A stretch of DNA of 64,000 bases, taken from Actinoplanes subtropicus. GTDB taxonomy: Bacteria > Actinomycetota > Actinomycetes > Mycobacteriales > Micromonosporaceae. The stretch covers positions 310,001 through 374,000 of the forward strand of contig NZ_JOJL01000001.1 in assembly GCF_000721705.1 (NCBI RefSeq), read 5' to 3'. Below the pieces are notes generated by a model that was not told the DNA's origin, ran no database searches, and saw only the letters and a list, made by a program, of their open reading frames with translations. How positions within the stretch are numbered: the first letter of the stretch is position 1; every line of letters begins with the position of its first letter. This document shows, piece by piece, positions 1-64,000 of this stretch. A program made the position numbers and the translations under genes.

Positions 1-44
1 TCGGTGGCGGTTGGCTGCTTGGGCGGCCGGGGTTGGCCGGGCTT

Positions 45-1220
45 CTAGCGTGGGGCTGTGCCGCGGGCCGCCCAGGCTCGTGCGGTTAGCGGGATGGAGC
101 CGTCGGCCTCGCGGGGGAGCCGTGCGGCGAGCAGTGCGCGGACGGCCTCGCGCTGGTCGGGCGGCATGGCGGCGACCAGGGCCGGGGCGGGGCCCTGGCC
201 GCCGAGGAACGGCCGCCAGTAGTCGTCGAAGTCGGCGAACACCGTGGGGACCTCGATCGCCCGGGTCTCCACATCGGTCAGACCCGCGGCGGTCCAGGCC
301 TCGCGCAGCGCCTCCGGGTGGCAGATCGGGAAGCGGGGGCCCTCGTCGTGTGTCGCGGCGGCGGGATCCACCTCGACGGCGGCGTCCCAGAAGTACCGCA
401 TCATCCGCATGCCGTCGGCGTAGTCCCAGACATACGCGGCGACCGTCGCGCCGGACGCCGCGACTCGGGCGAACTCGGCCACCGCGCGTTCCGGCCGCGG
501 CACGAAGTTCAGCGCGAGGCCGCTCACGACCGCGTCGAAGCGGCCGCCCGCGAGCGGCAACGCCCCTGCATCGCCGGCGACGAAGCCGCCCGCCGCCGCA
601 TCGCCGGCGACGAAGCCGCCCGCCGCCGCATCGCCGGCGACGAAGCCGCCTGCCGCCGCGTGGCCGGCCGCGAAGCCGCCTGCCGCCGCGTGGTCGGCGG
701 CGTGGCCGCCTGCCGCCGCGTGGTCGGCCGCGAAGCCGCCCGTCGCTGCATTGCCGGCCGCGACGCTGCCGGGCGCCGCGTTGTCGGCCGCGAAGCTGCC
801 AGCCGCGGGCCGCTGTTCGGGCTCGCTGTTCGGGTCGCTGGTGTGGGGGTGGCCGGCTGCCTGGCGTCCGGGGGCGGCGGTCGTGTCGCCGGCGTGGGGG
901 TCGTTCGTTGCCTGGTGTTCGGGGGCGGCGGTGACGGCGCCGGCGGCCGCTCGGGGTGCGGGGTTGTCGGTGGGGGAGCCGAGCGGCAGCCGGTTTCGGG
1001 CCTCGGTCAGGAAGCCGCGGGACATGTCGACGCCGATCAGCAGCGCCGGGGCCGCGGCGTCGAGCACCGTCCCGGTCAGCGCGCCCGTTCCGCAGCCCGC
1101 GTCCAGCCAGCGCCGGCCGGTCGGTAGCGCGAGCCAGCGCACGAATTCCGTGGCGACCCGGCGGCTCCATCGACCTACATACGCTTCGTAAGCACCCGCC
1201 ACCGCCCACACGTCTCCCAT
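45..1220 (-). CDS. Class I SAM-dependent methyltransferase with an internal Ala/Gly repeat insertion
   Basis: Probable small-molecule methyltransferase of unknown substrate. The SAM-binding motif I reads LDAGCGTGAL near residue 40, followed by an acidic strand (GVDMS). The post-motif strand FDAVVSGLALNF lies near residue 230. Between them, roughly residues 80-217, is a long low-complexity Ala/Gly/Asp/His stretch ending in tandem decapeptides of the type AAAGGFVAGD; without it the protein would have about the usual length of 270-280 residues. The last repeat runs directly into the normal motif AGDAGALPL. I infer that the repeat arose by amplifying the family's own FxxGDA segment. No convincing ribosome-binding site precedes the ATG at 1220, and a GTG nine bases downstream is an alternative. 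Fold is certain; function is unknown. Confidence 0.85.
   Translation of the reverse strand: MGDVWAVAGAYEAYVGRWSRRVATEFVRWLALPTGRRWLDAGCGTGALTGTVLDAAAPALLIGVDMSRGFLTEARNRLPLGSPTDNPAPRAAAGAVTAAPEHQATNDPHAGDTTAAPGRQAAGHPHTSDPNSEPEQRPAAGSFAADNAAPGSVAAGNAATGGFAADHAAAGGHAADHAAAGGFAAGHAAAGGFVAGDAAAGGFVAGDAAAGGFVAGDAGALPLAGGRFDAVVSGLALNFVPRPERAVAEFARVAASGATVAAYVWDYADGMRMMRYFWDAAVEVDPAAATHDEGPRFPICHPEALREAWTAAGLTDVETRAIEVPTVFADFDDYWRPFLGGQGPAPALVAAMPPDQREAVRALLAARLPREADGSIPLTARAWAARGTAPR
571..810 (-). repeat. 30-bp tandem minisatellite inside the methyltransferase gene
   Basis: About eight copies of a 30-bp unit lie head to tail at 571, 601, 631, 661, 691, 721, 751 and 781, the last one incomplete. 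The first two copies are identical and the others diverge progressively. The period is a multiple of three, so copy-number change keeps the reading frame. Each unit encodes ten residues like AAAGGFVAGD. There are no unique spacers, so this is not a CRISPR array. Confidence 0.95.
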
Positions 1221-1371
1221 GTGAGGAAGGTACCGGGGGCTTCGTGGCGATTTGAGCGCACGGTTTCCCTACATCTTGTAGGCGACTCTTGACCTTGCCG
1301 GGGACATCGACGAGCATGCGCGCGTGCGCGTGGTGAACAGCCCAAATGCGCAGCGTAGGCAAGGAGAAGCA

Positions 1372-3981
1372 ATGCAGCTTCGTCTCATGGCCGTGGCCGC
1401 CACGGCATTGACCCTGGTCATCACCCCCGTTGCCGCGGCGGCCGCCGGTCCCGACGGATCCGGCCGGCCGATGCCGTACCGCCATCTCAAACAGCTGGCC
1501 GCCGAGCGCTCGGCGCACGCCAAGTCCTTCACCGCCAAGGCGGCCGACGACAGCGACGAGGGCGGCGAGGACCCCGAGGAGATAGCCGAACAGGCCGAGC
1601 AGTGGGCCGAGGCGCGGTCGGCGCCCGGCATCGTCGCGCCGGGCGCGTACTCCGCGGCCTGGCAGCAACAGCAGAGCCTGCCGCGCACCGGCGGCAGCTG
1701 GACCCACGTCACGAACCGGCCGTACAACTCGGACGACCCGCGCTACCGCGACATCGAGAGCAACTCCTCCGGCGGCGCCGGCCTGGTCACCGGGCGCGTC
1801 ACCGGCCTGGCCGCGGACAACCACGGCAACGTGTACGCGGGCGCGGCCAACGGCGGCGTCTGGCGCTCGACCAGCGGCGGCGGCCACTGGACGCCGATCT
1901 CCGAGAAGCTGCCCTCGCCGTCCACCGGTGACCTGCGGCTCGACTCGCGGGGCCGGCTCTGGTACGCGACCGGCGAGGCCAACACCAGCGCCACCTCGTT
2001 CGTCGGCACCGGCGTCTACGTGCTCAGCAACCCGAGCGGCGGCTCCTTCACCCCGGCCGATCGGGTCGGCGGGACCGAGCTGGAGAGCACGATCATCCGC
2101 AAGCTCCGGTTCATCGGCAACTCCGTGTGGGCGGCGACCAGCAGCGGCGCCTGGACGCACTCGCTGACCAACCTGCACGGGCCGTGGACCCGGGTGTTCG
2201 CGCCGAACCCGAGCTACCTGGCCGGCGGGGCGAACGCGGCGGACCCGAACGCGCCGTACAAGAACATCGTCAACGACTTCGCGGTCGACCCGAAGAACCC
2301 GGGCAACGTCATCATCGCGGCCGGTTGGCGCAGCGGTGACACGTACAACGGCTTCTACACCCGTACGGCAAATGGCAGCTGGCAGCAGACGACGCTGGCC
2401 GGACTTCCCTCGACGTCGGGAGACGTCGGCCTGGTCACCTTCGCGGCGGCGGCCGACGGCTCCCGCTACTACGCGATCGAGCAGTCGCCGACCCAGCTCG
2501 CCACGAACCCGGACAGCGCGCTCGGCGGCTTCTACGTCTCGAAGAGCGGCTCGCCGTTCGGGCCGTGGACGCTCGCGGCCGACTACAAGAAGCTGGCCGC
2601 CTCCGGCTCGGCGCTGACCTCGGCCGGCTACATGCCGGGCATCCAGGCCTGGTACAACCAGTTCCTGCAGGTCGACCCGAACGACGCGACGCACGTGTGG
2701 GCCGGTCTCGAGGAGGTCTTCGAGTCGACCAACAGCGGCGACACGTGGACCACGCCCGGGCCGTACTGGAACTTCGGTTTCCCCTGCTGGAGCATCGACC
2801 CGTCGAAGCAGACCGGTGACTGCCAGCAGACCGTGCACGCCGACCAGCACTCGATCGCGGTCGGCAGCAACCACGGCAAGTCGTACGTGGTGGTCGGCGA
2901 CGACGGCGGCATGTACCGCCGGCCGGTTCGCGGACACCTCGACCAGTACGGGCACGCCACCGACTGGAACTCGCTCAACGACGGCAGCATGGACGTGCTG
3001 CAGTACTACTCGGTCGACGCCGGGCGCGACCGCGGCGGCCTGGCCATCTCCGGCGGCCTGCAGGACAACGGCCAGTCGGTGCTGCGGCCCGGCGACTGGG
3101 TGATGGGCTCCGACTTCGGCGGCGACGGCGGCGACACGATCGTCGACCCGGCGAACGGCTGCAACATCGCCGAGGAGTACGTCTACCTGCAGGTCTGGGT
3201 GACCAACAACTGCGCGGTCAACGACGGCGCGTGGACCACCGACCCGACCAAGGCCACCAGCTACCAGGTCGCTCCGCCGGACTCGGCCGCCGGGCTCGCC
3301 CGGTTCATCGCCCCGATCACCCAGGACCCGCGCAACAGCAACACCTGGATCGCCGGCGGCCAGCACATCTGGCTCAACAAGGTCGGCTACGCGATCCGCA
3401 GCGGCCAGCAGTGGACCAGCCTCTACGACCTCGGCGCCGGGCATGTCGCGACGGCCGTGACCACGTCGGGCGGCCTCGTCTACGCCGCCTGGTGCGGGCC
3501 GTGCAACAACGCGGGCTACGCGCGCGGCATCGCGGTCGGCCGTACCGACGGGACCGGCTGGCACCAGCTGAACCTGCCGGTCGACGGCACGGTGCCGAAC
3601 CGGTACATCGGCGGCATGGACGTCGACAAGAACAACCCGCAGCACGTGATCATCGCGGTCAACGGGTTCTCCCGGAAGTGGACCGAGGGCCCGGGCGCCG
3701 GCGTCGGTCACGTCTTCGAGTCCTGGAACGCCGGCACGAGCTGGACCGACATCTCGGCGAACCTGCCGGACGTGCCGGCCAACTCGGTCAAGATGGTCCC
3801 CGGCGGCGGGCTGGTGCTCGGCACCGACACCGGTGTGTTCTACCGGGCGCCGCGGTGCGCCGGCTGGTCGATCCTCGGCCACGGCTTGCCGACGACGGTG
3901 ACCATGCAGGTCAAGGTCGGGCCGGACGGAAAGGTGTACGTGGCCACGCACGGCCGCGGGCAGTGGTCTTTCCGCCTCTGA
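1372..3981 (+). CDS. Secreted Asp-box (BNR/sortilin-like) beta-propeller protein
   Basis: 869-residue exported protein. The ATG at 1372 is chosen because AAGGAG at 1361-1366 sits five bases upstream and the product then opens with a clean signal peptide (MQLRLMAVAATALTL, cleavage near Ala-Ala-Ala). After a charged linker of about 100 residues come propeller blades with Asp-box-like turns (STSGGGHWTP, STNSGDTWTT, SWNAGTSWTDI) and repeated VDPKNP / VDKNNP strand openings. The layout resembles sortilin/VPS10 and GH74 xyloglucanase folds. I cannot assign GH74 catalytic aspartates, so enzymatic activity is uncertain. It is monocistronic, with the next gene 64 bp away. Confidence 0.75.
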   Translation: MQLRLMAVAATALTLVITPVAAAAAGPDGSGRPMPYRHLKQLAAERSAHAKSFTAKAADDSDEGGEDPEEIAEQAEQWAEARSAPGIVAPGAYSAAWQQQQSLPRTGGSWTHVTNRPYNSDDPRYRDIESNSSGGAGLVTGRVTGLAADNHGNVYAGAANGGVWRSTSGGGHWTPISEKLPSPSTGDLRLDSRGRLWYATGEANTSATSFVGTGVYVLSNPSGGSFTPADRVGGTELESTIIRKLRFIGNSVWAATSSGAWTHSLTNLHGPWTRVFAPNPSYLAGGANAADPNAPYKNIVNDFAVDPKNPGNVIIAAGWRSGDTYNGFYTRTANGSWQQTTLAGLPSTSGDVGLVTFAAAADGSRYYAIEQSPTQLATNPDSALGGFYVSKSGSPFGPWTLAADYKKLAASGSALTSAGYMPGIQAWYNQFLQVDPNDATHVWAGLEEVFESTNSGDTWTTPGPYWNFGFPCWSIDPSKQTGDCQQTVHADQHSIAVGSNHGKSYVVVGDDGGMYRRPVRGHLDQYGHATDWNSLNDGSMDVLQYYSVDAGRDRGGLAISGGLQDNGQSVLRPGDWVMGSDFGGDGGDTIVDPANGCNIAEEYVYLQVWVTNNCAVNDGAWTTDPTKATSYQVAPPDSAAGLARFIAPITQDPRNSNTWIAGGQHIWLNKVGYAIRSGQQWTSLYDLGAGHVATAVTTSGGLVYAAWCGPCNNAGYARGIAVGRTDGTGWHQLNLPVDGTVPNRYIGGMDVDKNNPQHVIIAVNGFSRKWTEGPGAGVGHVFESWNAGTSWTDISANLPDVPANSVKMVPGGGLVLGTDTGVFYRAPRCAGWSILGHGLPTTVTMQVKVGPDGKVYVATHGRGQWSFRL

Positions 3982-4045
3982 CGCCCGGCGGATATGTGGG
4001 TTGAACACACTGTCTCGGTCGGGTCGGTGGTGGGACGCTTCGGCG

Positions 4046-5080
4046 ATGGAAGAGGTTACGGTCGCGGCTCGCGGCACTTCGCTGAACGTCCTGGTCACCG
4101 GCCCGGCCGACGGCACCCCGGTGCTGCTCGTGCACGGCAACTGCTCGTCCGCCGACTTCTGGCGGCCGTTGCTGCGGCACCTGCCGCCCGGTTTGCGGAT
4201 CGTCGCGCCCGACCTGCGCGGGTACGGGCGCTCCGCGGCGGCCCCGGTCGACGCCACCCGGGGCCTGCGCGACTTCGCCGACGACGTGGCGGCGGTGCTG
4301 GACGCCCTGTTCCCGGCCGGCCGTGCGGTCACGGTCGTCGCCCACTCGATGGGCGGCGGAGTCGCCATGCAGTTGCTGGTCGACCACCCGTCGCGGGTCG
4401 CGGCGCTGCTGCTGGAGGCGCCGGTCAGCCCGTACGGCTTCGGCGGAACCCGCGACCTGGACGGCACCCCGACGACGCCCGATTTCGCGGGCACGGGCGG
4501 CGGCACGGCGAACCCGGACTTCGTGCGGCGGCTCGCCGAGGGCGACCGCAACGACGACGGCCCGACGAGTCCGCTGTCGGTGCTACGGACCGCGTACGTG
4601 GCGGACCCGGCGTCGCTGGGTCCGGATGAACAACTGCTGCTCGACACCGTGCTGTCCACCGCCACCGGCGACGACAACTACCCCGGCGACAGCAAGCCCA
4701 GCGCGAACTGGCCCGGCGTGGCACCGGGCGATCGGGGCGTGCTGAACACGATGGCCCCCAACCACTTCAACATCGCGGCGGACCTGGTCGCGGTCGCCGC
4801 CAAGCCCCCGATCGCGTGGGTACGCGGCGACAAGGACGCGATCGTCTCCGACACCTCGTTCTTCGACCTGGCCTACTTGGGATCTCTCGGCGTAGTCCCT
4901 GGTTGGCCGGGCGCTGACGCGTGCCCGCCGCAACCGATGGTCGGCCAGACCCGGGCAGTGCTCGACCGCTATGCGGCGGCCGACGGCGCATACACCGAGA
5001 TCGTGTACGAAAACTGCGGGCACTCGCCGCACATCGAGCGCCCAGCCGATTTCGCTGCCGAGCTGCTGAAGCTGCTCTGA
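4046..5080 (+). CDS. Alpha/beta hydrolase
   Basis: Cytoplasmic alpha/beta-hydrolase-fold enzyme of about 344 residues. The oxyanion strand LLVHGNCSS, the nucleophile elbow AHSMGGG (Ser), the acid in GDKDAIV and the catalytic histidine in GHSPHIE are all present in order. A lid-like insertion rich in Asp, Asn and Pro lies between the nucleophile and the acid. The substrate cannot be told from sequence. The ATG at 4046 is preferred because it removes a 15-residue leader with no homology-like character. The gene converges on the MFS transporter with a hairpin between them. Confidence 0.85.
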   Translation: MEEVTVAARGTSLNVLVTGPADGTPVLLVHGNCSSADFWRPLLRHLPPGLRIVAPDLRGYGRSAAAPVDATRGLRDFADDVAAVLDALFPAGRAVTVVAHSMGGGVAMQLLVDHPSRVAALLLEAPVSPYGFGGTRDLDGTPTTPDFAGTGGGTANPDFVRRLAEGDRNDDGPTSPLSVLRTAYVADPASLGPDEQLLLDTVLSTATGDDNYPGDSKPSANWPGVAPGDRGVLNTMAPNHFNIAADLVAVAAKPPIAWVRGDKDAIVSDTSFFDLAYLGSLGVVPGWPGADACPPQPMVGQTRAVLDRYAAADGAYTEIVYENCGHSPHIERPADFAAELLKLL

Positions 5081-5112
5081 GCGCCGCCCCAAACCATCCA
5101 ATAAACTGACAA

Positions 5113-5135
5113 CAGTATCAGCTTACTGAATACTG
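5113..5135. terminator. Candidate bidirectional terminator hairpin
   Basis: CAGTAT at 5113-5118 pairs with ATACTG at 5130-5135 and the inner CAG with CTG, leaving one bulged A and a CTTA loop. It lies between convergent genes in an unusually AT-rich 57-bp gap. Confidence 0.5.
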
Positions 5136-5137
5136 GG

Positions 5138-6340
5138 TCAGACCTGGCGGTTGCGCCCGGCGGCCACGCCCGCGATGGCCTGGGGGATCATCAGGGCGAT
5201 CATCAGGGCCAGGGGGACGCGCCAGCCGTTGGTGTGGTCGTGCAGGAGGCCGACCAGGATCGGGCCGGGGATGGCGAGGAGGTAGCCGACGCCCTGGGCG
5301 AACGCGGAGAGGCGTACCACCGTGGCGGGGCTGCTGCCGCGTAGGCCGATCATGGTGAGGACCAGGGGGAAGGCCGTGTTGACCACGCCCAGCAGGATCG
5401 CCCACAGCCACGGCGCGGCGGCCGGATCCCACCACAGGCCCAGGTAGCCGGCGACCCCGAAGGCGGCCAGCACCGCGGCGATCAGGCTCTGACTGCGCAG
5501 CTTGCCGGCGATCGCGGAGAGCGCGAAACCCAGCGGCACCCCGAGCAGCGAGGTGGCGGCGAACAGCAGGCCGGCCTCGTCGGCGGAGAGGCCCGCGTCC
5601 CGGTAGATCTGGGGAAGCCAACCGATGATCACGTACGCCGAGGTCGACTGCAGGCCGAAGTAGACCGCCAGCGCCCAGGCCACCGGGTGCCGGCTCACCC
5701 GCACCTGGGTGTGCGCCGGCGGCTGGGCGGCCCGGTCGTGCTTCTCGCGGGCCAGCGGGACCCAGGCCGGCAGCGCCACCGCCGCCAGCACCGCCCAGCA
5801 GGCCAGGCCGAGGCGCCAGTTGCCGCCGAAGGCGCCGGTCAGCGGGACGGTCGCGGCGGCGGCCAGGGTCGCGCCGAGGTTCAGGGCCACCGTGTAGAGG
5901 CCGGTCATCGTGCCGACCTGGGTGGGGAACTCCTGTTTCACCACCATCGGCAGCAGCACGTTGACCACCGCGATGCCGGCCAGCGCCAGGACGGTGAGCA
6001 GCAGGAACAGGACCGAACCGGGTGCGTACGCGCGGAGCGCCAAGCCGCCCGCCAGCACCGCCAGGCCGACGATGATGACCCGGGCCGGGCCGAAGCGGCG
6101 CGCCAGCCGGGGAGCGGCCAGGCCGAGCAGGGCGAAGCAGAACGCCGGGATCGAGGTGAGCAGCCCGGCGACCGTGGAGCTCATGCCCAGCCCGGAGCGG
6201 ATCTCGCTGAGCACCGGGCCGATGCTGGTCACCGCCAGGCGCAGGTTCACCGCGGCTAGCAGGAGCGCGGCCACGGCCACCAGCGCCGCCCGGGTTCGGG
6301 GCGGGCGCGGTTTGGTCAGCTGCTCTTCGGCGGTCACCAC
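5138..6340 (-). CDS. MFS transporter, CynX/NimT family
   Basis: Inner-membrane major-facilitator permease of 400 residues with about 12 hydrophobic segments. The family-typical first helix contains NLRLAVTSIGP, and MLPMVVKQEFP-like and GxxTGLYT motifs follow. CynX-family members export or import small anions and drugs, and the substrate here is unknown. The start is a GTG at 6340 with a weak ribosome-binding site; a second GTG follows directly. It lies 60 bp downstream of the siderophore-interacting protein gene on the same strand with no hairpin between, so co-transcription is likely. A role in moving a siderophore is inferred only from that context. Confidence 0.85.
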   Translation of the reverse strand: MVTAEEQLTKPRPPRTRAALVAVAALLLAAVNLRLAVTSIGPVLSEIRSGLGMSSTVAGLLTSIPAFCFALLGLAAPRLARRFGPARVIIVGLAVLAGGLALRAYAPGSVLFLLLTVLALAGIAVVNVLLPMVVKQEFPTQVGTMTGLYTVALNLGATLAAAATVPLTGAFGGNWRLGLACWAVLAAVALPAWVPLAREKHDRAAQPPAHTQVRVSRHPVAWALAVYFGLQSTSAYVIIGWLPQIYRDAGLSADEAGLLFAATSLLGVPLGFALSAIAGKLRSQSLIAAVLAAFGVAGYLGLWWDPAAAPWLWAILLGVVNTAFPLVLTMIGLRGSSPATVVRLSAFAQGVGYLLAIPGPILVGLLHDHTNGWRVPLALMIALMIPQAIAGVAAGRNRQV

Positions 6341-6400
6341 TTACACATCATCGGCGTCACCGGCCGGAAACGAGCGGGATGGTGCCCGCCCTCACATTCC

Positions 6401-7231
6401 TCAGCCGGCCTCTTGCTCCCGTTCGACCTGCTGGTTCCACTCGCGTTTCGAGGACTGCCACCCGTCCTCGTTCAGGCCGAGCCGCCAGTAGCCGGAGATC
6501 GAGAGCTGGCTCAGCGGGATCGAGCAGTCCTTGCGGAGGAAGGCGCGCAGGTCCTTCACGAAGTTCGCCTCGCCGTGCACGAAGGCGTGCACCTGGCCGG
6601 GCGGGAACTGGCTCGCTCGTACGGTCTCGGCAAGCAATTCGCCCACCCGGCGGTCGCCTCGATGCAGCCAGACGATCTCGGCGTCCGCGGGGGTTTCCAG
6701 TTTCTGCTCCTCGTCGGGCCCGGTGACCTCGAGGTACGCCCGCACGACCGCGCCCTCGGGCATGGCCGCCAGGGCCGCGCCGATCGCCGGCAGCGCGCTC
6801 TCGTCGCCGGCCAGCAGATGCCAGTCGGCGTCGGGGTCCGGCCGGTACGCTCCGCCGGGGCCCATGAAGGTGATCTGGTCGCCGGGGCGGGCGGTGGCCG
6901 CCCACGGGCCCGCGATGCCCTCGTCGCCGTGCACCACGAAGTCGAGCCACATCTCCGGGATCTCCGGCAGCCACTTGCGCACCGTGTACGTCCGGACCAC
7001 CGGCCACGACTCGGGCGGCATGGTCTCGCGGATCACGCCCAGGTCGAACGGCTCGGGGTAGACCACGCCCGGCCTCGGGAACTGCACCTTGACGTAGTGG
7101 TCGGTGAACTCGCCCGCGGTGATCGCGCGGAGTCCCTCGCCGCCCAGGACCACGCGCACCATGTGCGGGGTGAGCTGCTCGGCTCGGGTGACGGTCGCCC
7201 GGTGGGCCGGCCGCGCCGGTCTGTTCGGCAT
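6401..7231 (-). CDS. Siderophore-interacting protein (ViuB-type FAD/NAD(P)H ferric-siderophore reductase)
   Basis: 276-residue cytoplasmic flavoprotein of the SIP family, which releases iron from imported ferric siderophores by reduction. An N-terminal FAD-binding barrel holds the family signature VRTYTVRKW and GPGGAY. The C-terminal NAD(P)H-binding domain holds LLAGDESALPAI, and the tail ends in SGYWRLGLNEDGW, typical of the family. The ATG at 7231 is chosen because AGGGAAGAGG lies just upstream; a longer frame exists but its N-terminus is not family-like. An iron-box-like site precedes the gene and an MFS gene follows it. Confidence 0.93.
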   Translation of the reverse strand: MPNRPARPAHRATVTRAEQLTPHMVRVVLGGEGLRAITAGEFTDHYVKVQFPRPGVVYPEPFDLGVIRETMPPESWPVVRTYTVRKWLPEIPEMWLDFVVHGDEGIAGPWAATARPGDQITFMGPGGAYRPDPDADWHLLAGDESALPAIGAALAAMPEGAVVRAYLEVTGPDEEQKLETPADAEIVWLHRGDRRVGELLAETVRASQFPPGQVHAFVHGEANFVKDLRAFLRKDCSIPLSQLSISGYWRLGLNEDGWQSSKREWNQQVEREQEAG

Positions 7232-7267
7232 GCTGATCCTCTTCCCTCGGCTGATCGCCCGCCTACC

Positions 7268-7286
7268 GCCGGTAAGGCTACCCTCA
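7268..7286 (-). promoter_or_regulatory. Candidate iron box (DtxR/IdeR/DmdR-type operator)
   Basis: The 19-mer at 7268-7286 (core GGTAAGGCTACCCT) matches the IdeR/DmdR consensus TWAGGTWAGSCTWACCTWA at 14 of 19 positions by eye. It lies 37 bp upstream of the siderophore-interacting protein start, where an Fe2+-dependent repressor would block transcription. Confidence 0.6.
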
Positions 7287-7310
7287 CTCATCCGGATCAT
7301 TCACGCCGCA

Positions 7311-7356
7311 GGCAACGGGCCGGCCCGCTGCGGCAGCGGACCGGCCCTCGGTTGCC
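7311..7356 (-). terminator. Strong nested hairpin after the LAXTG protein gene
   Basis: GGCAAC at 7311 pairs with GTTGCC near 7351, GGGCCGG with CCGGCCC inside that, and CCGCTG with CAGCGG at the tip. It lies just beyond the stop codon of the leftward gene at 7366 and before the next promoter. There is no U tract, as is common in actinobacteria. Confidence 0.75.
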
Positions 7357-7365
7357 TACGTACCG

Positions 7366-8811
7366 TTACTCCCAGGTGGTGCCGGGGCGGCGCCGGCGGG
7401 TGAAGGCCATCACCGCGAGGCCGGCCAGCATCAGCACCACCGCGCCGCCGAGGAAGGCGACCGTGTTGTTGCCGGTGAGCGCGAGGACGCCGCCGCTCTT
7501 CTGCGGGGTGGTGGTCTTCGCCTCGATCTGGTCCTTGGTCGGCGGCTGCTCGCCGGAGTTCACCACGCCGTCGTCCTTGGAGTAGGTGTAGTCGCCGCCG
7601 GCGGCCTCGGTGCTCTTGCTCGGCTTCGGCTCCGCGGCCGGCTGGTCATCACTCTGCGTGGTGTCGGTCGAGGTCGTGTCGGATTCCTTCGTACCGGTGG
7701 AAGAAGGCTTCTCGGTCTTCTCCGGTGCGGTCGTGGTGGTCTTCCGCGGCGGCGCGAGCTGGGACGTCGTGGGCTTGGTGGTGGTCGGGGTCGCCTTCGG
7801 GGTGAAGTCGTCCTTCGTGGTCGGCTGGTTGGAGCCGCTCGTCGTGCCCTTGGTCGGCTTGGTCGTCGGGGGCGTCGTCGCCGGAGCGGTGGTCGGGGCC
7901 GTGGTGGGCGGAGTGGTCGCCCCGCCGCCGTTGTTGGTCCCGCCGCCGCCGTTGTTGCCACCACCGGTGTTGTTGCCACCACCGTTGTTGTTGCCACCAC
8001 CGGTGTTGCCACCACCGGTGTTGCCGCCACCGGTGTTGTTGCCGCCACCGGTGTTGTTGCCGCCACCGCCGGTGTCGCCGCCGCCGTTGTTGCCGCCCGC
8101 CCGCACGGTGATCCGCACCGCGTCGATGGCCGGGGTCTCCTGGGCGCGCTCCATCATCGGCACCCGGTGCGAGCCGTCACCGGCCCAGGAGGCGCACTGA
8201 GCGGTACCCGTCGTGGGCATGCCCGGCACCTCGATGGTGACCACGTCCGGAGCCGTGCCGCCCTTCTTGTCCTCGGTGGCCGCGAAGAACGCCGGCACCG
8301 GCGAGGGGTCGGGGGCTTCCTTGGTGCTCGGCAGCATCCGGCAGGCGGTGTGGAAGTGGCCGCGCTGGATGCCGTTCTGCAGGACCGAGCTCTCCACGTA
8401 GTAGCCGCCCGCGCCGGCCCCGAGGAAGCGGTCGCGGATCAGGTTGCGGGTGCTGACCTTGAGGGTGAACGGCGTGTTCACGGTCACCGACTTCGGCGCC
8501 GAGGTGATCAGCAGCGACGGGTTGTTCGCCGCCGCGCCGACCTCGCCGAACTCGGTGCTGACGCAGCGGTCGCCCTTCTGGAAGCCGTCGTGGGCCGGGA
8601 GGTTGCTGTCCACGCAGTTGTCGGTGAGGATCACCTGGCCGTTGACCACCTTGCCGGCGTCACTGCCCGGGCGCTTGTCGTTGGTGGCGGCGTTGGAGAT
8701 CGTGGTGAACGCGACGACCGCGCCCAGGGCGGCGATGACCGCACCGACCGCGAGGAGCCGCCGGTGGCCGCCGGATGGTGCGGCAGCGCGGCGATAAGCC
8801 GACCTACGCAT
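7366..8811 (-). CDS. Sortase-anchored cell-surface protein (LAXTG type)
   Basis: 481-residue exported wall protein. It has an N-terminal signal/anchor (LLAVGAVIAALGAVVAF) and a unique extracellular domain of about 200 residues with four conserved-looking cysteines (NCVDSN, RCVS, ACRML, QCAS). A Gly/Asn repeat linker and a long Thr/Pro/Lys-rich stalk follow. The C-terminus is LALTG, a hydrophobic helix and RRRR. LALTG fits the LAXTG signal used by class E sortases of high-GC Gram-positives. The ATG at 8811 has GAGG eight bases upstream. The function of the head domain is not recognised. Confidence 0.8.
   Translation of the reverse strand: MRRSAYRRAAAPSGGHRRLLAVGAVIAALGAVVAFTTISNAATNDKRPGSDAGKVVNGQVILTDNCVDSNLPAHDGFQKGDRCVSTEFGEVGAAANNPSLLITSAPKSVTVNTPFTLKVSTRNLIRDRFLGAGAGGYYVESSVLQNGIQRGHFHTACRMLPSTKEAPDPSPVPAFFAATEDKKGGTAPDVVTIEVPGMPTTGTAQCASWAGDGSHRVPMMERAQETPAIDAVRITVRAGGNNGGGDTGGGGNNTGGGNNTGGGNTGGGNTGGGNNNGGGNNTGGGNNGGGGTNNGGGATTPPTTAPTTAPATTPPTTKPTKGTTSGSNQPTTKDDFTPKATPTTTKPTTSQLAPPRKTTTTAPEKTEKPSSTGTKESDTTSTDTTQSDDQPAAEPKPSKSTEAAGGDYTYSKDDGVVNSGEQPPTKDQIEAKTTTPQKSGGVLALTGNNTVAFLGGAVVLMLAGLAVMAFTRRRRPGTTWE
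7919..8098 (-). repeat. Gly/Asn low-complexity repeat in the surface protein
   Basis: Irregular 9-15-bp units encoding GGGNNTGGGN-type sequence form a flexible linker between the head domain and the Thr/Pro stalk. Confidence 0.85.
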
Positions 8812-8954
8812 GAGCGATACCTCTTCTTCGAAGTCTTTCCGGCCCCCACAACCGGCCCTCGAACGGTAAGAGTCGCTCCGCGAAATAGCAATCCAGTCTA
8901 TGAATTTGATGAATTCTTGTCCCGAACTTAAAGAAAAGATATGCGGGTCGCCGC

Positions 8955-8994
8955 GAACCCCGAGCATCCTCCGAACGGCCGATGCCCGGGGTTC
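8955..8994. terminator. 14-bp hairpin in the 8812-9152 intergenic region
   Basis: GAACCCCGAGCATC (8955-8968) and GATGCCCGGGGTTC (8981-8994) are complementary at 13 of 14 positions, with a 12-nt loop. It lies in the 341-bp gap between two leftward genes, so it may terminate the glycerophosphodiesterase transcript or be a leader structure of the surface protein mRNA. The rest of the gap is AT-rich, promoter-like DNA with no gene that I can support. Confidence 0.45.
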
Positions 8995-9152
8995 AACAAG
9001 ATCGCAAGAAAATTTGCTGACCTGCGTACTTGCATGACGATCTATCTACTGCCCGTGGGGGGACCGGCACGCGTCGTCGCCGCGACAAACGGTAGACCAT
9101 CATCGCGCGGGAGGACCTGAGAATCGGCTATGAGTGCGATTCGCGCGTCATT

Positions 9153-9908
9153 TCAGGGCCAGTCGCCGCGCGATTCGTAAACGGCGCGCAGGGCGGGCAG
9201 GTCGTCGGTCATCAGGCCGTCCACGCCCAGGTCGAGCAGGCGCCCCATCTCGGCCGGGTCGTCGATCGTCCAGACGTGCACCTGCAGGCCGAGCCGGTGG
9301 CAGTGCGCGACGAACCGGCGGTCGACCACGGTGACCCCGGCGTGGCTCACCGGGACCTGGGCGGCCACCACCGAGGGCGGCAGCCGCAGCGGCACGCGGG
9401 CCAGCGAGGACAGCCGGAGCAGCGTCACCCAGCGCATGCCGAGCGAGGTGGCGACGTCGGGGCCGGCCAGCGTACGCAGCCGGGCCAGCCGGCCGTCGCT
9501 GAACGAGGCGAGCAGCACCCGGTCGGCCGCGCCGGCCCGGCGGATCGTCTCGACGGCCGGGGCCGCGCCGTTGTCCGCCTTGACGTCGATGTTGAAGCGG
9601 ATCTCGGGCCAGGCGGCCAGGGTCTCGTCGAGCCGGGGGATCGCGGCCGCGCCGCCGACCCGGACCGTGGCGAGGTCGGCCCAGCGCAGGTCGGCGATCC
9701 GGCCGGGCCGCCCGGTCAGCCGGGTCAGCGTGTCGTCGTGGAAGACCACCGGCACGCCGTCGGCGGTGGCGTGCACGTCCGTCTCCACGTACCGGAAGCC
9801 GAGTTTGACCGCTCGTTCGAAGGCCTCGGCGGTGTTCTCGTCGCCGGTGGCGGCGCCGCCGCGATGGGCGAAGGCCAGCGGCGTGCGCGCGTCGAGATAG
9901 CGGAACAC
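9153..9908 (-). CDS. Glycerophosphodiester phosphodiesterase (GDPD/UgpQ type)
   Basis: Metal-dependent TIM-barrel enzyme that cleaves deacylated phospholipids (glycerophosphodiesters) to glycerol-3-phosphate and an alcohol. Signatures are FAHRGGA with the first catalytic His, ETDVHATADG, VFHDD with the second catalytic His, and a C-terminal VHVWTIDDP and GVDGLMTDD. About 251 residues from a GTG at 9908, which places the family motif about 12 residues in, as in relatives. A TTG at 9959 would add 17 unmatched residues. Neither start has a strong ribosome-binding site. It has no signal peptide, so a cytoplasmic enzyme is likely. Confidence 0.92.
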   Translation of the reverse strand: MFRYLDARTPLAFAHRGGAATGDENTAEAFERAVKLGFRYVETDVHATADGVPVVFHDDTLTRLTGRPGRIADLRWADLATVRVGGAAAIPRLDETLAAWPEIRFNIDVKADNGAAPAVETIRRAGAADRVLLASFSDGRLARLRTLAGPDVATSLGMRWVTLLRLSSLARVPLRLPPSVVAAQVPVSHAGVTVVDRRFVAHCHRLGLQVHVWTIDDPAEMGRLLDLGVDGLMTDDLPALRAVYESRGDWP

Positions 9909-10045
9909 GCGGAGATCGTACGGCGCGGAAGATCCGGCGATCTCCGCCCTGAAGTCCAATTTGAGGTAAATAAACGCGACTCGCTAACGCGGCTCAGCGC
10001 GCTGTCCTACCTTGAGGCACGTCCAAGTGGGGCAAATCATCCGAA

Positions 10046-10840
10046 ATGGAGCGCAGAACCGTGTTCTCTTCACGTTCCTCGCGTCTGGCGCGCGGCGGCC
10101 TGGTCGCTGCCCTCGCCTGCGCGATAACCGCGGGCGTCGCGCCGACCAGAACGTACGCGGCGGGTACCGACAATCTGGTCTACTTCCCGACCTTCGCCGG
10201 GGCCTCGACGATGCTCGACCGCAACGGCTCCGCCGACATCATCACCTCTTCCGGCCGCGTCCACCAGCGCATCCTGCGGCTGACGGCGGGCGGGTTCCGG
10301 CAGGCCGGCTCGGCCTGGGCCAAGCCCAAGCTGAACCTGACCGGGTCGTTCGAGTCGCAGTTCAAGGTCTACCTGCACCACACCACGCCCGGCGCCGACG
10401 GCATCGCTTTCCTGGTGCAGAACGACGGGCCGCGGGCCCTCGGCGGCTGGGGCGGCGGCATCGGCTACCGCGGCATCCGGGACAGCGTGGCGGTCGAGTT
10501 CGACACCTTCCAGAACTCCACCGACCCGAGCAGCAACCACCTGGCCGTCGTGCTGCACGGCAACCCGGACGTGCACGCGGCCGTCGGCGAGCCGTCGATC
10601 CCGCTGTACGGACGGCCGTTCTGGGCCCGGGTGACCTACGACGCGCCGACCCACGACCTGCGGGTCTACGTCCAGTCGCTGCGGGCCGGCGCCGAGGAGG
10701 AACTGGCCCTCGAGACCAAGGTCGACCTGGCCGCCGGGGTCGGCGCGAGCTCGGCCTGGGTGGGCTTCACCGCCGGGACCGGCAATCTCTACTCGAAGCA
10801 GGACATCTACTCCTGGATGGTCCAGACGCCCGGCGCCTGA
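10046..10840 (+). CDS. Secreted L-type (legume-like) lectin domain protein
   Basis: 264-residue exported protein made of a signal peptide (LVAALACAITAGVAPTRTYAA) and one lectin jelly-roll. Legume-lectin hallmarks are visible: GADGIAFLVQ, GGGIGYRG, DSVAVEFDTFQN (metal-binding Asp/Glu strand) and a C-terminal VGFTAGTGN. The start may instead be the GTG at 10061, which has GGAG nine bases upstream. It opens the polysaccharide locus but is separated from the glycosyltransferases by a hairpin. I infer that it binds the polymer or another surface glycan. Confidence 0.82.
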   Translation: MERRTVFSSRSSRLARGGLVAALACAITAGVAPTRTYAAGTDNLVYFPTFAGASTMLDRNGSADIITSSGRVHQRILRLTAGGFRQAGSAWAKPKLNLTGSFESQFKVYLHHTTPGADGIAFLVQNDGPRALGGWGGGIGYRGIRDSVAVEFDTFQNSTDPSSNHLAVVLHGNPDVHAAVGEPSIPLYGRPFWARVTYDAPTHDLRVYVQSLRAGAEEELALETKVDLAAGVGASSAWVGFTAGTGNLYSKQDIYSWMVQTPGA

Positions 10841-10850
10841 CCGCCCTGTT

Positions 10851-10885
10851 CGCGGCCGGCGCCGCATCTCGGCGGCCCGGCCGCG
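10851..10885 (+). terminator. Hairpin between the lectin and glycosyltransferase genes
   Basis: CGCGGCCGG at 10851-10859 pairs with CCGGCCGCG at 10877-10885 and GCCGC with GCGGC inside, with one bulged C and a 6-nt loop. It would limit read-through from the lectin gene. Confidence 0.6.
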
Positions 10886-10923
10886 CTTCCGCCCGCAGCA
10901 CCACCGAGCCTTGGAGAACATTC

Positions 10924-11766
10924 ATGTCCACGGTCCCCTACGTGAGCCGATCTGCCGGAACGGAGAACCGGTCGGCCGGCCCGGAGACCGAATTGCCGCC
11001 GGTGGTCGTCCCATCGGGCGAACCCCTGGTGAGCGTCATCGTCCCCGCCCTCAACGAGGCGCGGAACCTACCGTACGTGCTGGCCCGGCTCCCCGAGGTC
11101 GACGAGGTGATCCTGGTCGACGGCGGCTCGACCGACGACACGGTCGGCGTGGCCCGCCGCCTGATGCCCGGCATCCGCGTGGTCACGCAGAACCGCCGGG
11201 GCAAGGGCAACGCGCTGGCCTGCGGGTTCGCCGCGGCCACCGGCGACATCCTGGTGATGATCGACGCCGACGGGTCGACCGACCCGAAGGAGATCCCCAG
11301 CTTCATCGCGGCGCTGCGCGGCGGCGCCGACTTCGCCAAGGGCTCCCGGTTCCGCGGGTCCGGCGGCAGCGCCGACATCACCCGCCTGCGCCGGGCCGGC
11401 AACAAGTGCCTCAGCCTGCTGGTCAACGCGCTCTTCCGCACCCGGTACAGCGACCTCTGCTACGGCTACAACGCCTTCTGGGCCCGGCACCTCGACGTGT
11501 TCGGGCTGGACAGCACCACGCCGGTGCCGCCCCGCGGCGACGGGCGGCTGTGGGGCGACGGCTTCGAGATCGAGACCCTGCTCAACCTGCGGGCGGCCCG
11601 GGCCGGGCTGCGGATCGTCGAGGTGGCGAGCTTCGAGCAGGCCCGGATCCATGGCGAGAGCAACCTGAACGCGATGACCGACGGCGTACGCGTGCTGCGG
11701 ACCATCGCCCGGGAATGGCCGCGCCGCAACCGGGCGCGCCGGCGCGTGGCGGAGCGCACCCGGTGA
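10924..11766 (+). CDS. Family 2 glycosyltransferase
   Basis: 280-residue GT-A enzyme. The N-terminal nucleotide-sugar site reads VSVIVPALNEARNLPYVL and EVILVDGGSTDDT. The metal-binding DXD-type motif is MIDADGS. A RGKGNAL motif resembles dolichol-phosphate-mannose-synthase-like and WcaA-like enzymes. The ATG at 10924 has TTGGAGAAC upstream. There is no membrane helix, so it probably transfers a sugar to a lipid carrier at the inner face of the membrane. It is first in a chain of seven genes, each overlapping the next. Confidence 0.88.
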   Translation: MSTVPYVSRSAGTENRSAGPETELPPVVVPSGEPLVSVIVPALNEARNLPYVLARLPEVDEVILVDGGSTDDTVGVARRLMPGIRVVTQNRRGKGNALACGFAAATGDILVMIDADGSTDPKEIPSFIAALRGGADFAKGSRFRGSGGSADITRLRRAGNKCLSLLVNALFRTRYSDLCYGYNAFWARHLDVFGLDSTTPVPPRGDGRLWGDGFEIETLLNLRAARAGLRIVEVASFEQARIHGESNLNAMTDGVRVLRTIAREWPRRNRARRRVAERTR

Positions 11767-12869
11767 GGATCGGGGTCGTCACCAGCGCGTACCACCCGGA
11801 CGTCGGCGGGGTGGAGACCCACTGCCGGCGGCTGTGCGCGGCCCTGGTCGCGGCCGGCGACCGGGTCGAGGTGCTCACCCAGCACGCCACCGCGGCCGAG
11901 GAGACGGTGGACGGGGTGCTGGTCCGGCGTTTCCCGCTCACCGTCTCGGCCTCGAACTACCGCTTCTCCGCCGCGCTCTGGCCCTGGCTGCGCGCCCACG
12001 CCGGCCGGTACGACCTGCTGCACGCCCACAGCTACCACGCGCTCGCGGCGTTGCCGGCCGCGCTCACCAACGAAACCCCGCTGGTGTTCACGCCGCACTA
12101 CCACGGCACCGGGCACAGCCTGCTGCGCTCGGCCCTGCACCCGATCTACCGCCCGGTGGGCCGCCGGATCGTCGCCCGTGCCAGCCGGCTCATCTGCGTC
12201 ACCCGAGCGGAGCGTGAGCTGCTGGTCCGGCACTTCCCGGAGGCCGCCGAGCGCACGATCGTCATTCCGAACGGGACCGACCCGATCCGGGTGGTCGAGC
12301 CGGTCGCCGAGCCGGGACGCAGCATCCTCTGCGTCGGCCGGCTCGAGCGGTACAAGCGGGTCGACCGGGTCATCCGGGCCATGGTCCACCTGCCCGCCGA
12401 CCACCGGCTCGACGTGGTCGGCGCCGGCCCGGCCCGGGAGGAGCTGGAGCAGCTGGCCGCCCGGCTCGGCCTGGCCGGGCGGCGGGTGGTGTTCCACGGC
12501 CGGCTCGCCGAGGACGCGTTCGCGACCCGGATGGCGGTCGCCGCGGCGGCCGTCTCCGCCTCCGGGCACGAGGCGTTCGGGATGGCGGTGGCCGACGCGC
12601 TGACCGCCGGCATCCCGGCCGTGGCGTCGTTCATCCCGGCGCACCGCGAGCTGGCCGTGATGGCCGGCGACGGGGTGCCGCTGTGGCTGGTCAACCCCGA
12701 CGACGAGGTGGCGCTGGCGGACGCGCTGCGGGTGGCCGCCGCGACCCGGCGGGTCGCCCACGGCAGCAACGCGCTGCCCACCTGGAGCGATGTGGTGCTG
12801 TCCACCCGGGAGGTGTACGCGAGCGTCGCGCCCCGGACGAATCTCACCCAGGGAGCCGCCGACCGATGA
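11763..12869 (+). CDS. Family 4 glycosyltransferase
   Basis: 368-residue GT-B retaining glycosyltransferase. The glycine-rich N-terminus is SAYHPDVGGVETH. Acceptor-domain features include LLHAHSYHA and VFTPHYHG. The donor domain has CVGRLERYKRVDRVI and the E-x7-E region GHEAFGMAVADAL. It starts at a GTG that overlaps the preceding stop codon by 4 bp (GTGA), implying translational coupling. It probably extends a lipid-linked repeat unit; the sugar specificity is unknown. Confidence 0.9.
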   Translation: MRIGVVTSAYHPDVGGVETHCRRLCAALVAAGDRVEVLTQHATAAEETVDGVLVRRFPLTVSASNYRFSAALWPWLRAHAGRYDLLHAHSYHALAALPAALTNETPLVFTPHYHGTGHSLLRSALHPIYRPVGRRIVARASRLICVTRAERELLVRHFPEAAERTIVIPNGTDPIRVVEPVAEPGRSILCVGRLERYKRVDRVIRAMVHLPADHRLDVVGAGPAREELEQLAARLGLAGRRVVFHGRLAEDAFATRMAVAAAAVSASGHEAFGMAVADALTAGIPAVASFIPAHRELAVMAGDGVPLWLVNPDDEVALADALRVAAATRRVAHGSNALPTWSDVVLSTREVYASVAPRTNLTQGAADR

Positions 12870-14677
12870 CGTGGACAGCCCCCACGGTCACCCTCACCCT
12901 CACCGGCGCGGCCGGCGCGACCGCCCTGGTCGCCGCCGACCGCGCCGCCGAGTGGCAGCGCCCCGGCGCGTTCGCCCTGTTCTGGCTCGGCATGCTGGTC
13001 TTCACGCTGCCGGCCGCCTACTGGGCCGTCCGCAGACAGCCCGGCCCCGCGCCGCGTACGGCGGTCCTGGTCGCGTACGGCTGCTTCACCTATCTCCCCA
13101 AGCTCCTGCGCAATCCCGCCGGCCCGCTCTACCACGACGAGTACGCGCACTGGCGGCAGAGCCACGAGATCCTCCTCGACGGCCGGCTCTTCGAGGCCAA
13201 CCCGATCGTCCGGGTGGTCGGCGACTTCCCCGGCCTGCACGCCACGGTCGCCGCCCTCGCGGCGCTCACCGGCGTCTCGGTCTGGCACGCCGCGCTGGCC
13301 GTGCTGATCGCCGCGCACGTCCTGGTCGTGCTCGGCGTGGCGGCGCTCGCCGAGCAGCTCTGGCGGGACGGCCGCACGGCGGCGGTGGCGGCCCTGGCGT
13401 ACGGCCTGAACAGCTCTTTCCTGTTCTTCGACACCCAGTTCGGGTACGAGTCGCTGGCCATCCCGCTGATGATCTGGACGCTGGTCGCGCTGCACCGGGC
13501 GATCCGCGGTCCGCAACGGACCGGTTGGATCGCCGGCACGCTGCTGCTGGCCGCCGCGACCGTGGTCACCCATCACCTGACCGCGCTCGGCCTGGTCGCC
13601 ATCATGCTGATCTTCGCGGCCGCGCTGACCGGCCGGCGCGGCTGCCGGCCGGCCGCCTGGACCGCCTGGCTGCTCACCCTGGCCGTGGCCGGTCTGGTCG
13701 CCGGCTGGCTGTGCTGGGTGGCGCCGAAGACGGCCGGCTACCTCGACCCGTACCTCGGCAAGGCGTTGAACCAGATCGCCGGGATTCTCAACGACAGCGG
13801 CTCCGGCGGGCGCACGCTCTTCAAGCAGTCGGTCGCGCCCTGGTACGAGCAGAAGGCCGCGTTCGCCGCGCCGGTGCTCGCCCTCGCCGCGACCGCCGCG
13901 GCGGCCTGGCGGCTGCGCCGGCACCGCGACCCCGACCCGGTCGACCGCGGCGGCGCCGTCGCCGCGCTGCTGATCGGCCTCTGCTACTTCCCGGCCGCGC
14001 TGCTGATCCTCACCCCGTCCGGGGCCGAGGGCGCCCGCCGGACCTGGGCGTTCAGCTACCTCGGCCTGGCCCTGCTGGTGGCGCCGACCGCGGTGGCCCT
14101 GCTCGACCGGAAGGCCCGCGCGGCCGGCCCGGCGCTGGCCGCGCTGTTCACGGTGCTGCTGGTCGGCAACACGGCGGCCGGGATGAACCCGTCCTACCGG
14201 TTCCCCGGCCCGGCCACCTACGGCTCGGACACCCGCTCGATCACTCCCGAGGTGCGGGCCGCCGCGGACTGGCTGCGCGCCACCCAGGGCCGCGACCTGC
14301 GGATCGTCGCCGACCGCTACTCCGGGCTGGTCTTCGGCTCGTACGGCGACCAGTTCCCGGTCACCGGCTCGGTCACCTTCCCCACCTACGACCTGTACCT
14401 GACCCAGCCTGGGCGCCCGGTCCCGCCGCCGCTGCTGCACCAGCTCAGCGAGTGGGACTTCGGCTACCTGATCGTGGACCGGCGGATGGCCGAGCAGGCG
14501 CCCGAGATCGGCATCTACTTCGAGACCAACGAGCCGATCCCGCACGACGGCCGGCCCGCGTTCACGCTCGGCCAGCTCACCAAGTTCGACCACACGCCGT
14601 GGACCATCAAGATCTACGACAGCGGGGACATCGCGATCTATCGCTTCGACTTCTCCACCCTGGGCGGCCCGCAGTGA
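12866..14677 (+). CDS. Polytopic membrane protein, GT39/GT-C-like
   Basis: 603-residue integral membrane protein with about 12 hydrophobic segments over the first 450 residues and a soluble C-terminal domain of about 150 residues. The first extracellular loop contains YHDEYAHWRQ, whose acidic residues recall the catalytic loop of GT-C glycosyltransferases of the PMT/ArnT type that use polyprenyl-phosphate sugars. The ATG overlaps the previous stop (ATGA). A polymerase or side-chain transferase role is inferred from topology and location only. Confidence 0.7.
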   Translation: MTWTAPTVTLTLTGAAGATALVAADRAAEWQRPGAFALFWLGMLVFTLPAAYWAVRRQPGPAPRTAVLVAYGCFTYLPKLLRNPAGPLYHDEYAHWRQSHEILLDGRLFEANPIVRVVGDFPGLHATVAALAALTGVSVWHAALAVLIAAHVLVVLGVAALAEQLWRDGRTAAVAALAYGLNSSFLFFDTQFGYESLAIPLMIWTLVALHRAIRGPQRTGWIAGTLLLAAATVVTHHLTALGLVAIMLIFAAALTGRRGCRPAAWTAWLLTLAVAGLVAGWLCWVAPKTAGYLDPYLGKALNQIAGILNDSGSGGRTLFKQSVAPWYEQKAAFAAPVLALAATAAAAWRLRRHRDPDPVDRGGAVAALLIGLCYFPAALLILTPSGAEGARRTWAFSYLGLALLVAPTAVALLDRKARAAGPALAALFTVLLVGNTAAGMNPSYRFPGPATYGSDTRSITPEVRAAADWLRATQGRDLRIVADRYSGLVFGSYGDQFPVTGSVTFPTYDLYLTQPGRPVPPPLLHQLSEWDFGYLIVDRRMAEQAPEIGIYFETNEPIPHDGRPAFTLGQLTKFDHTPWTIKIYDSGDIAIYRFDFSTLGGPQ

Positions 14678-15441
14678 CCACGATCCGGCTGCTCGCCGCC
14701 GCCCTCGCCGCGTCCGCCCTGCTCGCCGTCGGCCCGCCCCGGGTGCCCCCGCCCGTCGCCGTGCTCGCGCTGCTCGCCGCCGTGCTCGCCGTCGGCGAGT
14801 TGTGGCTGCGGGCACCGGCCCTGAGCCTGGAACCGCCGGCCGGCCGGATCGGGCTCGGCCTGGTCTGCGGGCTGATCAGCCTCCCGCTGATCGCGCTCGC
14901 GCTCTACCTCGCCAGGGTGCCGATCCGGGCGCACTCGCTCGCCGCCGGGCTCGCCGCGCTGACGCTGCTGCTCGGCGGGGCGGTGCTGCTGCGGGAGCGG
15001 GCCGGCGGGCGCGAGGCCGACCCGCGGTTGCCGTGGACGTTCGGCGCGATCGCCCTTCCCGTACTGGTCGCGCTGGTCGTCGGGGGCACCGCGGTGTGGG
15101 CGTACGCCCGGCTGCCGCACCCACCACAGCCGGGCTACACCAGCGTGGCCCTGGACGGCTGGGCGGCCGGCATCGCCGGCCCGGTCGCCATCCCGCGCGG
15201 CGGCCTGGACGTGCCGATCCGGGTCAGCAGCGCCGGCGAGCCGGCCATCGTCGCGCCGCTGTCGGTCATCGTCGACACCCTCCGGATCGCGCCGCCGCAC
15301 CCGGTCCCGATCGCCGCCGACACCGCCGGCTCGATCCACGTGCATGTGCCGACGCCACCGAACGGCTGCCTGCACCGCATCGAGATCAGCCTGGGCGCCG
15401 CGAGCACCGTCTTCTACGGCCGCGGGCCGGCGCCGTGCTAG
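14674..15441 (+). CDS. Small membrane protein of the polysaccharide cluster
   Basis: 255 residues with four hydrophobic helices followed by an extracytoplasmic domain of about 120 residues holding two cysteines (GCLHRI and the C-terminal Cys). The layout resembles DUF1616 proteins, but I am not certain of membership. The GTG start overlaps the upstream stop by 4 bp. No enzymatic motif is seen. Its fixed place between the GT-C-like protein and the flippase suggests an assembly or export accessory role. Confidence 0.6.
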   Translation: MTTIRLLAAALAASALLAVGPPRVPPPVAVLALLAAVLAVGELWLRAPALSLEPPAGRIGLGLVCGLISLPLIALALYLARVPIRAHSLAAGLAALTLLLGGAVLLRERAGGREADPRLPWTFGAIALPVLVALVVGGTAVWAYARLPHPPQPGYTSVALDGWAAGIAGPVAIPRGGLDVPIRVSSAGEPAIVAPLSVIVDTLRIAPPHPVPIAADTAGSIHVHVPTPPNGCLHRIEISLGAASTVFYGRGPAPC

Positions 15442-16844
15442 CCCGGGTCGGCCGCGACTCGCTGGCCCGCAACAGCGTCCTGATCATGGCGAGCACGGTC
15501 GGCACCAGCGGGCTCGGCTATCTCTACTGGATGGTCGCGGCCCGCGAGCTGCCCCGCCCGGCGATCGGCACCGCGACCGCGCTGATCTCCGCGGCCACCG
15601 TGGTCAGCATGGTCGCCAACCTCGGCCTCGGCCACATGTTCATCCAGCGGCTGCCCGGCGCGCCGGCCCGCGACTGGTCCCGGATCGTCAGCGCCGGGCT
15701 GCTGCTCGGCTGCGCGGCCACCGCGGCGGCCGCGCTCGCGGCGGTGCTGGTGCTGCCCCGGGCGGCCGCCAACTTCGACTTCCTCGGCCGTCCGGCCGGC
15801 GCGCTCGCGCTGGTCGCCACCGCGGTCGCGCTGACCGCGTCGATGCTGCTCGACTACGTCTTCGTCGCGCACCGGGCCAGCCAGGGCATGCTCTGGCGCA
15901 ACCTGACTCTGGCCGGCGGCAAGGTGCTGACGCTGGCCGGGCTGACCACGGCCGGCCTGGGCTCGGCGGGGGCGGTGGTGCTGGCCTGGACGCTGCCCTC
16001 GCTCGTGGTCACCGGGTACACGCTGCGGCGCAGCCTGCCCCGGCTGCGCCCGGGCTGCCGGCTGGCCGGGGCCGGACTCGGCGCCGAGCTGCCGTACGTG
16101 CGCGGCTCGCTCACCGGCCACCACCTGGTCAACCTGGCCCAGGCCGGCCCGAGCGCCCTGTTGCCGGTGCTGGTCACCGCCCGGCTCGGGGCGGCCGCGA
16201 ACGCGCACTTCTACATGGCCTGGATGACCGCCTCGGTGCTGTTCATGGTCTCGCCCGCGGTCGCCTCCGCGTTCTACGCCGAGCGCACCTCGGGCAAGTC
16301 GGCGTCGCTGCCGCGGGCCGCGCTGGTGGTGCTCGCCGTGATCGGCGCCCCGGCCACCGGCCTGTTCCTGGCCGGCGGCTGGATCCTCGCCCTGTTCAGC
16401 CCGGCCTACGCGGCCGGCGGGGCGGTGCTGCTGAAGACCCTGGTGCTGGCCGCCGTCCCGGACGCGATCACCAACCTGGCCGTCGCGCACTGGCGGTCGC
16501 AGGGCGCGCTGCGCCGCTGCCTGCGGCTGAACCTGCTGATGGCGGCCGGCTGCCTGACCCTGACCTGGCTGTGGCTGCCGTCCCTGGGCATCGAGGCCGC
16601 CGGGTACGCCTGGCTGGCCGGCCAGGGCGTGGGCGCGCTGGCGGTGGCCGGCCACGCGCTGGTCCGCCGGCTGCGCCCGGGCCGGGTCCCGGCCCGGCCG
16701 GCCCCGCTTCCCCGCCAGCCGAAGGCCGCGCGGCCGCTGCTGCACCCGGCCGTCCGGGGCCGGCCGGCCGCGCAGTTCCGCACCCGGACCCGCCGCCCCG
16801 CCCCGCACTCCCGCCCCCGTACGCGATCTTGGAGAGCCCCGTGA
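15435..16844 (+). CDS. Wzx/MATE-like polysaccharide flippase
   Basis: 469-residue polytopic protein of the polysaccharide-export (MVF/Wzx-like) type with 12-14 helices. The N-terminal segment LARNSVLIMASTVGTSGLGY is characteristic of lipid-linked oligosaccharide flippases. The last 60 residues are a basic Pro/Arg-rich cytoplasmic tail not typical of the family. The GTG at 15435 overlaps the previous gene by 7 bp. It probably moves the finished repeat unit across the membrane. Confidence 0.8.
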   Translation: MLARVGRDSLARNSVLIMASTVGTSGLGYLYWMVAARELPRPAIGTATALISAATVVSMVANLGLGHMFIQRLPGAPARDWSRIVSAGLLLGCAATAAAALAAVLVLPRAAANFDFLGRPAGALALVATAVALTASMLLDYVFVAHRASQGMLWRNLTLAGGKVLTLAGLTTAGLGSAGAVVLAWTLPSLVVTGYTLRRSLPRLRPGCRLAGAGLGAELPYVRGSLTGHHLVNLAQAGPSALLPVLVTARLGAAANAHFYMAWMTASVLFMVSPAVASAFYAERTSGKSASLPRAALVVLAVIGAPATGLFLAGGWILALFSPAYAAGGAVLLKTLVLAAVPDAITNLAVAHWRSQGALRRCLRLNLLMAAGCLTLTWLWLPSLGIEAAGYAWLAGQGVGALAVAGHALVRRLRPGRVPARPAPLPRQPKAARPLLHPAVRGRPAAQFRTRTRRPAPHSRPRTRSWRAP

Positions 16845-18073
16845 GGATTCTGCAGCTGGCCAATCTCTACGCGCCCGTCATCGGCGGGCTGGAACGCAGC
16901 GTCGCCACCAGCAGCGAGGAGCTGGTGCGCCGCGGGCACGAGGTCACCGTGCTCACCCTGGCCACCCCGCGGGCGCCGGGCGCGGAGACCCGCAACGGGG
17001 TGCGCGTGGTCCGGGTTCGCAGCATCGCCAACACCCTGCTGCCCCGGATGAACCAGGACCCGGCCAAGCCCTTCCACCCCACCGCGGCCGACCCGCTGAC
17101 CACCGTGGACATCCGGACCGAGCTGCGCGCCGGCCGGTACGACGTGGTGCACAGTCACGACTGGCTGATGTACTCGTACCTGCCGCTGCGGCACGGCCGG
17201 GACGGGGTGCCGCACGTGCACACCGCGCACGACTTCGGCCTGATGTGCGTCAAGAAGACCTTCTCCTCGGACGGGCGGCACTGCCCGACCGGCCCCCGGC
17301 TGAGCCGCTGCCTGCCCTGCGCGACCGGGCAGTACGGCCGCCCGCGCTCGCTCGCCCTGGCCGCGGCGCTGCGCGCGCACCGGCACCGGGGGATCGACGC
17401 GCTCACCGCGATCTCGCCGTCGGTGGCCCGGGCGCTCGACGCCGCGCGGTTGCCGGCCGGCCTGCCGGTCCGGGTGGTGTCCAGCCTCGTGCCGGACGGG
17501 CTGGACGACCTGGCCCGGGACACGCCCCGGCCGGGGTGGCTGCCGGACCGGCCGTACCTGCTGTTCGTCGGCGCGCTCGGCCCGCACAAGGGAGTGGACG
17601 TGCTGTTCACCGCGTACCGCAAGCTCCTGGAAAGCTGGCGTGGCAGCGAGCCGCCGCCGGACCTGGTCTGCATCGGCACGCCCCGGCCCGACACCCCGCC
17701 GATCCCGCCCGGCGTGCACGTGCGGCACGACGTGCCGCACCCCGAGGTGATGGCCGCCTGGCACGGCGCGGCGGCCGGCGTGGTGCCGTCCATCATGGAG
17801 GCGATGGGCCAGGTGGCGGTCGAGGCGCTGCTCGCCCGCACGCCGCTGATCGCCTCGCGCACCGGCGGCCTGGCCGACATGATCAGCGACGGCGAGAGCG
17901 GCCTGCTGGTGCCGCCGGGCGACGCCGCCGCCCTGCACGCCGCCCTCGAACGCCTGCTCACCGAACCAGGGCTGGCCGACCGCCTACGCGCGGCCGGGTA
18001 TCGGCGCGGGCTCGACTACACCGCGGCTCGCGTGGTCCCGCAGATGGAGGAGATCTACCGTGCCTGCCGCTGA
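16841..18073 (+). CDS. Family 4 glycosyltransferase
   Basis: 410-residue GT-B enzyme. The start is GTG with GGAG seven bases upstream, overlapping the flippase stop by 4 bp. Features are NLYAPVIGGLERS, VHSHDW, HTAHDFGLMC and the donor motifs LFVGALGPHKGVD and PSIMEAMGQVAVEAL. A cluster of four cysteines (MCVKK, HCPTG, RCLPCATG) in the acceptor domain occurs in a subset of actinobacterial GT4 proteins and may bind a metal. It is part of the polysaccharide operon. Confidence 0.9.
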   Translation: MRILQLANLYAPVIGGLERSVATSSEELVRRGHEVTVLTLATPRAPGAETRNGVRVVRVRSIANTLLPRMNQDPAKPFHPTAADPLTTVDIRTELRAGRYDVVHSHDWLMYSYLPLRHGRDGVPHVHTAHDFGLMCVKKTFSSDGRHCPTGPRLSRCLPCATGQYGRPRSLALAAALRAHRHRGIDALTAISPSVARALDAARLPAGLPVRVVSSLVPDGLDDLARDTPRPGWLPDRPYLLFVGALGPHKGVDVLFTAYRKLLESWRGSEPPPDLVCIGTPRPDTPPIPPGVHVRHDVPHPEVMAAWHGAAAGVVPSIMEAMGQVAVEALLARTPLIASRTGGLADMISDGESGLLVPPGDAAALHAALERLLTEPGLADRLRAAGYRRGLDYTAARVVPQMEEIYRACR

Positions 18074-19316
18074 CCGCAAACGCGTCCTGGTCGTCGGCTC
18101 CGGCTGGCGGTTCACCTCCGGGATCAGCTACTACACCTGCCGGCTCGCCAACGCGCTGACCAGCCGATACGACGTCGGCGTGATCCTCATGCGGCAGCTG
18201 CTGCCGACCCGCCTCTACCCCGGGCGGGAGCGGGTCGGCCGCCCGCTCAACAACCTTCGCTACGCCGACGGGGTCGAGGTCTTCGACGGCATCGACTGGT
18301 GGGGCCTGCCGAGCCTGACCCGGGCGGTCCGCTTCCTGCGCCGCTTCCGCCCGGACGTGCTGGTGCTGCAGTGGTGGACCGGCGCGGTGCTGCACTCGTA
18401 CCTGATCCTCTGCGCCGCCGCGCGGATCGCCGGTGTCCCGGTCGTGATCGAGTTCCACGAGGTGCAGGACACCGGCGAGGCCAGGCTGCGGTGGGCCGCC
18501 CGCTATGTGCGCGCCTGCATCAAACCTCTGCTGGGCGCCGCGTCCGGCATCGTGGTCCACTCGCGCTTCGATCAAGAGCAACTGCAGCTTGCGTACGGGC
18601 TGGGCACCGTCCCGCAGGTCGTGGCCCGGCACGGCCCGTACGACCATCACCAGGACGCCTCCGCGCCGACCGCCCGGGCCGACTCCCGCGAGGTCCTGTT
18701 CTTCGGAACGATCCGCCCCTACAAGGGCCTCGAGGACCTGATCGAGGCGTTCGGGCAACTCCCCGAGGACTGGCGCCTGACCGTGGTCGGCGAGACCTGG
18801 GAGGGCTGGACACTCCCGGCCGAGCTGATCGCCGCCGCGCCGGCCCGCGACCGCATCACGTTCGTCAACCGCTACGTGACCGACGCCGAGGTGAACGACT
18901 TCTTCGCCGCCGCCGACCTGGTCGTGCTGCCGTACCGGCGCAGCTCGGCAAGCGGCCCCCTGCACGTCGCGATGAGCCACGGCCTACCCGTGGTGGTCAC
19001 CGCGGTGGGCGGCCTGATCGAGGCGGCCGGCGACTACCCCGGGGTACGTTTCGCCCCACCCGCCGACCCGGCCGCCCTGGCCCAGGCGATCCGCCAGGCG
19101 ACCCCGCTGATCGGCCGCCGCCACCACGACCCATCCTCCTGGGAGCGAACCGTCCTCGCCTACGACGACCTGCTCACCCAGATCGGCATCCACCCGCCGG
19201 CGGTCCCTTCGCAGGCCGCGTCGCCAGCTGTGGACAAGCGCGAAAAACTGTCAGACCCCGCTGCTTCACTGGGCCCCACCCAACCGGGCGGGGGCGGTTC
19301 GCGGGGCGCCCACTGA
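18060..19316 (+). CDS. Family 4 glycosyltransferase
   Basis: 418-residue GT-B glycosyltransferase and last gene of the run. Its GTG start lies 14 bp inside the preceding gene. Motifs are GSGWRFTSGISYYT at the N-terminus, EFHEVQDTGEA, FFGTIRPYKGLEDLI in the donor domain and LPYRRSSASGPLH at the position of the E-x7-E motif, where the usual glutamates are replaced. The final 35 residues are Ser/Pro/Gly-rich and probably disordered. Transcription ends at the GC-rich hairpin at 19357. Confidence 0.88.
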   Translation: MPAADRKRVLVVGSGWRFTSGISYYTCRLANALTSRYDVGVILMRQLLPTRLYPGRERVGRPLNNLRYADGVEVFDGIDWWGLPSLTRAVRFLRRFRPDVLVLQWWTGAVLHSYLILCAAARIAGVPVVIEFHEVQDTGEARLRWAARYVRACIKPLLGAASGIVVHSRFDQEQLQLAYGLGTVPQVVARHGPYDHHQDASAPTARADSREVLFFGTIRPYKGLEDLIEAFGQLPEDWRLTVVGETWEGWTLPAELIAAAPARDRITFVNRYVTDAEVNDFFAAADLVVLPYRRSSASGPLHVAMSHGLPVVVTAVGGLIEAAGDYPGVRFAPPADPAALAQAIRQATPLIGRRHHDPSSWERTVLAYDDLLTQIGIHPPAVPSQAASPAVDKREKLSDPAASLGPTQPGGGGSRGAH

Positions 19317-19356
19317 TCCCGCGGTCTATCCCCGAAAACCCAGAGCCCCACGCGAA

Positions 19357-19391
19357 ACGCCGCCGCCCCCGATCGGAGGAGGCGGCGGCGT
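19357..19391. terminator. Bidirectional terminator hairpin
   Basis: ACGCCGCCGCC (19357-19367) and GGCGGCGGCGT (19381-19391) form a perfect 11-bp stem with a 13-nt loop between convergent genes. Confidence 0.8.
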
Positions 19392-19398
19392 CGCCCGA

Positions 19399-20949
19399 TC
19401 AAGACCCGATGATCACCACGTCATCGAACCAGACTGTGCCGGTATTGGCGCCCGACTTCAGATGGATCTGCATGCTGGCCGACCCCGCCGGCGCCACCCC
19501 ATCCACCGTGAGCTTGATCCAGCTCGTCGTACCGGCCGGGAGCGACTTCGAGTTCGTCCCCCCGAGCCACTTGTCGTTGATGTCGAACCAGCTCACCGCG
19601 ATCTGGGTGGTCCCGGTAGCCGCGTCCCCCTTCGCCCACACCTCGCCGTGCCACTTCTGCCCGGAGTACACCGGCTCGATCGGGGCGACCCGGTACGACG
19701 GCGTACCAGCCGAGGTCTTGCCGGTGTTGGAGAGGCTGACCGACCACTTCCCGGAGTGCGCGGCCGAGGTGGTCTTCACGGCCGCCCCCAACTCCGGCAT
19801 GAACGGGCGCCATGGCGTGAGCCCGACCGCGTTCTCGAAGCCGTTGTCGGTCACCGAGGCCGGCAGCGCCGTACCGGTGAATTCCGCCTTGACCACGGCG
19901 GCGGCCGCCTTCGCGACGCCGTTCGTGCGGTACAGGCCGTAGTTGTACTGGGCCGGGAGCTTCGCCACGGCCGAGTCCGGGATGGCGCCGGTGGTGAAGT
20001 CGGTCAGCGTCCACGGGGAGACCGACTGGACGCCGGCCAGCTTGGCGGCCTCGAAGACCCGGGCCAGGAACGCGGCCTGGTCGCCCTCGGTGTTCTGCAG
20101 CGTGTTCAGGCCGGTCTCGCCGATCACGACCGGGGCCGGGGCGACCGCGGCCTGCGCCTGGCGGATGGTCGCGAGGGCCCGCTCGGAGTTGGTGTAGAAG
20201 TGGAAGTCGTAGTAGTCGATCGGCGTCGCGGCGAGCGCCGCCTTGATCTGCGCCATCCCGGTCGCGCCGGCCTCGCCGTCGACCGAGAAGGTCAGCGGCA
20301 TCGTCGGGAAGGCGGCCCGCATGGCCGGGACGATCTTCTTCGCCCAGGCGACGGCGGCGGTGTCGGTCGGGTCGAACTCGTTCTGCAACTCGACCGAGAT
20401 CAGCCGCGGGTCGTCCTTGTACGGCTTGAGGAGCGCGGTCGCCCAGGCGGTGCTGCCGGCCACGTCCGAGTAGCCGGACCACCAGTCGAAGAGGGTGAAC
20501 TTGACGGTCATCCCGTGCGCGTCGGCCAGGTTCACGAAGGTGGCGAGCTTGGCGGCGTAGGTCGCGCTCGGCGTCGGGTAGCCGAAGGTCGTCGGGAAGA
20601 TGATCGCCCGGACGGTGGTGGCGCCGAGCGCCTGCGCCTTCGCGAAGTCTGCGTCGACCTTGGTGGCGTCGAAGCTGCTCCACATCTTCGACCAGGCGGC
20701 CGCCGACGGGTAGTAGTTGATCGCCTTGGCCGTCCTGACCGCGGCCAGGCGGTTGGCCAGGGTCGGGGCCGCGGTGCTCTTCACGGCCGTCTTCGTGGTG
20801 GTCTTCGTCGCGGTCTTGGTCGCGGTCTTCGTCGCCGTCTTCGTGGCGGTGACCGTCTTCGTGGTCGCGGCCGCGGGGGTCGCCGGGAGGACGAGGCCGA
20901 CCATGACCGTCGAGGCGAGGAGTGCGGCGCGGCGGCGGGAAAGCTTCAC
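19399..20949 (-). CDS. Secreted GH5-like glycoside hydrolase with a C-terminal carbohydrate-binding-type domain
   Basis: 516-residue exported enzyme. After the signal peptide (ALLASTVMVGLVLPATPAAA) comes a Thr/Lys/Ala tetrapeptide repeat, then a TIM barrel of about 290 residues. The acid/base glutamate is in ELQNEFDP and the nucleophile glutamate in VVIGETGLN, the arrangement of clan GH-A families such as GH5. The last 150 residues form a beta-sandwich with WFDIN, HLKSGANTGTVWFDDV, typical of CBM-like domains. It converges on the polysaccharide operon. That position suggests processing of the same polymer, but this is inference. Confidence 0.82.
   Translation of the reverse strand: MKLSRRRAALLASTVMVGLVLPATPAAATTKTVTATKTATKTATKTATKTTTKTAVKSTAAPTLANRLAAVRTAKAINYYPSAAAWSKMWSSFDATKVDADFAKAQALGATTVRAIIFPTTFGYPTPSATYAAKLATFVNLADAHGMTVKFTLFDWWSGYSDVAGSTAWATALLKPYKDDPRLISVELQNEFDPTDTAAVAWAKKIVPAMRAAFPTMPLTFSVDGEAGATGMAQIKAALAATPIDYYDFHFYTNSERALATIRQAQAAVAPAPVVIGETGLNTLQNTEGDQAAFLARVFEAAKLAGVQSVSPWTLTDFTTGAIPDSAVAKLPAQYNYGLYRTNGVAKAAAAVVKAEFTGTALPASVTDNGFENAVGLTPWRPFMPELGAAVKTTSAAHSGKWSVSLSNTGKTSAGTPSYRVAPIEPVYSGQKWHGEVWAKGDAATGTTQIAVSWFDINDKWLGGTNSKSLPAGTTSWIKLTVDGVAPAGSASMQIHLKSGANTGTVWFDDVVIIGS
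20776..20865 (-). repeat. 12-bp repeat encoding ATKT units
   Basis: About six near-identical 12-bp units encode (A/V)TKT just after the signal peptide, giving a basic, Thr-rich linker that could bind anionic wall polymers or carry O-glycans. Confidence 0.8.
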
Positions 20950-21268
20950 GGGGGGTCGTGCCTTTCGTCAAGTATCAGTTCGGGAGCGGCCCTCTCATCG
21001 GCGGGTGACATCTGGGGTGTTGGAGATTGCTGATTGCATCGACGGTGCCGTTCGGTGGCACGACGGTTGCCCGCCCCGCAGACCACACGGGACGGTCGAT
21101 GAAAAAGGTGATTTGAGCTGCGCCGGCAGTCTCAGCGGACGGTCATTTCCGGGCCCGCCGAAAAGTTGCGGCCCGGTAGCATCGATTCCGGCCCGGCCGG
21201 CCGGACCGGGGAGTCCGGCCCGGCGGGACCCGTTGTGGACGGCTCTCGGTGGCGAGCCGGTCGGCGGC
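20950..21268. other. Intergenic region without a supported gene
   Basis: 319 bp between two leftward genes. It holds the promoter and leader of the glycosidase gene (AT-rich patches near 20965 and 21110) and a GC-rich self-complementary patch around 21190-21235 that may terminate cobIJ transcription. I looked for known riboswitch cores and found none I could defend. Confidence 0.5.
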
Positions 21269-22777
21269 CTACGGTTGCGGGTAGGTTCGCGGCGTGAAGA
21301 CCCGGGTGGTGCCGTCGCCGGCGACCACCGCGCGGGTCTGGGTCGAGCCGATCAGCAGCAGGCAGCGCATGTCGACGGTGGCCGGGTCGAGCTCGGCGAG
21401 GGTGGTGACCCGCATCGACTCGGTGGGCCCGCCGACGTCCCGGCCGATCACCACGACCGTCCCCGGGTCGCGGTGCTCGAGCAGCAGCGCGCGGGCGCGG
21501 ACCAGTTGCTCGGTCCGCGACTTCGACGCCGGGTTGTAGATCGCGATGACCAGGTCGGCCGCGGCCGCCGCGGCGAGCCGCCCCTCGATCACCGACCACG
21601 GCTTGAGCCGGTCGGAGAGGGAGAGCACGCAGAAGTCGTGACCGAGCGGCGCGCCGGCCCGGGCGGCGACCGCCTGCGCGGCGGTGAGCCCCGGGACGAT
21701 CCGTACCGGTACGTCCTTCCAGGCCGGGTCCTCGGCGACCGCCAGCACGGCGGCGGCCATCGCGAACACGCCCGGGTCGCCGGCCGAGATCACCGCGACC
21801 CGCCGGCCGCGCTTGGCCAGGTCCAGGGCGAACGCGGCGCGCTCGGCCTCCACCCGGTTGTCCGAGGGGTGCCGGCGTTGGCCCGGCCGGGCCGCGACCC
21901 GGTCCAGGTAGGGGCCGTAGCCGACCAGGTCGTCCGCCTCGGCGATCGCGGCGCGCGCCTCCGGGGTGAGCCAGCGCGGGTCGCCCGGGCCGAGCCCGAC
22001 CACGCTGACCGCGCCGGCGGCCGCGGGCCGGGGCTCCGCGCCGAAGGCGGCCGCCGCCGGGCTCGGGAGCAGCGCGAGCGAGAAGTACGGGACGGTCTCC
22101 GGGTCGACGTCGGCGAGCGGGGCGGTGCGCTCGCCGGCCATGGTGGCGCGCTCGACGTACCAGGCGTCGCCGAGCCGGCCGGACCGCTCCAGCGCCTCCC
22201 GGACGTGCGGGAACGTCCGGCCCAGCTTCATGATCGCGGCGGACTCGGTGCCGGTCAGGTGCGCGGTCAGGTCGGCCGCGGGCAGGGTGCCGGGCAGGAT
22301 GGTCAGCACCTCGTCGCGCTCCATGAGCGGCCGGCCGAGCGCGGCCGAGGCGGCGCTCACCGAGGTGACGCCCGGGACGACCGTGGTCTCGTAGCGGTCG
22401 GCGAGGCGCTTGTGCATGTGCATGTACGACCCGTAGAAGAACGGGTCGCCCTCGGCCAGCACGACCACGTCCCGGCCGGCGTCGAGGTGCGCGGCGAGCC
22501 GGGCGGCGGACTCGGCGTAGAACTCGTCGATCGCGCCCTGGTAGCCGCCGGGGTGGTCGGTGGTCTCGGTGGTGACCGGATAGATCAGCGCCTCCTCGAT
22601 CTGCCCCGGCCGCAGGTAGGCCTCGGCGATCGCCCGCGCGTTGCTCCGCCCGTGCCGCGCCGAGTGGTAGACGACCACGTCGGCATCCCCGATGAGCCGG
22701 GCAGCCTTGACCGTCACCAGTTCCGGATCGCCCGGACCCACGCCAACACCGAAGAGCCGTCCAGCCACGCGTGTCAC
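21269..22777 (-). CDS. cobIJ: Fused precorrin-2 C20-methyltransferase / precorrin-3B C17-methyltransferase
   Basis: 502-residue fusion of two tetrapyrrole methylases of the aerobic cobalamin pathway. The CobI half (about residues 5-240) opens with [17 protein letters not shown] and has [14 protein letters not shown] and [11 protein letters not shown]. The CobJ half (about 255-495) opens with [15 protein letters not shown] and has [21 protein letters not shown] and GRDVGGP. It uses SAM to methylate C20 and then C17. The GTG start at 22777 overlaps the cobH stop by 4 bp (GTGA), so cobG, cobH and cobIJ form a coupled operon. Confidence 0.95.
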
Positions 22778-23391
22778 TCCGCTTCCGAGGCGAGGGCGTT
22801 CACCGCGGCGGCCGTGATGGCGCTGCCGCCCCGCCGCCCCCGCACGATCAGGTGGTCCAGGTCGGAGGCCGCGAGCGCCTCCTTGGACTCGGCCGCCCCG
22901 ATGAAGCCGACCGGGATGCCGAGCACGGCGGCCGGCCGGGGCGCTCCCGCCGCCACCAGTTCCAGCAGCCGGAAGAGCGCGGTCGGCGCGTTCCCGATCG
23001 CCACCACGGCGCCGTCCAGCCGGTCGAGCCACAGGTCGAGGGCGGCGGCGCTGCGGGTGGTCGCCAGCTTCTCGGCCAGCGCGGGCACGCCCGGGTCGCG
23101 CAGCGTGCAGATCACCTCGTTGTTCGCCGGCAGCCGCTTGCGCGTGACCCCCGACGCGACCATCTCGGCGTCGCAGAGGATCGGCGCGCCGTCGAGCAGG
23201 GCCTTGCGCGCCACGGTCGCCACCGACGGGCTGAACCCGACATCCTGCGCCAAATCCACCATTCCGCAAGCGTGGATCATCCGAACCACCACCCGCGACA
23301 GATCGTCCGGCAGCCCGGAGAGATCCGCCTCGGCCCGAATGGTCGCGAACGACCGCCGATAGATCTCCGCCCCGTCGCGCTCGTAGTCCAT
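22774..23391 (-). CDS. cobH: Precorrin-8X methylmutase
   Basis: 205-residue enzyme that shifts the C11 methyl to C12, making hydrogenobyrinate. The catalytic histidine sits in [11 protein letters not shown]. Other family segments are [27 protein letters not shown] and [16 protein letters not shown]. The length is normal. It is tightly packed between cobG and cobIJ. Confidence 0.97.
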
Positions 23392-24554
23392 CAGCCCCTC
23401 CTAGCCGCCGAAACGGCATCGCCAAGATCCCCGCCCACGCCCACGCCGTCGACGAGGTAGCCCTCGGGAGTCGCCTCGACCCGCACATGCGCCCCGGACG
23501 GCGAGCCACACCCCCGCCCACACCCGACCCAGTGCACCGGCAGCCCATCGCTGTGCCGGGTGGCTTCGAGCGCGTCCGCCCGCACGTCAGCGAGCGACTT
23601 GGCACACCCGGGCCGCCCAGCGCAGGCAGTCACCCCCGACCAGCGCGAATCCGCCTCGACCGGCAGGCCCGCCTCGCTCAGAGCGGCGAGCCACCCCGCC
23701 GCCGCCTCCGGCGCCAGATCGGGCACCACGACCCCGCGCGCCGTCGTCAGCACCAGCCTCGGTGCATCCAGCAAAACCTTTGCCTGTACGCCGGTGAGCC
23801 GCCCCAAAGGCACGATCGCCCCCACGGCCATGCGCCCGTCTTCCTGCTCGATGACCCCGACGAGTGAGTCGGCCGCACCATCGGATATTTCGGATCTGCC
23901 CGACGACGGGGTCATGCTCAAACTCGCGCTGATGCGGGCGGCGATACGGGAAGGGCCGTCGGGGATCTCGGCCAGCCGCCACGCCCCGTCCCGTTCGGCG
24001 AGGAAGGCGTGGGCTCCCGTCAGAAGGGCCTCGACGACCCGGTCGGCCGGCACGCGCAGGCCTTCGTCATGGCCGGTCAAGAGGACCGCGAACCCGTCGG
24101 ACGCGGGGACGGCGGCCAGGTCGGCGGTGAGCGGCACTCGGCCCAGGGCGAACAGGAAGCGGCCCGGGAGGACGGCCAGGGCCGGGTCGGCGCAGAGAGC
24201 CTCGTCCAGCGAACGCACCAGGGTTCGGAGGGGTTCGGGCGCCAGCGGCGGGGCGGCGATGTTGCGTACGACCTCGTGGGTTTGTGACGGCAGTAAGCCG
24301 GCGGCGTGCAAGCGGGCCGCGAGGAACGCGGGGTTTGCCCTGGTCAGGGCGCGTAGCTGGAGGTTCGCGCGGGAGGTCAGCTCCAGGCCGCCGTCGCCCC
24401 ACTCCGTGGCGATCGCGATCAGCTCGGCCAGCTGGGCGCCGGTGAGCATGCCGCCGGGCAGGCGGACCCGGGCCAGCGGTCCGTCGGCCGCCGCGTGCAA
24501 CCGCAGCGCGCCGGGGCACGCGTCGGTCTCGGACTGCCGAATCGGGTGGGGCAC
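23391..24554 (-). CDS. cobG: Precorrin-3B synthase (CobG)
   Basis: 387-residue monooxygenase related to sulfite/nitrite reductases. It hydroxylates precorrin-3A and forms the gamma-lactone using an Fe-S cluster and O2. Two half-repeats are visible (RANLQLRAL near residue 63, and a second in the C-terminal half). The cysteines for the 4Fe-4S cluster are in [13 protein letters not shown] and GCGRGCGSP. It marks the aerobic route. Its start faces cobN across about 240 bp containing the riboswitch, which reads toward cobN only. Confidence 0.93.
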
Positions 24555-24627
24555 GGCCCGGATACTACGGAGGCGGACCGGTCGCTCCGCATCCTCGGGT
24601 CGGGATCGTCACACCCGTTACCCCGGC

Positions 24628-24789
24628 TATCCTGTGCCGGAAGGCCGAAAAGGCCATGTGCGGCGACGCCGCGGAGGAAGCCGGTGCGAGTCCGGCGCGG
24701 TCCCGCCACTGTCACCGGGGTTGACCCGGGAGCCAGGAACTCCGGTCGCCGCTTTTCCGGCTATCCAGGGCGCGGACCCTGGTGGGGAG
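24628..24789 (+). promoter_or_regulatory. Cobalamin riboswitch with expression platform
   Basis: Conserved elements appear in order: GGAAGCCGGTGCGAGTCCGG (24676-24695), CCGCCACTGTCACC (24703-24716) and the B12-box-like AGCCAGGAACTCCGG (24731-24745). Downstream, CCAGGG (24765) pairs with CCCTGG (24777-24782), right beside the ribosome-binding site GGGGAG at 24784. That suggests control of cobN translation: adenosylcobalamin binding would lower expression. Confidence 0.93.
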
Positions 24790-24794
24790 TGCGC

Positions 24795-27700
24795 GTGTTC
24801 CTGCTTCTGTCGACCTCCGACACCGACCTGCTCAGCGCCCGCGCCGGTGGTCGCGCCTGGCGCCTGGCCAACCCGGCCCGCACGGCCGTCGCCGACCTGC
24901 CCGCCCTGCTCGACGGGGTCGACCTGGTGGTGGTCCGCATCCTCGGCGGGCGCCGCGCCTGGGAAGAGGGGCTCGACGCGCTGCTGGCCGGCCAGGTGCC
25001 GGTCGTGGTGCTCGGCGGCGAGCAGGCGCCGGATGCCGACCTGATGAAGCTCTCCAGTGTGCCGGCCGGCGTGGCCGCCGACGCGCATCAGTACCTGGCG
25101 TACGGCGGGTCGGCGAACCTGTCCGCGCTGCACGACTTCCTCTCCGACACCGTGCTGCTGACCGGGCACGGCTTCGCGGCGCCGGTGGTCTCGCCGGACT
25201 GGGGGCCGCTGCCCCGCACGGCGGCGAACACCGGCGGGCCGGTGGTCGGGGTGCTCTACTACCGGGCGCACCACATGGCCGGGAACACCGCGTTCGTCGA
25301 GGCGCTGTGCCGGCAGATCGAGGCGAAGGGCGCTCGCCCGCTGCCGTTGTTCACCGCCTCCTTGCGTACGGCATCGGCGGAGCTCCTCGCCGAATTGCGC
25401 AAGGCGGACGCCCTGGTCGTGACCGTGCTCGCGGCCGGCGGCACCAAGCCGGCCACGGCCGGCGCCGGCGGCGACGACGAGGCGTGGGACGTGGGCGTGC
25501 TCGCCGAGCTGGACGTGCCGATCCTGCAGGGGCTGTGCCTGACCAGCGGGCGCGCCCAGTGGGAGGCCAGCGACGACGGGCTGTCCCCGCTGGACGCGGC
25601 GACCCAGGTGGCGATCCCCGAGTTCGACGGCCGGATCATCACGGTGCCGTTCTCGTTCAAGGAGTTCGACGAGGACGGGCTGTCGGTCTACGTCGCCGAC
25701 GACGAGCGGGCGGCCCGCGTGGCCGGCATCGCGGTCGCGCACGCCCGGCTGCGGCACATCCCGCCGGCCGAGCGGCGCGTCGTGCTGATGCTCTCGGCGT
25801 ACCCGACCAAGCACTCCCGGATCGGCAACGCGGTCGGGCTGGACACGCCGGCGTCCACGGTGGCGCTGCTCGCGGCCTTGACGGATGCCGGATACCAGAC
25901 CGGGAACTTCGGGGCGTACGACGGGGACGGGCTGATCCACGCGCTGATCGCGGCGGGCGGCCAGGACCCGGACTGGCTGACCGAGCAGCAGCTGAGCGGC
26001 AACCCGGTGCGGATCCCGGGCGCCGCCTACACCGCGTGGTTCTCGGGGTTGCCCGCCGGCCTGCGGGAGAGCGTGACCGCGCACTGGGGGCCGCCGCCCG
26101 GCGAGCTCTACGTGGACGGCGGCGACATCGTGCTGGCCGCCCTGCGCGACGAGAACGTGGTGGTGATGGTGCAGCCGCCGCGCGGGTTCGGGGCCAACCC
26201 GGTCGCCATCTACCACGACCCCGACCTGCCGCCGTCGCATCACTACCTGGCCGCGTACCGGTGGGTGGCCGACTCGTTCCGGGCCGACGCGGTGGTGCAT
26301 GTCGGCAAGCACGGCAACCTGGAATGGCTGCCGGGCAAGAACGTCGGGATGTCGGCGAGCGACGGGGTGGACGCGGCGCTGGGTGACCTGCCGCTGATCT
26401 ACCCGTTCCTGGTGAACGACCCGGGCGAGGGCACCCAGGCCAAGCGGCGGGCGCACGCGACGCTGGTCGACCACCTGATCCCGCCGATGGCGCGGGCCGA
26501 GTCGTACGGGGACATCGCCCGGCTGGAGCAGCTGCTGGACGAGCACGCGTCGATCGCGACGCTGGACCCGGCGAAGCTGCCGGCGATCCGGGCGCAGATC
26601 TGGACGCTGATCCAGGCCGCCAAGATGGACCACGACCTCGGGCTGGCCGCGCGGCCGGGCGACGAGGAGTTCGACGAGTTCGTCCTGCACATCGACGGGT
26701 GGCTGTGCGAGGTCAAGGACGCGCAGATCCGGGACGGGCTGCACGTGCTGGGCGCCGCGCCGGTCGGCGAGACCCGGATCAACCTGGTGTTGTCGATGCT
26801 GCGGGCCCGGCAGATGTGGGCGGGTAAGGTGGCCGCTCTGCCTGGTTTGCGGGAAGCGCTAGGTTTGTCCGAGGATGCCCCGCTGGCCTCCGTGGACGCG
26901 ATCGAGGCCCGGGCGAGGGCACTGGTCACCCAGATGGAGGACGCCGGTTGGCCGGCCACCCCGCCTGACATTTCGGAAATGTCAGATAAGGTGCGCGAGG
27001 TGCTGGCGTTCGCCGCGACCGAGATCGTGCCGCGGCTGGCGAGGACCACCGACGAGATCGGGAACGTGCTGCACGCTCTGGACGGCGGCTACGTACCGGC
27101 CGGGCCGAGCGGCTCCCCGCTGCGCGGCCTGATCAACGTGCTGCCGACCGGCCGCAACTTCTACTCGGTCGACCCCAAGGCCATCCCCAGCGCCCTGGCC
27201 TGGGAGACCGGCCAGGCGATGGCCGACTCGCTGCTCGAGCGCTACCGGGCCGACCACGGCGGCTGGCCGCGCTCGGTCGGCCTCTCCGCCTGGGGGACCA
27301 GCGCGATGCGGACGGCCGGCGACGACATCGCCGAGATCCTCGCGCTGATCGGCGTGCGCCCGCTCTGGGACCCCGCCTCCCGCCGGGTCACCGGCCTCGA
27401 GCCGATCCCGCGCGAGGAGCTGGCCCGACCCCGGATCGACGTCACGGTCCGCATCTCGGGCTTCTTCCGGGACGCGTTCCCGCACGTGGTGGCCCTGCTC
27501 GACGACGCCTTCAGCATGATCGCCGAGCTGGACGAGCCGGACAACTACGTCCGCGAGCACGCCCTGCGCGACCGGGAGCAGCACGGCGACTGGCGGCGGG
27601 CGACCATGCGGATCTTCGGGTCGCGGCCCGGGGCGTACGGCGCCGGCATCCTCCCGCTGATCGACAGCCGGAACTGGCGCGACGACGCTGACCTGGCCGA

Positions 27701-28325
27701 GGTGTACGCGGTCTGGGGCGGCTTCGCGTACGGCCGGGGCCTGGACGGCGTGCCCGCCCGGCCGGACATGGAGAACGCGTACCGCCGGATCGACGTGGCC
27801 GCCAAGAACATCGACACCCGCGAGCACGACATCGCCGACTCGGACGACTACTTCCAGTACCACGGCGGCATGATCGCCACGGTGCGGGCGCTGACCGGCA
27901 AGGCCCCCGCCGCGTACGTCGGCGACTCCACCAACCCGGACGCCGCCCGCACCCGCAGCCTCACCGAGGAGACCGCGCGGATCTTCCGGGCCCGGGTGGT
28001 GAACCCGCGCTGGATCGCCGCCATGCGCCGGCACGGCTACAAGGGCGCGTTCGAGCTGGCCGCCACGGTCGACTACCTGTTCGGCTACGACGCGACCGCC
28101 GGCGTGGTCACCGACTGGATGTACGAGCAGCTGGCCGGCGCGTACGTGCTGGACCCGGAGAACCAGAAGTTCTTCCAGCAGTCCAACCCGTGGGCGCTGC
28201 ACGGCATCGCCGAACGGCTGCTGGAGGCGGCCGAGCGCAAGCTGTGGGCGTCCCCGGCCCCGGAGACGCTCACCGCCCTGCAGGAGCTCTACCTCACGAC
28301 CGAGGGCGACCTCGAGGAGGGTTAG
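24795..28325 (+). CDS. cobN: Cobaltochelatase subunit CobN
   Basis: 1176-residue large subunit of the ATP-dependent aerobic cobaltochelatase, which inserts Co2+ into hydrogenobyrinate a,c-diamide together with an AAA+ and a MIDAS-type subunit (not in this window). Family segments include VVHVGKHGNLEWLPGKNVG, LPTGRNFYSVDP and GVRPLWDPASRRVTGLE. The GTG at 24795 is preferred because GGGGAG lies five bases upstream; a GTG six bases earlier is possible. It is regulated by the riboswitch and converges on cobF with overlapping stop codons. Confidence 0.97.
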   Translation: MFLLLSTSDTDLLSARAGGRAWRLANPARTAVADLPALLDGVDLVVVRILGGRRAWEEGLDALLAGQVPVVVLGGEQAPDADLMKLSSVPAGVAADAHQYLAYGGSANLSALHDFLSDTVLLTGHGFAAPVVSPDWGPLPRTAANTGGPVVGVLYYRAHHMAGNTAFVEALCRQIEAKGARPLPLFTASLRTASAELLAELRKADALVVTVLAAGGTKPATAGAGGDDEAWDVGVLAELDVPILQGLCLTSGRAQWEASDDGLSPLDAATQVAIPEFDGRIITVPFSFKEFDEDGLSVYVADDERAARVAGIAVAHARLRHIPPAERRVVLMLSAYPTKHSRIGNAVGLDTPASTVALLAALTDAGYQTGNFGAYDGDGLIHALIAAGGQDPDWLTEQQLSGNPVRIPGAAYTAWFSGLPAGLRESVTAHWGPPPGELYVDGGDIVLAALRDENVVVMVQPPRGFGANPVAIYHDPDLPPSHHYLAAYRWVADSFRADAVVHVGKHGNLEWLPGKNVGMSASDGVDAALGDLPLIYPFLVNDPGEGTQAKRRAHATLVDHLIPPMARAESYGDIARLEQLLDEHASIATLDPAKLPAIRAQIWTLIQAAKMDHDLGLAARPGDEEFDEFVLHIDGWLCEVKDAQIRDGLHVLGAAPVGETRINLVLSMLRARQMWAGKVAALPGLREALGLSEDAPLASVDAIEARARALVTQMEDAGWPATPPDISEMSDKVREVLAFAATEIVPRLARTTDEIGNVLHALDGGYVPAGPSGSPLRGLINVLPTGRNFYSVDPKAIPSALAWETGQAMADSLLERYRADHGGWPRSVGLSAWGTSAMRTAGDDIAEILALIGVRPLWDPASRRVTGLEPIPREELARPRIDVTVRISGFFRDAFPHVVALLDDAFSMIAELDEPDNYVREHALRDREQHGDWRRATMRIFGSRPGAYGAGILPLIDSRNWRDDADLAEVYAVWGGFAYGRGLDGVPARPDMENAYRRIDVAAKNIDTREHDIADSDDYFQYHGGMIATVRALTGKAPAAYVGDSTNPDAARTRSLTEETARIFRARVVNPRWIAAMRRHGYKGAFELAATVDYLFGYDATAGVVTDWMYEQLAGAYVLDPENQKFFQQSNPWALHGIAERLLEAAERKLWASPAPETLTALQELYLTTEGDLEEG

Positions 28326-29074
28326 GCCTCGTCCCGCCGGAGCAGGTACGTGTCCATGATCCAGCCGTGCCGCTCGCGCGCCTCCGCCCGGGTCGCCGCG
28401 ATGTCGTCGGCGACCTCGGCGACCCGGCCGGAGCGCAGGATCTCGTCCGGCGTGCCGAGGTAGGCGCCCCAATAGACGTACGCGTCGGGGTGGGCGGCGA
28501 ACGCCTGCTGCGCGTCGAGCATCACGACCACGTCGTCCACCCCGTCCGGCCAGCCCTCGGCCAGCCGCCGCCCGGTCGTGACCTCGAACGGGCGGCCGAC
28601 CCGGTTCAGCCCGATCCGGTGCTTGGCGGCCAGCGCCGAGACGCTGCTGATGCCGGGGATCACCTCGTACTCGAACAGGGTCTGGCCTCTGGCCAGGATC
28701 TCCTCGAGGATCGCGATGGTCGAGTCGTAGAGCGAGGGGTCGCCCCAGACCAGGAAGGATCCGGTCTCGCCGTCGAGCAGGTGCTCGCTGATCAGCGCCT
28801 CGGTCACCGCCGAGCGGCGGCTGCGCCAGTCGGCGATCGTGCCCTGGTAGTCGGCGGGCGTCCGGTCGCGGTCCGGGTCGCGGCCCTCGGCGATGCGCCG
28901 GCTCGGCCGTCCGTAGGCCTTCATCAGCCGCCGGCGCAGCTCGATCATGCTCTCCTTCGCCTCGCCCTTGTCGAGGAGGAAGAACACGTCGGTCCGGCCG
29001 ATCGCCTTCGCGGCCTGCAGGGTCAGGTGGTCCGGGTCGCCCGCGCCGATCCCGATCACGTAGATCTTTCGCAC
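28322..29074 (-). CDS. cobF: Precorrin-6A synthase (deacetylating)
   Basis: 250-residue SAM-dependent tetrapyrrole methylase that methylates C1 and extrudes acetate in the aerobic pathway. Signatures are YVIGIGAGDPDHLTLQA, FLVWGDPSLYDST and EVIPGISSVSALAA. The GTG at 29074 is chosen because the family begins directly at RKIYVIGIG. It is convergent with cobN, sharing 4 bp across the two stop codons. Its promoter lies in the gap with the Hsp70-like gene. Confidence 0.95.
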   Translation of the reverse strand: MRKIYVIGIGAGDPDHLTLQAAKAIGRTDVFFLLDKGEAKESMIELRRRLMKAYGRPSRRIAEGRDPDRDRTPADYQGTIADWRSRRSAVTEALISEHLLDGETGSFLVWGDPSLYDSTIAILEEILARGQTLFEYEVIPGISSVSALAAKHRIGLNRVGRPFEVTTGRRLAEGWPDGVDDVVVMLDAQQAFAAHPDAYVYWGAYLGTPDEILRSGRVAEVADDIAATRAEARERHGWIMDTYLLRRDEA

Positions 29075-29123
29075 GATTGAGCAGGTTAGCCCGCGCCGGT
29101 CCAGGACCCGGCTGTCCACCGTT

Positions 29124-29139
29124 CGTCGGATGTCCGACG
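29124..29139. promoter_or_regulatory. Palindrome between divergent cobF and Hsp70-like genes
   Basis: CGTCGGA (29124-29130) and TCCGACG (29133-29139) form a perfect inverted repeat around TG. It is well placed as an operator for either gene. The regulator is unknown. Confidence 0.4.
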
Positions 29140-29205
29140 GATTGATTCTTGTCAGTTTCGCCCGGCAGTACGTTGGCCGCAGACAGCTGGTCACAGGGGG
29201 CGGCC

Positions 29206-30615
29206 TTGACCGAGCACGATGACTCGTCTCCCTCCCATCACCCGGTGATCGGGATCGACCTCGGCACGACCACGTGCACGATGTCGGTCTGGGACGGCCA
29301 CCAGCCGGTTGTCCTCCCCGGCCCGCTGCCCTCGGTGGTCACGCAGAACCCCGCCGGGCAGATCGTGGTCGGCCGTCCGCCCGACGACGACAGCCAGCCG
29401 GTGATCGCCGGCATCAAGCGCGATCTGGGCTCCGAGGAGCGGCTGCGGCTGCGCGGCCGGCAGTACCGCCCGCCGGAGATCTGCGCGTTCCTGCTGATCG
29501 AGCTCAAGCGCCGGGCCGAGGCGTACGTCGGCGGCCCGGTGCACGACGCGGTGATCACTGTCTCCGGCTCGGCCGGCGAGCCGCAGCGGCGGGCGATCCG
29601 GGAGGCGGCCGGCCTGGCCCAGCTCAACCTGCGCCGGCTGCTCGACGACCCGGTGGCGGCCGCGGTGGCGCTGGGGGAGGACGACCGGGAGCGCATCTAC
29701 GCGATCTACGACCTCGGCGGTGGCACCTTCGACACCGCGATCGTACGGATCGGGCCGGACGGGGTGGCGGTCCTCGGCGCGGCCGGCGATCCCCAGCTGG
29801 GCGGCGACGACTTCGACGAGCACATCGTGGGCTACGCGCTGCGCCAGATCCGCGAGCGGCACCACGTCGACCTGAGCCGGGACGAGCACGTGCGGGCCCG
29901 GATCCGGCGGGAGGCCGAGCGCCGCAAGCGGGAGCTGTCCACCGCCGAGACCACGGTGCTGGAGTTGCCGCTGCTCACCGCGACGGTGAGCGCGACCGTG
30001 CCGCTGTCCCGCCGGGCGTTCGAGGCGATGATCGAGCCGGACGTGACCACCTCGCTCGGCCTGCTGACCGCGGCGCTGGCCGCCGCCCGGGCCGAGCACG
30101 GCATCGGCCGCCGCGGGGTCGACCAGGTGGTGCTGGCCGGCGTCGCGACCCGGATCCCGGCGGTGCGGGCCCGGCTGGCCGGGTATTTCGGGCTCGGGCC
30201 GGGCGACATCCGGGCCGACCTCGACCCGGGCGAGCTGAACGCGCGCGGGGCCGGCCTGATCGCCCGCGAGTTCGAGCCGGCGATGACCTTCGAGGGCGCG
30301 CGGCCCGGCCTGCTCGGGGCCAACCTGCGGCTGCGCGCCGAGATGGCCGACCCGAGCCCGGCGCCGCCCGCGGTCGACGGCGGGCCGCCGGACCTGCTGC
30401 CCGGGGTGCCGGCCGAGACCCCGGCCGACTTCCGGGCGGTGGCCGACGCGGCGCACCGGGTGCTGGGCGCGGCGATGGACGGTGCCCGGCCCGGGCTGCG
30501 CGCGGCGTACCTCTCCTTCGTCGCGGCCATCCAGGCCGCCGCGCCCGACCCCCGCCTCGCCGAGCTCGGGGAGGCGCTGCGCGCCGAATACGGGCATCTC
30601 GATGGGCTTGTCTGA
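29206..30615 (+). CDS. Hsp70-like ATPase lacking a canonical substrate-binding domain
   Basis: 469-residue actin/Hsp70-fold protein. The nucleotide-binding domain is complete: phosphate-1 loop GIDLGTTTC, phosphate-2 IYDLGGGTFD, adenosine loop VVLAGVATRIPAVR. The C-terminal 130 residues are not the DnaK beta-sandwich and lid but a Pro/Ala-rich region and a short helical segment, so the protein is about 150 residues shorter than DnaK. There is no neighbouring dnaJ or grpE. The TTG at 29206 is chosen for AGGGGG five bases upstream. A role as a regulatory or specialised chaperone ATPase is inference. Confidence 0.82.
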   Translation: MTEHDDSSPSHHPVIGIDLGTTTCTMSVWDGHQPVVLPGPLPSVVTQNPAGQIVVGRPPDDDSQPVIAGIKRDLGSEERLRLRGRQYRPPEICAFLLIELKRRAEAYVGGPVHDAVITVSGSAGEPQRRAIREAAGLAQLNLRRLLDDPVAAAVALGEDDRERIYAIYDLGGGTFDTAIVRIGPDGVAVLGAAGDPQLGGDDFDEHIVGYALRQIRERHHVDLSRDEHVRARIRREAERRKRELSTAETTVLELPLLTATVSATVPLSRRAFEAMIEPDVTTSLGLLTAALAAARAEHGIGRRGVDQVVLAGVATRIPAVRARLAGYFGLGPGDIRADLDPGELNARGAGLIAREFEPAMTFEGARPGLLGANLRLRAEMADPSPAPPAVDGGPPDLLPGVPAETPADFRAVADAAHRVLGAAMDGARPGLRAAYLSFVAAIQAAAPDPRLAELGEALRAEYGHLDGLV

Positions 30616-30972
30616 CGCGTCACATTCGTGATGGGCGGTCCCGGTGGTAACCAAAAGGTAACTCTTCGCGTTGGCGGGCCACCGTCCCCAGCGGCGCATA
30701 TATTGTCCGTACTTAATGGGGTTTACGGGCGGCGATCACGCGGGTTGGAGGATCACTCCGATATCGGGTTGATAACACGCCTTTTTTGTGCCCACCCGCG
30801 GGTGTCACAGTGTGCGGGAATCCAGACCAAGCTGGGCACGATCCGCTGAGGACTGTGCCGAGTTGCCGCGTGGTCCGGCGAGCTGTGCGGAAACTCCGTC
30901 TGCGATGACCGGCCCGTGGCAGATACGGGCCCACACGATAGCCCGGCAGAGGTATATGAGGAGGCCTTGGAA
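30616..30972. other. Long leader upstream of the oligopeptide-transport operon
   Basis: 357 bp with AT-rich patches near 30700-30780, including a run of six T at 30782 and an ACCCGCGGGT palindrome just after it. It probably holds the ABC operon promoter and 5' leader. I see no gene and no recognisable riboswitch. Confidence 0.45.
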
Positions 30973-32619
30973 ATGAGAGTCTCGAGGCGCGCGGGGGCGG
31001 TCGCGATCACCGCGACCGTTGCGCTCGTCGCGGCAGGGTGTTCGAGCAAGAGCGACGGCGGTAGCACCAACACGTCGACGGCGAGCACCTCGAATGCGTC
31101 GATCACCATCTATGGCGGACAGCCCGAGAACGGACTGCTCCCGGCCAACACCACCGAGACCAACGGTGGCAAGGTGATCGACTACTTGTGGACCGGCCTG
31201 GTCAGCTACCCGGACGACGGTGGCGCGCCGGTCAACGCGCTGGCGGACTCGATCAACACGACCGACTCCAAGGTCTACACGATCAAGATCAAGCCGAACA
31301 CCAAGTTCCACGACGGGACGATCGTCAAGGCGGAGAACTTCGTCAAGGCCTGGAACTGGGACGCGCTCGCCACCAACAACCAGTCCAACGCCTCCTTCTT
31401 CAGCGACATCCAGGGCTTCAGCGACGTCAACCCGTCGCCGCCGGCGGGCAGCACCAAGGCGCCGGCGCCGAAGGCCAAGGAGATGTCCGGCCTCAAGGTC
31501 ATCGACGACACCACGTTCCAGGTCACCCTGAACGCGCCGTTCTCGATCTTCCCGACCAAGCTCGGCTACAGCGCCTTCATGCCGCTGCCGGACGCGTTCT
31601 TCACCACCACGCCGGACGCCTTCGGCAAGCACCCGATCGGCAACGGCCCGGTCAAGTTCGTCTCGTGGGTCGACAACCAGGACATCAAGCTGACCCGGTT
31701 CGACGACTACACGCTCTCGGACAAGGTGAAGATCAAGGACGTCGACATCAAGCTGTACGACCAGGACAGCGCGGCGTACGACGACCTGGTCTCGGGCTCG
31801 CTCGACTTCATGCCGCAGATCCCCACGGCGGCGCTGGCCGGCGACAAGTACAAGACCGACCTCGGCGATCGGGCGCACACGGCGCCGACGCCCACCACGG
31901 GCATCATCTCCTTCCCGATGTACGACAAGCGGTTCCAGAACGTGCACCTGCGCAAGGCGGTGTCGCTCGCGATCGACCGGCAGTCGATCACTGACAAGAT
32001 CTTCTTCGGCACCCGCAAGCCGGCGACGAGCTGGTCCAACCCGCTCACCCCGGGTGGCAACCCGACCGACTGCACGGTCTGCAAGTTCGACCCGACCACG
32101 GCCAAGTCCGAGCTGGCGGCGGCCGGCGGCTTCAAGGGCGACATGGTCTTCTACTACAACGCCGACTCCAGCCACAAGGAGTGGATGGAGGCGGTGGCCA
32201 ACAGCGTGAAGAACACGCTCGGGATCAACGCGCGTGCCGAGGGCGTCCCGACGTTCGCGGTGTTCCGCCAGCAGATCCAGGCGCACTCGATGAAGGGCCC
32301 GTACCGCGCTGCCTGGCAGCAGGACTACCCCAGCGTCGAGGACTGGATCGGCCCGCTGTACGTGACCAACGGCTCGTCCAACGACGGCCAGTTCAGCAAC
32401 CCGCAGGTCGACCAGTTCTACAAGGAGGGCACCTCCGCTGCCTCGCTGGACGCGGCGAACGCCGCCTTCGCCAAGGCGACGCAGGTCATCGACCAGCAGG
32501 TCCCGGCCATCCCGGTCTACTTCTACGAAGAGCAGTGGGGCACCTCCCAGAAGCTCACCAAGGCAGTGGTGACCAACGTCGGCGAACTCGACCTTTCCTC
32601 GGTCGAAGTTTCCAGCTGA
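30973..32619 (+). CDS. Oligopeptide ABC transporter substrate-binding lipoprotein (SBP_bac_5)
   Basis: 548-residue lipoprotein of the DppA/OppA family that captures peptides outside the membrane. The lipobox LVAAGC places the lipidated cysteine at residue 23. Family features include YLWTGLVSY, KFHDGTIVKAENFV and NVHLRKAVSLAIDRQSI. The C-terminal part has WQQDYPSVEDWI. The ATG at 30973 has GAGGAGG at 30958 upstream, so the start is secure. It is first gene of the operon and is followed by a hairpin that would favour its higher expression. Confidence 0.95.
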   Translation: MRVSRRAGAVAITATVALVAAGCSSKSDGGSTNTSTASTSNASITIYGGQPENGLLPANTTETNGGKVIDYLWTGLVSYPDDGGAPVNALADSINTTDSKVYTIKIKPNTKFHDGTIVKAENFVKAWNWDALATNNQSNASFFSDIQGFSDVNPSPPAGSTKAPAPKAKEMSGLKVIDDTTFQVTLNAPFSIFPTKLGYSAFMPLPDAFFTTTPDAFGKHPIGNGPVKFVSWVDNQDIKLTRFDDYTLSDKVKIKDVDIKLYDQDSAAYDDLVSGSLDFMPQIPTAALAGDKYKTDLGDRAHTAPTPTTGIISFPMYDKRFQNVHLRKAVSLAIDRQSITDKIFFGTRKPATSWSNPLTPGGNPTDCTVCKFDPTTAKSELAAAGGFKGDMVFYYNADSSHKEWMEAVANSVKNTLGINARAEGVPTFAVFRQQIQAHSMKGPYRAAWQQDYPSVEDWIGPLYVTNGSSNDGQFSNPQVDQFYKEGTSAASLDAANAAFAKATQVIDQQVPAIPVYFYEEQWGTSQKLTKAVVTNVGELDLSSVEVSS

Positions 32620-32633
32620 CCGCGTAACCTCAT

Positions 32634-32670
32634 CCTCAGGTCCGGTCCACGACGTGGGCCGGGCCTGAGG
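32634..32670 (+). terminator. Intra-operon hairpin after the substrate-binding protein
   Basis: A 17-bp stem (32634-32650 with 32654-32670, two G-U pairs) with a 3-nt loop. It lies between the binding protein and permease genes, where partial terminators or mRNA-stabilising hairpins commonly set differential expression. Confidence 0.7.
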
Positions 32671-32723
32671 CGCATAGCACGAGCTTCGCGCGGGCCCGGC
32701 CGCCCGCGCCCTGGGAGGACTTC

Positions 32724-33653
32724 ATGGGCCGTTACGTGGTGCGGCGTCTGCTTCAACTCATCCCGGTGTTCTTCGGAACCACCTTCCTCATCTACTATCT
32801 CGTCTACAAAGTCCCCGGTGACCCATTCGCCGGAAAGTGCGGCCAGCGGGCCTGCCCGCCGCAGTACGTGGCTTACCTGACCCACAAGTACAACCTCGAC
32901 AAGCCGTTGCTCGTTCAGTACTTCACGTACATCAAGAACGTTCTGCAGGGTGACTTCGGGACGACGTACAACAACCGATCGATCAACGAGATCATCGCGG
33001 TGGCCTACCCGAACACGGTCAAGCTGGCGCTGGTCGCCCTCGGCTTCGAGATCGTCATCGGCATCACCGCCGGCGTGCTCACCGGCCTGCGCCGCAACGG
33101 CTTCCTGGACAACCTGGTGCTGGTCAGCTCGCTGTTCCTGCTGGCGCTGCCGACCTTCGTGACCGGTTTCGTGCTCAAGTGGCTCTTCGGCTTCAAGCTC
33201 GGCTGGGTCACCCCGACGGTCACCGCGGCCAGCCCGTCGTTCCTCGATCTGCTGCTGCCGGGGTTCGTGCTCGGCAGCATCTCGCTGGCCTACGTGGCCC
33301 GGCTGGCGCGGACCAGCATCGCCGAGAACCGGCGCGCCGACTACGTCCGGACGGCGATCGCCAAGGGCCTGCCCTACCGCCGCGTGATCGGCGTGCACCT
33401 GTTGCGCAACTCGCTGATCCCGGTGATCACCCTGATCGGTACCGACCTCGGCGCGCTGATGGGTGGCGCGATCGTGACCGAGGGTATCTTCAATATTCAC
33501 GGTATCGGCAACGAGGTCTACCGCGCCATCACCCGCAAGGAGGGTGCCACGGTCGTCTCGATCGTCGTCATCCTGGTGCTGGTCTATCTGGTCATGAACC
33601 TGATCGTCGACCTGCTGTACGCCGCCCTCGACCCGAGGATCCGCTATGAGTGA
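32724..33653 (+). CDS. Oligopeptide ABC transporter permease (DppB/OppB type)
   Basis: 309-residue inner-membrane permease with six helices. The N-terminus (YVVRRLLQLIPVFFGTTFLIY) and the EAA-loop region (RADYVRTAIAKGLPYRRVIGVHLLRNSLIPV) are diagnostic of the B subunit. GGGAGG precedes the ATG. It overlaps the next gene by 8 bp and forms the channel with the C subunit. Confidence 0.96.
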   Translation: MGRYVVRRLLQLIPVFFGTTFLIYYLVYKVPGDPFAGKCGQRACPPQYVAYLTHKYNLDKPLLVQYFTYIKNVLQGDFGTTYNNRSINEIIAVAYPNTVKLALVALGFEIVIGITAGVLTGLRRNGFLDNLVLVSSLFLLALPTFVTGFVLKWLFGFKLGWVTPTVTAASPSFLDLLLPGFVLGSISLAYVARLARTSIAENRRADYVRTAIAKGLPYRRVIGVHLLRNSLIPVITLIGTDLGALMGGAIVTEGIFNIHGIGNEVYRAITRKEGATVVSIVVILVLVYLVMNLIVDLLYAALDPRIRYE

Positions 33654-34623
33654 CCCCGCTGCCATCGGACTGGCCATCGATTCCACCACCGCCGAGGAGC
33701 TCTCGGCCGGCCAAGCCACCCCGACCGGCACCGGCGGCGGCGGTTCGACCGACAAGCCCCGCGGCCTGCTCGGCGACGCCTGGCACGACCTGCGGCGCAA
33801 GCCGATGTTCTGGATCGCCGGGGCCTTCATCCTGCTGTTCATCGTGATGGCCGCGTTCCCGAGCCTGTTCACCTCCAAGGACCCGGGGTATGCGGTGCTC
33901 GAGCGCAGCCGGCAGGGCCCGTCCAGCAGCGCCTGGTTCGGCTATGACGTGCAGGGCGCCGACCTCTACGCCCGGGTGATCTACGGGACCCGGGCCTCGC
34001 TCCTGGTGGCGGTGCTCAGCACGGTGGGCACGGTGGTCTTCGGCTCGCTGATCGGCATCATCGCCGGTTTTCGTGGCGGCTGGCCCGACTCGTTGCTGTC
34101 CCGGATCGCCGACATCTTCTTCGGCATCCCGTTCCTGCTGGGCGCGATCGTCATCCTCTTCACGCTCAACCCGCCGGGCGCCAACCGCAGCGAGTTCACG
34201 GTTCTGATGATCGTGGTGACGTCGCTGGTGGTGCTGAGCTGGCCGGTCTCGATGCGGGTCATGCGGGCGTCGGTCCTCGCCACCAGAAACGCCGACTACA
34301 TCGTCGCGGCCCGGGCGCTCGGCGCCAGCACCTCCCGCATCGTCATGCGGCACCTGCTGCCCAACTGCCTGGCCCCGGCGCTGGTCTACTCGACGATCCT
34401 GCTCGGCTCGTTCATCGGCGCGGAGGCGACGTTGTCCTACCTCGGCGTCGGGCTGAAGGCGCCGACGCAGTCCTGGGGCATCATGGTCGCCGAGTCGCAG
34501 GACTACCTCCGGGTGTCCCCGCAGCTGCTGCTGTTCCCGGCCGCGTTCCTGGTGGTGGCGGTGCTGAGTTTCGTGACGATGGGTGAGGCCGTACGCGAGG
34601 CCCTCGACCCCAAGCTGCGGTAG
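33646..34623 (+). CDS. Oligopeptide ABC transporter permease (DppC/OppC type)
   Basis: 325-residue permease. A cytoplasmic N-terminal tail of about 50 residues precedes the first helix, as in C subunits. Diagnostic segments are YDVQGADLYARVIYGTRASL, ADIFFGIPFLLGA, the EAA loop around ARALGASTSRIVMRHLLPN, and SYLGVGLKAPTQSWG. It is translationally coupled to the B subunit. Confidence 0.96.
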   Translation: MSDPAAIGLAIDSTTAEELSAGQATPTGTGGGGSTDKPRGLLGDAWHDLRRKPMFWIAGAFILLFIVMAAFPSLFTSKDPGYAVLERSRQGPSSSAWFGYDVQGADLYARVIYGTRASLLVAVLSTVGTVVFGSLIGIIAGFRGGWPDSLLSRIADIFFGIPFLLGAIVILFTLNPPGANRSEFTVLMIVVTSLVVLSWPVSMRVMRASVLATRNADYIVAARALGASTSRIVMRHLLPNCLAPALVYSTILLGSFIGAEATLSYLGVGLKAPTQSWGIMVAESQDYLRVSPQLLLFPAAFLVVAVLSFVTMGEAVREALDPKLR

Positions 34624-34635
34624 GAGAAACCTCCG

Positions 34636-35661
34636 TTGTCCAATGTGACCGTATCCGACCCGCAGTATTCGGCGGACGGCAAACCCGCCGGCCGCCTGCT
34701 CGAGGTCGATGACCTGTACGTCGAGTTCCGTACCCGGGACGGCGTAGCCAAGGTGATCAACGGCGTCAGCTACCACGTCAACGCCGGCGAGACGCTCGCC
34801 GTGCTCGGCGAGTCCGGCTCCGGCAAGAGCGTCACCGCGCAGACCATCATGGGCATCCTCGACATGCCGCCCGGGTACGTCACCGGCGGCGAGATCCGGT
34901 TCCACGGCGATGACATGCTCAAGATGAACGCCGAGCAGCGGCGGAAGATCCGGGGCAAGGGCATCGCGATGGTGTTCCAGGACGCGCTGTCCGCGCTCAA
35001 CCCGGTCTTCACCGTCGGCTTCCAGATCGGCGAACAGTTCCGGATCCGGCAGGGCATGAGCCGGCGCGATGCCAAGCGCCGCGCGATCGAGATGCTCGAC
35101 CAGGTCAAGATCCCGCATGCCAAGCAGCGGGTGAGCGAGTTCCCGCACCAGTTCTCCGGCGGTATGCGGCAGCGCGTGATGATCGCGATGTCGCTGGCCC
35201 TCGACCCCGAGGTGCTGATCGCCGACGAGCCCACCACCGCGCTCGACGTGACCGTTCAGGCCCAGATCATGGACCTGCTCGCCGAGCTCCAGCGCGAGCG
35301 CCAGATGGGCATGATCCTGATCACGCACGACCTGGGCGTCGTCGCCGACGTCGCGGACCGGATCGCGGTGATGTACGCGGGCCGGATCGTGGAGGAGGCC
35401 AGCGTCCACGACCTGTACGCGCGGCCGGTCATCCGTACACCGAAGGATTGCTGAAGTCGATCCCGCGGATCGACGAGAAGGGCCAGGAGCTGCGCTCGAT
35501 CAAGGGCCTGCCGCCGAGCCTGTTGCGTATCCCGTCCGGATGCGCCTTCCATCCGCGCTGTCCGCGGGCGAAGGAGATCTGCACCCAGGAACGGCCGCTG
35601 TTGCGTCCGGTCGGACCGAGCCGGCAGAGCGCCTGCCACTTCGCCGAGGAGGTGATGGCTC

Positions 35662-35669
<8 letters not shown>
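34636..35669 (+). pseudogene. Oligopeptide ABC transporter ATPase D subunit, frameshifted at the HPY motif
   Basis: DppD-type ATPase. Walker A (GESGSGKSVT), signature (FSGGMRQRVMIAM), Walker B (EVLIADEPTTALDVT) and H-loop (LITHDLG) are intact in the first frame, which stops at 35454 after the unrelated tail VIRTPKDC. From about 35430 the missing family tail (HPYTEGLLKSIPR, then the cysteine motif HPRCPRAKEIC) continues in another frame to 35669. One base appears lost at 35428-35430, where the normal text would be RPVHPYTE. There is no heptameric slippery site. Either the gene has lost its oligo_HPY domain or the base is a sequencing error. The start is TTG at 34636 with GGAG nine bases upstream. 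Confidence 0.85.
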
Positions 35670-36684
<1,015 letters not shown>

Positions 36685-36695
36685 CCGACCGCTGA

Positions 36696-37325
36696 GTGGT
36701 GGACGTGTCCTCGCCGCCCAGTCCGTCCGTCTACCGCACCCGGGCCTACCGCACCCGCCAGCGCGTCCTGTACGCGCTGGCGGGTGTCGGCCTGGTGCTG
36801 GTCGGTTACCTGATCGGGCGGTGGCAGGACACGCCGGCCACGCCCGCGGCCGCCCACCCGCCGGCGGCGTCGGCCTCCGCGGCGCCGTCACCGTCGCCGT
36901 CGGCCTCGCCGCCGCCCTCTCCGACGGTCTACCGCAAGCTGCAGGCCGAGGCGGCCGACGCGCTGAACGGCATCCAGACCCAGGACACCGACGACGAGGG
37001 CGGCGGGCAGAACGTCGGCTGGATCGCCAACGGCGACTCGCTGCGCTTCGACGACATCGACTTCGGCCCGGTGCCGGCGACCAAAGTGGACGTACGGGTG
37101 GCCTCGGACGCCGACGACGGCGGCCGGATGGACATCCGCCTGGACTCCGCGGACGCGACCCCGATCGGCTTCCTGCGGGTGACCCGCACCGGCGGATGGC
37201 AGAACTGGCGTACGGACGAGGTCACGCTGCAGCCGGTCACCGGCCTGCACACGGTGTTCCTGACCTTCGCCCGGAACGACGACAAGGAGTTCCTGAACAT
37301 CAACTGGCTGCTGTTCGCCCACTGA
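36696..37325 (+). CDS. Membrane-anchored protein with a CBM6/35-like domain
   Basis: 209 residues: a short basic cytoplasmic N-terminus, one transmembrane helix (VLYALAGVGLVLVGYLIG), a Ser/Pro/Ala linker and a C-terminal beta-sandwich. The sandwich begins LQAEAADALNGIQTQDT and contains GWIANGDSLRFDDIDFG and TGGWQNWRTDEVTL, typical of carbohydrate-binding module families 6/35. It probably binds extracellular glycan. Three GTG codons (36696, 36699, 36705) compete as start. It lies 11 bp after the ABC operon and may be co-transcribed. Confidence 0.75.
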   Translation: MVDVSSPPSPSVYRTRAYRTRQRVLYALAGVGLVLVGYLIGRWQDTPATPAAAHPPAASASAAPSPSPSASPPPSPTVYRKLQAEAADALNGIQTQDTDDEGGGQNVGWIANGDSLRFDDIDFGPVPATKVDVRVASDADDGGRMDIRLDSADATPIGFLRVTRTGGWQNWRTDEVTLQPVTGLHTVFLTFARNDDKEFLNINWLLFAH

Positions 37326-37355
37326 CCCGGTCACTCTCCGTCGCCTCGACCGCCT

Positions 37356-37369
37356 CCGTCAGCTGACGG
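37356..37369. terminator. Palindrome between convergent genes
   Basis: CCGTCAGCTGACGG is a perfect 14-bp palindrome that overlaps the stop codon of the leftward propeller gene, with flanking ACCGCC/GCGGT adding weak pairing. A possible bidirectional terminator. Confidence 0.35.
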
Positions 37370-38627
37370 CGGTGACGGTCAGCGTGTCACCGCGCGGGCA
37401 GAGCAGGTAGCCGGGCGTACCCCGGCAGTCCTGGTCGGCGATCCGCTCGACGGTGCCGAGCGGGGTCTGCCGGCCGGTGGCCAGATCGAGCCGGCTCACC
37501 ACGGTCCGGCCGGGCGGCGTCCGGCTCTCCCGGAGCAGCAGCAGCGACCCGGCCACGCCCGCCGAGAACGCCTGCTGCCCACCGACCGGACGGCCGATCG
37601 TCCGGCCGGTGGCGGCGTCCACCAGCACCGTCGTGGCCGAGGCCAGGTTCGCGGCGGCCGAGAGCAGCAGACGGTCCCCGCCGAGATTCCACACGTAGTT
37701 CAGGTCGTCCCGCCGCCAGACCTCACGGCCGGTGGCGGCATCCCGCCCGGCCACGCCCCGGACATCCGCCGTGCAGATCAGCGCGCCGCAGCCGGTCACG
37801 TAGCCGATCAGCTCCCGGGTCCGCCACAACGGCCGCAGGTCGCTGGTGCGATAGACGGTGCCGACACTCTGCGCGGACGCGGTTCGGACCACGACGACGT
37901 ACGGGTCGGCCGCGAAGAGGGCCGCCGAGTACACCCCGTTCCAGGGGATGCGGGCGTGGGCTCGTACGGCGCCGTCGGCATATCCGTAGACGGTGGCGTC
38001 ACCGGTCCTGGTCACCGCGACGATCGCGGTGGGCAGGCCGCCCTCGGCGAGCGTGATCCACTGCTCGGCCGGCGCGATCGCGCGTCGCCACCTTTCGCGC
38101 CCGTCACGCAGCCCGACCAGCCGCAACTCGGTGGTCAGGCCGGACTGATCGGCGCCGGCGACCAGGGCGTCACCGCGCACCACCGACGGCACGGCCTCGC
38201 CGGCCGACCGCCAGAGCCGCTCGCCGGTCGCCGCGTCGAGCGCCGTCGTGCCGCCACCGGTCGGCACCAGCAGGACGTCGCCGGCCGGGAGCACGCCGTA
38301 GTCGGTCACCTCCGCGCCGCTCGGCGTGCTCCACCGAGCCTTGCCGGTGGCCAGATCGTAGGCGGTCACCGTCGGTGGCCCCGCCGGACCGCTCCGGTTC
38401 AGGTAGACGGTCCGGCCGTCCAGCGCCATGGTGTCGCTCGGCTGGTACGCGGCACTCCAGAGCGGCCGCACCAGCGCCGGCGCCGGTGGCGCGGAGGCGG
38501 CCTGGGCGAGCAGCCCACCCACGGCGACCATGGCCAGCGCGACCCGGCCCAGCCTGGGCACGTCGACGGGGGCGGCCACCGGCTCGGCGGCCGCCCCGGC
38601 GACGTCACCGAGGTCGATCAGGGCCAT
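37359..38627 (-). CDS. PQQ-like beta-propeller repeat membrane protein
   Basis: 422-residue protein with a short N-terminal tail (MALIDLGDV), one helix (VALAMVAVGGLLAQAAS) and a seven- or eight-bladed propeller. Blades carry repeated YDLATGKARW, LDAATGERLWR, RDAATGREVWRR and LDLATGRQTPL strands, the PQQ/quinoprotein-like repeat. No quinone-binding residues can be assigned, so it is probably a structural or binding propeller. The ATG at 38627 is preferred over a GTG at 38651. It is divergent from the next propeller gene. Confidence 0.75.
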   Translation of the reverse strand: MALIDLGDVAGAAAEPVAAPVDVPRLGRVALAMVAVGGLLAQAASAPPAPALVRPLWSAAYQPSDTMALDGRTVYLNRSGPAGPPTVTAYDLATGKARWSTPSGAEVTDYGVLPAGDVLLVPTGGGTTALDAATGERLWRSAGEAVPSVVRGDALVAGADQSGLTTELRLVGLRDGRERWRRAIAPAEQWITLAEGGLPTAIVAVTRTGDATVYGYADGAVRAHARIPWNGVYSAALFAADPYVVVVRTASAQSVGTVYRTSDLRPLWRTRELIGYVTGCGALICTADVRGVAGRDAATGREVWRRDDLNYVWNLGGDRLLLSAAANLASATTVLVDAATGRTIGRPVGGQQAFSAGVAGSLLLLRESRTPPGRTVVSRLDLATGRQTPLGTVERIADQDCRGTPGYLLCPRGDTLTVTAVS

Positions 38628-38713
38628 CGGTGGGCACCATAGCTCGGCCACCCGACCGGTCGCCGACAGCGACGGGGCGCCATCGATCGGTCTGGATGGT
38701 TGGCATCGCGGGC

Positions 38714-40027
38714 ATGCGTACCTCCAGGATTGTCCGCGCCGCCGCGGCCGCCGCCGGGGTGACCGTGCTGCTCGTCTCGCCCGTTGCCGCGCAGGCCGCC
38801 GCCGCGCGGCCGATCGCGCTGGTCGACGTGGCCCCGGACGGAACGCCCGGCAACGGCGGCATCGGCGGCTCGGACGTCTCCGACGACGGCCGGTACGTCG
38901 CCTTCGCCTCCACCTCGGACAACCTCGTTCCGGGCGACGTCAACGGTGTCACCGACGTCTTCCTGCGGGACACCCGGGCCGGAACCACGAGGCTGGTCAG
39001 TGGGGGCCTGGGCGGGCAGCCGGCCAACGACGGGACCGAGTTCGGTGCGACGATCTCCGGGAACGGCCGGTACGTGGTCTTCACCTCGTACGCCTCGAAT
39101 CTGGTTGCCGACGACACCAACGCCGAGCGGGACGTCTTCGTGTACGACAGCCAGACCGGCGTCACGACCCGGGCCAGCGTCTTCGCCGGCAACCGCCAGA
39201 TCCCCGGCACCAGCGGCGGCGGCACGATCTCCGACCATGGCCGCTACGTGGCCTTCCTGGTCACCGCGTTCAACGGGACGGACGACCAGGGCCTCCCGCT
39301 GTACGGCCAGGCGGCGTTCGTGCACGACATGCGGACCGGCCAGACCACCCGGGTCAGCGGGCAGGCCGGCGGCGGCACCGACCTCCCGGTGTTCCAGACG
39401 GCGATCTCCGGCAACGGCAAGCGGGTGGTGTTCAGCGGGTTCGGCGACTGGATCGGCGACGGCGGGGCCGCCACCGGCATCTTCGTGCACGACCTGGCGT
39501 CCGGCGCGACGGTCCGGGCCAACCTGCCCGGCAGCGGGGACGCGTTGCCGGACGGGACGAACCCGAGCATCAGCCGGGACGGAACCAGGGTGTCATGGCA
39601 GTCGTACGACCCGTACGTGCCGGCCGACACCAACGAGACCGGCGACGTCTACGTCCGGGATCTGATCGCCGGCACCACCACCCTGGTCACCGCGAACCAA
39701 ACGGCCACGAACGCGGGCAACGGCTACAGCAGCGCCGGACGGCTCGCGGCGGGCGGCCGCTACGTGGCGTTCTCCTCGTCGGCCTCGGACCTGGTGGCCG
39801 GCGACGGCAACGGTCTCGAGGACGTCTTCGTGCGGGACCTCACCACCGGGCGGACGACGGCGGTCAGCACCACCGCCACCGGCGCGACCGGCAACGGCGA
39901 CAGCTTCGACGCGACCGCCTCGGCGAACGGCAGCCGGGTGGTCTTCGTGTCCGCGGCGACGGATCTCGGCGCCGACCCGGGCGACGGCCTCCGCCACCTG
40001 TACCTCCGCTGCCTGCGCGACTGCTGA
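38714..40027 (+). CDS. Secreted TolB-like (PD40/WD40-like) beta-propeller protein
   Basis: 437-residue exported protein with a signal peptide (RAAAAAAGVTVLLVSPVAAQA). Six or more blades have the pattern ISGNGRYVVFTS / LVADDTNAERDVFVYDSQTG, the PD40 repeat of TolB and related periplasmic propellers. The Asp/Asn-rich loop in each blade (DTNxxxDVF) recurs about every 50 residues and could bind calcium. No catalytic domain is attached. Confidence 0.78.
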   Translation: MRTSRIVRAAAAAAGVTVLLVSPVAAQAAAARPIALVDVAPDGTPGNGGIGGSDVSDDGRYVAFASTSDNLVPGDVNGVTDVFLRDTRAGTTRLVSGGLGGQPANDGTEFGATISGNGRYVVFTSYASNLVADDTNAERDVFVYDSQTGVTTRASVFAGNRQIPGTSGGGTISDHGRYVAFLVTAFNGTDDQGLPLYGQAAFVHDMRTGQTTRVSGQAGGGTDLPVFQTAISGNGKRVVFSGFGDWIGDGGAATGIFVHDLASGATVRANLPGSGDALPDGTNPSISRDGTRVSWQSYDPYVPADTNETGDVYVRDLIAGTTTLVTANQTATNAGNGYSSAGRLAAGGRYVAFSSSASDLVAGDGNGLEDVFVRDLTTGRTTAVSTTATGATGNGDSFDATASANGSRVVFVSAATDLGADPGDGLRHLYLRCLRDC

Positions 40028-40035
40028 CCGACAGG

Positions 40036-40067
40036 AAACAGGGGAAGCCGCGCGGCTTTCCCTGTTT
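40036..40067. terminator. Terminator hairpin
   Basis: AAACAGGGGAAGCCGC (40036-40051) and GCGGCTTTCCCTGTTT (40052-40067) pair at 15 of 16 positions, just after the rightward gene's stop and before the end of the leftward DUF2461 gene. Confidence 0.85.
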
Positions 40068-40082
40068 CGGTCGTCTCCGGCA

Positions 40083-40715
40083 TCAGGGGCGGTGTGGGCC
40101 GACGTGGTCGTCGAGCCACGCGCGGAGCGGGCGGCTCGCACGCAGGAAGTCGACCAGCCTGGTCTGCGCCTTCGCGGTGCCGAGCCAGGCCGCGGGCGCC
40201 CACTCCTGCCAGGTGGTGAGTCCCTTGTGCCGTAGGAGGTCCACCCGCGGGTGATCCTTCGGATAGCCCCGGGGTGCGGTCTTCAAACTGCCATGCCCGT
40301 GTACGCCGATCCCGGCCGCCTCGATCGTGGCGATCACGTCGGTGAGCTGCTTGCCGGTGCGGTCCCCGGCGACCGCCTTGCGGTAGCGGTCCAGCTGGTC
40401 GGGCTCCATCTGATACATGCCGCAGCCGGCCGCCAGCCCCTCCGCCGACAGCTGGACATAGCCGCCGGCCTCGAGCCAGGCCCCGAGATGCGTCTTGTAC
40501 GGCGACTTGTCATTGCTGAACCGCACATCACGGTACGGCCGGAAAATCTTCCCCGGCCCGAACTCCGGCTCCAGCGCCGCGAGCAACTCTCGCATGGGCT
40601 CGCGCACCCGCTCCTCGTAGAAGGCCTGATGCGCGGTCCAATACGTCTTCGAGTTGTCGGCGGCGAGCCCCTCGTAGAACTCGAGTGCCTCGCTCGGCCA
40701 GCCACGGAACGTCAC
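40083..40715 (-). CDS. DUF2461 family protein
   Basis: 210-residue cytoplasmic protein of the DUF2461 (TIGR02453) family of unknown biochemical function. Family segments are FYEGLAADNSKTYW at the N-terminus, FRPYRDVRFSNDKSPYKTH and the central GCGMYQMEPDQLDRYR. The length is complete. Its first 188 bp overlap, out of frame, the 3' end of the upstream regulator gene. Confidence 0.9.
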   Translation of the reverse strand: MTFRGWPSEALEFYEGLAADNSKTYWTAHQAFYEERVREPMRELLAALEPEFGPGKIFRPYRDVRFSNDKSPYKTHLGAWLEAGGYVQLSAEGLAAGCGMYQMEPDQLDRYRKAVAGDRTGKQLTDVIATIEAAGIGVHGHGSLKTAPRGYPKDHPRVDLLRHKGLTTWQEWAPAAWLGTAKAQTRLVDFLRASRPLRAWLDDHVGPHRP

Positions 40716-41865
40716 CCCGCCACGTTAGCGCCCCCGGCCGGCCGTGTGGTCCGGGGACGCGGACGCTACGCGCGGCGGTGTACCCGAGCCGGGAGGCGAG
40801 CCCTTCGTCCATGACCCGGGAAAAGGGCCGCCACCATTTCTCTTCGTTCAGGCGCCCGTTCAGTGTGCGCATATCTCGCCGCTCGCCTTCGGACACGCGA
40901 TAGAGGGCCAACAGCTGGTCCAGCTCATCAGCCTTCACCCGGACACGTCCCCGTTCGATACGGGCGATCTGGGACGCCGACCGCTGAACAGCCCGAGCCA
41001 CGACGTCGACTGCCAGCCCATGGGATTGCCGCAGCCGGCGCAGCCAGCCACCGAGGATCTCGTGCGCGACCGTCGGGCGAGCAGTGGCACCCGAGTCCGG
41101 AAGATGGGCGTGCCGCCCGGACGGGCTGACCCCCAGGGTGTGAAGCTGCGCCGACGACAAACCAAAGACATGGTCGGACAACGCCGCGAGCAGATCGTGG
41201 GGTGGCTGCGGCGGGCTGCTGGGACGCCCGCGCACGAGCCAATCATGCCAACCGAACAACCAGTCGGCCGCGGCCGGCTCGGCGAACAGAGCGGCCCTGC
41301 GAAGCAGGCCGCTGAGGACCGCCCGCGCGTCATCGGGGACATCGACGATCCGGTCGGCTCGAAGGATCAGGACTTGACCGGAGGACGCCACGACGTCGCT
41401 GCCCACTTCGATGGCGGCACGCAGCTGCCGCCAGGAGCACTGCAACGTAACCGCACCGTCCGTCGCGGCGGGATCCTCGGCGGTCACGACGAGCGCAGTC
41501 GGCCCTTTAGCGGAAATGGCGATCCCGGCGGCCGGACGCGAGCCACCAGTGTCGTGGCCCGATCCCAGTGCCAGCCCGAAGGTCGAGGCATTGCCGAGCG
41601 GAACCACGAGGCGCAGTCCGCTGACCGTGGGGTGGGCCGCCCTTACCGGCAATGGGCAGCCGCCGCCGCGTGCCCGGCCCCGCGCGCCGAGCAGCAGGCA
41701 ATGCATGACGGCCGCCTCTATCCAGCGTTGCCCAGCGGTGCGCGCATCCGGAATCTGCGGTTCGCCCCGGACCAGCTTCGCGATTTCGTCGTAGGCGAGT
41801 TGGTGCGGCTCGCCGGTGAACTGGATCCGCCGCCGCACATCGCTTTTGCGATTCGACCTGCTCAC
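40528..41865 (-). CDS. XRE-type helix-turn-helix regulator with a lost C-terminal sensor domain
   Basis: 445-residue frame. The N-terminal 250 residues are not recognised. An XRE helix-turn-helix lies at about residues 268-313 (ILGGWLRRLRQSHGLAVDVV then QIARIERGRVRV). It is followed by the opening of a DUF5753-like region (EEKWWRPFSRVMDEGLASRLGY), the usual partner domain of actinobacterial XRE regulators. After about residue 362 similarity stops and the frame runs through basic, shadow-like sequence inside the DUF2461 gene. I infer that a deletion removed about 170 residues of DUF5753. The start is a GTG overlapping the upstream small gene by 4 bp. Confidence 0.65.
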   Translation of the reverse strand: MSRSNRKSDVRRRIQFTGEPHQLAYDEIAKLVRGEPQIPDARTAGQRWIEAAVMHCLLLGARGRARGGGCPLPVRAAHPTVSGLRLVVPLGNASTFGLALGSGHDTGGSRPAAGIAISAKGPTALVVTAEDPAATDGAVTLQCSWRQLRAAIEVGSDVVASSGQVLILRADRIVDVPDDARAVLSGLLRRAALFAEPAAADWLFGWHDWLVRGRPSSPPQPPHDLLAALSDHVFGLSSAQLHTLGVSPSGRHAHLPDSGATARPTVAHEILGGWLRRLRQSHGLAVDVVARAVQRSASQIARIERGRVRVKADELDQLLALYRVSEGERRDMRTLNGRLNEEKWWRPFSRVMDEGLASRLGYTAARSVRVPGPHGRPGALTWRGDVPWLAERGTRVLRGARRRQLEDVLDRASGLLRGAGARAHARVARGAGAGVRAGEDFPAVP

Positions 41866-42089
41866 CGTAGCGGATTCCCGCCGGCGGCCTGAACCACGTC
41901 ACGACTCCAGGTCCGGAGCTCCCGGACCAGCCGGAACGCCGCTTCACCGTGGACGGCGGGGCGGAGAAGGAAGACCAGCCAAAGCGGCATGGCGCAGCAG
42001 GCGATGATCAGGATCGGCACGTGAGCGATCGCCACTATCAGAGGGCGCGCCAAGACACTCGGCAATGCCGCAAGATCGATGGAGGGCAT
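41862..42089 (-). CDS. Small membrane protein coupled to the XRE regulator
   Basis: About 75 residues with one or two hydrophobic helices (ARPLIVAIAHVPILIIACCAMPLWLVFLL) and a charged C-terminal tail. The ATG at 42089 has GGGAG seven bases upstream; an ATG at 42095 is too close to it. Its stop overlaps the regulator's GTG by 4 bp (GTGA), which argues that both are real and co-translated. No family is recognised. Confidence 0.6.
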   Translation of the reverse strand: MPSIDLAALPSVLARPLIVAIAHVPILIIACCAMPLWLVFLLRPAVHGEAAFRLVRELRTWSRDVVQAAGGNPLR

Positions 42090-42164
42090 GGACATCTCCC
42101 GTTCCGCTGCCCGGCCAACGGCATCGAGAAGAGTGGGACTCTACCGAACGAATATGATCAAGGC

Positions 42165-42221
42165 GGGAGTTGCAAACCCCTTCAACCGCTCTGTTTGGAA
42201 CTGCGCCGGGAGTTCCAAAAC
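42165..42221. promoter_or_regulatory. Repeated operator-like sequence near the regulator gene
   Basis: TTTGGAACT (42194-42202) and AGTTCCAAA (42211-42219) form a perfect 9-bp inverted repeat with an 8-nt centre. A third related half-site, GGGAGTTGCAAAC, lies at 42165-42177. A TATGAT at 42153 could be a -10 element. The 260-bp gap between the divergent small membrane gene and the 42349 gene holds no other gene. It is a possible binding site of the adjacent XRE protein. Confidence 0.45.
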
Positions 42222-42348
42222 GGTAAGGCCACCGCGTACGACCGTCGTAACGCTATCCGGTCTGTCAAGCCGGGGCTCCCCGGCCGGGTGAAGCAGTCCC
42301 GTTCGCCCGGGAACTTGTACGCTGACCGAAACTCGATGGATGGTGGTC

Positions 42349-42660
42349 ATGACGTCACAGGTCGTCACGTACTCGGTGGATGATGTCGCGGTCTCGTTCG
42401 AGATCCAGCCGGTCGACGGGTTCGTGCCCGCCACCTCCGCCGACGAGGTGATCGGCCGGGTGCGGGTCGCGCTGGGACCGGCCGTGGCGGCCGCGCGGGC
42501 GGTGCTCGACCAGGTGAAGGAGATGGCGCCGGACCGGGTCGAGGTGAAGTTCGGGGTGAAGGTCACCGGCACGATGAACTGGCTGGTGGCGAAGGCCGCG
42601 ACCGAGGGCAACTTCGAGGTGACCCTGGCCTGGGACCCGAAGCCGCCGGCGGCCGGCTGA
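42349..42660 (+). CDS. CU044_2847 family protein (trypsin-co-occurring domain 1 type)
   Basis: 103-residue soluble protein. The family signature is the C-terminal VKFGVKVTGTMNWLVAKAATEGNFEVTL, with an N-terminal strand pair of the VVTYSVDDVAVSFEIQPV type. Such domains often accompany trypsin-like proteases or NTPases in actinobacterial conflict and signalling modules. Here there is no protease next to it, only a phosphatase 15 bp downstream. The ATG at 42349 is preferred; an in-frame ATG nine bases earlier is possible. Confidence 0.8.
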   Translation: MTSQVVTYSVDDVAVSFEIQPVDGFVPATSADEVIGRVRVALGPAVAAARAVLDQVKEMAPDRVEVKFGVKVTGTMNWLVAKAATEGNFEVTLAWDPKPPAAG

Positions 42661-42675
42661 CCGGGCCGGTGCCTG

Positions 42676-43383
42676 ATGGCGGCCGAGCGGCATCTCGAGT
42701 GGGCGGGCTGCTACAACGTCCGGGATCTGGGCGGGCTGCCGATCCGTGGCGGCGGGGCGACCCGGCCGGCGGCCGTCGTCCGGGCCGACAGCCTGGACCG
42801 GTTGACGTCGGAGGGGTGGGCGGCGCTGCACGCGTACGGCATCCGGACCGTGGTTGACCTGCGCGAGGACGAGGAGCGATCGACGACGGTGACCCGGCCG
42901 GACGGGATCACGGTGGTGCACGTCCCGCTCGACGACAACGCCGACACCGCGTTCTGGTCCTGGTGCCTCGACGACGACGCGGACGGGACACCGCTCTACT
43001 ATCGCCCGTTCCTCGAACACAAGGCGGAACGGTGCGTGGCGGCGATCGCCGCGGTGGCGACGGCCGAGCCGGGCGGCGTGGTCGTGCACTGCGGCATCGG
43101 CCGGGACCGGACCGGGCTGGTCGCGCTGATCCTGCTGGCGCTCGCCGGGGTCGAACCGGACGCCATCGTGGCCGACTACGCGGTGAGCGGCGAGCGCCTG
43201 AAAAGGTATTTCAACCACCCGCGACAAGACGATCCGATCGCCGAGCGGCTGGCCGAGCGCGGGACGACGATCGCCGAGGTGCTGACCGAGTTGGTCACCG
43301 AGGTCGACATCGAGGCGTGCCTGGCGGCGGCGGGCCTCGGGGCGGCGGAGCTGTACGCGCTTCGCACCCGGATGACCGTTTAG
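42676..43383 (+). CDS. Tyrosine/dual-specificity protein phosphatase (PtpB-like)
   Basis: 235-residue cysteine phosphatase. It opens with the NVRDLGGLP motif of the PtpB/DSP family. The P-loop is VVHCGIGRDRTGLVAL, a CX5R signature with catalytic Cys and Arg intact. A general-acid aspartate lies in VPLDDNAD. The GIGRDRTG loop resembles lipid/tyrosine phosphatases such as M. tuberculosis PtpB. It has no signal peptide and is probably co-transcribed with the CU044_2847 gene. Confidence 0.9.
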   Translation: MAAERHLEWAGCYNVRDLGGLPIRGGGATRPAAVVRADSLDRLTSEGWAALHAYGIRTVVDLREDEERSTTVTRPDGITVVHVPLDDNADTAFWSWCLDDDADGTPLYYRPFLEHKAERCVAAIAAVATAEPGGVVVHCGIGRDRTGLVALILLALAGVEPDAIVADYAVSGERLKRYFNHPRQDDPIAERLAERGTTIAEVLTELVTEVDIEACLAAAGLGAAELYALRTRMTV

Positions 43384-43793
43384 CTCAGCCGGATCAGGCC
43401 CGCCCGGGTGGCGCGGAAGCCGCATCTGTCGAGATAAAAGCGTTCGAGGTGCGGCTCGAAGTCGACATGCAGCCACTCGCATCCGGCATCGCGGGCCTCT
43501 TCGGCCGCGGCGTCGACCAGCGCCGCCGCGATGCCCTCCTGGCGCCGGTCGGGATCGACCGCGGTGTCCAGCAGGAAGGCGTGACTGCCGCCGTCCCAGC
43601 AGACCTGGACGAAGCCGACCAGCCGGTGCGCTTCGAAGGCGCCGATCCAGGTGAGCGCGTGCCGTGCCAGCCGCGCCGACCACGGCCGGACGGCGGCGGG
43701 GTCGCCGCCGAAGGCGCGCGCGTGCAGGGCGCTGAGCCGGCGGTCGTCGACCTCGAAGCGGGACACGAGCGCGATCGCCATCCGGTGGAGCAT
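43380..43793 (-). CDS. GNAT family N-acetyltransferase
   Basis: 137-residue acetyl-CoA-dependent acetyltransferase. The acetyl-CoA loop is VDPDRRQEGIAAALVDAA (Q/RxxGxG/A) and the C-terminal strand ends HLERFYLDRCGFR, typical of GNAT enzymes. The substrate is unknown. Its stop overlaps the phosphatase stop by 4 bp. Its start faces the next gene with only 11 bp between, so a downstream ATG at 43781 may be used. Confidence 0.85.
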   Translation of the reverse strand: MLHRMAIALVSRFEVDDRRLSALHARAFGGDPAAVRPWSARLARHALTWIGAFEAHRLVGFVQVCWDGGSHAFLLDTAVDPDRRQEGIAAALVDAAAEEARDAGCEWLHVDFEPHLERFYLDRCGFRATRAGLIRLS

Positions 43794-43804
43794 AGTGTCG
43801 GGCG

Positions 43805-44743
43805 ATGACCGTTCTGGAGTGGTTGCTCGAGTCGGACCCGGCCGTTCGGTGGCAGGTGCTGCGGGATCTCGCCGGCGCCTCGGACGACGTGGTGGCCGCC
43901 GAGCGGGCGCGGGTCGCCGCCGAGGGCTGGGGCGCGCGGCTCCTGGAGCTGCAGGACGCGGACGGGCAGTGGGCCGGCGGGTCGCTCTTCCCGGCCGGGA
44001 GCGGCGGCCCGGGCCCCGACGGCCAGCCCTGGACGGCGACCGAGCCGACCCTGACGCTGCTTTCCCTGCTCGGGGCGGACCCGGCCGACGAGCGCGTTCG
44101 CGCGGCGGTGGCGCGGGCCGCCGCGGGGAGCCGGTGGGACTACAACGGCGAGCCGATCTTCCACGGCGAGGCCGAGCCGTGCATCAATGGCCGTACGGTC
44201 AGCCTTGGGGTTTATTTCGGACATGACGTGGGCGGGATCGTCGAGCGGTTGCTGGCCGGGCAGTTGGCCGACGGCGGGTGGAACTGCGAGGCCGAGTTCG
44301 GGTCGGTGCGCTCGTCGTTCGACTCGACGATCAACGTGCTGGAAGGGCTGCTGGCGTACGAGCGGGCGATCCCCTCGCCGGCGGTGACCGCGGCCCGGCG
44401 GCACGGCGAGGAATACCTGCTCGAGCGGAGCCTCTTCCGGCGCCGGAGCACGGGTGAGCCGGCCAAGGAGGGCTACCTCCAGCTCTCCTTCCCGCCGCGC
44501 TGGCACTACGACGTGCTGCGCGGGCTGGAGCATTTCCGGGCGGCGGGCGACGCGCCGGACCCGCGGCTGAAGGAGGCGGTCGAGGTGGTCCGCTCGAAGC
44601 GGCGGCCCGACGGCAGCTGGCCGCTGGAGAACACGCACCGCGGCCAGGTGCACTTCCCGCTGGAGGACGGCGACGGCCGGCCCAGCCGGTGGAACACCCT
44701 GCGGGCCATGCGGGTCCTCGCCTGGCACGACAATCACCTCTGA
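43805..44743 (+). CDS. Squalene-cyclase/prenyltransferase-like alpha-toroid protein
   Basis: 312-residue protein with repeated QW-like helical units: LQDADGQWAGGSLF, LADGGWNCEAEFG, RRPDGSWPLENTH. The fold is that of class II terpene cyclases and prenyltransferases, but the catalytic DXDD motif of squalene cyclases is not visible and the protein is half their length. It is therefore probably not a cyclase. No terpene genes are nearby. Function unknown. Confidence 0.72.
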   Translation: MTVLEWLLESDPAVRWQVLRDLAGASDDVVAAERARVAAEGWGARLLELQDADGQWAGGSLFPAGSGGPGPDGQPWTATEPTLTLLSLLGADPADERVRAAVARAAAGSRWDYNGEPIFHGEAEPCINGRTVSLGVYFGHDVGGIVERLLAGQLADGGWNCEAEFGSVRSSFDSTINVLEGLLAYERAIPSPAVTAARRHGEEYLLERSLFRRRSTGEPAKEGYLQLSFPPRWHYDVLRGLEHFRAAGDAPDPRLKEAVEVVRSKRRPDGSWPLENTHRGQVHFPLEDGDGRPSRWNTLRAMRVLAWHDNHL

Positions 44744-44753
44744 TCCGGCATCT

Positions 44754-45929
44754 CTAATCCGGCAGGATCGGGACCGACGGGTTGAGGTCGCGGCCCAGGG
44801 TGGCGGCGCGGGTCAGCAGCTTCGAGCCGAAGCGGTCGCGCACCGCGTCCATCGCCACATCCAGGCTGTCGTCGGTCAGCTCGTCGAAGAGCGACGGCTG
44901 GACGTTGCCGTCGGAATCCAGGTTGCTGACCGCCACGCCGACCAGGGTCAGGCCGCGGGACTCGATCAGCGGGCGGGCCTCCAGCAGCAGGGCGCGCGCC
45001 GTCTCCAGGACGGCTCGGGTCTGCATCGTCGCCTTGAGCATGCTGCGGGAGCGGGTGGCGCGCCCGAAGTCGTCGAAGCGCAGCCGCAGGGTGACCGTGC
45101 GGCCGGCCCGGTGGGCCGCCCGCATCCGGCGGGTCACCCGGTCGACCAGGGCGGCCAGGGTGGCGTCGATCTCGGCGAACGGGCGGGGGCGGCGGCCGAG
45201 GGCGCATTGCGAGCCGATCGAGCCGCGGCGGTGGCCGACCCGTACGCGCCGGGGGTCTCGATTGTGCGCGAGCGCGTGCAGATGCCGGCCGTGGTGCGCG
45301 CCGAGGAGGCTGACCAGGGCCGCCTCGCCGACCCGGGCCACGTGGCCGACCGTGGTGATCTGGTGTTTGCGCAGCTTGCCCGAGGTCACCGGGCCGACGC
45401 CCCAGAGCCGCTCGACCGGCAGCGGGTGCAGGAACTCCAGCTCCTTGCCGGGCGGCACCTCCAGCAGGCCGTCCGGCTTGCCGACGCCGCTGGCGACTTT
45501 CGCCAGGAACTTGGTGCCGGCGATGCCGACCGTGATGGGCAGACCAACCTTTTCCCGTACGTCGTGACGCAGGCCGGCCGCTATCTCCCGGGCGGGTCCC
45601 CGGATCTTGTACAGGCCGGTCACGTCGAGGAACGCTTCGTCGATCGAGATGCCCTCGACGATCGGGGTGGTGTCGCGGAAGATCTCGAACACCGCTTTGC
45701 TGGCCTCCGCATACGCCCGCATGCGGGGTGGAACCACGACGGCGCGCGGGCAGAGCGCCCGGGCCTGGGTCAATCCCATCGGCGTGCGGACGCCGCACGC
45801 CTTGGCCTCGTAGCTCGCGGCCAGCACGACGCCCATGCCGACCAGCACCGGACGCCCGCGCAACGCCGGGTCGTCGCGCTGCTCGACGGACGCGTAGAAC
45901 GCATCCAGATCGGCGTGCAGGATGGCCAC
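44754..45929 (-). CDS. dinB: DNA polymerase IV (Y-family translesion polymerase)
   Basis: 391-residue error-prone polymerase. The palm begins AILHADLDAFYASVEQRDDP (first catalytic Asp), and SIDEAFLDVTG supplies the second catalytic acidic pair. Helix-hairpin-helix DNA-binding motifs (LWGVGPVTSGKL and VARVGEAAL) and the little-finger domain follow. The GTG at 45929 is chosen because the family begins directly at ILHADLDAF. There is no beta-clamp-like QLxLF at the very C-terminus; PSLFDEL near residue 350 may serve. Confidence 0.93.
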   Translation of the reverse strand: MAILHADLDAFYASVEQRDDPALRGRPVLVGMGVVLAASYEAKACGVRTPMGLTQARALCPRAVVVPPRMRAYAEASKAVFEIFRDTTPIVEGISIDEAFLDVTGLYKIRGPAREIAAGLRHDVREKVGLPITVGIAGTKFLAKVASGVGKPDGLLEVPPGKELEFLHPLPVERLWGVGPVTSGKLRKHQITTVGHVARVGEAALVSLLGAHHGRHLHALAHNRDPRRVRVGHRRGSIGSQCALGRRPRPFAEIDATLAALVDRVTRRMRAAHRAGRTVTLRLRFDDFGRATRSRSMLKATMQTRAVLETARALLLEARPLIESRGLTLVGVAVSNLDSDGNVQPSLFDELTDDSLDVAMDAVRDRFGSKLLTRAATLGRDLNPSVPILPD

Positions 45930-46100
45930 GCGGGGCAGTTTAGAACATCTGTTCGAGCACCGCCATCCACCTGCGGAGACATCCATCTAGGCAACTAAAT
46001 AAGATCGAGAAAGTTACCCGCTGGGCATTGACCAGTGAACATGTCGCGCGGTTATCTGGGGCGTTCATCCACTTCACTGGCCACTCAATGTGGAGGCAAA

Positions 46101-48056
46101 GTGACCAAAACGACCATGAGGTCGCGGCTCGCCTTGGTTGTCGCGCTCGGCACCGCAGCGGCCTCGGTCCTCGGGGCCGGCCCGGCTACCGCCGCGGCCC
46201 GTCCCGGACGGCACGCCCTGGCCGGCAGCCAGCCACGCTGGCTCGGCAAGGCACGGGCCACCGGCGGCGCACCGGCCGCCGCCGACCAGATTCAGTTCGG
46301 TGTTCTGCTCAAGCTGCGCGACTCCGCGTCGGCCGAGGCCAAGCTGGCCTCGATCGCCGACCCGGCCAGCGCGAACTACGGCAAGTGGCTCACCACGAGC
46401 CAGTTCAAATCGCAGTACGCGCCGGCCTCGGCCGACGTCGCCGCGGTCCGCACCTGGCTGCAGGGCTCGGGCTTCGCGCTGCGGAACACGCTCGGCGGCA
46501 TGTACGTCGAGGCGTCCGGCACCACCGCCCAGATCGACAAGGTCTTCGGCACCACGCTGAAGAACTACTCGTACCAGGGCCAGACGGTGCACGCGAACAG
46601 CACCGCGCTCTCGCTGCCGGAGGGCACCCCGTCCGCGGTGATCGGCGTCGTCTCCGGCATCCTCGGTCTCGACCAGGGACAGGCGATCAAGACCCCGGCC
46701 GACACGCTGCCCGGCCCGGACACCGGCTTCCGCCCGGGCCAGCCGTGCTCGAAGTACTACGGCGAGAAGACCGCGGTGGGCCAGCCGGCCGCGAACGGCA
46801 AGAAGCAGCCGTACGCGGTCTGCGGCTACGAGCCGAAGCAGTACCAGGCGGCGTACGGGGCCACCGACCAGATCAAGCGCGGCATCGACGGCCGTGGCGT
46901 GACGGTGGCGGTGACCGACGCGTTCGCCTCGCCGACCATCGCGCAGGACGTGCAGACCTACAGCCGCAAGCACGGGCTGCCGGCCTTCGGGCGTGGCCAG
47001 TTCATGCAGATCACCCCCGGCCCGAACGGCTACGACAACGTCGACGCGTGTGGCGGTGCCGGCTGGTACGGCGAGGAGACACTGGACATCGAGGCTGTGC
47101 ACTCGATTGCCCCGGGCGCTCGGGTCGTCTACGTGGGCGCCGCGGACTGCAACAGCAGCCTCGACGAGGCCTGGGCTGCGACGATCGACAACCACGTCGC
47201 CGACATCGTGACCAACTCGTGGGGCAGCGGCGTCGACACCGTGGCCGACCTGGGCCAGGACGCGATCGACTTCTACACCCAGTTCTCCCTGGAGGCGGCG
47301 CTCACCGGCATCACCGTCGACTTCTCGAGCGGTGACGACGGCGACCAGACCGCTGGCGGCACCACGCCGGCGACCAAGTCGGTCAGCTTCCCGGCCGACC
47401 TGCCGTACGTTACCGGCGTCGGCGGCACCAGCGTCGGCATCGACAAGAACAACAAGCGGGTCTGGGAGTACGGCTGGCAGAACGCGTACTCCGCGCTCTC
47501 CGCCGACGGCAAGTCCTGGGGCGCGCCGAAGTACTCGTCCGGTGGCGGCGGCGGCACGAGCAAGCTGTTCGCGCAGCCGTTCTACCAGCGCGGCATCGTG
47601 CCGGACTCGATCTCGAAGTACTTCGGGACGACCCGGATGCGGACCGTGCCGGACATCTCGATGCCGGGCGACCCGAACACGGGCTTCCGCGTCGGGCAGA
47701 CCCAGACGTTCCCGGACGGGACGTACTACGACGAGTACCGCATCGGCGGCACTAGCCTGTCGTCCCCGCTGCTGGCCGGCATGCAGGCCGTGCAGAGCCA
47801 GAAGCAGCACCACCCGGTCGGGTTCGCCAACCCGGCGTACTACCGGTCGATCTACTCCAGCAAGATCAACGACATCGCGGCCCCGAAGTCGCCGGTGCTG
47901 CAGGTCCGCACCAACTTCGTGAACACGGTGGACGCCAAGGACGGCCTGTCCTACCAGCTGCAGACGATCGACACGCAGACGACGACCATCCACAGCACGC
48001 GGGGCTATGACGCCGAGACCGGCGTCGGCGTCCCGGGTCCGGCCTTCTTCAAGTAA
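46101..48056 (+). CDS. Secreted S53 family serine-carboxyl peptidase (sedolisin) with propeptide
   Basis: 651-residue exported acid protease precursor. A signal peptide (RLALVVALGTAAASVLGAGPATAAA) is followed by a pro-kumamolisin activation domain (QIQFGVLLKL, FGTTLKNYSYQGQTVHAN) and the catalytic domain. Tetrad segments are YGEETLDIEAVHSIAPGA (Glu and Asp), SWGSG with nearby acidic residues, and IGGTSLSSPLLAGM (Ser nucleophile). The GTG at 46101 follows GGAGG at 46092. The mature enzyme would degrade proteins outside the cell, usually best at low pH. Confidence 0.93.
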   Translation: MTKTTMRSRLALVVALGTAAASVLGAGPATAAARPGRHALAGSQPRWLGKARATGGAPAAADQIQFGVLLKLRDSASAEAKLASIADPASANYGKWLTTSQFKSQYAPASADVAAVRTWLQGSGFALRNTLGGMYVEASGTTAQIDKVFGTTLKNYSYQGQTVHANSTALSLPEGTPSAVIGVVSGILGLDQGQAIKTPADTLPGPDTGFRPGQPCSKYYGEKTAVGQPAANGKKQPYAVCGYEPKQYQAAYGATDQIKRGIDGRGVTVAVTDAFASPTIAQDVQTYSRKHGLPAFGRGQFMQITPGPNGYDNVDACGGAGWYGEETLDIEAVHSIAPGARVVYVGAADCNSSLDEAWAATIDNHVADIVTNSWGSGVDTVADLGQDAIDFYTQFSLEAALTGITVDFSSGDDGDQTAGGTTPATKSVSFPADLPYVTGVGGTSVGIDKNNKRVWEYGWQNAYSALSADGKSWGAPKYSSGGGGGTSKLFAQPFYQRGIVPDSISKYFGTTRMRTVPDISMPGDPNTGFRVGQTQTFPDGTYYDEYRIGGTSLSSPLLAGMQAVQSQKQHHPVGFANPAYYRSIYSSKINDIAAPKSPVLQVRTNFVNTVDAKDGLSYQLQTIDTQTTTIHSTRGYDAETGVGVPGPAFFK

Positions 48057-48070
48057 GCACTCTGTTTCCC

Positions 48071-48105
48071 ACTGTGGGGCGGGCCACGATGGCCCGCCCC
48101 ACAGT
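48071..48105 (+). terminator. Perfect 16-bp terminator hairpin
   Basis: ACTGTGGGGCGGGCCA (48071-48086) and TGGCCCGCCCCACAGT (48090-48105) form a perfect stem with a CGA loop just after the protease gene. Confidence 0.92.
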
Positions 48106-48150
48106 CATGTCCGGGGAATTCCACAGCGAGAATCTCGGTTGAGAGCAGAG

Positions 48151-48171
48151 GTTGAGCCACCCACGCTCAAC
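48151..48171 (+). promoter_or_regulatory. HAIR-like operator (HspR-type heat-shock control)
   Basis: GTTGAGC-N7-GCTCAAC at 48151-48171 is a perfect inverted repeat. Its TTGAG...CTCAA core and N7 spacing match the HAIR consensus CTTGAGT-N7-ACTCAAG bound by the HspR repressor. It lies 23 bp upstream of the hsp20 start. Confidence 0.7.
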
Positions 48172-48194
48172 TTTGAAAGCTGGAGGAACCACCC

Positions 48195-48590
48195 ATGTTG
48201 CTTCACCGCGCGACAGTCCGTGACCTGGACCGGCTCACGGCCCGCGTGTTCGATTCCGCCACCCGTACGTCCGGCGCCCGCCTCGACGCCTACCGGATCG
48301 ACGACACCTTCCACATCGACATCGACCTGCCCGGCGTCGACCCGGCCGGCATCGACATCACCGTGGACAACAAGGTCCTGACCGTCCGTGCCGAGCGCAA
48401 GCGCGTCGAGGGCGACAACGTCCGGTATCTGGTGGCCGAGCGGCCGGTCGGCTCGGTCGGCCGCCAGGTGTTCCTGTCCGACACCCTGGACACCGACCGG
48501 CTGGACGCCAGGTACGAGAACGGGGTGCTCACGCTGAGCATTCCGGTCCGGGAGAAGGCGCCGGCCCGCAAGATCGAGCTGGCCGCCTGA
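48195..48590 (+). CDS. Small heat-shock protein, Hsp20/alpha-crystallin family
   Basis: 131-residue holdase chaperone that keeps unfolding proteins soluble. The alpha-crystallin domain runs from YRIDDTFHIDIDLPGVDP to ENGVLTLSIPVREKAPARKIEL, with the family GVLTL motif followed by the I-x-V-type C-terminal IPV. GGAGG precedes the ATG. Regulation by HspR is suggested by the upstream HAIR-like repeat. Confidence 0.95.
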   Translation: MLLHRATVRDLDRLTARVFDSATRTSGARLDAYRIDDTFHIDIDLPGVDPAGIDITVDNKVLTVRAERKRVEGDNVRYLVAERPVGSVGRQVFLSDTLDTDRLDARYENGVLTLSIPVREKAPARKIELAA

Positions 48591-48616
48591 CTACCGGAGT
48601 CACCCGGCGAACCACG

Positions 48617-48646
48617 AAGCCGCGCGGCGCGATTGCCGCGCGGCTT
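48617..48646. terminator. Bidirectional terminator hairpin
   Basis: AAGCCGCGCGGC (48617-48628) and GCCGCGCGGCTT (48635-48646) form a perfect 12-bp stem with a 6-nt loop between the convergent hsp20 and decarboxylase genes. Confidence 0.88.
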
Positions 48647-48666
48647 TCGCTGTCGGTCCGGACGAA

Positions 48667-49839
48667 TCAGCGGCCCGTGCCGACGAAGATCGGGGTGGGC
48701 GGGGGGAAACCGTTGAACGAGGTCGCGTAGGGGAGGGTGTACGCCCCGGACGACCCGAAATAGATCACGTCGCCGACCGTCACGGTCGCCGGCAGCGAAA
48801 CCTCGTACCCGAAGGTGTCGGAGCTGTCGCAGGTCGGACCGGTCAGGGTGAACGGCAGCTGGGGAAGGTCGGCGTGGTTCTCCAGCGACGTCCACGTCGG
48901 ATAGTTCCAGCCGCCCGCCGCCTGGGCCGGTTCGACCATCCCGTGGTAGGCGCCGACCTCGAGGTAGAGCCAGTTCTCCGTGCCGCGCAGCTCGCGCCCG
49001 ATGACCGTCGCCGCGAGCACCGACGACTCGGCCACGAAGTGCCGGCCCGGCTCGGCGGCGATCAGGCCCGGCCGGTACGGCAGCAGGTCGATCGCCGCGC
49101 CGATCGCCTCGCCGATCTGCTCGATCGTCGGCTCGCCGGCGCGGTACCGGGCCGGGAAGCCGCCGCCGAGGTCGAGCATCTCCAGTTCGATGCCCTCCGG
49201 TCGCAGCCGCTCCATCAGCTCACCCGCGGTGCGGACCGCGTCGCGCCACGCCCCGGTGCTCTCGCACTGCGAGCCCACGTGGAAGGTCACCCCGTACGGC
49301 CGCAGCCCCAGCCGGCGGGCCAGCAGCATCAGGTCGTACGCGTCCTCGACGTCCGTGCCGAACTTGCCGGAGAGCGGGAACACGCTGGTGCTGTCGTCCA
49401 CCCGCAGCCGCACGTAGACGGCCGCGCCCGGCGCCCGCTCGGAGATCTTGGCCAGCTCGCCGGGGGAGTCGACGGCGAACCGCCACAGGCCCAGGCCGGC
49501 CGCGGCCTCGATGTGGTCCGGCGGCTTGATCGGGTTGCTGTAGAGCACGGTCGCCGGGTCGACGCCGAGCGTCTTCAGCGTCCGCAGCTCGCCGATCGAC
49601 GCGACCTCGAAGTTCGAGCCGTGTGCCGCCAGGGTCCGCAGGATCTCCGCCGACGAGTTGCACTTCATCGCGTAGAACGCGGTGACCCACGGCATCGCCG
49701 CGGTGAAGGCCCGGTACCGGGCGGCGACCGTGTCGAGATCGGTCGCCAGGTACGGGGTCGGCGCGCCGACCAGTCGCAGCAGGTCCGGCGCGAGGGAGTC
49801 CGGCCACGCGGTGGGGGAGGCGAAGGTGCCCGTGCTCAA
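48667..49839 (-). CDS. PLP-dependent ornithine/lysine-type decarboxylase (fold type III)
   Basis: 390-residue enzyme of the ODC/DapDC family that makes a polyamine (putrescine or cadaverine) from a basic amino acid. The PLP lysine is in FYAMKCNS, the glycine-rich phosphate loop is LDLGGGFPA, and the active-site cysteine lies in [10 protein letters not shown], as in ornithine rather than diaminopimelate decarboxylases. The TTG start at 49839 overlaps the stop of the GGDEF-EAL gene (TTGA) and has AAGGAG six bases upstream, so it is translationally coupled to that signalling protein. The exact substrate is uncertain. Confidence 0.88.
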
Positions 49840-52577
49840 TGAAGCTCCTTCTGCAAATCGGCGCCGTCGAGGAACAGGCGGCCCGCCTCGTCGGCCGGGA
49901 CCGGGCGGGAGAAGTAGTAGCCCTGCGCGAAGTGGCAGCCCATCTCGCGCAGCGCGGCCAGCTGGCCGAACTCCTCGATGCCCTCGGCCACGGTCGCCAT
50001 GCCGAGGCTCTTGCCCAGCTGGATGATCGTGTCGGCCAGGGCGGTGTCGTCGGTGAACGCGCCGAGCCGCTCCACGAACGAGCGGTCGATCTTCAGCGTG
50101 TCCACCGGGAACCGGCGCAGGTAGGCCAGCGACGAGTAGCCGGTGCCGAAGTCGTCGATCGCCAGCGTCAGGCCGAGCGCCTTGAGCCGCAGCAGCTGCT
50201 CGAGGTTGTCGTCGGTGTCGGTCATCAGCACGCTCTCGGTCATCTCGAGGCAGAGCTGGTCGGCCGGCATGCCGGTCTCGGCGAGGATCCCGGCGACCAC
50301 CTCGACGAGGTCGGCCCGGTCGAACTGGCGGACCGAGACGTTGACCGCCATCTTCGGCGCGCGGCCCGACGCGCGGCCCCACGCGACGGCCTGGCGGCAC
50401 GCCTCGCGCAGCACCCAGCGGCCGAGCGGCACGATCAGGCCGGTCGCCTCGGCGATCGGGATGAACTCGGCCGGCGGGATCAGCCCGCGCCGCGGGTGCG
50501 CCCAGCGGGCGAGCGCCTCGAAGCCGATCACCTCGCTGCTCGCCAGGTCGATGGTGGGCTGGTAGTGCAGCTGCAGCTGGCCGCGTTCGAGGGCGAGCCG
50601 CAGGTCGGCCTCCAATTCGAGGCGGGCGACCAGACCGGCGAGCATGTCCGGGTGGTACGCGGCGAAGCAGCCCCCGCCGGCCGACTTCGCCTTGTACATC
50701 GCCAGGTCGGCGTTGCGCATCAGCTGCTCGGCGCCGTCGCCCTCGGGCTCGCCCAGCCGGCTCGCCGCGGCGAGCCCGATGCTGGCCTGCACGTGGATGT
50801 CCCGGGTGTCGCTGGCGAACGGCCGCTCGAGCACGTCGATGATCCGGCGGGCCACCCGCTCGGCCTCGTCGCCGGCGTCCCCGGAAAGGCCGTCCCTGGC
50901 GAGAATCAGCACCGCGAACTCGTCGCCGCCGAAGCGGGCCACCACGTCGCCGTCGCGTACCGAGCCGCGCAGCCGGTCGGCGACCTGCACGAGCAGCTGG
51001 TCGCCGGCCAGGTGGCCGAGGCTGTCGTTGACCTCCTTGAACCCGTCGAGGTCCAGGAAGAGCACGGTGACGTCGTCCTCCGGGCCGCGCTTGCGCAGCG
51101 CCTCGGCGACCCGCTCGCGGAACAGCGCCCGGTTGGCGAGCTGGGTGAGCGCGTCGTGGTACGCCTCGTGCACCAGCTGCTCCTCGAGCTCCTTGCGCTC
51201 GCTGATGTCCCGGGCGTTCAGCACCAGGCCGGCCACGCTCGGGTCGGAGAGCAGGTTCGTGATGGTGATCTCGGCCTGGCGGATCCGCCCGTCCCGGTGC
51301 CGGACCGGCAGTTCGAGCACGATCGTCGCGTACGGCCGGCCGGCGACCTGGCGCAGCGCCTGGGCCAGTCGGATGCCCGACTCGGGATCGAGCATCTTGG
51401 TGAGCCGGCGCCCGGTCAGCAGGTGCGCCGGGTACCCGAAGACGCGCTGCACCGACTCACTCTGGTAGAGCACGTCGGCCTCGGGGGAGACCACGGTGAC
51501 CACGTCGGAGCTGTGCTGGACGAGCGCGTGGAAGCGCTGCTCGCTGGCGAACAGCTCGGCGGTGCGGTCCGCGACGCGCACCTCGAGCGTACGGGTGAGG
51601 TGCCGGTTCTCCTTGAGGGTGAGCAACTGCCGCCCCACGATGAGCAGGATCAGCGTCGATCGGGCGTACGCCACGAACAGGTTGCTGTGCCCGGTCCGGG
51701 CGTACCAGACGACGGTGGTCAGCAGCGCGGCGAGCACCGCGACGTAGGGGAGCAGGATGCCGACCGGCTGGCCGCGCCCGGCCGGCCCGGACTTCTCCTC
51801 GCCGACGGTGATCGGTTTGGTGGCGGCGAGCAGGATCAGCGAGAAGCCGGCGAACCAGCCGATGTCGGTGACCCCGCCGGACGAGTACGCGCCGGTGAGG
51901 TTCAGGTACGCGTAGCCGATGTCGGAGACCGCGAACCCGACGATGCCGACGCCGACCAGCGCGAGGTGGTCCAGGGTACGGCCGCCGCGCCGCTGCTGGG
52001 CGAGCATGTAGAGCACGATGGTCACGATGACCACGTCGCCGAGCGGGTAGGTGAGGCTCACGTAGAGCCCGAGCGTCGAGTCGTGGCCGCCGTCGAGCAG
52101 CGGCGCGACCACGAAGATCCAGGCGATCAGCACCAGCGAGGTGGCGACCATCAGGCCGTCGAGCACGCTGCGCACCCGGTTCGCCAGCTCCTGCGCGGCG
52201 CTCGGCAGGACCAGCAGGCCGATCGGGGTGAGCAGCACCATGCCGAGGTAGCCGGCGTCGGCGGCCGACGGAAACGGCACCTCCTGGTGGCGGAAGGTCT
52301 CCAGGTAGACCCAGCTGCACTGGCCGAGTCCCCAGCTGAGCACGCCCAGCCCGATCAGCGACCAGCCCCAGCGCGGCCGGCCGGCGAGCTGGTGGCCGCG
52401 CAGCAGGCAGGCCACGGCCGCGGTGATCGCGGCGTAGCAGAGGCCGAAGTTGGAGATCGTCTGAGCGCCCCGCGGGCCGCCGAGCCCGAGGCTGAGCACC
52501 GTCGCGAACAGCAGGACGGCGGCGGCCACCACGAGGCACAGCCGCGCCCAGCGGCTCAGTGCGACCCTGCCTGGCAT
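49836..52577 (-). CDS. Membrane GGDEF-EAL c-di-GMP signalling protein with PAS domain
   Basis: 913-residue protein. About nine membrane helices (residues 1-310) precede a short coiled coil, a PAS domain (around [21 protein letters not shown] sequence), a GGDEF domain and an EAL domain. The cyclase motif FGGDEF is intact near residue 550, with an RDGD inhibitory site five residues before it. The phosphodiesterase motifs [28 protein letters not shown] and KIDRSF are all intact. It could therefore both make and degrade c-di-GMP. The ATG at 52577 is chosen for GGCGGAG upstream. It is co-translated with the decarboxylase. Confidence 0.93.
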
Positions 52578-52727
52578 CAAGAACTCCGCCTCCGTGCGCC
52601 CGTCCCGGGGTGAACTGGACGTATCGGAGATCGGGTAGGCCGCGGCGCCCTTGAGGGTTTCGCCGGGCAGACTCCGTGCCCGGGGGTGCAAAACGGGTGC
52701 GCCCGCATTGACTCCCGTCGCTGCCTA

Positions 52728-52741
52728 TGACAACGTTGTCA
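52728..52741. promoter_or_regulatory. LacI-type palindromic operator
   Basis: TGACAACGTTGTCA is a perfect 14-bp palindrome with the central CG typical of LacI-family operators. It ends three bases before the GH92 start codon, so a bound repressor would block initiation. No LacI gene is in the window. Confidence 0.6.
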
Positions 52742-52744
52742 GCC

Positions 52745-55700
52745 ATGATGAGAGTCGTCTTGCTGGTCGCCACTCTCGCGGTTGCGCCGGTGCATGCGGC
52801 CGCCGACCCGGTTGACCTGGTCAGGCCATTCGTCGGCACCGAGAACTTCGGCAACACCTTTCCGGGCGCGAGCGCTCCGTTCGGCATGGTGCAGGTCAGC
52901 CCGGACACCGGTGGCCAGGGCGGGTACGACTACAAGCAGTCGACCATCTACGGCTTCAGCCAGACGCACCTGTCCGGCGTCGGCTGCGGGGTGGCCGGCG
53001 AGCTCCCGATCATGCCCACCACCGGGGCCGTCACCAGCGTGGATCCGGCCGCGTACCGGTCGGCGTTCGCGCACGACGACGAGCAGGCGTCGCCGGGGTA
53101 CTACCGGGTCGGCCTGTCGAAGTACCAGATCTCGGCCGAGCTCACCGCTACCCCGCGCACCGGCTGGCAGCGCTACACGTTCCCGTCCACCGGCGCCGCG
53201 AACGTCCTGTTCAACACCGGGAAGGCGAATCAGTCCGTCTTCGACTCCGCGATCAGCGTGGTCGGCGACCGGACGGTCGAGGGCCGGGTGCACGCGGGCA
53301 ACTTCTGCGCCGGCAAGGACGACCACACCGTCTACTTCACCGCCCAGTTCGACCGCCCGTTCGCGTCGTTCGGCACCTGGCGCGGCTCGACCATCGCGAC
53401 CGGTTCGCGCGACGCGTCCGGAACCGGCGGCAACGGCGCGTTCGTCACCTTCGACGCCACGGCCGACTCGTCGGTCACCGTCAAGGTCGGCCTGTCCTAC
53501 ACCGGTGTCGCGGGCGCGCGGGCCAACCTCGCCGCCGAAACCGGCGACAGCTTCGACTTCGACCAGGTCCGTGCCTCGCTGCGGGCTTCGTGGGTGGCCG
53601 CGCTAGACAAGATCAAAATTGCCGGGGGTACGCCGGACCGGCGGGCCGCCTTCTATACCGCGCTGTATCACGCCTCGCTGCACCCCAACCTGGCCGGCGA
53701 CGTCGACGGTTCGTATGCCGGGTTCGACCGGGCGGTGCACAGGGCGAACGGGTACACGCCGTACCAGAACTTCTCGCTGTGGGACACGTACCGGCCGCAG
53801 AACCAACTGCTCGAACTGCTCACCCCCGCGGTGGCCCGCGATGTCGCGCTCTCCGTCGTGGCGATCGGGCGGGACGGCGGGTGGCTGCCGCGGTGGGCGC
53901 TGGTGAACAGCGAGACCAACATCATGACCGGCGATCCGGTGACCCCGTTCCTGGTCGAGGCCTGGTCGAAGGGGCTGTTGAAAGGACACGAGCAGGAGGC
54001 GTACGCATTACTGCGCGCCAACGCGACCAGCCGGCCACCGGCGACGTCGCCGTACAACGGGCGCACCGGCGTGGACTACTACTCGGCCCGCGGCTACCTC
54101 CCGTCCGGGCTGCGGCTGGGCACCGACTGCGCAGCCAAGGGCGGCGACAACGACTGCGAGCATCCGGCCTCGGCGACCCTGGAGTACTCGGCGGCCGACG
54201 CGGCGCTCTCGCTGATGGCGGCCGGGCTGGGCAGGAAGGCGGACGCGGCGATGTTCGCCCGGCGCGGCCAGTGGTACCGCAACCTGTGGGATACCTCGAC
54301 CGGGCAGTTCCGGCCGCGGACCGTGGCTGGGACCTGGCTCACGCCGTACGACCCGGTCGGCGCGGACCAGCAGTTCCACGAGGGCGGGGCGTACCAGTAC
54401 CAGTGGCTGGTGCCGCAGGATCCGGCCGGTCTGGTGCGGCTGATGGGCGGGCGGCCGGCCACCGAGAAGCGGCTGGACTCGTTCTTCGTGTACGGCAAAT
54501 TGCTCTCGGACCCGGCCGGAACCGCCCGGAACGACTGGATCGCCAGCCCCTACGACTACTACGCGAAGCCGACCTACAACCCGAACAACGAACCCGACCT
54601 GCTCGCGCCGTACCTGTACCACTGGGCGGGCGCGCCGGCCAAGACCGCGACCGTGGTGCGAGCGGCGATGACGCTGTTCACCACCGGGCCGGACGGGATG
54701 ACCGGCAACGACGACCTCGGCACGATGAGCGCCTGGTACGTCTTCTCCTCGCTCGGGCTCTACCCGACGATGAGCGGCGCGAACTTCCTGGCCGTCTCCA
54801 GCCCGCAGTTCCCGTCGGCGGTCGTCTCGGTCGGCGGGCACCCGCTGACGATCACCGCGCCGGGCGCGTCCGACGACAACCGCTACATCCAGCGGGTCAA
54901 GGTCGACGGGCGCGGGCAGACCCGGAACTGGATCCCGTGGTCGGCGATCGGGTCGGGCGGGACGATCGCGCACACGCTCGGCCCGGTGCCGTCGTCCTGG
55001 GGGACCGCGGTCGCCGACCAGCCGCCCTCGGTCGACCAGGCGCCGGCCGACGGGCGGACGCACCTCGACGCGTCGATCCGGCCGGCGTCGGCCGCGCTCG
55101 CGCCGGGCGGCAGCGTGACGCTGACCGTGGACCTGGTCGGGCAGGCGCCGGGCGTGCTGCACCCGCGGGTGGCGGCGACCGCGCCGGCCGGATGGACGGT
55201 CTCGGTACGCCAGCCTCGGCCGATCGTCTCGCACCGGCTGCCGACGGCCGGGACGGCGACCCTGACCGTCACCGCGCCGGCGGGGGCGGCGCTCGGCTCG
55301 TACGCGATCTCGGTGCAGGTGAGCGGCGCCCAGCCGGTCGAAACGACGGCGAGCTTGGTCGTCAGGAAGCCTTTGACCTGCGCTTTCGAGGCCTCCGGGC
55401 AGTGCGCTCTGGATCTTGGGAGCGAGTTCACCCGAGACGGGACGGCGACCGTCGACTCGCCGTCGGAGGGCGACTTCGACGGGGTCGGCTGGAGTTACGA
55501 CGCCGCGCTGCTGCCCGCGGCCGGCCCGGTGACCTGGGGCGGAGTGGCCTACAACGCGCCGTCGGCGGCGGGCGGCGCGCTCAACTTCGTGCAGGCGAAC
55601 GGGCAGGCGTTGCTGCTGCCGCCGATGAGCTCGGCCGGCTCGCTGCACCTGATCGTGACCTCGCACAACGGGCCGGTGAGCGGCGGGCTGACGATCGGCC

Positions 55701-55942
55701 ACACCGACGGGACCAGCATCGACGTGCCGCTCACCGTGGCCGACTGGTGTGGCAGCGCGACGCCGGGCACCTCGGTCGCGCTGGCCATGGACCACCGGAT
55801 CAAGGCCGGGCAGGGCGTCGACGGGCCGCCGGTCAGCCTCTTCCAGGTGACCGTCCCGGTGGGCGCCGACGTGCGCTCGCTGACGCTCCCGCCGGCGCCG
55901 AACCTCTTCGTGTACGCCGCGACCTTAAGGCCTGTTTCATGA
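52745..55942 (+). CDS. Secreted GH92 alpha-1,2-mannosidase-type glycosidase
   Basis: 1065-residue exported calcium-dependent exo-alpha-mannosidase family protein. After the signal peptide (RVVLLVATLAVAPVHA) come the GH92 segments VDLVRPFVGTENFGNTFPGA, HLSGVGCG, FSLWDTYR, NNEPDLLAPYLY and GNDDLGTMSAWYVFSSLGLYP, which contain the metal-binding and catalytic acidic residues. The last 280 residues hold a NEW3-like beta-sandwich and a galactose-binding-like domain. The final residues (LRPVS) and stop codon are supplied by the palindromic element at 55926. The start is ATG at 52745; 52727 is possible but places the operator inside the gene. Confidence 0.92.
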   Translation: MMRVVLLVATLAVAPVHAAADPVDLVRPFVGTENFGNTFPGASAPFGMVQVSPDTGGQGGYDYKQSTIYGFSQTHLSGVGCGVAGELPIMPTTGAVTSVDPAAYRSAFAHDDEQASPGYYRVGLSKYQISAELTATPRTGWQRYTFPSTGAANVLFNTGKANQSVFDSAISVVGDRTVEGRVHAGNFCAGKDDHTVYFTAQFDRPFASFGTWRGSTIATGSRDASGTGGNGAFVTFDATADSSVTVKVGLSYTGVAGARANLAAETGDSFDFDQVRASLRASWVAALDKIKIAGGTPDRRAAFYTALYHASLHPNLAGDVDGSYAGFDRAVHRANGYTPYQNFSLWDTYRPQNQLLELLTPAVARDVALSVVAIGRDGGWLPRWALVNSETNIMTGDPVTPFLVEAWSKGLLKGHEQEAYALLRANATSRPPATSPYNGRTGVDYYSARGYLPSGLRLGTDCAAKGGDNDCEHPASATLEYSAADAALSLMAAGLGRKADAAMFARRGQWYRNLWDTSTGQFRPRTVAGTWLTPYDPVGADQQFHEGGAYQYQWLVPQDPAGLVRLMGGRPATEKRLDSFFVYGKLLSDPAGTARNDWIASPYDYYAKPTYNPNNEPDLLAPYLYHWAGAPAKTATVVRAAMTLFTTGPDGMTGNDDLGTMSAWYVFSSLGLYPTMSGANFLAVSSPQFPSAVVSVGGHPLTITAPGASDDNRYIQRVKVDGRGQTRNWIPWSAIGSGGTIAHTLGPVPSSWGTAVADQPPSVDQAPADGRTHLDASIRPASAALAPGGSVTLTVDLVGQAPGVLHPRVAATAPAGWTVSVRQPRPIVSHRLPTAGTATLTVTAPAGAALGSYAISVQVSGAQPVETTASLVVRKPLTCAFEASGQCALDLGSEFTRDGTATVDSPSEGDFDGVGWSYDAALLPAAGPVTWGGVAYNAPSAAGGALNFVQANGQALLLPPMSSAGSLHLIVTSHNGPVSGGLTIGHTDGTSIDVPLTVADWCGSATPGTSVALAMDHRIKAGQGVDGPPVSLFQVTVPVGADVRSLTLPPAPNLFVYAATLRPVS

Positions 55943-56093
55943 CTGAGGCGGGGCTGCGGAGGGGGCCCAGATCCCGTCTGGCGGCGTCCCGCGAAAGCCC
56001 GGTTCCAACACCGGGAGCCGGGCTTCCACGGGCCACCACCAGACGAAATCTGGACCCCGCCTCGCTCCCACCCCAGTCATGAAACAGGCCTTA
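55926..56093. mobile_element. 168-bp palindromic MITE-like element with 20-bp perfect terminal inverted repeats
   Basis: TAAGGCCTGTTTCATGACTG (55926-55945) is the exact reverse complement of 56074-56093. Further in, 55967-56002 and 56018-56053 pair at about 29 of 36 positions, so the whole element is one long palindrome. The ends begin and finish with TA, fitting a TA target duplication as in IS630/Tc1-type elements. It encodes no protein. It supplies the stop codon of the GH92 gene and abuts the stop of the facing gene. As RNA it would form a strong bidirectional terminator. Confidence 0.8.
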
Positions 56094-56510
56094 GTTCACC
56101 CAGCCGTATAGGTGATCGACCCGGAAACGGACGATGAGCCGGCCGTCGGCGACCATGGCGCGCCGGTAGTCGTCCCAATCCGGGTGCTCCTCGCCCCGGA
56201 TCGTCCGGTAGATCTCGATCAGCTCCTCGACCACCGCGTCGTCGAGCGCCCAGGCGACCGGGCTGAGCTCGGCCTTGCCCTCGGCGACCGCGTAGCCGTA
56301 GCCGTCCGGGGCGGTGACCTTCATGCTCACCCGGGCGTCGCGGCGCAGGTTGTGCACCTTGGCGAGGGTGGTCCGGGTGGAGAAGCGGACGAGCCGCCCG
56401 GCCGCGTGGTAGCTGACGTCCGACAGCTGCGGCCGCCCATCCTTCTTGATCGTGGCAACGGTGCCGAGGTTGCCGGCCGCGATGACACTCCAGAGGAGCT
56501 CTTCAGACAT
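56091..56510 (-). CDS. PPOX-class F420/FMN-binding protein (pyridoxamine-phosphate-oxidase fold)
   Basis: 139-residue split-barrel flavin/F420-binding protein. Recognisable segments are NLGTVATIKKDGRPQLSDVSY at the N-terminus, RLVRFSTRTTLAKVHNLRRDARVSM and EEHPDWDDYRRAM. It resembles the TIGR03618 F420-dependent subgroup common in actinobacteria. The substrate is unknown. Its TAA stop falls on the outer edge of the palindromic element, and its start overlaps the upstream methyltransferase by 8 bp. Confidence 0.85.
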   Translation of the reverse strand: MSEELLWSVIAAGNLGTVATIKKDGRPQLSDVSYHAAGRLVRFSTRTTLAKVHNLRRDARVSMKVTAPDGYGYAVAEGKAELSPVAWALDDAVVEELIEIYRTIRGEEHPDWDDYRRAMVADGRLIVRFRVDHLYGWVN

Positions 56511-57207
56511 GCCCCGAACCTACCGGTTTACGGGCGAGGATCAGGCCCCACCGCGCGTCGCCGAGCGACTTGACCGTCACCTCGAAGCCGGCCGCCGTCA
56601 GGTCGGCCCGGACCGCCCCCAGCGGCATGGTCCGGTAGTACATCACGAACGGCGGCCGCCACACCGCGTTGCGCACCCGCATGACCAGATCGAAGCCGGC
56701 CTCGACCCAATAGGCCGGCGACGTCAGCGACAGCGGCGCCGCGATCGCGAAGGCGAACAGCCCACCCGGCCGCAGCGCCCGGTGGATTCCCTCGAACACG
56801 GCCGGCCGCTCGCGGGGCAGGAAATGCCCGAACGCCCCGAAGCTGACCGCGAGATCGAAACCCGCGGCGAACGGCAGCGCCCGGGCATCGGCCCGCACCC
56901 AGGCGGCATCCGGGTGGGCCGCCCGGGCCTGCGCCAGCATCCCGGCGCTGAAGTCGACCCCGGTGATCCGCCCGTCGCAGACCGGCCGGAGCGCGAGCAT
57001 CCCCGCGCCCGTCCCGCAGCAGACGTCCAGCCCGTCCTCGAACGGCCCCCACTCGCCGAGCGCCGCGGCGGTGGCATCGAGGATGCTCCGCGGCGTCCGG
57101 AACGGGGTGTGGTCGAACTTGGGCGCCAGCAGGTCGTAGCCGCGCTCGACCGAGGAGAGCGCCTGCACGCAGAGCTCGCCGAAGGTCGGTCCCTGAGCCG
57201 TGAACAC
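56503..57207 (-). CDS. Class I SAM-dependent methyltransferase
   Basis: 234 residues. SAM motif I is LDVCCGTGAGML, the acidic strand is GVDFSAGML, motif II/III is WVRADARALPF then FDLAVSFGAFGHF, and post-motif RALRPGGLFAFAI follows. It is a complete small-molecule-type methyltransferase (Methyltransf_11/25). The GTG at 57207 is the most upstream sensible start. It is coupled to the PPOX gene; the substrate is unknown. Confidence 0.88.
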   Translation of the reverse strand: MFTAQGPTFGELCVQALSSVERGYDLLAPKFDHTPFRTPRSILDATAAALGEWGPFEDGLDVCCGTGAGMLALRPVCDGRITGVDFSAGMLAQARAAHPDAAWVRADARALPFAAGFDLAVSFGAFGHFLPRERPAVFEGIHRALRPGGLFAFAIAAPLSLTSPAYWVEAGFDLVMRVRNAVWRPPFVMYYRTMPLGAVRADLTAAGFEVTVKSLGDARWGLILARKPVGSGHV

Positions 57208-57339
57208 GGAGCCTTGTCTACCACGAGAAGCGGCGTGGCAGGTCGCCTCCCGGCCGCCACCACCGCCACCGTCGACAGGACGATGAGGAGGGTCGTCTGC
57301 TTCCCGCGGCGCCTTTCCAGGGCTGCTATCTTGCGCTCC

Positions 57340-59049
57340 ATGATGCTCGACGTCGTCGTCAGCGTCGCCGGCGTGGGGCTGTGGCTCATCGCGTACGGTG
57401 CGTGCCGGGCCGCCACCCGCATCGTGCCGCCGCCCGCCGGACCGGCCACCATGGAGCTGGGGCCGGAGCCACCCGCCATCGTGAGCATGCTGGTCAACGG
57501 CTGGTCGACGAGCGTGGACACGGCCGAGTCGACGGTGCTCGACCTGGCCGTGGCCGGTCACTACGAGCTGCGCCAGCCCGATGCCGACCCGTACCGGACG
57601 ACCATTCACCTCGCCCCCAACCCGCCGGACGCCGGCGGTCTGCGGCCGTACGAGCGGCAGGTCCTCGACCGGATCCGCGGGCTCGCGGTCGGCGGGGTGG
57701 TGCCGCTGACCGCGCTGAGCTTCCGCGACGAGAACGAGTCCAAGGCCTGGAACCGGCGGCTGCGCGTCGCGGTGGTCGCCGACGCCCGCGCGGCCGGGCT
57801 GTCCCGGCGCCGGTTCGGCCGGACGACGATGACGGCGCTGTACGTCGGTGCGCTCGCGGTCGGCGTGGTGTGCGGGTCGGCGGCCGTGCACCACACCCAC
57901 GTCGGCTGGCTGTTCCTCAGTTTCCTCACGGTGGGCGGGGCGCTGGCCGGTCTGGTGCAGCACATCGGCGAGCGGGACACCCCGGCGGGACGGGAGGCCG
58001 CCGCCCGCTGGCTCGGCGTGCAGGCGTGGCTGCGGAACCACGAGCAGTTCGCCGAGTTGCCGCCCTCGGCGGTGGCGATCTGGGACCGCTACCTCGCGTA
58101 CGGCGCCGCCCTGGGCGTGACCCGGCGGGCCAGCGACGTGCTCGACCTCGAGCTCGGCAACCGGCGGCGGCTCTGGTCGTCGTACGGCGGCGGCTGGCGC
58201 CGGATCCGGGTGCGCTACCCGCGGGCGCCCTGGTACGGCCACCCCACCCGCACCCTGCTGGTCCAGGTGCTGTTGGTGCTGATGGCGGGCACGTTCGTGG
58301 TGAGCGTCGCCGGCCGGTACGCGCTGCCCGGGTACGTGTTGCTCGCCGCCGGCGGCTACCTGCTGATCCGCGCCGTCGCCGATCTGACGCGGTCGCGGGA
58401 GGTCACCGGCGAGGTGCTCGCCCGTACCACCTGCCGGTCGCGCGACGGCCACCCACGGCTGGACCACCTCGTGCTCGACGACGGCACCGCCGACCGGACC
58501 ACGGCCTGGGGCCTGCCCAGCGAGTGGGGCCGCCGCTGCGAGGACGGCGACGTCGTGACGATCACCGTCCGGCCCTGGACCCGGCGGGTCGTCGCCGTCA
58601 CGCAGCAGTCCCGTGGGCCGCGCCGGAGAGCGGCCGCGCCCGCCCCGCCGGTCACGGACTTCTTCGGGGAGGTCCGCGACGAGCCGGCCGGGCCGCTCCC
58701 GGTGTCCGTCGACGACGTCGCCCAGGTCGTCGGGCAGCCCGTACGCGCCGAACGCCAGCCGCAGCGCGTCACCTTCCGCTCCGAAGCCGACAACGCGGTC
58801 GTGCTGCGCGCCGAGTGGGCGGGCGGCGTGGCCGGCCGGATCGCGTGGCGCGCCAACGCCCGGGGCATCGTGACGCCGCTGCCGGGCATCGGCGACGAGG
58901 CGTACGCGAGCGGCCATCACGTCGTCATGCGGGCCGACGGCGTCATCCTGGTGCTCGCCGCGGTGGGCACCGGGCGGATCGGCACACCGCACCTGCCCTG
59001 GCTGCTCAGCCGCTGCGAGCGCGTCGGCCTCACCCAGGACCGGCGATGA
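57340..59049 (+). CDS. DUF2207-like membrane protein
   Basis: 569 residues. An N-terminal helix (VVVSVAGVGLWLIAYGACRA) is followed by a cytoplasmic winged-helix-like region (EPPAIVSMLVNGWST, AESTVLDLAVAGHYEL, YERQVLDRIRGLAVGGVVPLTAL) seen in actinobacterial DUF2207 proteins. Two membrane hairpins and a soluble C-terminal domain of about 200 residues come next. The function is unknown in the family. It is first in a three-gene run; the next gene starts within its stop codon (ATGA). Confidence 0.7.
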   Translation: MMLDVVVSVAGVGLWLIAYGACRAATRIVPPPAGPATMELGPEPPAIVSMLVNGWSTSVDTAESTVLDLAVAGHYELRQPDADPYRTTIHLAPNPPDAGGLRPYERQVLDRIRGLAVGGVVPLTALSFRDENESKAWNRRLRVAVVADARAAGLSRRRFGRTTMTALYVGALAVGVVCGSAAVHHTHVGWLFLSFLTVGGALAGLVQHIGERDTPAGREAAARWLGVQAWLRNHEQFAELPPSAVAIWDRYLAYGAALGVTRRASDVLDLELGNRRRLWSSYGGGWRRIRVRYPRAPWYGHPTRTLLVQVLLVLMAGTFVVSVAGRYALPGYVLLAAGGYLLIRAVADLTRSREVTGEVLARTTCRSRDGHPRLDHLVLDDGTADRTTAWGLPSEWGRRCEDGDVVTITVRPWTRRVVAVTQQSRGPRRRAAAPAPPVTDFFGEVRDEPAGPLPVSVDDVAQVVGQPVRAERQPQRVTFRSEADNAVVLRAEWAGGVAGRIAWRANARGIVTPLPGIGDEAYASGHHVVMRADGVILVLAAVGTGRIGTPHLPWLLSRCERVGLTQDRR

Positions 59050-60083
59050 CGACGTTCGCGCTGGTCGGGTTCGGTTTCCGGGCGGCTGCTCTCTGGCGGG
59101 TCGCGGCCGGCCTGCCCGATCTGACCTGCCTCGGCGCCGTGGTCCGGTCGCCGCGCGAGCTGCCGGTGCCGCGGTTCGCCTCGATCGGCGACTCCCGGCC
59201 CGACTTCCTGGTCACCGCGGTACCCCGGGCGGCCAACCCGGCGGTCATCGCCGAGGCGGTGGAGCGCGGCATCCCGGTGCTGGCCGAGACCCCGCCCGCG
59301 CCGACCGTCCCCGACCTGCGGCGCCTCTGGCAGACGGCCGGCGCCGGCGGGCTGGTCCAGGTGGCCGAGCAGTACCTGCTGATGCCCTCGCACGCCGCCC
59401 GCCTGGCCGCCGTCCGCGGCGGCACCATCGGCACGCCCACACAGGTGCACGTGTCGTCGACCCAGCAGTACCACGCGGTCGCGCTGATCCGCGGCCTGCT
59501 GGGCGTCGGCTACACCCCCGCGACCGTACGAGCAAGCCGCACCACCGCTCCGCTGGTCAACCCGCTCGACCGCGGCGGCTGGACCGACGACCCGGCGCCC
59601 AAACCGGCCACTACGACCATCGCCACGGTCGACTTCGGCGACGGGCGCAGCGGCCTCTACGACTTCACCGACAACCAGACGCGCAACCTGCTGCGGTTCC
59701 GCCGCCTCCTGGTCCGCGGCACGCACGGCGAACTGCGCGACGACGAGATCGTGCACCTCGCCGGCCCGCGGGCGATCACGACGACACCGCTGGTGCGCCG
59801 GCAGACCGGGCACGATCTCGACCTCGACGGCTTCGACACGCAGACCATCACGCTCGGCGGCGATGTCCTCTACCGCAACCCGTTCCCCGGCCGGCGGTGG
59901 AACGACGACGAGATCGCGACCGCGACGCTGCTCACCGCCATGGCCGCCTGGGTGCGCGGCGCCGGTCCGCCGCCGTACCCGCTGGCCGAGGCCGCCCAGG
60001 ACCAGCTCGTCGCGCTGGCCATCGAGGAGGCGGCCGGCCTCGACCGCCCGGTCACCACGACGGTCGAGGCGTGGGCCGGATGA
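59046..60083 (+). CDS. Gfo/Idh/MocA-like oxidoreductase without the usual catalytic EKP lysine
   Basis: 345-residue NAD(P)-binding protein. The Rossmann start is ALVGFGFRAAALW and the dinucleotide fold ends at PVLAETPPAP. In active family members this position reads EKP with a catalytic lysine, while here it is ETP. A C-terminal alpha/beta domain follows (VQVAEQYLLMPSH, IGTPTQVHVSSTQQYHAVALIRGLL). The substitution suggests altered or lost dehydrogenase chemistry, or a lysine supplied elsewhere. It is ATGA-coupled to both neighbours. Confidence 0.8.
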   Translation: MTTFALVGFGFRAAALWRVAAGLPDLTCLGAVVRSPRELPVPRFASIGDSRPDFLVTAVPRAANPAVIAEAVERGIPVLAETPPAPTVPDLRRLWQTAGAGGLVQVAEQYLLMPSHAARLAAVRGGTIGTPTQVHVSSTQQYHAVALIRGLLGVGYTPATVRASRTTAPLVNPLDRGGWTDDPAPKPATTTIATVDFGDGRSGLYDFTDNQTRNLLRFRRLLVRGTHGELRDDEIVHLAGPRAITTTPLVRRQTGHDLDLDGFDTQTITLGGDVLYRNPFPGRRWNDDEIATATLLTAMAAWVRGAGPPPYPLAEAAQDQLVALAIEEAAGLDRPVTTTVEAWAG

Positions 60084-60949
60084 CGGCGGCCCTGTGGTTC
60101 ATCGGAGTGTCCACCGGCGGGTCGCTGGTCAACGCGGCCTTCCCGGTCTGGATGGGGGATCTCGGCCGGGACCTCCGCCTGGTCGGCCATGATCTGCCGC
60201 CCGGATCGCCGCGGGCGAGTTGCCGCGCGCTGGTGGCCGCCCTGCGGGCCGACCAGGACGCTGTCGGCGCGGTGATCACGACGCACAAGGTGGCGGTGGC
60301 GCGGGCGGCCGGCGACCTGATCGACGAGCTGGATCCGCTCGCCGCCGAGTGTGGCGAGGTCAATTCCCTGTTGCGTACGCCGAACGGGCTGGCCGGTTTC
60401 GCCCGCGACCCGTTGTCGGTCGGCCGCGTGGTCGACGAGATCTGGCCGCGCGGCGACGAGGTGGCCTGCCTGGGCGCCGGGGGCAGCGCGATCGCCCTCG
60501 GCCGGCACCTGATGTCCCGCCCCGAGCCGCCGGCCCGGCTGGTGTTCGCCGATCGGGACGAGTCCGCCGCCGGGCACCTCCGCGCGGTGCTCTCCCGCTG
60601 GTCGGAGCGGATCACCGTGCGGGTGGGCCCGGGCCCGTGGGACGACCTCGTCGCCGCCGCGCCGCCCGGGAGTCTCGTCGTCAACGCGACCGGCCTGGGC
60701 AAGGACCGGCCGGGCAGCCCGCTCACCGCCGGCGCCGGGTTCCCGCCGGGCGCCGTGGTCTGGGAGCTGAACTACCGCGGCGACCTGGCGCTGCTGCGGC
60801 AGGCCCGGGAGCGCGGCGTCGAGGCGTACGACGGCTGGAAGTTGTTCTGTCATGGCTGGGCGGCGGCGCTCGGCCCGATCCTGGGCCTGCCCGACGAGGC
60901 CGCCACGGCGAGGCGCTTCGCTGAGCTGGCCGGCCCGCTGCGGCCCTGA
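60080..60949 (+). CDS. Shikimate dehydrogenase-like protein (AroE family)
   Basis: 289-residue NAD(P)-dependent enzyme of the shikimate/quinate dehydrogenase fold. The N-terminal substrate domain has VITTHKVAVA with the catalytic-type lysine and CGEVNSLL. The conserved aspartate region reads GFARDPLSV instead of the usual NTD. The cofactor site is ACLGAGGSAIAL, and VVNATGLGK and the C-terminal DGWKLFCHGWA follow. It differs enough from AroE that the natural substrate is probably another polyol or carboxylic acid used together with the partner oxidoreductase. Confidence 0.78.
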   Translation: MTAALWFIGVSTGGSLVNAAFPVWMGDLGRDLRLVGHDLPPGSPRASCRALVAALRADQDAVGAVITTHKVAVARAAGDLIDELDPLAAECGEVNSLLRTPNGLAGFARDPLSVGRVVDEIWPRGDEVACLGAGGSAIALGRHLMSRPEPPARLVFADRDESAAGHLRAVLSRWSERITVRVGPGPWDDLVAAAPPGSLVVNATGLGKDRPGSPLTAGAGFPPGAVVWELNYRGDLALLRQARERGVEAYDGWKLFCHGWAAALGPILGLPDEAATARRFAELAGPLRP

Positions 60950-61052
60950 AGGCGCGGAACGCGAAAGCGATCCGGAATCCGTCGCTTACCAGACATCACG
61001 CATCGCACAGATGGGGGAACCGACGGTGGCCGACCATCGATAATCTTGCGGC

Positions 61053-61937
61053 ATGGTGTGCCCCGTCTGTGCACTCGACAACGACCCGTCGGCGGTCCTC
61101 TGTGCGCGCTGCAACACATCGCTGGCGCTCGGGAACCCGCCACCGGAGAACTATCCGGCCCAGCACCCGGCGACCTACCCGCCGGGCCAGGCGTCGCCCT
61201 ACCCGCCGGGGCACCCGACCGGGCAGCCGCCCACGGTCCCGCAGATGGGCGTGCCGTCGAGCCCGAACCCGGCGCCGGTCCCGTGGCGGCTCATCCTCAT
61301 CGCGGCCGTCCTGGTCCTGCTGGTCGGCATCGCCGGCTCGGTCGTGATCGTCGTGCTGACCGGGAAGCCGAAGACGACGCCGGTCGCCCACCAGGGCACG
61401 AGCCCGACCGGTACCACCGCGGCGGCGGCGCCCGACCCGGTGAAATCCTCCGCGCAGCCCGACCCGACCACCAAGGTGGCGGCGAGCTCGCCGAAGGAGC
61501 AGGCCTCGGTGATCGACAAGCTGCTCGACCGGAGCGTCGCGAGCCGCACCAGGCTGAACAAGGCGATCGAGAAGGTGAACAGCTGCACCGACCTGTCCCG
61601 CGCGGTTGCCGACATGCAGCAGGTGGGCGCCGAGCGGACGAAGGAGATCGCCGACGCCGACGCGGCGGACGTCTCGGGTCTCGCCAACGGCGACAAGATC
61701 CGCTCCACCCTGAAGTCCGCGCTGGGCTTCGCGCTCGCGGCCGACCAGCACTTCGTGGCCTGGGCGCAGCCCACGGTCGCCGGCGGCTGCGCCGACACCG
61801 CCGCCCGTCAGTCCGCGTGGGCGGCCGGGCTGGCCTCGTCGCAGCAGGCCCAGGCGGCGAAGCAGCAGCTGGTCGACGTGTGGAACCCGGTGGCCGGGCA
61901 GCTCGGCTTCAAGTCGCGCAGCACCCAGTTCATCTAG
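61053..61937 (+). CDS. Zinc-ribbon membrane protein with extracellular helical domain
   Basis: 294 residues. It opens with a short zinc ribbon (CPVCALDNDPSAVLCARCN), then a Pro/Gly/Tyr-rich cytoplasmic linker, one transmembrane helix (LILIAAVLVLLVGIAGSVVIVVL) and an extracellular helical domain of about 170 residues with two cysteines. A GATAAT -10-like box lies nine bases before the ATG, suggesting a nearly leaderless mRNA. A stress-sensing or anchoring role is only a guess. Confidence 0.65.
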   Translation: MVCPVCALDNDPSAVLCARCNTSLALGNPPPENYPAQHPATYPPGQASPYPPGHPTGQPPTVPQMGVPSSPNPAPVPWRLILIAAVLVLLVGIAGSVVIVVLTGKPKTTPVAHQGTSPTGTTAAAAPDPVKSSAQPDPTTKVAASSPKEQASVIDKLLDRSVASRTRLNKAIEKVNSCTDLSRAVADMQQVGAERTKEIADADAADVSGLANGDKIRSTLKSALGFALAADQHFVAWAQPTVAGGCADTAARQSAWAAGLASSQQAQAAKQQLVDVWNPVAGQLGFKSRSTQFI

Positions 61938-61942
61938 GACGG

Positions 61943-62706
61943 TCAGAACGGCCAGTGCTTGCCGACCAGGGCGACGATGGCGGCGATCGCCTCGGCCGCC
62001 TTGCTCGCGTTGCCGGCGTTGGCGGAGAGGCGCTCGAGGGCCCGGTCCAGCCCCTTACGGCTCTCCGGCGTCGGCTGGCGGATGGCCTGCTCGATGGCGG
62101 GACGCTCCTGATCGAGCAGGGCCGGATCGGGGTAGGTGTCGCGCAGCACCGCCAGCTGGGCTTCGATCTTCTTGAGCTGCTTCGCCGGCCATTCGCCGTA
62201 CACAATCGTGGTTTGCCGGTTTTTGTTCTTTCCGCCGAAGTTCTGGATGCCGCCCTGGAAGTTCAGGTCGCCGAAGGTCGTGCTCCGCTCCTGACGGTGT
62301 TCCGTTGCCGCACGGTGTTGGTGCCGCCGAAGTTCTGCACGCCGCCGTGGAAGGTCAGATTGCTGTACGTGTTGTTGATGACCTGGTTCTCGAACTCGGA
62401 CGTGTCCACGCCGGAGTCCCGCAGGAAGCCCAGGACGGCCTCGGTGACGGTCTTGTCGACGAGCTTGATGTACTTCGCGCCGTCCAGCTTCTGCATGAAC
62501 TTCCTCGTCTCCCGGCCGGCCCGGTCGCGCACGCTGAACCGGGCGCCGTAGTCGTAGAAGCGCAGCTGCTGGGCCTCACGGGTGGAGCGGGACATCCGCC
62601 CGGTCAGCCGCAGCGTGTCCCAGCCGATCCGGATCAGCCATCACGGCGCGTACAGGTTGTCCCGCACGTACAGCCGCACCGTGTCGGCCCACGCCCGGCC
62701 GAGCAC
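61943..62706 (-). pseudogene. Decayed gene with two GG(V/I)QNFGG motifs
   Basis: Read leftward from a GTG at 62706, the frame gives LGRAWADTVRLYVRDNLYAP, then an in-frame TGA at 62641-62643. It continues WLIRIGWDTLRLTGRM and a helical region (TREAQQLRFYDYG, KYIKLVDKTVTEAVLGFL) up to LTFHGGVQNFGG. A frame change near 62290 leads to DLNFQGGIQNFGG and a helical tail (KQLKKIEAQL) ending in KHWPF at 61943. The two motif copies are 92 bp apart, so one or two bases were lost or gained between them. The intact segments are 62263-62595 and 61943-62203, either of which could still be expressed. The family is not recognised. Confidence 0.55.
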
Positions 62707-62913
62707 CCGGTCGGCGCGTCACTCGGCCGCGCGGCCGGAGTCCGACGAGTCCAGTGGAAAGGGCCGTGACAACGCGGCGATCGCGGCGTCCTCCCGGGCG
62801 CTGGAGCACGTGGTCGGCCCACGGCTCCCGACCGGGCAGCTCGACCGATCCGCGAAGCCGGCCGGGTTCCTCGTGGGGCCCGGTCGGCCATACTGGGGGA
62901 GTGACGGGCCCCG

Positions 62914-64000
62914 ATGAGACGTGAGGTGTCGGCCCGGCAGGTCAACATCGCCGGCGACGCCGCGACGCTGCTCGCCGTCCAGAATGGTGACCTGCATGTG
63001 CACCAGCGGATCGGCACGCATTTCATCGACGAGCTGTCGTTCGGCGCGGTCGCGGTGCCCTCCGGCGAGCAGCCGAGCCGGCTGCTCAACGCGGGCAACC
63101 GGGTCGTCCGCTTCATCGGCCGGGAGCAGGAGCTGGCCGAGCTGACCGGGTGGCGGGAGAGCGGCGCCGCGATGGCCGTCCGGCTGGTCCACGGTGGCGC
63201 GGGGCAGGGCAAGACCCGGCTGGCGCACCGATTCGCCGAGCTCGCGCACGCGGCCGGGTGGATCACCGTACGGGCCCGGCACAGCCGCGACGCCGTGGTG
63301 CAGCCGGTGGCGGTGGCCGCCGGGAACGCCCTGGTGGAGGTGAAGCCGCTGCTCGTGCTGGTCGACTACGCCGAGCGCTGGCCGCTGTCCGACCTGCTGG
63401 CGCTGCTGCTCGACCGGCGCCTGCACGCCGGCCGGGCGCTCCGGGTGCTCCTGCTGGCCCGGCCGCTCGGCGCCTGGTGGGACGCGCTGACGTACCGCCT
63501 CTCCGAGGCGCTCGGGGTGCGCGCCGACAGCACCGAACTGGCCGCGTTCGACACCGCCCGGATCGGCCCGCGGGAGGTGTTCGAGGTCGCCCGCGCGTGC
63601 TTCGCGACGGCTCTGGGCATCGCCGAGCCCGGTCATCCGGCGCCCGAGCTCGAAGGCTCCTTCCTGACCGTGCACATGGCGGCCCTGGCCCAGGTCCTGG
63701 CCGTCCGGCACGGCGAGACACCGCCGACGGATCCGGCTCAGCTCTCGGCGTACCTGTTGTCCCGGGAGCGCAGCCACTGGCAGTCGATGTACGACAACGA
63801 CCGGCGCGTCGAGTCCACCCCGCAGGTGCTGGGCCGGGCGGTGTACGTGGCCGCGCTGACCCGCTCGCTCGACTACGCGTCCGCCGTCCCGGTGCTGAAG
63901 GCGGTGACCGTCGCCGACGGTGCCGAGGACGCCAGTCGAGTGCTCGGCGACCACGCCATGTGCTACCCGCCGCACGATCCCGGGACGGTGCTGGAACCGC
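62914..64000 (+). CDS. STAND-type NTPase, partial (runs off the window)
   Basis: The frame from ATG 62914 stays open for 362 codons to the window end. A short N-terminal segment (QVNIAGDAATLLAVQNGDLH) precedes the nucleotide-binding domain: FIGREQELAEL, Walker A GGAGQGKT near residues 94-101, Walker B LLVLVDYAE near residue 150, and a sensor-like RVLLLARPLGAWW. The C-terminal repeats, usually TPR in such proteins, would lie outside. Such ATPases act as signalling switches in defence or development. The 207 bp between this start and the decayed gene at 62706 holds no gene except a possible eight-codon frame (GTG at 62901) overlapping the start. Confidence 0.85.
   Translation, partial: MRREVSARQVNIAGDAATLLAVQNGDLHVHQRIGTHFIDELSFGAVAVPSGEQPSRLLNAGNRVVRFIGREQELAELTGWRESGAAMAVRLVHGGAGQGKTRLAHRFAELAHAAGWITVRARHSRDAVVQPVAVAAGNALVEVKPLLVLVDYAERWPLSDLLALLLDRRLHAGRALRVLLLARPLGAWWDALTYRLSEALGVRADSTELAAFDTARIGPREVFEVARACFATALGIAEPGHPAPELEGSFLTVHMAALAQVLAVRHGETPPTDPAQLSAYLLSRERSHWQSMYDNDRRVESTPQVLGRAVYVAALTRSLDYASAVPVLKAVTVADGAEDASRVLGDHAMCYPPHDPGTVLEP

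Follow-up and report, generated by a model that had tools for sequence, protein, structure and literature searches.

MITEs with IS-like ends are a known kind of element, and the closest described systems come from Streptococcus pneumoniae and Yersinia. RUP of S. pneumoniae is a MITE with ends matching those of an IS, inserts at TA and is over-represented between convergent genes, as here, but it is paired with IS630-Spn1, whereas the ends of the present element resemble those of the IS5 family (PMC2229807; PMC3049150). YPAL/RU-2 of Yersinia is, like the present element, a mobile palindrome of about 168 bp with filled and empty sites; it is described as having no TA ends and duplications of 3-26 bp (PMC2229807), in contrast to the TA found on both sides of 37/63 copies extracted here (in 26/63 the TA is not intact on at least one side). 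SPRITE, also from S. pneumoniae, is a hairpin repeat near gene 3' ends and enriched between convergent genes, again as here, but its sequence includes a T-rich tract, and a target duplication could not be demonstrated for it (PMC3049150). IS5 is reported to target YTAR, mostly CTAG, and elements of the IS427 group are mostly listed with 2-bp duplications; these encode a transposase, unlike a MITE, and IS5 itself duplicates 4 bp (PMC5493358; PMC3281130; PMC9241763). The literature searched yielded no paper on the MITE family described here, on a single core trading one set of paired ends for another, or on stop codons as MITE sites, and a term search of a MITE review (PMC10969869) found neither 'stop codon' nor 'Actino'.

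A palindrome at the GH92/PPOX junction

The window analysed, a stretch of 64,000 nucleotides from Actinoplanes subtropicus, carries at 55926-56093 (168 bp; letters TAAGGCCTGTTTCATGACTG...CAGTCATGAAACAGGCCTTA) an inverted repeat whose 42-nt arms are 81% complementary and lie 84 nt apart, the outer 20 nt matching exactly. Its sequence, arms, fold and copies indicate a 164-bp palindromic MITE of the full-length class at 55928-56091, with ends termed type A (AGGCCTGTTTCATGACTG), placed between the left copy of a duplicated target TA (55926-55927; the joined flanks give TTAG) and the right copy (56092-56093). Arm comparison and own-genome copies place the left terminal inverted repeat at 55928-55945 (forward strand) and the right one, its exact complement, at 56074-56091 (reverse strand). 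The end 17-mer occurs at only two positions in the window, both of them element ends (chance mean 0.02, allowing up to three mismatches). The region 55920-56100 is predicted to fold into a single hairpin of -122.5 kcal/mol, compared with -69.2 +/- 4.1 kcal/mol for shuffles (z -13). A first-pass annotation had described a whole-length palindrome with TA-flanked 20-bp ends; the ends are seen in the sequence and the whole-length, single-hairpin character stands, but the palindrome is imperfect, with 100/168 positions identical to its own reverse complement in an ungapped comparison. The built-in bidirectional terminator also proposed there is not supported by the letters of the window element, in which no stem is followed by a T run. 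A search of Rfam with the element returned just sub-threshold microRNA look-alikes and one weak CRISPR-repeat match.

The element lies between a GH92 glycosidase gene (TIGR01180; 52727-55942, forward strand) and a convergent F420-dependent PPOX-class gene (TIGR03618; 56091-56510, reverse strand). As the annotation had stated, the end of GH92 is rewritten by the insertion: the gene terminates within the element (...LRPVS, TGA at 55940-55942), its last codons (RPVS, TGA) being element sequence, and the facing PPOX gene keeps its TAA at 56091-56093, the complement of which consists of the element's last T (56091) and the right TA copy. GH92 C-terminal similarity was detected near PPOX in 8/29 of the relatives' PPOX loci examined. 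In two relatives (G198, locus L082; G218, locus L086) the genes are convergent with overlapping stops, the element is absent and GH92 ends in ...SLY, and in a third (G194, L101), which likewise has no element, a few bases separate the stops. An empty site with overlapping convergent genes, as predicted from the window, was thus found in relatives, which supports the separation of the two genes by the insertion. The lost GH92 tail had been given as LVHPAV, a reading of the joined letters that the two ...SLY ends do not support; these ends indicate that about one residue was replaced by RPVS. An alignment of the relatives' junctions with the window flanks after joining, in which a few single-base gaps occur upstream, puts the target TA at the TA of the PPOX stop; the PPOX stop codon is thus the most likely point of entry of the element. 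Since the duplicated TA and the element's terminal A rebuild TAA, PPOX would be left unchanged, and GH92, the stop of which overlaps the site in relatives, would lose its last residue and gain four. Another genome (G176, L083) has a palindrome at its GH92/PPOX junction too, but a different one, about 80 bp long (AAGGTTATTCAGGAC...GTCCTGAATAACCTT).

Copies within and beyond the genome

The host genome (11.26 Mb, 215 contigs) holds two further copies with the ends of the window element, one in full at C46:19287-19452 and one shortened to 48 bp at C7:360778; the total of related loci is about 29. BLAST with the element retrieved more own-genome loci that share the inner part (query nt 26-149 or parts of it) and have other ends. 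A right-hand core motif marks 24 loci, and five short forms do not carry it (C7, C27:146367, C28:5838, C53:20815 and C61:30978); the count of 29 is approximate because some of the 24 motif loci are one-armed or cut by contig ends. Among 26 loci read as the best pattern matches, L131 and L132 have no palindrome. Five contig ends of this genome (C20, C24, C26, C38 and C62) fall inside palindrome copies, where the assembly seems to break.

Element copies are also found in other soil actinobacteria, namely in Actinoplanes-group and Dactylosporangium genomes. An exact 18-mer occurs in 12 stretches of the genome collection, eight with a palindrome in Dactylosporangium or Paractinoplanes and four unrelated single matches, and one copy from the genus group of the host (G230) is letter-identical, flanks included, to a Paractinoplanes lichenicola record (L044, L039). 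The exact type A end 16-mer is present in 7/300 family genomes (reversed control 0/300) and, with up to two mismatches, in 5/7 Dactylosporangium genomes, two of them with one match each (control: one match in one genome). The 16-mer of the B and C end types matched 20/67 genus genomes and its reversed control 42/67, with one to five matches each, so that just the genomes with many and often paired matches (12, 11, 9 and 6) are informative. Plasmids and phages gave no match to the element, nor did plasmids to a C-type copy; among viral contigs, a 17-mer was found in nine, with no second arm visible by eye in the stretch examined, and two more patterns were found in 0 and 2 contigs, the latter two with no second arm within 2.5 kb.

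The 63 extracted copies include one place (L206) twice. Gene context was read for 60 copies, L206 again counting twice: 24 are convergent, 28 tandem, 7 divergent and 1 unclear. Below full length, central deletions give size classes near 91, 53-57 and 24-28 bp, and broken copies and remnants of 21 to 28 bp are still present. The smallest remnant seen (CTAGGGCCTGTCCTGCCCTAG; L248 and L234, G102) consists of a left end closed by the bare right end. A hairpin of about 40 bp in another genus (L046, G136) starts with GGCCTGTTTCATGACT and has a diverged second arm. Flanks shared between copies were noted in three cross-genome pairs; two proved to be similar genes and not one site, and the third an IS701-like element beside the MITE.

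In G106 (L181) the MITE and a TAG-ending gene are separated by an IS701-like unit, whose putative transposase, of the NF041680 family, occupies two frames. The unit is bounded by CTAG-CTTGGATTTTAACC and GGTTAAAGATCAAG-CTAG, the second CTAG being the MITE junction. The same end adjoins MITE copies in G122 (C49 and C136; L199 and L372) and G226 (C26; L374), with arms of types A, A and C, and the IS701-like ends are unlike those of the MITE. As this end adjoins CTAG junctions of the MITE in three genomes, these junctions seem to act as landing sites for the IS701-like element.

The element is short, carries no transposase and has terminal inverted repeats, a target duplication, multiple dispersed copies and an element-free site, in line with its earlier description as a non-autonomous, MITE-like element. 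On sequence grounds, the window palindrome is mobile-element DNA. The other copies on which this description was to stand or fall are those in about 29 own-genome loci and in Dactylosporangium and Paractinoplanes. The probability that it is an immobile local terminator or a chance palindrome is close to nil: no support for immobility is left once copies have been found, and it is refuted by the copies at unrelated loci, the TA at either end and the junctions without an element. A REP/REPIN-type element moved by a RAYT transposase would likewise be palindromic, multi-copy and mainly at gene borders, but such an origin is highly improbable for an element of about 164 bp with ends like those of IS5 and a TA on either side.

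End types and a probable transposase partner

Besides type A, the arms include types A2 (GGGCCTGTTTCGTAACTG), B (GGGTCTGTGTCGAAGTGGG), C (GGG(C/T)CTGTCCTGCCGATCACG) and D (GGGCCTATCTGGTGGATCACG), and single copies have the ends GGCCCTGTGTTGAATC and AGGGCTCGTCTTCTGGATTC. One copy (L229) combines C-type arms with a core like that of type B, as read from alignment A1. Another, in the own genome (L130, C50:97670), has the family's kind of core but an entirely different paired end (AGGGCTCGTCTTCTGGATTCC).

IS ends were screened as TA-flanked inverted repeats of at least 14/18 at 58 IS5-family loci and 30 IS630 loci of the genus. Such repeats were detected at 15/58 IS5-family loci, of which 12/15 match a MITE arm at 0.61-0.90 and the other three at 0.28-0.44; the 99th percentile for random 24-mers is 0.57, or 0.62 when they start with GG. 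The best ends are those of L283 (946 bp; two frames of one IS5 transposase), at 0.90 to type C, and L282 (1032 bp; one IS5 transposase frame of 304 aa), at 0.83 to type A2, so that these two types have ends in common with IS5-family elements; ten others lie at 0.61-0.78. Exact type A ends match IS5 ends at just 0.61-0.67 (variant A2 at up to 0.83), values that denote similarity and not identity and the lowest of which are close to the 0.62 of random GG-starting sequences. No IS with exactly matching AGGCCTGTTTCATGAC ends was found, and exact type A end pairs in 300 family genomes have short spacings only. In the own genome, four PF13340 and seven PF01609 matches are present, none seen with MITE ends. 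No own-genome IS with B/C-type ends was found either: the widest span between facing ends is about 165 bp, and unpaired matches resemble chance or short remnants. A unit of 1.4 kb lying in CTAG and bounded by MITE-like ends (GGGTCTGTCTCGCAGATCATGG; L213:1502-2919, G056:C4) was rejected as an autonomous element; it carries genes for a TetR-type regulator and a DUF6326 protein and no transposase, and looks like a mobile insertion cassette.

The annotation had pointed to an IS630-type transposase as the partner. IS630-type elements of the genus also occupy the TA of CTAG (13/14 with detectable ends, 11/12 with usable flanks), and an IS630 preference for CTAG is the title of a reference in PMC2170065. 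However, at the 14/30 IS630 loci with detectable ends, these ends (GTGTC..., GTGCA..., CAGAGG..., GACACC...) match the MITE arms at 0.28-0.45 in all cases, the other 16 loci having none detectable, and there is only a slim chance that an IS630/Tc1-type transposase moves the MITE. Altogether, the element is very probably a Micromonosporaceae MITE moved in trans by IS5-family transposases, with the TA of CTAG or TTAG as its target and the PPOX stop as the site used in this case. The basis for this explanation is the copies, TA on both sides, element-free junctions, IS5-like ends and stop-codon positions. Transposases of the DUF4096 + DDE_Tnp_1 type would supply the movement, recognising TA-(G/A)GGNCTGT-type ends and inserting into the TA of either target. 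To judge by their size and duplication, these partners presumably belong to the IS427 group.

Stop codons and the matching of arms

Genes were called with a simple codon-usage caller, for which the window and 400 kb of the host genome served as training data. The flank was long enough in 60/63 copies, and 35 of these, with distinct flanks and a TA at either end, gave reconstructed empty sites. The target TA lies within a TAG or TAA stop of at least one gene in 22/35 of these joined-flank sites (B/C-type genus copies have a biased left flank, as their search pattern required CTA before the element), in stops of both strands in 8/35 and inside a called gene in 6/35; in the own genome alone, 5/9 are in stop codons. 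Background YTAR sites fall in called stops in 30/201 cases, or 30/130 non-intragenic ones, and in stops of both strands in 4/201; against the stricter rate (30/130), the excess has P = 6e-7. Autonomous insertions at the same kind of target are in stops in 1/10 cases for IS5 and 1/12 for IS630, together 2/22 (2/21 without L304, an unreliable row in which the repeat pair used is not that element's 969-bp pair; four more IS insertions have too little flank), compared with 22/35 for the MITE (Fisher 7e-5). Every MITE junction rebuilds TAG or TAA, because the element starts with G or A after TA. Since autonomous elements do not show the bias, it is more likely to stem from the survival of harmless MITE insertions than from targeting, although the IS copies compared are few and probably younger. 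The stop-codon bias would then mainly consist of surviving insertions that leave both proteins intact.

The arms of the copies appear to have changed together. In 40 full-length copies (alignment A1), 97.2% of cells are paired, compared with 78.6% in shuffles, and two-sided changes are seen at 30/48 pairs; as these copies are related, the cells are not independent events. When each copy was compared with the arm of its own type (62/63 copies could be assigned an end type), the count was 43 for identical two-arm changes, 44 for changes on one arm and 4 for positions at which the arms had changed differently, whereas independent arms would be expected to give about 1.6 identical double changes (the 43 leave out the 28-bp copy L225, which has overlapping arm windows and 5 paired changes, and become 48 with it; the expectation, 1.55, includes L225). 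Among the cells of the outer 18 pairs, changes affect both sides in 182 and one side in 2; 11 cells are unpaired and 3 are G-U, and the core has one common U-G pair. A single core bears several different end sequences, the arms remaining matched.

Numerous paired changes, a very stable hairpin and the 24/60 copies between convergent genes could also be expected if gene-end copies were domesticated 3'-end structures (terminators or RNA stabilisers) selected for an RNA hairpin. This is unlikely: the T run is absent, broken copies and short remnants persist, and an RNA helix would drift through G-U, against which stand the outer-pair counts. Arm-to-arm copying in DNA appears to fit the paired changes better than RNA selection. 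Template switching at quasipalindromes is reported to make them more perfect (PMC7202029; PMC8604942), and such copying between arms may be what keeps the palindrome, which would also account for the paired changes.

More tentatively, the copies could form a modular superfamily in which a palindromic core swaps paired ends to follow different IS5-type transposases, copies its own arms and resides in stop codons, in many cases a single CTAG or TTAG common to two convergent genes, because TA and a purine end always rebuild a stop; it may have been recruited as gene-end punctuation. If so, it would be a mobile element suited to insertion without altering proteins. The locus exemplifies how the target and first base of a transposon can jointly make insertion nearly harmless to proteins. 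Palindrome copies may account for assembly breaks in such genomes. Together, one core, several end types and many paired substitutions provide a natural data set on the upkeep of matched palindromes in living genomes and on the way in which MITEs change transposases.
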